IMG/VR virus record: IMGVR_UViG_3300037847_000880
Span: 1-23,603 of that record
Reading direction: 5' to 3' (one strand)
From: a virus
Length of the DNA: 23,603 bases
The notes below the pieces were generated by a model. It was not told the DNA's origin. It saw only the letters and a list, made by a program, of their open reading frames with translations, and searched no databases. Both the position numbers and the translations under genes were made by a program. Below are positions 1 to 23,603 of this stretch, in pieces (the stretch's first letter is position 1; every line of letters begins with the position of its first letter).

Positions 1-720
1 CGTATATCAAAACTTACGAACCGTTTTCGTGAAGAAGAACGACAGAAACAATCTGCAATCTCTTATGCAGAATCTATCAAAAAACAGAACGAAGAACTCC
101 AAGCAAGACTAGAAAAGCTAGACAATAATTATGTTGGAGAGTTTGATAATAGAGTAACTGCTCAAGCAGCTGCAGCGAAAGAGGAATATAAAAAAGCGTT
201 GGAATCTGGTGATGCAGACGCTCTTTATGATGCTCAACAAAAGATAGCTCGTATTGCTAATGAAGAGGCTAATCTTAATAGACTTAAGGCACAGAGAGAA
301 GAACAAGCAAAAAAACAAGAAACTGCTCAACCTCAACAGCCTCAACAGCCTCAACAACCAGTCAAACCAGATCCAAGAGCCGAAAGATGGGCTCAAGACA
401 ATGAGTGGTTTGGTAAGGATCAGACCATGACTTATGCTGCTTTTGGTGTTCATAAAACATTAATTGAGCAAGAAGGGTTTGACCCGAACAGTGAAGACTA
501 CTATACTGAACTTGATAGAAGGATGAGAACAGAATTTCCACATAAGTTCTCGGATACGAGAACGCAGTCTTCTACTCCTAGAGTTGCATCTGCTGGAGCA
601 ACAGCTTCAAGATCAGCTACAAGAGGTAAAAGGACAGTCAAGCTAACGCCATCACAGATAGCGATAGCAAAAAGATTAGGTGTCCCATTAGAAGAATATG
701 CAAAGCATGTGAAGGAGTAA
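1..720 (+). CDS. Scaffold-like head protein, 5' partial
   Basis: The reading frame is open from base 1 and ends at TAA 718-720, so the N-terminus lies outside the window; 239 residues are seen. The visible part begins with a highly charged Glu/Lys/Gln-rich helical stretch (about residues 8-105) that would form a coiled coil. A Pro-Gln linker (residues about 111-120) follows, then a compact C-terminal part and a basic tail ending in TPSQIAIAKRLGVPLEEYAK. A long charged coiled coil with a small basic C-terminal anchor, just upstream of the decoration and capsid genes, is typical of phage scaffolding proteins, which guide procapsid assembly and then leave or are cleaved. The C-terminal helix resembles the shell-binding end of such proteins in marine phages I know. 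A TTG at 199 is not the real start because the frame and the coiled coil continue upstream. The function is inferred from context and composition. Confidence 0.75.
   Translation, partial: RISKLTNRFREEERQKQSAISYAESIKKQNEELQARLEKLDNNYVGEFDNRVTAQAAAAKEEYKKALESGDADALYDAQQKIARIANEEANLNRLKAQREEQAKKQETAQPQQPQQPQQPVKPDPRAERWAQDNEWFGKDQTMTYAAFGVHKTLIEQEGFDPNSEDYYTELDRRMRTEFPHKFSDTRTQSSTPRVASAGATASRSATRGKRTVKLTPSQIAIAKRLGVPLEEYAKHVKE
331..357 (+). repeat. Three tandem 9-base units encoding the Pro-Gln linker
   Basis: The unit CCTCAACAG occurs at 331-339 and 340-348, and a one-base variant at 349-357. It is in frame and encodes Pro-Gln-Gln three times. It forms a flexible linker between the coiled coil and the C-terminal part of the scaffold-like protein. 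Such short in-frame repeats can change copy number by slippage. Confidence 0.85.
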
Positions 721-722
721 TT

Positions 723-1238
723 ATGACTACAAACAGAATTTCACGAGAAGCCACAAATCGTGCTAATAATACAAGGAGAAAACCTTGGCAACCTCCAGCA
801 AAGTTGGATGCACCTCCTCCTCCAGAGGGGTTTGAACATAGATGGATCAGAACCGCCCTTCGTGGTGAAGATGATAAATCTAATGTTTTTTCCAGAATGA
901 GAGAAGGATGGGAACCAGTTAGGGCAGACGAATACGGAGCCGAAGCTGCAAAGTATCCAGTTATTGAAGAGGGTAAAAACAAAGGGATAATAGGTGTCGG
1001 TGGTTTAATGTTGGCACGAATACCCACAGAAACGGTACAAGAGAGAACTGAATATTTTCGGGAGCAGACCCGCAATCAAATGACAGCCGTGGATGAAAAC
1101 TTGATGAGGGAGCAACATCCCTCTATGCCTATCCATAAACCAGATAGGCAAAGTCGTGTAACCTTCGGTAAAGGAAGCAAAGATGGCAAATGCCAATGTA
1201 AAGTTCGGTCTAAAACCAGTTGGAAAACATGGTTCTAG
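723..1238 (+). CDS. Conserved hypothetical head-module protein
   Basis: A 171-residue protein that starts two bases after the scaffold-like gene, with AGGAG at 713-717 as ribosome binding site. I do not recognise a named domain. The N-terminal 25 residues are basic. They are followed by a proline run, an aromatic segment (EHRWIRTALRGEDDKSN), a short hydrophobic glycine-rich patch (GIIGVGGLMLARIP, about residues 88-101) and a helical charged region. Proteins like this sit between scaffold and capsid genes in marine phages, so a head or capsid assembly role is likely but unproven. The last 56 bases are read in a different frame from the start of the next gene. The resulting tail is basic and Cys-containing and does not look conserved, so it may simply be read-out to the next stop. 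Confidence 0.75.
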   Translation: MTTNRISREATNRANNTRRKPWQPPAKLDAPPPPEGFEHRWIRTALRGEDDKSNVFSRMREGWEPVRADEYGAEAAKYPVIEEGKNKGIIGVGGLMLARIPTETVQERTEYFREQTRNQMTAVDENLMREQHPSMPIHKPDRQSRVTFGKGSKDGKCQCKVRSKTSWKTWF

Positions 1239-1803
1239 TCCAGCGACTCAAGGTACGAGTCAATACTTTATTGCAAGTGATGCTTCCGCGATTTTTCAAG
1301 GTTCACCAGTCAGAGCAGAATTAACTGGTGGCACGATTCAGATCGCTACGGCTACTTGTGATGGAGTTCAGCTACTAGGTGTATTCGCAGGCTGTGAGTA
1401 TGTGGATGCAACTACTGGCAAGTTAAAGTTTAGTAACACTTGGCCTGGAAGTGGGTCAGCTGATACTAACTTTGATATCAAAGGGTTTGTGTATGACGAT
1501 CCAGCACAGAGATTTATTATCTGTTCTGATGGTACAAACACTGACAGAGATACAGCAAAAGCTGACATTTTTAAGACAGCTGAAATCGAAAATGGAACAA
1601 GTGGTAATACAACCACTGGTATTTCTACTGCACAGATAGATATATCTACAGCAGAAGATACAGATACTTCAAATCCATTAATGATTTTAGGTATTCACGA
1701 AGATGTAACTAATGCTGACCATACTGCTGCTGGTGTTTCATACATAGTTAAAATTAACAACCATGCGTTAAACTCTTCGGATGTTGACGCTACTGCATCT
1801 TAA
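1183..1803 (+). CDS. Putative head decoration / capsid-stabilising protein
   Basis: A 206-residue protein beginning MANANVKFGLKPVGKHG, a start typical of small marine-phage head proteins. AAGGAA (1171-1176) lies six bases before ATG 1183. The protein is rich in Thr, Ser, Ala, Asp and Gly with alternating beta-type segments (for example GTIQIATATCDGVQLLGVFA) and few basic residues, as expected of a beta-rich exterior capsid protein. It lies directly upstream of the major capsid gene, the usual place for a decoration or cement protein. Mature phage decoration proteins bind the outside of the expanded capsid and resist internal DNA pressure. That role is inferred from position and composition; a minor structural protein is the alternative. 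Confidence 0.7.
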   Translation: MANANVKFGLKPVGKHGSSPATQGTSQYFIASDASAIFQGSPVRAELTGGTIQIATATCDGVQLLGVFAGCEYVDATTGKLKFSNTWPGSGSADTNFDIKGFVYDDPAQRFIICSDGTNTDRDTAKADIFKTAEIENGTSGNTTTGISTAQIDISTAEDTDTSNPLMILGIHEDVTNADHTAAGVSYIVKINNHALNSSDVDATAS

Positions 1804-1808
1804 GGAGG
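1802..1808 (+). promoter_or_regulatory. Strong Shine-Dalgarno site of the capsid gene
   Basis: AAGGAGG at 1802-1808 lies seven bases before ATG 1816 and is a full match to the anti-Shine-Dalgarno consensus. It is among the best sites in the window, fitting the large amount of capsid protein needed. It overlaps the preceding stop codon. Confidence 0.85.
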
Positions 1809-1815
1809 GTGTAAT

Positions 1816-2727
1816 ATGGCTATTTCAAGAGCACAACTCGCCAAAGAATTAGAGCCAGGCTTAAACGCCCTCTTTGGTATGGAGTATAATAGGTATGAAG
1901 GTCAACATGCAGAAATCTTCGACACAGAGGCATCAGATAGAGCCTTTGAAGAAGAGGTCATGTTAAGTGGTTTCGGAGCAGCGCCTACTAAGCAAGAAGG
2001 TTCTGGTGTCACATTTGATGATGCAAACGAAGCCTACACTTCAAGATATAACCATGAGACTGTGGCAATGGCTTTCTCAATAACAGAAGAGGCTGTAGAG
2101 GATAACCTTTACGACAAGCTATCTGCTCGTTATACGAGAGCACTTGCAAGGTCAATGGCACATACAAAGCAAGTGAAAGCTGCAAACGTGTTAAATAATG
2201 CGTTTACTGCTGGAGCAACTGCTGGTGGTGATGGTAAGGCATTACTAGCAACAGATCACCCATTAACGAATGGTGGAACTTTTGCTAACGAGCCAACTGT
2301 TGCAGCAGACTTAAATGAAACATCTTTAGAAGATGCTTTGATTAAGATTGCAGGCTTTGTAGATGAGAGAGGTTTAATTATCGCTCTAAGAGGAATGAAG
2401 TTAATTATTCCAAGACAACTACAGTTTGTCGCAGAGAGATTACTTAACTCTCAGTTAAGACCTGGAACAGCAGATAATGATGCTAATGCTATTAGAAACA
2501 TGGGAATGTTACCTCAAGGCTATGTCATCAACGATTATTTGACTGATACAGATGCGTTTTTCATTAAGACAGACGCACCAAATGGTCTTAAGCATTTCGA
2601 AAGAATGCCAATGGCAACAGCAATGGATCCAGATTTTGATACTGGGAACATGAGATATAAAGCAAGAGAGAGATATTCTTTCGGCTTTTCAGATCCTCGT
2701 GCCGTATTCGGTTCACCAGGTGCATAA
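1816..2727 (+). CDS. Major capsid protein, Mu gpT-like HK97 fold
   Basis: A 303-residue protein, a normal size for an HK97-fold major capsid protein. The N-terminal arm (residues 1-40) is helical and charged. It is followed by an E-loop-like segment with Gly-rich turns (SGFGAAPTKQEGSGVTFDDA), a long spine-like helix with repeated basic and small residues (about 100-130, including RYTRALARSMAHTKQVKAA), and the ALLATDHPLTNGGTF segment, which recalls the corresponding motif of Mu-like gpT head subunits. The C-terminus (RYKARERYSFGFSDPRAVFG) fits the beta-rich P/A domain end. Position after scaffold and decoration genes, a perfect ribosome binding site and a terminator immediately downstream all fit a highly expressed capsid gene. 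The family name is from recall; the role as major capsid protein is well supported by context. Confidence 0.88.
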   Translation: MAISRAQLAKELEPGLNALFGMEYNRYEGQHAEIFDTEASDRAFEEEVMLSGFGAAPTKQEGSGVTFDDANEAYTSRYNHETVAMAFSITEEAVEDNLYDKLSARYTRALARSMAHTKQVKAANVLNNAFTAGATAGGDGKALLATDHPLTNGGTFANEPTVAADLNETSLEDALIKIAGFVDERGLIIALRGMKLIIPRQLQFVAERLLNSQLRPGTADNDANAIRNMGMLPQGYVINDYLTDTDAFFIKTDAPNGLKHFERMPMATAMDPDFDTGNMRYKARERYSFGFSDPRAVFGSPGA

Positions 2728-2748
2728 AAAATTTAAATAATTTTTTTA

Positions 2749-2777
2749 GGGCGATTGTTTGCAGTCGCCCTTTTTTT
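2749..2777 (+). terminator. Rho-independent terminator after the capsid gene
   Basis: A 9-bp stem (one G-U pair) is formed by GGGCGATTG and CAGTCGCCC around a four-base loop TTTG at 2749-2770, followed at once by seven T residues (2771-2777). An A-rich stretch lies upstream (2726-2731 and on), with T residues at 2741-2747, so it could also work in the reverse direction. It is placed 21 bases after the capsid stop codon. It probably limits read-through and so sets the excess of head over downstream transcripts. Confidence 0.92.
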
Positions 2778-2786
2778 ATGTATAAT
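2758..2786 (+). promoter_or_regulatory. Possible promoter overlapping the terminator
   Basis: TATAAT at 2781-2786 is a perfect -10 box. The best -35 at 17-bp spacing is TTTGCA (2758-2763), four of six consensus bases, lying inside the terminator stem. A start near 2793 would give a leader of about 50 bases. That leader contains a small hairpin (CGAAG 2800-2804 with CTTCG 2811-2815) and an AGGAG site at 2831-2835. A promoter just after a terminator would restart transcription for the downstream structural genes. AT-rich DNA produces TATAAT by chance, so this is tentative. Confidence 0.4.
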
Positions 2787-2841
2787 AAAACTACCTTGAC
2801 GAAGAATTAACTTCGACATTTGCCAAGACAAGGAGTGTAAC

Positions 2842-3462
2842 ATGGCTAATACAACTTTTTCGGGTCCAGTCCGATCTAAGGGTGGATTCAATGTAATCAA
2901 CGAAGATGGCACAAGTGGTGCTATTACCGAAACTGGTTTTTCAGTAAATTCAACTGGACAACTTATTTCAATGGGTACAAGAAAGATTCAATCTTTTGCA
3001 GGTACTCTAGCGTCAACAAATGCAGCTTCAACTGCTTATGCAGATGGTGACTGTCTCGTAGAATTAGGGACATTAAACGTAGATGCTCCAGATGATTTAG
3101 TGACACCAAGTAAAATTTTCATACACAGAGCTTTAATTGGTATTACAACTGCTGCAGGACAAACACTAGCTGGTAACTTAGCATTAAGTTCTACAAGTGG
3201 AACTGCTACAAATGCAGCTGTTTCTGGCACAGAGATCGTGGGTGCTGGTGTAACATCATTTAACGAACAGTTAAGTGCTACACAATCTATCACAGAGATC
3301 GATATTAACTTTAACGATTCTGCTGGTAACTATCATATCTTTGTACCTAACATGACTGCCGCAGTCGCTAATGTGCATTTATATGCTAGAGCAACAACTA
3401 CAGTCAATGCTGATATAACTGCTGGAAGATTCACAGTTGAATTAGAATACTCTGTATACTAA
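2842..3462 (+). CDS. Putative virion structural protein
   Basis: A 206-residue Ser/Thr/Ala/Gly-rich protein with AGGAG six bases before ATG 2842. It opens with MANTTFSGPVRSKGGF, a start shared by a group of small marine-phage proteins that usually lie downstream of the capsid gene. It has almost no long helices by eye. Alternating beta segments (IFIHRALIGITTA, ITEIDINFND, FTVELEYSVY at the end) suggest a beta sandwich such as a head fibre, decoration or neck protein. The exact role cannot be read from sequence. It is the first gene after the terminator and so may be expressed from its own promoter. Confidence 0.7.
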   Translation: MANTTFSGPVRSKGGFNVINEDGTSGAITETGFSVNSTGQLISMGTRKIQSFAGTLASTNAASTAYADGDCLVELGTLNVDAPDDLVTPSKIFIHRALIGITTAAGQTLAGNLALSSTSGTATNAAVSGTEIVGAGVTSFNEQLSATQSITEIDINFNDSAGNYHIFVPNMTAAVANVHLYARATTTVNADITAGRFTVELEYSVY

Positions 3463-3474
3463 TAGGAGGCTATA

Positions 3475-3762
3475 ATGGCGGGAACAAGATCTGACGTAAA
3501 AGCCTTTAATGTAGATCAAGGAGATGCTGCTGCTATCATAGGACCTGCTCGATCAAGAATAAGACAAATAGTAGTATTTGGTAATTCTGCGGGTGCTCTT
3601 ACTATAACAGATGGTAATGGTGGAAGTAATTTGATAGTGCAAAGTTTTCCAACTGGATTACACACTCTTAATATTCCAGATAATGGTATATTAGCAGAGA
3701 GTGGTGCATATCTATCTGCTTTTACTGGTAGTGGTAACAAACTCACTATATTCTTATCGTAA
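3475..3762 (+). CDS. Small putative structural protein
   Basis: A 95-residue protein with an excellent ribosome binding site (AGGAGG 3464-3469, five bases before ATG). It is beta-rich with short hydrophobic strands (IRQIVVFGNSAGALTITDG, KLTIFLS at the C-terminus) and Gly/Asn turns, and contains no helix of note. Similar short all-beta proteins occur next to the preceding gene in other marine phages; a minor virion part is likely. The stop codon overlaps the start of the next gene as TAATG, suggesting coupled translation. I do not recognise a named family. Confidence 0.65.
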   Translation: MAGTRSDVKAFNVDQGDAAAIIGPARSRIRQIVVFGNSAGALTITDGNGGSNLIVQSFPTGLHTLNIPDNGILAESGAYLSAFTGSGNKLTIFLS

Positions 3763-4046
3763 TGGCTAGAACAAGAGACAAGCAACCTCCTAAGACCAAA
3801 AAGTATTTCCGTTCCACTAAATCTGGAGCGGGAATGACAAAGGCTGGGGTTGCTCGTTATCGAAGAGAAAATCCAGGCAGTAAATTAAAAACTGCTGTTA
3901 CTGGTAAAGTTAAAGCTGGGAGTAAAGCAGCCAAGAGACGTAAATCGTTTTGTGCTAGAAGTGCAGGCCAGATGAAAAAGTTTCCTAAAGCAGCTAAGAA
4001 TCCTAATAGTAGGTTAAGACAAGCAAGAAGAAGATGGAAATGTTAA
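3762..4046 (+). CDS. Highly basic small protein, DUF6321-like
   Basis: A 94-residue protein with 32 Lys/Arg and only two acidic residues. The region from about residue 22 (GAGMTKAGVARYRRENPGSK) through the Cys-containing stretch KRRKSFCARSAGQMKK to the Arg-rich end RQARRRWKC matches, from memory, a small domain often called DUF6321. That domain occurs as a stand-alone protein in marine phages. Its function is not known. The strong positive charge suggests nucleic-acid binding, perhaps genome packing or ejection with the DNA. The start overlaps the previous stop (TAATG, 3760-3764) and has no Shine-Dalgarno site of its own. It is the first of the group of basic proteins running to 5342. Confidence 0.72.
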   Translation: MARTRDKQPPKTKKYFRSTKSGAGMTKAGVARYRRENPGSKLKTAVTGKVKAGSKAAKRRKSFCARSAGQMKKFPKAAKNPNSRLRQARRRWKC

Positions 4047-4297
4047 ACATAAAGGGAATAATTACAGGTGTTATTGTGACTTCAGCGACTGGAGCCATTG
4101 CATGGATATGCTTAACATTAATTAATGTAGACAAAAGAACTGCAATTACTGAAATAAAAGTCAAAGAAAACAACAAAATGATAACAGTATTGTGGGCAGA
4201 TTTTATGAAAAGAAAGGGTGAGGATGGCAATCTCGCGGGGATCGATGTCAAAACAGATCACAAAATCTCCTGGAAAACGCTCCTCAAAGTGGAGTAG
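4034..4297 (+). CDS. Small one-pass membrane protein
   Basis: An 87-residue protein. Residues about 8-31 form one uncharged hydrophobic segment (IITGVIVTSATGAIAWICLT), followed by a polar, charged, probably helical tail, giving a short N-terminal end and a longer soluble C-terminal part. It overlaps the preceding gene by 13 bases, with only a purine-rich AGAAGAAG upstream; ATG 4040 is an alternative start. A single membrane span in a small phage protein could mean a holin or spanin-type lysis protein, but there is no endolysin beside it and no lipobox, so I do not assign that role. The last 74 bases overlap the next gene in another frame. Confidence 0.55.
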   Translation: MEMLNIKGIITGVIVTSATGAIAWICLTLINVDKRTAITEIKVKENNKMITVLWADFMKRKGEDGNLAGIDVKTDHKISWKTLLKVE

Positions 4298-4391
4298 TGC
4301 TAGGAAGAGGCGGATCGATTGTAAACGACCTAAAGGGTTTTCTGAAAGAGCACATTGTGCCTCTAAAAAAAGGAGAAGTCGTAAGGGGTGA
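4224..4391 (+). CDS. Small basic Cys-containing protein (55 aa), nested
   Basis: This short frame starts at ATG 4224, with AAAGGG at 4213-4218 as ribosome binding site, and ends at TGA 4389-4391. The 55 residues include 20 Lys/Arg and two Cys, with the central motif DCKRPKGFSERAHCASKK. This motif looks like that of small basic marine-phage proteins I recall and echoes the FCARSAGQMKK stretch of the protein at 3762-4046. It overlaps the membrane-protein gene by 74 bases and the Cys-rich gene by 95 bases, each in a different frame. The clear ribosome site and composition matching its neighbours argue that it is real. Without homologue alignment it remains probable rather than certain. Confidence 0.55.
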   Translation: MAISRGSMSKQITKSPGKRSSKWSSARKRRIDCKRPKGFSERAHCASKKRRSRKG

Positions 4392-4476
4392 ACCAATTAA
4401 AGTATGCCACAAATGTAAGAAAAAAGAATTTTTTTGCACTTGTTGGAAAATAAAGAAAGGAAGATATTATGCCTAA
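4297..4476 (+). CDS. Zinc-ribbon-like small protein (59 aa), GTG start
   Basis: The frame runs to TAA 4474-4476. The first plausible start is GTG 4297, which overlaps the TAG of the membrane-protein gene as TAGTG, with GGAG at 4291-4294 very close to it. The 59 residues have an ordinary amphipathic N-terminal half and then VCHKCKKKEFFCTCW: Cys-X2-Cys-X6-Cys-X-Cys, a spacing that could bind one zinc ion. The frame is open and protein-like back to 4222, so the true start could lie slightly upstream or use an unusual codon. Its first 95 bases are shared with the nested basic gene in a different frame. Its end overlaps the next gene by eight bases. GTG 4357 is an alternative start giving a shorter protein that keeps the Cys motif. 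Confidence 0.5.
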   Translation: MLGRGGSIVNDLKGFLKEHIVPLKKGEVVRGEPIKVCHKCKKKEFFCTCWKIKKGRYYA

Positions 4477-4780
4477 AGACGCATGTTACCACAAAGTAAA
4501 AGCCAGATATAAGGTTTTCCCATCAGCGTATGCCTCAGGTGCTATCGCTAAATGTAGAAAAGTTGGTGCAGCCAACTACGGAACTGGTGGTAAAAAGAAG
4601 AAAAAGAAAGCCGAAGGCGGTCTTATGGCTGCCATTAAAAAGGTAGACAGAGAGCAATCAATGAAAGCTAAAGAGGGTGCAGTTGTTAGAAGAACTAAAC
4701 GAAAGTCTAGTAATCCTAACATAGCCAGAGGTTGTGGAGCTATAATGTCAAATAGAAGAAAGAAAACAAAGTATTCGTAA
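4469..4780 (+). CDS. Small basic conserved protein (KVKARYKVFPSAYASG type)
   Basis: A 103-residue protein with about 30 Lys/Arg. ATG 4469 has AAAGGA at 4456-4461. The N-terminal part, CYHKVKARYKVFPSAYASGA followed by CRKVGAANYG, is a motif I recall from many marine phages and some large DNA viruses; its function is unknown. A run of six lysines and a variable linker follow. The C-terminal ARGCGAIMSNRRKKTKYS is a second short motif often found at the ends of small phage proteins. The two parts look like separate modules on a flexible linker. Charge and neighbourhood suggest nucleic-acid binding. The stop overlaps the next start as TAATG. Confidence 0.72.
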   Translation: MPKDACYHKVKARYKVFPSAYASGAIAKCRKVGAANYGTGGKKKKKKAEGGLMAAIKKVDREQSMKAKEGAVVRRTKRKSSNPNIARGCGAIMSNRRKKTKYS

Positions 4781-5061
4781 TGGCAGTTCGAAAGACAAAA
4801 AAGGGTCTAGCACTTAAAAGGTGGTTTAAGGAAGATTGGAAAGATCAAAGAACTGGTAAACCTTGTGGTCGTCAAAAGGGTGAAAAGCGTGGTACTCCTT
4901 ATTGTAGACCCACCAAGAGAATTAGTTCTAAAACGCCAAAGACAGCTTCAGAGATGACAGCAAAAGAAAAACGTAGTAGAATAGCACAGAAGAAGAGATT
5001 AGGGCAACCAGCAGGTAAGCCAAGAAGAGTGAAATCATTAACTAGAAAAAGGAGAAAATGA
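4780..5061 (+). CDS. Small basic conserved protein (DUF5872-like, tentative)
   Basis: A 93-residue protein with 35 Lys/Arg. Residues about 8-50 (KGLALKRWFKEDWKDQRTGK, then PCGRQKGEKRGTPYCRPTKR) form a conserved module with two Trp and two Cys followed by SSKTPKT. I recall this module from marine phages and giant viruses, possibly as DUF5872; the name should be checked. A basic tail (SLTRKRRK) follows. The start overlaps the previous stop as TAATG with no clear ribosome site, so it probably depends on translation of the gene before it. The end overlaps the next gene by four bases (ATGA). A nucleic-acid-binding role is suggested only by charge. Confidence 0.7.
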   Translation: MAVRKTKKGLALKRWFKEDWKDQRTGKPCGRQKGEKRGTPYCRPTKRISSKTPKTASEMTAKEKRSRIAQKKRLGQPAGKPRRVKSLTRKRRK

Positions 5062-5342
5062 TGCCAACTAGACTAAAAGACCCAAAAATCAAAGACCCTA
5101 CTAAGGGTATAAAGAAAAAACCAGTCACACCTAAAAAACAAATTAGAACACCATCTCATGGTGGTAAAAAAATGATGGGTGGTGGAACTATGAGAAAGCC
5201 AATGATGGCTAAAAGTGGTAAGTCCATAAAAATAAAAGGCTTAACACCTGCACAAAAAGGCAGCTTAAAAGCTGGTAAGGGTAAAAAAGGCGTGTCTTTA
5301 AAAGCTGGATTTAAAAAGTTGAGAAGAGGTGGTAAAGCCTAA
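5058..5342 (+). CDS. Small Lys/Gly-rich basic protein
   Basis: A 94-residue protein with 30 Lys/Arg, many Gly and Met, and almost no acidic or aromatic residues. It is likely disordered, except perhaps for the end, KGSLKAGKGKKGVSLKAGFK, which holds two copies of an SLKAG motif. ATG 5058 is preceded by AGGAGAAA, and a second ATG follows directly. Its composition recalls the basic tails of DNA-condensing proteins. It ends the run of basic proteins, and its stop overlaps the start of the tail-adaptor gene as TAATG. No named family is recognised. Confidence 0.62.
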   Translation: MMPTRLKDPKIKDPTKGIKKKPVTPKKQIRTPSHGGKKMMGGGTMRKPMMAKSGKSIKIKGLTPAQKGSLKAGKGKKGVSLKAGFKKLRRGGKA

Positions 5343-6007
5343 TGGCAACTTCAAACTCAAGAGATTTTGATTTAGACGTAGCGGAACTTATCGAAGAAGC
5401 CTATGAGAGATGTGGGTTGGAATTAAGAACTGGTTACGATGCTAGAACAGCTAGACGTTCTTTGAATCTTATGTTTGCTGATTGGGCAAATCGAGGTCTT
5501 AACTTATGGACTGTAACACAAGAAACAAAAGCAGTGACATCTGGTACAGCAGTCTATACATTAGATAGTGAGTTTGTAGATTTACTAGAAGTTGTATTAC
5601 GAAATAGCTCTGGTACAGATTTTACTCTTACACAAATGAGTCGTGGTGAGTATTTAAGAATACCAAACAAAGATAATAGTGGACAACCAAGTCAGTATTT
5701 CTTTGATAGACAGATCACTCCCACGATTACATTGTGGTCAACACCAGATACTTCTTACACATTGGTGTACTATTATGTAAGAAGAATTCAAGATGCAGAT
5801 ACTTTAGTCAATACAACTGATGCACCATTTAGGTTTTTACCATGTATGGCAGCTGGTTTAGCATATTATATATCAATGAAAAAAGCACCAGATAGAATAC
5901 AGATACTAAAAGCAGTCTATGAAGAGGAGTTTCAAAGAGCAGCTTCTGAGGACGCTAATAGCACGCCACTTAAACTAACACCGAATATATCATACTTGAG
6001 GTACTAA
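5342..6007 (+). CDS. Neck/tail adaptor, P22 gp4-like tail accessory factor
   Basis: A 221-residue protein. The N-terminal helical part (DLDVAELIEEAYERCG at 10-25, then TARRSLNLMFADWANRGLN) matches the pattern I know from podovirus tail accessory factor gp4 relatives, which attach under the portal and close the head. The central part is beta-rich (AVYTLDSEFVDLLEVVL, PTITLWSTPDTSYTLVYYYV). The C-terminal part is a helix around FRFLPCMAAGLAYYISMKKA, a region that packs against the portal in such adaptors. About 220 residues is within the family range (P22 gp4 is 166). GAGGTGG-type purines precede the TAATG junction. It is followed by two further neck genes. Confidence 0.75.
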   Translation: MATSNSRDFDLDVAELIEEAYERCGLELRTGYDARTARRSLNLMFADWANRGLNLWTVTQETKAVTSGTAVYTLDSEFVDLLEVVLRNSSGTDFTLTQMSRGEYLRIPNKDNSGQPSQYFFDRQITPTITLWSTPDTSYTLVYYYVRRIQDADTLVNTTDAPFRFLPCMAAGLAYYISMKKAPDRIQILKAVYEEEFQRAASEDANSTPLKLTPNISYLRY

Positions 6008-6324
6008 TGGCTAGGTACGCAAGTGGTAGAAAAGCATGGGGTTATTCAGATCGCTCTGGCTTTCGTTATCGTCTTCGTGAGATGAGAAAAGAATGGAATG
6101 GACTAAAGGTAGGTCCAGACGAGTATGAGGCTAAACACCCACAGTTAGAACCTAATTATCCAGGCCCAGATCCAACAGCATTATACGAACCAAGACCAAA
6201 TCAAGATACAGACTTGGTTTCATTTGTAGTATACACCAATGCTGGAGATGGTATAATAGGAAAGAAGTTAACAAATTTTACGGCTACAACTAGCCTCGGA
6301 ACGGTAACAGTGAGTATAACATGA
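6007..6324 (+). CDS. Small conserved neck-region protein
   Basis: A 105-residue protein. The first 47 residues (with GYSDRSGFRYRLREMRKEWN and VGPDEYEAKHPQL) are a module I recall from many marine tailed phages next to neck genes. It is rich in Arg, Tyr and Trp and of unknown function. A proline-rich linker (about 48-66) follows. The C-terminus carries TTSLGTVTVSIT, one copy of a beta motif that also appears in the genes at 8458 and 13725. TGAGGT just before the TAATG junction may serve as ribosome site. It overlaps the next gene by four bases (ATGA). A role in the neck is inferred from position. Confidence 0.7.
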   Translation: MARYASGRKAWGYSDRSGFRYRLREMRKEWNGLKVGPDEYEAKHPQLEPNYPGPDPTALYEPRPNQDTDLVSFVVYTNAGDGIIGKKLTNFTATTSLGTVTVSIT

Positions 6325-6968
6325 GCTTTACATTAACCACATTAACAGCATCAATAAAAGAATGGACTGAAAATGACGAGTCCACTTTTGTAGCAGAGAT
6401 ACCTTTCTTCATTACAAACGCAGAAGAGAGAATATTTAAATCTGTAGATTTAGATTATTTTAGAAAAAATGTTACTGGTTCTTTGACAAGTGGTAATAAA
6501 TTCTTAGAAAAGCCATCTGATTATTTAGCGACTCATTCATTATCATATGTGAACGCTAGTAGTGAAAATGTATTCTTACTACAAAAAGATGTAAATTTTA
6601 TTCAAGAATATACGGCAAATCCAGCTACAACTGGATCTCCTATTTATTATGCACAGTTTGATGTTGATACTTTTATAGTGGCTCCAACTCCTAGTAGTAG
6701 TTTTGCAGTAGAGCTTCACTATTATTACAGACCAGCTTCTCTTACCACAGATGACTCTGGAACAACATGGATCAGCACAAACGCACCAGATGCTCTTCTG
6801 TATGCTTCTCTTGTAGAGGCTTATACCTTTATGAAAGGCGAGGCAGATCTTATACAATTATATAACACAAGATATGCAGAAGCCTTGAGTAGACTCAAGA
6901 CATACGCAGAGGGTAGAAACTATTCTGACTCTTATAGAGATGGTTTGGTAAGAGTTCCTAAGTCTTGA
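6321..6968 (+). CDS. Phage adaptor protein (SU10-adaptor-like)
   Basis: A 215-residue protein with a helical N-terminus (LTASIKEWTENDESTFVAEI, then FITNAEERIFKSVDLDYFRK). A beta-rich middle (SYVNASSENVFLLQKDV, TFIVAPTPSSSFAVELHYYY) and a helical C-terminal part (DALLYASLVEAYTFMKGEAD, RYAEALSRLKTYAEGRNYSD) follow. This layout is that of the phage adaptor family found in SU10-type and marine podoviruses, which forms a ring between portal and tail. The gene follows the gp4-like gene, as expected of a two-part neck. Its stop codon lies inside the -35 element of the next promoter. Confidence 0.72.
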   Translation: MSFTLTTLTASIKEWTENDESTFVAEIPFFITNAEERIFKSVDLDYFRKNVTGSLTSGNKFLEKPSDYLATHSLSYVNASSENVFLLQKDVNFIQEYTANPATTGSPIYYAQFDVDTFIVAPTPSSSFAVELHYYYRPASLTTDDSGTTWISTNAPDALLYASLVEAYTFMKGEADLIQLYNTRYAEALSRLKTYAEGRNYSDSYRDGLVRVPKS

Positions 6969-6992
6969 CATTTATAAGATAAAATTTATAGT
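6965..6992 (+). promoter_or_regulatory. Sigma70-type promoter of the 7000-7719 gene
   Basis: A perfect -35 box TTGACA at 6965-6970 is followed after 16 bp by TATAGT (6987-6992), five of six -10 consensus bases. The expected transcription start falls at about 6999-7000, on the A of the ATG itself, so the transcript would be leaderless or nearly so. No Shine-Dalgarno sequence lies before this ATG. The -35 overlaps the stop codon of the adaptor gene. It is the only strong promoter pattern I found inside the structural gene run. Confidence 0.65.
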
Positions 6993-7000
6993 ATCTTATA
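6973..7000. repeat. Perfect 9-bp inverted repeat over promoter and start
   Basis: TATAAGATA (6973-6981) and TATCTTATA (6992-7000) are exact inverted copies separated by ten bases. The repeat spans the spacer, the last base of the -10 box and the first base of the ATG. It could be an operator for a dimeric regulator or, as RNA read from upstream, a hairpin that hides the start codon. It has no T-tract after it, so it is not a typical terminator. Confidence 0.75.
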
Positions 7001-7719
7001 TGAAGAAAAAAAGTATAGCGATTGTTGCTCTAGGCAACAGTTTTTCAGAATACATTTTAGCTAAAATACGAAGCGAAAAGTTTGATGAAGTATGGACTAT
7101 TAATTCCATGTCTGGTGTTATTTATCACGATAAATGTTTTATGATGGATCCACCATCAAGATTTCTTGATACGCCTAATGCGGGCAAACAAACAGATATC
7201 ATGCAAGATAGATTAACAAAAAAAATGGACATACCTATTTATTCTTGTACTTTAGATAAGAGATGTCCAGACGTAATAGAATATCCTTTACAAGAAGTTA
7301 TACATAAAAGTGGTTATGCCTATTTTAACAATACTGTGTCTTATGCCATTGCTTATGCAATTATACAAGATATTACAGATTTGCATTTATATGGAATAGA
7401 TTTCACACATAAAGATGTAGCTTTTGCAGAGGCTGGCAGAGCTTGTTGTGAGTTTTGGTTAGCCATAGCTATATCAAAAAAGATTAAAATACATATAGCT
7501 CATAGCTCTTCTTTACTTGATATGAATGTGCCAGATGATCAAAAACTCTATGGTTATCATAGATTAGATGATCCGCTTGTATCTACTGCAACAAACGGAA
7601 ATATGTTAATAACTAAAAAATCAAAACTAGAACCACCAGAACCACTAGACTCAAAGCCTAATTTAATAGGCAGAGAAGATATACCTGGAATTAGCTATGA
7701 GGAGAAAGAAAATGTTTAA
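7000..7719 (+). CDS. DUF115/MptE-like Rossmann-type protein of unknown function
   Basis: A 239-residue protein. It starts with a Rossmann-like strand and Gly/Ser loop (SIAIVALGNSFSEYIL, residues 5-20). TINSMSGVIYHDKCFMMDPP (33-52), YPLQEVIHKSGYAYFNNTVS (95-114), LYGIDFTH (130-137) and AGRACCEFWLAIA (145-157) follow. The pattern resembles proteins related to DUF115, MptE and sialyltransferase-like folds, in which the LYG-D-F strand end and the following helix shape the active site. It is widespread in marine phages as a hypothetical protein. It does not look like a virion part, and it interrupts the structural operon behind its own promoter. A role in sugar, nucleotide or surface modification is possible but not shown. 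The C-terminal 50 residues are a polar, proline-containing tail. ATG 7000 is the start because the strand begins directly after it. Confidence 0.7.
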   Translation: MKKKSIAIVALGNSFSEYILAKIRSEKFDEVWTINSMSGVIYHDKCFMMDPPSRFLDTPNAGKQTDIMQDRLTKKMDIPIYSCTLDKRCPDVIEYPLQEVIHKSGYAYFNNTVSYAIAYAIIQDITDLHLYGIDFTHKDVAFAEAGRACCEFWLAIAISKKIKIHIAHSSSLLDMNVPDDQKLYGYHRLDDPLVSTATNGNMLITKKSKLEPPEPLDSKPNLIGREDIPGISYEEKENV

Positions 7720-7999
7720 TGTAAGTTTTTCAGAAGTTGGTAGTGTAAATGTAAAAACTTCACAACAAGGAGGATTAACAAACGAGCAAATAGCTGATCT
7801 TGCTGTGGACAAAATAGCAAGTATATCAGATCAAGCACCTCCACACATAAGACAACAAGCAAAATTATTTAAAGAACAACTTAAAGGAATTATGTATCAT
7901 TATCTTATCTTGGCAAGAAGAGAGGAACGTGCTAATATTATCCAAGTCCTAAGATCAAGTGGTCAAAAGGAAACGGCTGAATATATAAGGAGACTCTAA
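7712..7999 (+). CDS. Small helical hypothetical protein
   Basis: A 95-residue protein. I chose ATG 7712 because AGGAG (7700-7704) lies seven bases before it. An in-frame ATG at 7697 would put the ribosome site inside the gene and add the unlikely start MRRKK. The first 20 residues are beta-like (MFNVSFSEVGSVNVKTS). The rest is helical, with a regular charged pattern (LTNEQIADLAVDKIASISDQ, PHIRQQAKLFKEQLKGIMYH, RREERANIIQVLRSSG). Similar small proteins occur next to the preceding gene type in marine phages. No domain is recognised. It overlaps the previous gene by eight bases. Confidence 0.68.
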   Translation: MFNVSFSEVGSVNVKTSQQGGLTNEQIADLAVDKIASISDQAPPHIRQQAKLFKEQLKGIMYHYLILARREERANIIQVLRSSGQKETAEYIRRL

Positions 8000-8000
8000 T

Positions 8001-8456
8001 ATGGCTATAGCACAAGCAATGTGTACTTCTTTCAAAACAGATTTATTGAACGCAGTACATAATTTTGCCACAAATGGTAACACATTTAAACTTGCATTAT
8101 ACGCAGAGGGAGGTGGCGGCAAGTCATCAACAACTGCAACTTTAGGTGCAACCACAACTGCTTTCACAACAACTGGAGAGATAGCGAACAGTGGATCATA
8201 TACATCTGGTGGAGGCACTTTAACAAAAGTTGCTCCGACTGCATCTGGCACAACTGCATTTACAGATTTTGCTGATTTAAGTTTTACAACTGCCACTATC
8301 ACTGCTATGGGTGCATTAATTTATAATGACACTGCATCTGGTAACAATGCAGTTTGTGTTTTAGATTTCACATCTAACAAAACATCAACATCTGGAACAT
8401 TTACTATTCAGTTTCCAACTGCTGATGCAAGTAATGCGATTATAAGGATAGCATAA
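8001..8456 (+). CDS. Putative virion structural protein (small, beta-rich)
   Basis: A 151-residue protein with AAGGAG at 7987-7992, eight bases before ATG. The N-terminus (MAIAQAMCTSFKTDLLNAVH) is helical and begins a conserved marine-phage protein type usually found near tail genes. The rest is Thr/Ser/Gly/Ala-rich with repeated beta segments (NTFKLALYAEGG, DFADLSFTTATITAMGALIY, TFTIQFPTAD) and a conserved IYND-type turn. It is likely a structural component of the tail or fibre base. No enzyme motif is visible. Confidence 0.68.
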   Translation: MAIAQAMCTSFKTDLLNAVHNFATNGNTFKLALYAEGGGGKSSTTATLGATTTAFTTTGEIANSGSYTSGGGTLTKVAPTASGTTAFTDFADLSFTTATITAMGALIYNDTASGNNAVCVLDFTSNKTSTSGTFTIQFPTADASNAIIRIA

Positions 8457-8457
8457 G

Positions 8458-9273
8458 TTGTCGAACACTACCTTACAAGGTTGGGGTAGAGGCACATGGG
8501 GTCAAGGTCCTTGGAATGAGGAGATTGACGTTGTTGTTACTGGTGTTCAAGGAACAACAGCATTAGGAACTCCAGATGGAATACCTGGTGTAAACGTAGC
8601 TGCTACTGGTGTATCTGCAACGACTGCCATAAGTCAAACGGGTGCTAGTACAGTTACATTTACTGTTACTGTAGTTTCTGGCAATCCTTCAAATCATCCG
8701 TATTATAATCAAGGTTCAACAAATAAATATGCAATTAATGGTTCTACTGCATCATCAGATGTAATATTAACTTTATATGAAGGTAACACTTATAGGTTTG
8801 ATCAAAGTGATGCTAGTAACGATGGACATCCATTAAGAATCTATACTGCTGCTGATAAAACTGGTGGTGAGTATACAACGGGTGTAACAACAAACGGAAC
8901 TGCTGGACAAGCTGGTGCTTACACAGAAATTACTGTAGCTGATGGAGCACCAACATTATTTTATCAATGTAGTAATCATGCACTCATGGGTGCAACATTA
9001 AACACTGATGGTATTCCTAATATTGTTACAACAACTGGAGCACCTGTAACTGGTAATGTAGGTACAACTGGATTAGGTTCTGAGACTGTTGTATCAAGTG
9101 TAGATATAGCAGTTACATTAGCCGCAGCACAAAGTGGAATATCAAGTGTTGTCACAATACCACAATGTGTGGTATCTTTAACGGGAGTTAGTGCTACTGG
9201 TGGCACTGGCGAGGAATTGGTCTACAGTTTGATCGTTCCTAATCAAACAGCTAACTGGCAAGAGGTCGCATAA
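8458..9273 (+). CDS. Virion protein with a cupredoxin-like domain, TTG start
   Basis: A 271-residue protein. No ATG lies near the start of the frame; TTG 8458 follows the previous stop at two bases, with AAGGA a few bases upstream. Residues 8-20 carry a Trp-Gly motif (GWGRGTWGQGPWN) also present in the tail-hub gene. Beta repeats follow (VTGVQGTTALG at 27-37, ATGVSATTAIS at 49-59). Residues about 80-181 look like a cupredoxin fold. His124 (DGHPLRI) and the loop FYQCSNHALMG with Cys171, His174 and Met177 give the four type-1 copper ligands in the order seen in plastocyanins. Further beta repeats (197-250) and a C-terminal NWQEVA follow. It sits among fibre genes and is probably a tail or fibre protein. 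Whether it binds copper is unknown. The stop overlaps the next start as TAATG. Confidence 0.72.
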   Translation: MSNTTLQGWGRGTWGQGPWNEEIDVVVTGVQGTTALGTPDGIPGVNVAATGVSATTAISQTGASTVTFTVTVVSGNPSNHPYYNQGSTNKYAINGSTASSDVILTLYEGNTYRFDQSDASNDGHPLRIYTAADKTGGEYTTGVTTNGTAGQAGAYTEITVADGAPTLFYQCSNHALMGATLNTDGIPNIVTTTGAPVTGNVGTTGLGSETVVSSVDIAVTLAAAQSGISSVVTIPQCVVSLTGVSATGGTGEELVYSLIVPNQTANWQEVA

Positions 9274-10553
9274 TGGCAAGTACATTTGTAAATAATTTAA
9301 GACTCGAAGAAATGAATACTGGCGAGCAGTCAGGAACTTGGGGTACAAAAACAAACACTAATTTAGAACTCATAGGTGAAGCATTAGGTTTTGGCACAGA
9401 GGGTATAACGACAAACGCTGATACTCATACAACCACAGTAGCAGATGCTTCTACTGATCCTGGTAGAGCCATGTTTATTAAGTACACTGGAACATTAGAT
9501 TCAGCTTGTACGATCACAATAGCACCAAACACTCTAAGTAGGGTGCATATTATTGAAAACGGAACAAGTGGTTCACAAAATATAATTATATCACAAGGGT
9601 CTGGAGCTAATGTGACAATAGCACCAGGCACTGCAAAGGTTGTTTACTTAGATGGTGCAGGATCTGGAGCGGCAGTAGTTGATGCTTTTGCACATTTAGC
9701 AGCCGTAGACTTAACAGTTGATGATGATCTTATAGTAAGTGATGATGTTACATTGAAATCAGATAGTGCTGTTCTTGGTTTTGGAGCCGACACTGATACA
9801 ACCCTTACTCATACGGATGGAACTGGACTTACACTAAACGGAACAAATAAATTAACTTTTGGTGATGCTGCAAGTTTTGTACAACAATCAGCTGACGGCA
9901 CATTAAGAATAGATGGTGAGGCTATAATTGATTTAAACGCTAGCACCAGAGTTGATGTATCTACAGATCTACAAGTTGGTGACGATTTAACTTTAGCTTC
10001 TGATGATGCAGTATTAGGGTTTGGTGCAGATACAGACACCACATTGACACACACAGATGGCAGTGGTTTAACTCTTAACTCTACAAATAAATTAATGTTT
10101 AGAGATAGTGCTTTATCAGTAAGCTCAAGTTCGGATGGTAAACTAGACATTGACGCAGATACAGAGTGTGAGATTACTGCACCGACAATAGATTTAACTG
10201 CATCAACTAAAGTTACAGTGAGTAACGATGTTGAGGTCACTGGTAGATCTGTAGGTGTAACAATAACAGCAGAAGATGATGGTAGCTTTGATTTAGCAGT
10301 AGGTAATGATTTTACTTGCACTACGAGTAATAGTACACAACTTACATTCACTAATGCTAAAGCTGGTCAATCTGGAAATATAAAGTTAGTAAATGCCAGT
10401 AATCATGCCATTACTGCTGATTCTATGGTAGCTATTAATGCAGATGTGCTTACTACGATATCAGCAAGTGGCACATATCATTTAGCGTACTATGTCACGG
10501 CAGATAGTGGTAATGATACAATATTAGTATCAGCATCGGCGGCTCTAACATAA
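9273..10553 (+). CDS. Tail-fibre-like repetitive protein
   Basis: A 426-residue protein. The N-terminus (FVNNLRLEEMNTGEQSGTWG) is a conserved anchor in marine-phage fibres and includes the GTWG motif. A beta-rich part (about 60-135) and two copies of an 80-residue repeat (about 147-226 and 227-306) follow. Each repeat contains AVLGFGADTDTTLTHTDG, then GLTLN-TNKL and a run of short strands, as in beta-helical fibre shafts. The C-terminal part (about 330-426) is again beta-rich and may form the tip or the site where the next adhesin joins. It is strongly acidic and Thr/Ser/Asp-rich. The start uses a TAATG junction with AGAGGT upstream. Its role is most likely a fibre or fibre-base protein. Confidence 0.75.
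   Translation: MASTFVNNLRLEEMNTGEQSGTWGTKTNTNLELIGEALGFGTEGITTNADTHTTTVADASTDPGRAMFIKYTGTLDSACTITIAPNTLSRVHIIENGTSGSQNIIISQGSGANVTIAPGTAKVVYLDGAGSGAAVVDAFAHLAAVDLTVDDDLIVSDDVTLKSDSAVLGFGADTDTTLTHTDGTGLTLNGTNKLTFGDAASFVQQSADGTLRIDGEAIIDLNASTRVDVSTDLQVGDDLTLASDDAVLGFGADTDTTLTHTDGSGLTLNSTNKLMFRDSALSVSSSSDGKLDIDADTECEITAPTIDLTASTKVTVSNDVEVTGRSVGVTITAEDDGSFDLAVGNDFTCTTSNSTQLTFTNAKAGQSGNIKLVNASNHAITADSMVAINADVLTTISASGTYHLAYYVTADSGNDTILVSASAALT
9711..10190 (+). repeat. Two tandem 240-base coding repeats in the fibre gene
   Basis: The fibre protein repeats with a period of 80 residues, so units are about 9711-9950 and 9951-10190. The protein is best conserved at AVLGFGADTDTTLTHTDG, with one or two differences beyond it. 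The DNA has diverged at third positions (for example GGTTTTGGAGCCGACACTGA against GGGTTTGGTGCAGATACAGA), so the duplication is old and the protein sequence is under selection. Unit borders are approximate. Confidence 0.8.
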
Positions 10554-10562
10554 GGATGATTA

Positions 10563-13130
10563 ATGAGTTTAGTTAAGGCAAATGGTGCAGGAGACCAAAG
10601 CACTGGGTTTTATAAACAAAGCATAGATCAGTCTTTACGTTTTGATGATGCCAGTAATTGCAGAATGTCAGTAGTAGTGGGCGATGGTAGCGGCAGTGGT
10701 GGCGGTGACAGACAAAAATTTACATTAAGTGTTTGGCTAAAAATATCCAAACCTGGAAGTGCGGCTAGAATTTTTGAAGGATACACAAGTGCCTCTCAAT
10801 ATACTGGACTTGGTTTTGACAGCACTGATAGAATGCGATTTGATAGATCACAAGATGGAACAACAAATACTGTTTATAGTAATCAAGTTTTTCGAGATGT
10901 ATCAAACTGGTATCATTTTGTTTGGGCAATAGATACAACACAATCATCAGAAACGAACAGAGTACGAATGTATGTTAATGGCTCAGAGCTAACCAGTAAG
11001 GGTGATGCAGTTGATGGATATCCTTCACAAAATTTAAACACAATAATAAATCTTTCAGGTCAAAGTACACAACACGCAATCGGCAGATTTGGTGGGAGCA
11101 CTGGTGCTAATTTTGATGGATATATGGCTGAGATGAATTTTATTGATGGAACACAATTAACACCCTCAAGTTTTGGTGAAACTAAAAATGGTGTGTGGAT
11201 ACCAAAATCAGTATCTGGTTTAACCTATGGTACTCTTGGATTTAGATTAACTTTTGCAGATCCAAGTGATTTGGGTAATAATGCAAATAGCACTGATGGC
11301 ACGAATGATTTTACTACAGTGAGTAATTTAGCTGCTACGGATGTTGTGTCAGATAGTCCTACAAATAATTTTCCAACGATGAATGCTGTTAATTCAAACA
11401 CTAATCTTAATTTAAGTGAAGGAGCTATGAAAATTATTCCTGCTAACACATCAGACTATTATCGAGCTATGAGCACTATGGCAGTTCCTACAAGTGGAAA
11501 ATGGTATTGGGAAGTTAGACTTTTTGTTGCTTCATATCTTTATATATTTGGTTTATATGACGTTAATTCTCCTACAAATCAACGAGCAAGGACAGTTGCA
11601 GCAGCTACTACATCTTCTACAAATGATTATCAAGTTAGAACATCAAACTCTTTAGGTATAGATATTTCAACAGAGGGTGCATCTTTTTCAAATTGGTTAT
11701 CTACTAACATTGCTTCAGGTGATATTGTTTCATTTGCTTATGATGCAGATAATAATAAAATGTGGTTTGGATTAAATGGCACTTTTCAAAATACAAGTGG
11801 TACAGCCAATCCTGCAACTGGAGATGACCCAAGATTTTCAAGCATGGCTTCAACACAATATTACCTTGGTGCTAATATGCCTAATCCTGCAAGTGGTGGT
11901 GCTATGTTTAATTTTGGTCAGGATGATACGTTTGCTGGAGCAATAAGTTCAGCAGGAAATACAGATGCTAATGGTGCAAAATTTAGGTACACTCCACCAA
12001 CTGGTTATTTGGCTCTCTGTAACAGTAATTTACCTGACACTGGTTTCAACGCTGATGAAAGCGACCAACCCACTTCATTTCATAATGCGATTATTTATGA
12101 TGGAGATGGAAACTCTACACAAGATGTTACTGGCGTTGGTTTTAAACCAGATTGGACTTTTATAAAAGAAAGAACAAGTGATGGCTCTCATATAGCACAA
12201 AACGTCACACTCGATAGCACTAGAGGTTACGAAAATTTTTTGGTTGTTAGTTCAAATATTGCACAAAGCACTGGTGTATCCAATGGAAATAGCACAAGAA
12301 GCAACGATGGTTTTCAAACGACAAATTCTGGTGTAACAAACCAAAATGGTCAATCTTATTTAGCTTTGAACTGGAAGATAAATGGTGGCACAACAACCAC
12401 AGACACTAATGGTTCACAAGATAGTATAATACAAACTAATCAGACAATAGGCATGACTATAGGACTGCACGAGGCTACAAGTGGAACTTATACTTTTGCT
12501 CATGGTCTTGGTGCAACACCAGAATTTTTAATGTTTAGAAATATTGATAGCACTGATAACTGGGTATATTGGCATACTGGTATGGGAGCGGCTGGACAAA
12601 GTTTAATGTATTTAAACGTCTCTAGTGCTAGATCGGCTTCAGGTGGTGCTTGGCTTTCTACCTTAAATTCAACACTGATTGGTATTACTACGGGACAAGT
12701 ATCAGGTACCTCTGGTACTCATTTGTTTTGGGCCTTCAGAAGCATTGAGGGATTCAGTAAATTTGGAAATTACGAAGGTAATGCAAACGCAGATGGAACA
12801 TATATTTACACAAATTTTCGTCCTTCCGTTATCTGGTTAAAAAATTATGACACTGGTAATACTGGACATTTAATCTTCGATGATGTGAGACATGAAGTTA
12901 CTAATTCTTATCCAGTTGCAGGAAATGTCAGACAAAAAACCTTAAGAACAGACGGAGATGGAACTACAGGTGCAGGGGGTGCAGACACAGAAGATAATTC
13001 ATATAAAGTAGACTTTTTATCTAATGGATTTAAACTAAGAACTGGTGATACAAATTTTATTAATGCGGGTGACACTTATGTCTATTGGGCATGGGCTCAC
13101 AACCCGTTTAAATTTGGTAATGCGTTTTAA
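10563..13130 (+). CDS. Large adhesin with LamG-like, SPRY-like and triple repeat domains
   Basis: An 855-residue protein with AAGGAT upstream of ATG 10563. Residues about 20-215 look like a LamG/concanavalin-type lectin domain (FTLSVWLK, NWYHFVWAID, NRVRMYVNGSEL, IGRFGG). Residues about 300-485 resemble a SPRY/B30.2 domain (GKWYWEVRL, GDIVSFAYDADNNKMWFGLN, FNFGQDDTFAG). The rest contains three diverged copies of one unit (about 523-604, 648-726 and 748-845). Each has F-x-P followed by an IK/MF/LK strand and a His, Asp or Trp-containing strand, and ends with a Trp-rich strand (LALNWKIN, HLFWAFRS, YVYWAWAH). This region may correspond to DUF7483. Both N-terminal folds bind sugars or proteins. 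With its location next to fibre and chaperone genes, this is the best candidate for the host-receptor-binding protein. Confidence 0.75.
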   Translation: MSLVKANGAGDQSTGFYKQSIDQSLRFDDASNCRMSVVVGDGSGSGGGDRQKFTLSVWLKISKPGSAARIFEGYTSASQYTGLGFDSTDRMRFDRSQDGTTNTVYSNQVFRDVSNWYHFVWAIDTTQSSETNRVRMYVNGSELTSKGDAVDGYPSQNLNTIINLSGQSTQHAIGRFGGSTGANFDGYMAEMNFIDGTQLTPSSFGETKNGVWIPKSVSGLTYGTLGFRLTFADPSDLGNNANSTDGTNDFTTVSNLAATDVVSDSPTNNFPTMNAVNSNTNLNLSEGAMKIIPANTSDYYRAMSTMAVPTSGKWYWEVRLFVASYLYIFGLYDVNSPTNQRARTVAAATTSSTNDYQVRTSNSLGIDISTEGASFSNWLSTNIASGDIVSFAYDADNNKMWFGLNGTFQNTSGTANPATGDDPRFSSMASTQYYLGANMPNPASGGAMFNFGQDDTFAGAISSAGNTDANGAKFRYTPPTGYLALCNSNLPDTGFNADESDQPTSFHNAIIYDGDGNSTQDVTGVGFKPDWTFIKERTSDGSHIAQNVTLDSTRGYENFLVVSSNIAQSTGVSNGNSTRSNDGFQTTNSGVTNQNGQSYLALNWKINGGTTTTDTNGSQDSIIQTNQTIGMTIGLHEATSGTYTFAHGLGATPEFLMFRNIDSTDNWVYWHTGMGAAGQSLMYLNVSSARSASGGAWLSTLNSTLIGITTGQVSGTSGTHLFWAFRSIEGFSKFGNYEGNANADGTYIYTNFRPSVIWLKNYDTGNTGHLIFDDVRHEVTNSYPVAGNVRQKTLRTDGDGTTGAGGADTEDNSYKVDFLSNGFKLRTGDTNFINAGDTYVYWAWAHNPFKFGNAF

Positions 13131-13143
13131 TAGGAGATAAATT

Positions 13144-13722
13144 ATGCCTTGGAAGAAAAAAGATGGAACTTTAATTCAAGCAGGAAAAGCATGGGTTGGA
13201 GATGATAATAAAAAATATCCAGCAGTTTGGACAAGATTTACAGATACTGAATTGAAATCTTTTGGACTAACATGGGAAGATCCACCAGCAGAGCCAACAC
13301 CATACGATAATCGCTTTTACTCTGGCAGAGATGACAAAGGTGATCTAAAAGAAAAATCACTGACTGATATTAATTTAGTAGATGATGATGGCAAGGCAGT
13401 TATTGATCCTGAAACTGGTAAACAGTCAGTGGAGTTAGGGTTGAAGTCAGTTTGGGTAGCTAAAACAAAAGAGAAAACAAATAGTCTTTTAGCAAGAACT
13501 GACTGGATGATTGTTAGAAAAACAGAAAAAGGGACTGCTATACCAACCGCTACGGCTACATATAGAGATAAAGTCAGAACTGCTTGTGATACAATAGAAA
13601 CAAAAATTAATAATTGTTCAAATCTTACTGAATTTAAAGCACTTTTTGATAACCCACTTGACAAAGATGGTAAACCAACTCTAGAAAACGCACCCATTTT
13701 TGATTTTCCAAGTGAGGAGTAA
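13144..13722 (+). CDS. Tail-fibre assembly chaperone-like protein
   Basis: A 192-residue protein with AGGAGA six bases before ATG 13144. The N-terminal half is polar (WKKKDGTLIQAG, WVGDDNKKYPAVWTRFTDTE). The C-terminal half has the SLLARTDWMIVRKTEKGTAI segment (115-134), then YRDKVRTACDTIETKI (140-155). This Leu-Leu-x-x-Thr-Asp-Trp plus following helix is the hallmark of phage tail assembly chaperones (Phage_tail_APC type), which help fibres fold and trimerise. Its place directly after the large adhesin fits. It may act on that adhesin. The evidence is the motif and position. Confidence 0.7.
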   Translation: MPWKKKDGTLIQAGKAWVGDDNKKYPAVWTRFTDTELKSFGLTWEDPPAEPTPYDNRFYSGRDDKGDLKEKSLTDINLVDDDGKAVIDPETGKQSVELGLKSVWVAKTKEKTNSLLARTDWMIVRKTEKGTAIPTATATYRDKVRTACDTIETKINNCSNLTEFKALFDNPLDKDGKPTLENAPIFDFPSEE

Positions 13723-13724
13723 TC

Positions 13725-14297
13725 GTGCCAATAACGTCTTTAAAGTTCAGACCAGGAATAAATAAAGAAACAACATCTTACTCAAACAAAGGTGGTTGGA
13801 ACGATTGTGATTTAATTCGTTTTCGTTTTGGCTATCCAGAAAAATTAGGTGGTTGGGAAAAATATTCACAAACTACTTTTCTTGGATCTTCAAGATCTTT
13901 ACATTCTTGGGCAAACTTACAAGGCAATAAATATTTGGGTGTAGGCACAGAGATAAAATTTTACATAGAAGAATCTCAAGGTTATAACGACATCACACCT
14001 ATTAGACGAAAGGTTGTAAGTGGTGAAGTTGTTTTTGATATAGATGGACAATTAGTTTTGTTTGGAGTTACTGGATTAGCAGGAACAACAGCTTTGGGTA
14101 GCGTAACTGTTACGGCTGTCTCAAACACAACATTCACGCCTGTAGATGTTACTGGTGTCACATCAACAAGTGAACTCGGCACTGTTACTCAACAAGAAAC
14201 AACTCCAGCTGCAGTTGGTGCGATAGGTACAGTAACTATATCTACCACAGTTGTTCCAACAAATATTGCAGTGACAGATTTTGTGGATGAAACATAA
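13725..14297 (+). CDS. N-terminal part of a split tail hub, with Ig-like repeats
   Basis: A 190-residue protein starting at GTG 13725 with GAGGAG (13714-13719) five bases before it. Residues 1-96 (PITSLKFRPGINKETTSYSN, GGWNDCDLIRFRFGYPEKLG, then HSWANLQGNKYLGVGTEIKF, YIEESQGYNDITPIRR) look like the N-terminus of the large marine-phage tail hub protein. In relatives I recall, that N-terminus is followed without break by the sequence found in the next gene. From about residue 97 this gene instead holds a beta-repeat insert (VTGLAGTTALGSVTV at 115-129, VTGVTSTSELGTVT at 142-155, VGAIGTVTI) and ends at TAA, overlapping the next ATG as TAATG. The two products probably assemble together. Alternatively, this may be a sequencing or assembly break, but the junction shows a clean stop and start. 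Confidence 0.68.
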   Translation: MPITSLKFRPGINKETTSYSNKGGWNDCDLIRFRFGYPEKLGGWEKYSQTTFLGSSRSLHSWANLQGNKYLGVGTEIKFYIEESQGYNDITPIRRKVVSGEVVFDIDGQLVLFGVTGLAGTTALGSVTVTAVSNTTFTPVDVTGVTSTSELGTVTQQETTPAAVGAIGTVTISTTVVPTNIAVTDFVDET

Positions 14298-15838
14298 TGG
14301 CTTTGACTTTTACAACATCAACCTCTTCTGCACAAGCCACCGTTAATGATGCAAATCATGGTGCTATTGCAGGCAGCTTTGTTACATTTTCTAATGCCAA
14401 TACTGGTAACAGTGATTTAAACACAAAGATAAATAACGAGTTTTCTATCACATCAATTACTGATGCCAATAGCTATGTTATAACCTTAAGTGGTAATGCA
14501 GATGCAGCTTTATCTAGTGCTGGATCGGCAGATGCAGAATATCAAATCAATATAGGTATCAACACCGTGGTACCAGGTGATGGTTGGGGTGCAGGAACTT
14601 GGGGTGCAGATGGTTGGGGTTCTGCTTCAAGTGAAACTGCTGGTGGTGGAACTTTACGCCTTTGGTCACAAGATAATTTTGGAGAGGATTTAATATTTAA
14701 CAATAGAGATGGATTTGTTTTCTATTGGGATAAAAGTTTAGGTTTGACATCTAGAGCAAAAAACTTGTTAGAGTTATCTGACGCGGCTCCAAAAAAATCA
14801 AGAAAAGTTATGGTGTCTGAAAGAGATCGTCATGTTATCTGTTTTGGTGCAAATCCTATAGACTCAGCTGTGCAAGATAGAATGTTAATTAGATTTAGTC
14901 ATCAAGAAAACCCCTTTCTTTGGACACCCACTGCAACAAACACGGCAGGTGATTTAAGACTAGGCTCTGGATCAGAGATTATAACGGCAGTAAAAACTAG
15001 AAGAGAGATGATAGTTCTTACAGATACTGCGGTATTTAGTATGCAGTTTATAGGTCCTCCTTTTACTTTTGGTGTCAATCAACTTGCCAGTAACACAACA
15101 GTGAAAGGATTCAATGCGGCAGTTGCTGTTGGTGATTCAGTGTTTTGGATGGGTTATGATAGATTTTATATTTATGATGGTCGTGTTCAAGTTATACCAT
15201 GCTCTGTAAGAGATCATGTTTTTCAAGACTTTAACGAAACCCAGTCTGATAAAGTGTATGCTGGTGTAAATTCTGCCTTTGGAGAAGTGTTTTGGTTCTA
15301 TCCATCTGAATCAAACTCTGGTGCTAATGGTGGTACAGATGAAAATGATAAGTATGTTATTTATAACTACGATGAAAAAGTGTGGTATGTTGGTTCTTTA
15401 TCAAGAACATCTTGGGTAGATCGAGGAGTGTATCAATATCCTATGGCTACAGATTCTAATCTTGTTTACAACCATGAAAAAGGTAATGATAATGACGGCA
15501 CTGCTTTTACATCATTTATAGAATCAAGTCCGATAGATGTGCAAGACGGAGATCAGTTTGTCTTTTTAAGAAGAATGATCCCAGATGTTAGTTTTGATAA
15601 AAGTGACTCTGGTTTAAGTAACGATAACAAACAAGCTGTATTTTCGTTAAAAGCACAAAGAAGTCCAGGTGGTGGATTTATAAAAACATCTACAAATACA
15701 GTAACTTCTGACACAGAACTTAATCATTTAAGGTTGCGTGGGAGATCATTTGGTCTTAGAGTAGAAAGCACAACACAAGGTGTAAACTGGAGACTTGGCA
15801 CACCAAGAGTTGATATTAGAGCGGATGGAGATAGATGA
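14297..15838 (+). CDS. Main part of tail hub, P22 gp10-like
   Basis: A 513-residue protein. The first 80 residues are a beta-rich domain (NDANHGAIAGSFVTFSNANT, YVITLSGNADAALSSAG). The Trp-Gly segment GWGAGTWGADGWGS (about 94-107) resembles that of the cupredoxin gene. The long remainder has repeated strands as in a beta-propeller (FWMGYDRFYIYDGRVQVIPC, EVFWFYPSESNSG, KYVIYNYDEKVWYVGSLSRT, FLRRMIPDVSFDK, GVNWRLGTPRVDIRADG). This pattern recalls P22 gp10, the packaged-DNA-stabilisation/hub protein below gp4, and equivalent nozzle proteins. The gp4-like gene upstream supports that. P22 gp10 is 472 residues. Together with the preceding gene this region appears to make one hub. The start has only weak GTGGA upstream and uses the TAATG overlap. 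Confidence 0.72.
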   Translation: MALTFTTSTSSAQATVNDANHGAIAGSFVTFSNANTGNSDLNTKINNEFSITSITDANSYVITLSGNADAALSSAGSADAEYQINIGINTVVPGDGWGAGTWGADGWGSASSETAGGGTLRLWSQDNFGEDLIFNNRDGFVFYWDKSLGLTSRAKNLLELSDAAPKKSRKVMVSERDRHVICFGANPIDSAVQDRMLIRFSHQENPFLWTPTATNTAGDLRLGSGSEIITAVKTRREMIVLTDTAVFSMQFIGPPFTFGVNQLASNTTVKGFNAAVAVGDSVFWMGYDRFYIYDGRVQVIPCSVRDHVFQDFNETQSDKVYAGVNSAFGEVFWFYPSESNSGANGGTDENDKYVIYNYDEKVWYVGSLSRTSWVDRGVYQYPMATDSNLVYNHEKGNDNDGTAFTSFIESSPIDVQDGDQFVFLRRMIPDVSFDKSDSGLSNDNKQAVFSLKAQRSPGGGFIKTSTNTVTSDTELNHLRLRGRSFGLRVESTTQGVNWRLGTPRVDIRADGDR

Positions 15839-16062
15839 GTAGACAACTTGTACCACCAACCTTTTCATTAGCACCAGAGGAGTACGATGTGCAATATTTT
15901 AATGACTTGGTAAGAAGTTTAAGTCAACTTACAAATCAACTACAAAACCCTGGTGAGTTGAGAGGTACTAAAATAACTTTGACAGAACTACCAACAAGTT
16001 CTGATGGACTAGAAACTGGTGCGTTGTTTAATGATAATGGTACTGTTAAAATTGTAACATAG
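15835..16062 (+). CDS. Small conserved tail-region protein
   Basis: A 75-residue protein overlapping the hub gene by four bases (ATGA). The N-terminal half is helical with a heptad-like pattern (EEYDVQYFNDLVRSLSQLTN), suitable for a short coiled coil or trimer. The C-terminal half (LTELPTSSDGLETGALFNDN, then GTVKIVT) is a short beta motif I recall at the ends of small marine-phage proteins. Its place between the hub and internal-protein genes suggests a tail needle or fibre-end part, but this is a guess. Confidence 0.65.
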   Translation: MSRQLVPPTFSLAPEEYDVQYFNDLVRSLSQLTNQLQNPGELRGTKITLTELPTSSDGLETGALFNDNGTVKIVT

Positions 16063-16078
16063 GTGGTATAGTAAGAAT

Positions 16079-16873
16079 ATGGGTATTTTTAAAAGTTTTA
16101 CAAAAATTTTAAAAAAAGCTGCACCAGTCATAGGGGGATCGATTGGTTTTATGGTTGGTGGACCTTTGGGTTCTGCCGCCATAGGTTCTGCTCTCGGAGC
16201 AGGTATAGGAAGTCTTGTTGGTGGAGCGGACACAGATGACGCATTAAAAGCTGCTTTGTTGGGTGGTATTGGTGGTTACGCTGCGAGTGGTGGTAACTTT
16301 TTTACTCCGACCGCAGGCAGTGCGGCAGGTACAGCTGGGGTAACTGGTTCTGCTGCAAATATTACTGGACCTGAAATATTTGATCCTGCAACAGTGACGG
16401 CGGTACAACAATCGAGTGCTCCGACTGGGATTATGAGCACATTAAAAGATTTTGCCACAAGTCCAGTTGGAATCGCCACTTTAGGTAGTGCTGGACTAGC
16501 TGCGTTGAGTAGTGGATTAGAAGAAGAAAAAATCGAAGATCCAATAAAAGAACCAGATTTTCCAAAAGGAAGAACCAGATTAGGTATGGGATTAGTTGAT
16601 GGTATGTCTTTTAATTTAGATGATGCAGACGAAAGACAAGAATATTTTAAAAGAGTTAGAGCAAAACAAGGCTTTGAAAAAGAATTTGAATTAGCAGACG
16701 GAGGAGAGGTCGAGGGACCTGGAACTGGCACAAGTGATTCTGTTCCAGCTATGTTGTCTGACGGTGAATTTGTGTTAACTGCAAAAGCCGTTAGAGGTGC
16801 AGGCGGTGGAGATAGAGATGTAGGTGCAGCGAGAATGTATGACATGATGTCTGAATTAGAGAGGGTCGCATAA
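16079..16873 (+). CDS. Putative internal virion / ejection protein, Gly-rich
   Basis: A 264-residue protein. ATG 16079 has AGGTGG at 16061-16066, a weak site at long spacing. The N-terminus has a basic amphipathic start (IFKSFTKILKKAAPVIG), then two glycine-zipper-like hydrophobic stretches (GGSIGFMVGGPLGSAAIGSA and ALGAGIGSLVGG; about 19-50) and another near 60-72, which could enter a membrane. A polar middle follows (FDPATVTAVQQSS). The C-terminus carries the motif GPGTGTSDSVPAMLSDGEFV, then LTAKAVRGAGGGDRD and MYDMMSELER, which I recall from phage proteins near tail genes. Podovirus internal proteins are ejected into the cell envelope; the hydrophobic parts fit this. The role is inferred. 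The stop and next ATG overlap as TAATG. Confidence 0.65.
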   Translation: MGIFKSFTKILKKAAPVIGGSIGFMVGGPLGSAAIGSALGAGIGSLVGGADTDDALKAALLGGIGGYAASGGNFFTPTAGSAAGTAGVTGSAANITGPEIFDPATVTAVQQSSAPTGIMSTLKDFATSPVGIATLGSAGLAALSSGLEEEKIEDPIKEPDFPKGRTRLGMGLVDGMSFNLDDADERQEYFKRVRAKQGFEKEFELADGGEVEGPGTGTSDSVPAMLSDGEFVLTAKAVRGAGGGDRDVGAARMYDMMSELERVA

Positions 16874-17829
16874 TGGCAACACAAACTGTAGATCAAACCC
16901 AAAGAGTAAGATTAGCTCCATTCCAAGAAGAATTTTTAGCAGACATATTTGAGAGTGCTAAAGGATTAACTGAAACAGGTTCTCAAATGCCTTTTGCAGA
17001 ACAGCAACTAGCTGGTCTTTCTTCAGGACAACAAGCGGCTATAGCCAATGCCATGCAAGGTGTAGGAGCGTTTGCACCTTTTATACAAAGAGGTGCAGAA
17101 GCAATCGGTCAAGGTATAGGAGCACTAGGCACTGCACAAACACAAGCAGCAGGTGCAGGTTTTACACCGAGTTCTTATCAACAATTTATGGATCCGTTTA
17201 CTGAAAGTGTTATAGCACAAACACAAGCAGACATAGCAAGACAAGGTGCTATACAACAAGGAAACATAGGAGCAAGAGCTGCCTCTGCTGGAGCATTTGG
17301 TGGGTCTAGACAAGCTATTGCAGAGCAAGAGTTAGCTAGAAATGTTATGGATCAACAAGCAAGAACTGGATCACAGTTAAGATCTCAAGGATTTCAACAA
17401 GCACAGAACTTAGCACAACAAGCTGCACAACAACAATTAAGACAAGCACAACTAACTGGTCAGTTGGGACAAACAATCGGTGCTCTTGGAACACAAACCG
17501 CGGGTCTTGGTCAACTAGGACAACAAATGGGCGTGCAAGATGTTAATACATTATTAGGTATTGGTGGTCTGCAACAACAACAAGGACAGAAAGAATTTGA
17601 CGTTGCAAGAGCAAACGAACTTGCAAGACAAGCATTACCATTTCAACAAGTTGGATTTATGTCAGATATTTTTAGGGGAGTTCCAGCATTGCAACAGACA
17701 ACTTCTCAAACACGTACACCAGGCCCAAGTAGAGGATCGCAGATGCTTGGTCTAGGGATCGCGGGTCTTGGAGCAATAGGACAAGCTGGAGGATTTGGTA
17801 ACTTCTTTAACTTTGGAAGGCCTGCATAA
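16873..17829 (+). CDS. Putative internal virion protein, Gln/Ala-rich helical
   Basis: A 318-residue protein rich in Gln, Ala and Gly. Residues about 20-110 mix helices with glycine-rich parts (FAPFIQRGAEAIGQGIGALG). Residues about 115-200 form a long helix (FTESVIAQTQADIARQGAIQ, ASAGAFGGSRQAIAEQELAR, QQARTGSQLRSQGFQQAQNL). The FGGSRQ-x-IAE segment is a typical signature of a marine podovirus internal protein family. Gln/Ala-rich repeats (AQQAAQQQLRQAQLTGQLGQ) fill the centre and a Gly-rich hydrophobic tail (MLGLGIAGLGAIGQAGG) ends it. It resembles the ejected core proteins that lie in the capsid below the portal. GAGAGGG precedes the TAATG start. Confidence 0.65.
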   Translation: MATQTVDQTQRVRLAPFQEEFLADIFESAKGLTETGSQMPFAEQQLAGLSSGQQAAIANAMQGVGAFAPFIQRGAEAIGQGIGALGTAQTQAAGAGFTPSSYQQFMDPFTESVIAQTQADIARQGAIQQGNIGARAASAGAFGGSRQAIAEQELARNVMDQQARTGSQLRSQGFQQAQNLAQQAAQQQLRQAQLTGQLGQTIGALGTQTAGLGQLGQQMGVQDVNTLLGIGGLQQQQGQKEFDVARANELARQALPFQQVGFMSDIFRGVPALQQTTSQTRTPGPSRGSQMLGLGIAGLGAIGQAGGFGNFFNFGRPA

Positions 17830-19532
17830 TGAGCGTATTTAATAGACCTATGTTTAGAATACCAGGTGTAACTAACAATCAACCTGGTGGTATCATGGCT
17901 AGTGGACCGAATATAATGAGAGCTAGTTTTCCAAGTAATATTAATAATAATCGCAATCAAATTACTTCTAACTTTACCATTCCTGCTAATTTATATGGAG
18001 GACAAACAAAAAAGATAGTAGATCGAGGAGAGGGTGCAGGTGGTGTTGATACATCAGGTGAAAAAACTTTAGAAGAAAAAAAGAGAGAAAGTCTTTTAGA
18101 AAAATTTAAAAGAGAAGCACAGAAAAAAGAAAACATTAGAACAGGTTCTTTAATGGTTGATAACCCTGATCCAGTAACAGGTTTTATGAGTTCAAAAAAG
18201 ACTGCACTTGAAAAAGATAGCGTTGATCCTGTAGGTGGAGACACAATGGTTGACGCAGGCTTGGGTGATGGTGCAGATACCACTCCTATATCAGACGAAG
18301 GAACTGCTAATGCGGGTATGGGAGATAATACACAAGAATCTAATGTAAATATTTTAAGTGGTTTTCAAAGTAATCAAAAACAGTTATCTGACAAAGTATC
18401 AGCAGCCATTACAAAGGTGGCAGCTGGTGTTGCAGATGCAAACGCCATAAAGATTGGTGGTAAAACATTAAGTGAAAATGCAGATGCACTGTATGCTAAA
18501 ATGAGCGAAGAAGGTAAAGAGCCTACTCTTGCAGATATACAAGACGATGCTATACAATTATTAGGGTTTGATCCTAAAGAACTTCAAGGTGAGTTTGAAG
18601 AGGATCGAAAAGCATCTATCTTTTTGAACATGATGAAAGCTGGTCTTGCGATAGCAGCTGGTGAAAGTCCTAATGCTTTAACAAACGTAGCAAAAGGTTT
18701 TGCTGTGGGGTTACAAGGTTACGGACAAGATGTAGATAAACTTACCACTCGATTACGAGAAGATCAAAGAGAAGCTAGATCGACTATGTATAATTTGTTA
18801 AAAGATAAAAAATCAGAAGAGATTGCTAAAAGAGCTTTAGAAATACAAAAAATGAATGGTATTGTAAATCTACAAAGAACTCTTGTGGGTGATAAAAAAA
18901 ATGATGCGATTCAACAATTTAATCAACAAATGGCTGGTTACAAATGGAACTTAGATTTATTGTCCACTGCTGCTGACTTACAATTTAAAGAAAAGTCACT
19001 TGCAGTAACAAAAGAAAATGCCGACAAAGTGTTTAAAGCCGCTCTTGTAAAAGCAGAACCAGATGTTATTAAGATTTTAAAAAGAATGGGACACATTGGT
19101 GAGGACGGAACTCCTACTGATACAGGTAACGAGTTTCTAACCAGATACCTTAAAGAAGTTACAAAAGGCACTAGCACTTTGAAAGACAGTGAGTTTAACA
19201 GAAAAGCTGGAGTTATTGGAAAAGACGGAGTGATACCTAATACTTATATTAAAACACCAACAAATTATGGTGATTTGAGTGACGATAAAAAAGAGTCTTT
19301 TGGAATCGCAGGCGTTGGTCTTGATGAAAAATTAACGAAAATTACTGGTAATGAAATACAACAATTTGAAGAACAAGTAAAATTCATAAAATCAATGAGA
19401 GACACGATTCCTGGTTTAGTTATAAGTATACAAGATTTACCGAACAGCGTTCTTAAATACTTAAAAAAACCAAGAAAAGGCGTAAGATTAATAGATACGT
19501 TACAAGAACAAAATATACTAAGTGGTAACTAA
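17829..19532 (+). CDS. Putative internal virion protein, coiled-coil rich
   Basis: A 567-residue protein with GGAAGG upstream of ATG 17829. The N-terminal 65 residues are Asn/Pro/Gly-rich and probably disordered. A highly charged helix follows at about 81-102 (LEEKKRESLLEKFKREAQKK). A low-complexity Asp/Gly/Thr part comes next (about 110-175). The remainder is largely helical (DKVSAAITKVAAGVADANAI, FLNMMKAGLAIAAGESPNAL, VDKLTTRLREDQREARSTMY, QFEEQVKFIKSMRDTIPGLV). The motif KAGLAIAAGESPNALTN-x-A-KG followed by GYGQDVD is one I know from marine-phage virion proteins. It has no cysteine or enzyme motif. Together with the genes on both sides it likely makes up the ejected core. The stop overlaps the next start as TAATG. 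Confidence 0.65.
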   Translation: MSVFNRPMFRIPGVTNNQPGGIMASGPNIMRASFPSNINNNRNQITSNFTIPANLYGGQTKKIVDRGEGAGGVDTSGEKTLEEKKRESLLEKFKREAQKKENIRTGSLMVDNPDPVTGFMSSKKTALEKDSVDPVGGDTMVDAGLGDGADTTPISDEGTANAGMGDNTQESNVNILSGFQSNQKQLSDKVSAAITKVAAGVADANAIKIGGKTLSENADALYAKMSEEGKEPTLADIQDDAIQLLGFDPKELQGEFEEDRKASIFLNMMKAGLAIAAGESPNALTNVAKGFAVGLQGYGQDVDKLTTRLREDQREARSTMYNLLKDKKSEEIAKRALEIQKMNGIVNLQRTLVGDKKNDAIQQFNQQMAGYKWNLDLLSTAADLQFKEKSLAVTKENADKVFKAALVKAEPDVIKILKRMGHIGEDGTPTDTGNEFLTRYLKEVTKGTSTLKDSEFNRKAGVIGKDGVIPNTYIKTPTNYGDLSDDKKESFGIAGVGLDEKLTKITGNEIQQFEEQVKFIKSMRDTIPGLVISIQDLPNSVLKYLKKPRKGVRLIDTLQEQNILSGN

Positions 19533-22500
19533 TGCCGAACTATATAGTAGATGGTAAAAGCTATTTCTTCGCAAATGAAATTAGTCAAGAAGAAGCAGAA
19601 GAACTCGTAAAAAAGTTTTTTGGATCTGATAATCAAGCCTTGGCAGAAGAAGGCGAACCAGGATCAGAATATAGTGACTATGAAAATCCAGAAGATGAAG
19701 GTGCTTTACAAGAAATAGCAGAGGGTTTTGCTTCTGGTGCTATTGCTATACCACAAGGTTTAACTGAGACTGTAACCAGTGTTATTGATTTAGCAGCAGG
19801 CACAGATTATACAAGTGCCGTAACTCAATCCTTTAATAATTTTAGAAATAGACACGGTATAGATCCAGCAGGTGCTGCTGGTAAAATCACAGAAGGATTA
19901 GTTCAGTTTGGTGTGCCAGGCATTGGTGCTGCTATGGCAGTTTCTAAGTTCAGTAAACTTGGCAGAATGGCAAGAGGCACAAGTAAAATGAGAGCTGACA
20001 AAGGTTCTTTAAAAACAATGAAGATTACAAAACAACCTTTAGATCCAAAAGAGTTGACTCGCAGTCAAAAATTTGGATTAGCTGTTCATCAAATCGCGGC
20101 GGCTGGTGCGGCAGATGCAGTTGTGGCTACAGATGGCACACAATCTCTTGGTGATTTTTTTGAGGGTGGCTACGGTCCTTTCTTCGCTACGAAAGATGTT
20201 TTAGGTTTAGAGGGTAGAGAAAGAGCCGCAGCTAGAATATATAACAAAGTGTTAGCTCATGGTCTTACTGGATCTATTCTGGCTGGAACTTTACCTCCAG
20301 TGATAGGTGCTGGATTTAATGTCTCTGCAAAAATAGGTGCAGCCACATCAAGAGAAGTTGGTCTTGCCGTTCCAGGTGCAGCGGTAGGTGCTGCCGTTGG
20401 AGCGTTTGATGAAGCGGCACAAGGAAAAGAATTAAAAGATTTTGATTTTGGAAAGATTGGAACCAGTGCGGCATATGGTGCTGGAATAGGTGTTGGCGCT
20501 GGTGTTGGGTCACGAGTCTTAAGAGGTGTGTCTCAAAAAGCTGGAGAGGCGATTGTAAAACAAGAGGACAAGTACATAAGAAGAGAGTTCGATGAACCAG
20601 GTGTGATCAACACATTACAAAGAGCAGTTGCAGTAACTTTATCGGCTTTTAGATCAAGAGGATTTTTACCAGGTTCTGTAGCAAGAGTTAAGTCTCTAGT
20701 AAATCCAGCCATCGAAGGTGACATAAAAATAGCAGAAAAAGCGTTAAAAGAAGTAGATAAAAAAATAGATGAAGTTTTAAAAGGAACCACTGAAGAGTTT
20801 GCAGATTATAGAAAACTACCAGACATAACAAAACAAAAATTAATTAATAATTTCATGGATGTTCTTGAGGGCGCTGATATAAGCACTCTTCGAATACCAA
20901 AAGCATTGTATGATGAGTATGTAAAAGCTAAAGATATTATTGATGATTTATCTAGAAGAGTAATGGAAACTGGTGCAGCTAAAAGTTTACCAGAGACATC
21001 CGTTTCTGGGATAATGTCTAGAAGCGAGTTCAGAGATCAAGTTATAGAAAACATAAACAAAGGTGGATACTTATCTAGAAACTACCAGATATTTAACGAC
21101 AATAATTTTAAACTTTCTAGGAAGATGAGAGAAGAGTTAGTTGATCAAATCGTTGAAGGTAGAGGCGTAGATATAAAACATGTTCAAAAGTTTTTAAAAG
21201 ATGAACCAGAAAGTTTAAGATTTGATAATGACTTTGTTGAAAGATTTAGAGAAGGATTAAGAACAAGAGATCCAGCCAGAGCTAAATTAACTAGAACACA
21301 AGCTGAAAGATATATAGATAATGTTACAAATCATTATCAATCTTTAAAAAAATCTACAATTAAAGGTAACGCGGCAGTTGCTTTTGATGTCCCAGTTGTA
21401 AGAATGAACCCAGCTGTTTTAAATAAATCAAAAGTAGACAATGAAATACTTAGAACAATATTAGGTGAAGTAAGAAATCCAAAAGAAGCATACATGCACA
21501 CCGTTGCAGAGCTATCTAATTTTATTTCAGCAGATGCTTTTTACTCTAGCTTTAAACAATTTGCAGATGACATGATCGCTAAGACAGGGCCCGATCAAAC
21601 ACCTCTGTTTATTGATACAAATAAATTGATCGCTTCTAAACTCAGTGAGATAAACGCAGCTAGAGCACAACAAAATTTACCACTTGTATCAAGATTAAGT
21701 GAATTGGAAAGATTCGATCCTGCGGCAACAAAAAAAATCTTAAACGAAATAAAACAAGATCTTAACTCAAGAGGTGGAAACATGGTGTATTCTATCTTAG
21801 GACGTAACGGTGATTTAGATCCAGGTACTTTTTCTGCGAATAGTGTGTTTGGTGAGATGTATGGATACGCTATTCCTAAACCTATGTACGAAGCATTGAC
21901 CAATGTCATTAACGAAAGAACAAGTGTATTTGGAGACATATTCAGAGCCCTTTATTATCCAATGGTAAAATTAAAAGGTATTTCTCAATATGCTAAAACT
22001 ATTTTATCACCGATCACACAAGTTAGAAACGTCACATCTGCCTCTTTATTTGCACTAGCAAATGGTAATGTTGGTAAAAACGCCAGTCTATTTGAGTCTG
22101 TTGATATAGTTCTTAGAGATTTAATCGACAAAGAACTTACAATAAAAGGTGGTGGTACAATTAAAAAATTTACAAGAGATCGTTTTGATTTTTCTTTAAA
22201 TGATGAAGTTCTAGATTTCTTGGTGGATCTTCAAAGAAGAGGTGTGATTGGTAGTTCGGCACAACTTAGAGAGATACAAGCAAACTTAAGACAGAACTTA
22301 GGTTATAAAGGTGTGAATGATCCAACAGAGGTGGCTGCTCAAAGAGCACCTCAAGGTTCAGAATTAGATGATGTTAGCGTTGTATCTGATTTTGAAATAG
22401 CAAGAGGTGCTGCAAGAAACAGAAATGTAGAAGACTCAATAAACAGACAAGGTGATAGATTAGAATTTCCAAAAGATCCTACTGGGTTAAAAGATATGGG

Positions 22501-23603
22501 TAGCACGGTATTAAATGGGTCTATGAATTTAGGTAAGCGTTTTCTTGATAAAGCAGAAGGTTTGTATAAAGGTGGTGACGACATTTGGAAAATATATAGC
22601 TATGCTTTTGAACTACAAAAGTTAAGAAATGCCAAGGCTAAAATAGGAACTGACTTCGCGGACAATGCTTCATTAAGAAGACAACAGTTAATAGAGTTCG
22701 GCAAGCACATAGGAAAGAGAAAAGGTGAGGGTATTGACGAAGCCATGAGAAGAGCTGCTGCCGACACAGTTCGTAACACGGTTCCGAACTATGAACTTGT
22801 ACCAGAGTTTATCAAGGGTTTAAGAGGCATACCTCTTGGAAACTTTATAGCGTTTCCAGCAGAAATTTTAAGAACTGGCTTTAATGTTTTAGATGTAGCA
22901 GCCAAAGAATTAGAAAGTCCTATACAATCAATTAGAGAAATAGGAATGAAAAGATTGATGGGTGGCATAGCTGCTTTTGGCATAGTTGGACCTGGACTTC
23001 AAAAGATGGCACAGACATTGACCGATACAACTGACGAAGAGATATCAGCTGCAAATAGACTTGCAGCAAGTTGGCAGAAAAACTCTTTATTGATACCAGT
23101 GGGTAGAGACGACAATGATAACTTTGAGTTTATTGATTTTAGTCACACTAATCCGTATGATTTATTGTCAAGAGGATATAGAGCTGCTTTGAACTCTTAT
23201 AAAGAAGCAGATGCACAAAGTGCAGATTTTAAAGGTAAGATTAGAAAAGTTGCTTTCGATACTTTGAGTGAGTACATGGTTCCTTTTTTAGACTATTCAA
23301 TGGTTTTTTCTGCACTTCAAGATTCTTTACCTACAGCAATGGGTGGTCGTGGAGGCAGAACAAGATCTGGTGCAAAGGTATACAGACCTCAAGATTCAAC
23401 TGGTGTAGCATTTGAAAAGTCTCTGTTGCATATGTTCAATACGATTTTACCAGGAGCAGTACCAATTAGAATACCAGTGGGTGCAGACTTAGGTATCGCT
23501 GGAGGTAATTTTCAACCAGTTAAAGGAATAGAAAAATCTAGATTTTTAAGAGGTGTGTTTGGTCCAGAAGGTGAGCCAGAGCCTACCACTGGTAAAACTT
23601 ACA
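19532..23603 (+). CDS. Very large internal virion / ejection protein, 3' partial
   Basis: The frame is open from ATG 19532 to the window end (1357 codons, no stop), so the C-terminus is missing. The N-terminus (MPNYIVDGKSYFFANEISQE) resembles the short beta-helix start of very large marine-phage proteins. Hydrophobic glycine/alanine-rich segments appear at about residues 120-135, 240-265, 280-292 and 305-325, and again near 1145-1160 (MGGIAAFGIVGPGL). Between them are long charged helical regions (IEGDIKIAEKALKEVDKKID, about 390-410) with few cysteines. The size, hydrophobic parts and place at the end of the structural run match T7 gp16-like or other large internal core proteins, which are ejected and form a channel. 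No lytic transglycosylase or peptidase motif is visible in the part seen. It could instead be a polyvalent virion protein whose enzymatic domain lies downstream. Confidence 0.72.
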   Translation, partial: MPNYIVDGKSYFFANEISQEEAEELVKKFFGSDNQALAEEGEPGSEYSDYENPEDEGALQEIAEGFASGAIAIPQGLTETVTSVIDLAAGTDYTSAVTQSFNNFRNRHGIDPAGAAGKITEGLVQFGVPGIGAAMAVSKFSKLGRMARGTSKMRADKGSLKTMKITKQPLDPKELTRSQKFGLAVHQIAAAGAADAVVATDGTQSLGDFFEGGYGPFFATKDVLGLEGRERAAARIYNKVLAHGLTGSILAGTLPPVIGAGFNVSAKIGAATSREVGLAVPGAAVGAAVGAFDEAAQGKELKDFDFGKIGTSAAYGAGIGVGAGVGSRVLRGVSQKAGEAIVKQEDKYIRREFDEPGVINTLQRAVAVTLSAFRSRGFLPGSVARVKSLVNPAIEGDIKIAEKALKEVDKKIDEVLKGTTEEFADYRKLPDITKQKLINNFMDVLEGADISTLRIPKALYDEYVKAKDIIDDLSRRVMETGAAKSLPETSVSGIMSRSEFRDQVIENINKGGYLSRNYQIFNDNNFKLSRKMREELVDQIVEGRGVDIKHVQKFLKDEPESLRFDNDFVERFREGLRTRDPARAKLTRTQAERYIDNVTNHYQSLKKSTIKGNAAVAFDVPVVRMNPAVLNKSKVDNEILRTILGEVRNPKEAYMHTVAELSNFISADAFYSSFKQFADDMIAKTGPDQTPLFIDTNKLIASKLSEINAARAQQNLPLVSRLSELERFDPAATKKILNEIKQDLNSRGGNMVYSILGRNGDLDPGTFSANSVFGEMYGYAIPKPMYEALTNVINERTSVFGDIFRALYYPMVKLKGISQYAKTILSPITQVRNVTSASLFALANGNVGKNASLFESVDIVLRDLIDKELTIKGGGTIKKFTRDRFDFSLNDEVLDFLVDLQRRGVIGSSAQLREIQANLRQNLGYKGVNDPTEVAAQRAPQGSELDDVSVVSDFEIARGAARNRNVEDSINRQGDRLEFPKDPTGLKDMGSTVLNGSMNLGKRFLDKAEGLYKGGDDIWKIYSYAFELQKLRNAKAKIGTDFADNASLRRQQLIEFGKHIGKRKGEGIDEAMRRAAADTVRNTVPNYELVPEFIKGLRGIPLGNFIAFPAEILRTGFNVLDVAAKELESPIQSIREIGMKRLMGGIAAFGIVGPGLQKMAQTLTDTTDEEISAANRLAASWQKNSLLIPVGRDDNDNFEFIDFSHTNPYDLLSRGYRAALNSYKEADAQSADFKGKIRKVAFDTLSEYMVPFLDYSMVFSALQDSLPTAMGGRGGRTRSGAKVYRPQDSTGVAFEKSLLHMFNTILPGAVPIRIPVGADLGIAGGNFQPVKGIEKSRFLRGVFGPEGEPEPTTGKTY

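Follow-up and report, generated by a model that had tools for sequence, protein, structure and literature searches.

A putative leaderless promoter, overlapped by a candidate operator, before an accessory gene of a pelagiphage-like virus

Phage morons are accessory genes that carry their own promoter inside late operons. A cellular operon with an architecture close to that of the locus reported here is the acuR operon of Rhodobacter sphaeroides, which has a leaderless start, a TTGATT/TATTAT promoter and an overlapping inverted-repeat operator, as established by 5' RACE and by mutation of both promoter and operator (PMC3017554). Leaderless mRNAs are common in alphaproteobacteria, with 375 in Caulobacter and 171 in Sinorhizobium (PMC4117421, PMC3616915). 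They also occur on mobile elements: the phage lambda cI mRNA made from PRM and the tetR mRNA of Tn1721 are leaderless (summarised in PMC3017554, PMC9031893). A literature search for leaderless genes of Pelagibacter, or for morons that start without a leader, returned nothing direct.

The DNA analysed here (the window, 23,603 nucleotides) is a 23.6-kb virus record with a tailed-phage structural module. The capsid protein shares 70% identity with its counterpart in Pelagibacter phage HTVC023P and 66% with that of HTVC027P, and the nearest cultured relatives of the virus are the HTVC023P-type pelagiphages, reportedly more abundant in the ocean than any other pelagiphage group (PMC12753301). Judged by these similarities the window virus is pelagiphage-like, with the host taken from its relatives only. 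A comparison of gene order showed that in HTVC023P and HTVC027P the adaptor gene is followed directly by the phrog_644 relative with nothing between them; the two genes at 7000-7999 of the window are therefore an insert and, like a moron, they separate genes that adjoin in close relatives (Table 1). The insert has a promoter of its own, and no terminator-like site was found at 7700-8010. A strong intrinsic-terminator-like hairpin (10 pairs, 6 of them G-C, then a T-run) lies at 2748-2771, just 3' of the capsid gene (1816-2727). Two genes, 5342-6007 and 6321-6968, have matches to the SU10 adaptor family PF24175 and may be a tandem duplication. No known RNA family was found in the window.

Table 1. 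Positions of the genes and proposed control elements around the insert.
Feature	Position	Strand	Basis
SU10-type adaptor (head-tail) gene	6321..6968	+	PF24175 4.7e-27; phrog_2941
-35 hexamer TTGACA	6965..6970	+	read directly; 43 related loci, chosen by this feature, have TTGAC equally far from ATG
Left arm TATAAGATA, proposed operator half-site	6973..6981	+	in promoter spacer, about -27 to -19
-10 hexamer TATAGT	6987..6992	+	read directly; TATANT in 21/22 distinct upstream versions
Right arm TATCTTATA, proposed second half-site	6992..7000	+	about -8 to +1; overlaps last -10 base and A of ATG
Predicted transcription start, A of start codon	7000..7000	+	invariant 7-nt -10-to-ATG gap, pyrimidine before ATG, no ribosome site
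Accessory gene, 239 aa	7000..7719	+	matches no family; model is Rossmann-like, similar to GT42 sialyltransferases and MptE/Maf
Second insert gene, 100 aa, function unassigned	7697..7999	+	overlaps first insert gene
Downstream gene, phrog_644	8001..8456	+	51% and 49% identity to HTVC023P / HTVC027P relatives

The original prediction described TTGACA and TATAGT separated by 16 bp, ATG 7000 with no ribosome site before it, and a perfect inverted repeat with 9-bp arms, and direct reading of the DNA confirmed all of these. The adaptor gene upstream ends in a TGA (6966-6968) that falls within the -35 hexamer, the spacer is 16 nt, the start codon occupies 7000-7002, and no purine-rich ribosome site precedes it. 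The left arm, TATAAGATA at 6973-6981, is the exact reverse complement of the right arm, TATCTTATA at 6992-7000, with N10 between them. Although 6965-6992 is the top promoter match (11/12) in the first 12 kb of the window, dinucleotide shuffles of the 38% G+C window gave 1.19 promoters of 11/12 quality against the one observed. Similarly, 3 perfect 9-bp inverted repeats with loops of 3-20 were observed and 2.96 were expected from the shuffled window. Each taken alone, the promoter and the palindrome are therefore at chance level in this A+T-rich window. Conservation of both in close relatives had been named beforehand as a test; both passed it, and it is this conservation which shows that they are not chance.

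We collected relatives by gene, by start-region patterns, by a free-spacing promoter pattern and by adaptor; the related loci are on uncultured contigs, many of them short. TTGAC lay upstream of the start codon at a distance of exactly 35 bases in 43 of 148 distinct readable upstream regions. This class is defined by its -35, so the invariance of that element is by construction, but the -10 (TATANT in 21 of the 22 distinct versions) played no part in choosing the 43 loci. When the spacing was left free (14-21 and 2-16 bases allowed), every match before the accessory gene had 17 and 7; matches with other spacings belonged to unrelated genes and were rejected. Within the promoter class the distance from the upstream stop to the ATG is either 31 or 36 while TTGAC-17-hexamer-7-ATG is constant, and the fixed point is therefore the start codon. 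A geometry anchored on the start codon in this way is what a leaderless promoter requires.

Eighteen viral contigs carry the full cassette, every time directly before the accessory gene and in one copy per record, while a reversed control pattern gave none. It was not found on any contig from bacterial genomes, the promoter was never seen after adaptors with a different gene downstream, and a search for leaderless promoters of the same form elsewhere in the cassette-bearing genomes gave only two isolated matches.

The base before the ATG is T or C in all 43 promoter-class loci compared to 12 of 71 promoterless relatives, as would be expected if the RNA starts on that A. The start codon itself is ATG in 43 of 43, GTG starts occurring among the promoterless relatives, and no ribosome site was seen across the promoter class. 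Together, the fixed 7-nt gap, the invariant pyrimidine and the missing ribosome site strongly suggest a leaderless start of the accessory gene, and the leaderless promoter is well supported by these comparisons; we consider it probable. The exact first base is less certain. The suggestion that transcription starts on the A of the ATG is supported by the fixed gap and the pyrimidine rule. Counted from the -10, this A is base 8, one past the textbook +1 (T6999); such a distance is not unusual, and a pyrimidine comes before the A. A start at A6998, giving a 2-nt leader, would also be possible. A7000 is thus our predicted start from sequence geometry only.

The left arm of the palindrome is under a constraint of its own. 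On the adaptor tree the left arm showed 0 changes in 9 columns compared to 26 in the 8 other spacer columns, and the right-arm columns outside the -10 showed 4 changes in 7. These counts come from 26 CTTGAC-lineage rows (12 distinct 36-mers) that had not been found by the palindrome pattern. For the left arm, a column-wise Fisher test on variable columns gave p = 4e-5, a value that ignores relatedness, although both sides are drawn from the same rows. A second lineage, with a 36-nt gap, has kept the promoter and has no palindrome; RNA polymerase therefore has no need of these spacer letters. L123/L136, a natural promoter-down variant, has its -10 degraded to CTACAT and both arms intact. As the left arm is unchanged beside a changing spacer and the arms are intact in L123/L136, something besides the hexamers must hold the left arm. 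The dyad thus overlaps the core promoter and is conserved beyond the -35 and -10 hexamers, as an operator dyad would be. No T-run follows it on either strand, and it was rejected as a terminator.

How might the dyad act? The original prediction proposed an RNA switch in which the arms pair in late read-through RNA and hide the start codon, while RNA from the gene's own promoter, which would not include the left arm, is translated. The arms are able to pair (-5.6 kcal/mol for the hairpin alone), and folding predictions leave the start codon unpaired with a probability of 0.43 in read-through RNA, 0.71 for the promoterless relatives and 0.98 in RNA beginning at the ATG. However, the hairpin is weak (z -1.8 alone and -0.5 in 91 nt), its stem includes only the A of the ATG, and the value of 0.98 for RNA from the ATG is identical across all classes, so the contrast is generic and these figures neither exclude nor favour a switch. 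A ribosome terminating at the upstream stop (6966-6968) would moreover cover the left arm. The substitutions of the palindrome lineage, all confined to the right arm, also argue against pairing: A6993G leaves a G-U pair whereas T6997C and T6996C break pairs, A-to-C mismatches are fixed in two right-arm variants, and no pair has changed on both sides. In a wider set 3 pairs have, a count reached in 133 of 500 shuffles. With a promoter lineage that has no palindrome at all, the switch is not supported and we regard it as improbable. On the other hand, the dyad spans about -27 to +1, the position expected for a dimeric repressor, and its arm centres are separated by 19 bp. The left arm would never be part of the leaderless RNA, and its absolute conservation is no less consistent with a DNA-binding site than with an RNA stem. 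A putative DNA operator, to which we give roughly even odds, is therefore more likely than a read-through RNA switch.

The reading that we prefer, with a probability of about 0.5, is a leaderless promoter of the sigma-70 type, used by the host RNA polymerase, combined with the operator of a dimeric repressor. The promoter would serve a moron-like accessory gene placed after the adaptor, and its RNA would begin on the A of ATG 7000 or no more than two bases from it. Translation would proceed from the 5' AUG without a ribosome site and, given how numerous leaderless mRNAs are in Caulobacter and Sinorhizobium, an alphaproteobacterial host could carry it out. The TATAAGATA-N10-TATCTTATA dyad, from the spacer to the start point, would be bound by a phage- or host-encoded repressor that blocks RNA polymerase until relieved. 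What the comparisons show directly is the sequence itself, its conservation, the invariant spacing, the missing ribosome site and the constrained left arm; from these we infer the use of the promoter, the 5' end, the existence of a binding protein and the sign of regulation.

One other possibility is that the promoter is leaderless and the dyad has no regulatory partner, being kept by common descent and the recent spread of the cassette. It is consistent with this that the dyad is present in a single copy per genome and absent from the 36-nt-gap promoter lineage, and that the cassette has moved between adaptor backgrounds, so that some copies are recent. The same rows, however, have accumulated the 26 changes in the neighbouring spacer and none in the left arm, which recency does not explain, and we consider this account rather unlikely. 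It could also be speculated that the promoter itself is fortuitous or decayed, and that expression of the gene depends solely on late read-through, ribosomes reinitiating once they have passed the adaptor stop. A match of such consensus quality is expected once per window by chance, the majority of relatives are promoterless, and the -10 is degraded in L123; yet a fortuitous promoter would not be expected to keep its spacing constant and to have TATANT in 21 of the 22 versions, the pyrimidine rule and the lack of a ribosome site, all in the promoter class only. This explanation is as improbable as the RNA switch, and a repressible leaderless promoter remains the reading we favour.

Among the 10 records searched for a repressor, many of them incomplete, there was no firm candidate. 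Ribbon-helix-helix matches below cut-off were obtained in 2 of the 10 records, both of them cassette-bearing. One is a small RHH-like protein in a cassette-bearing genome (L309:5860-6063; RHH_5, E 6.8e-5, below the curated cut-off), a candidate regulator that we offer as a lead only. The full dyad occurs once per genome, and allowing up to 3 mismatches added isolated matches only; no regulon or auto-operator therefore supports the operator. Phage RNA polymerase (PF00940) gave no match in 10 records, nor did it in the control genomes. HTVC027P is described as lytic with early genes of unknown function, and the study in question (PMC12753301) lists RNA polymerase as specific to its other phage, which fits the use of the host polymerase.

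Most relatives of the accessory gene have no promoter. In these the start codon overlaps the upstream stop (TTGATGA) or follows a GGTAG-like site (AAGGTAGNNNN-ATG). The promoter label changes 8 times on the adaptor tree and 16 times on the tree of the downstream (accessory) gene, compared to about 33 times for shuffled labels, and genes 94-97% identical to the accessory gene of the window were found in all three contexts. From these trees and near-identical genes, the cassette goes mainly with the upstream gene, downstream alleles being exchanged at this boundary. In L101, L103 and L125 the relatives of the accessory gene follow another gene rather than the adaptor; the gene therefore also moves within genomes. 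In L087 (minus strand, near 8177-8211) the greater part of the first third of the accessory gene is missing without a change of frame, MKKKSI being joined to EYPLQEV, and the cassette is intact. Tentatively, a portable leaderless promoter-operator cassette may turn a coupled, read-through late gene into an independently repressed leaderless one. Pelagiphage relatives would exchange this cassette through recombination at the gene boundary, which would give one gene three interchangeable start modes; we think this broader scenario possible but doubtful.

The 239-aa product has no significant match in Pfam, PHROG or NCBIfam, and a search for relatives of its gene in bacterial genomes gave two distant MAG matches, both without the cassette. 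Its predicted model (mean pLDDT 71, C-terminus unreliable) matched CstII in Foldseek (E 1.3e-4), and VIA-align gave Z 9-11 to MptE-type HPPK, Maf and Cst-I/II over residues 1-175. By these model matches the product has a predicted GT42/MptE-like Rossmann fold; from the fold only, a glycosyltransferase-like role is a suggestion.

If our reading is correct, it provides a concrete leaderless promoter and operator in the HTVC023P-type group, whose gene control is little known. The relatives would form a natural series in which one gene is started in three ways, by its own leaderless promoter, by stop/start coupling or from a GGTAG-like ribosome site. It would also suggest that the expression of an enzyme modifying the cell surface or the virion is separate from that of the late operon and could, for example, be early.

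The locus resembles phage morons in that it is an insert between conserved virion genes, has its own promoter and is absent from relatives; it differs in that no terminator was seen after the insert, the relatives of the virus are described as lytic, and most relatives of the gene are promoterless. With lambda cI and Tn1721 tetR it shares a phage or mobile-element gene, a 5'-terminal AUG and a repressor-controlled promoter (putative in the window). Those two genes, however, encode repressors and lie in regulatory regions, whereas the window gene lies in a structural module and is unlike a repressor. The likeness to the acuR-acuI-dddL operon, controlled by the TetR-type repressor AcuR, extends to the alphaproteobacterial setting, a transcript beginning at the AUG and the absence of a ribosome site. 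Its inverted repeat, TAATAGAC-n6-GTCTATTA, overlaps the promoter like the dyad of the window, although the latter has 9-bp arms and a 10-bp loop. The first gene of the acuR operon encodes the repressor and its operator was proven by mutation; in the window, a putative operator would control a glycosyltransferase-like accessory gene of a phage.
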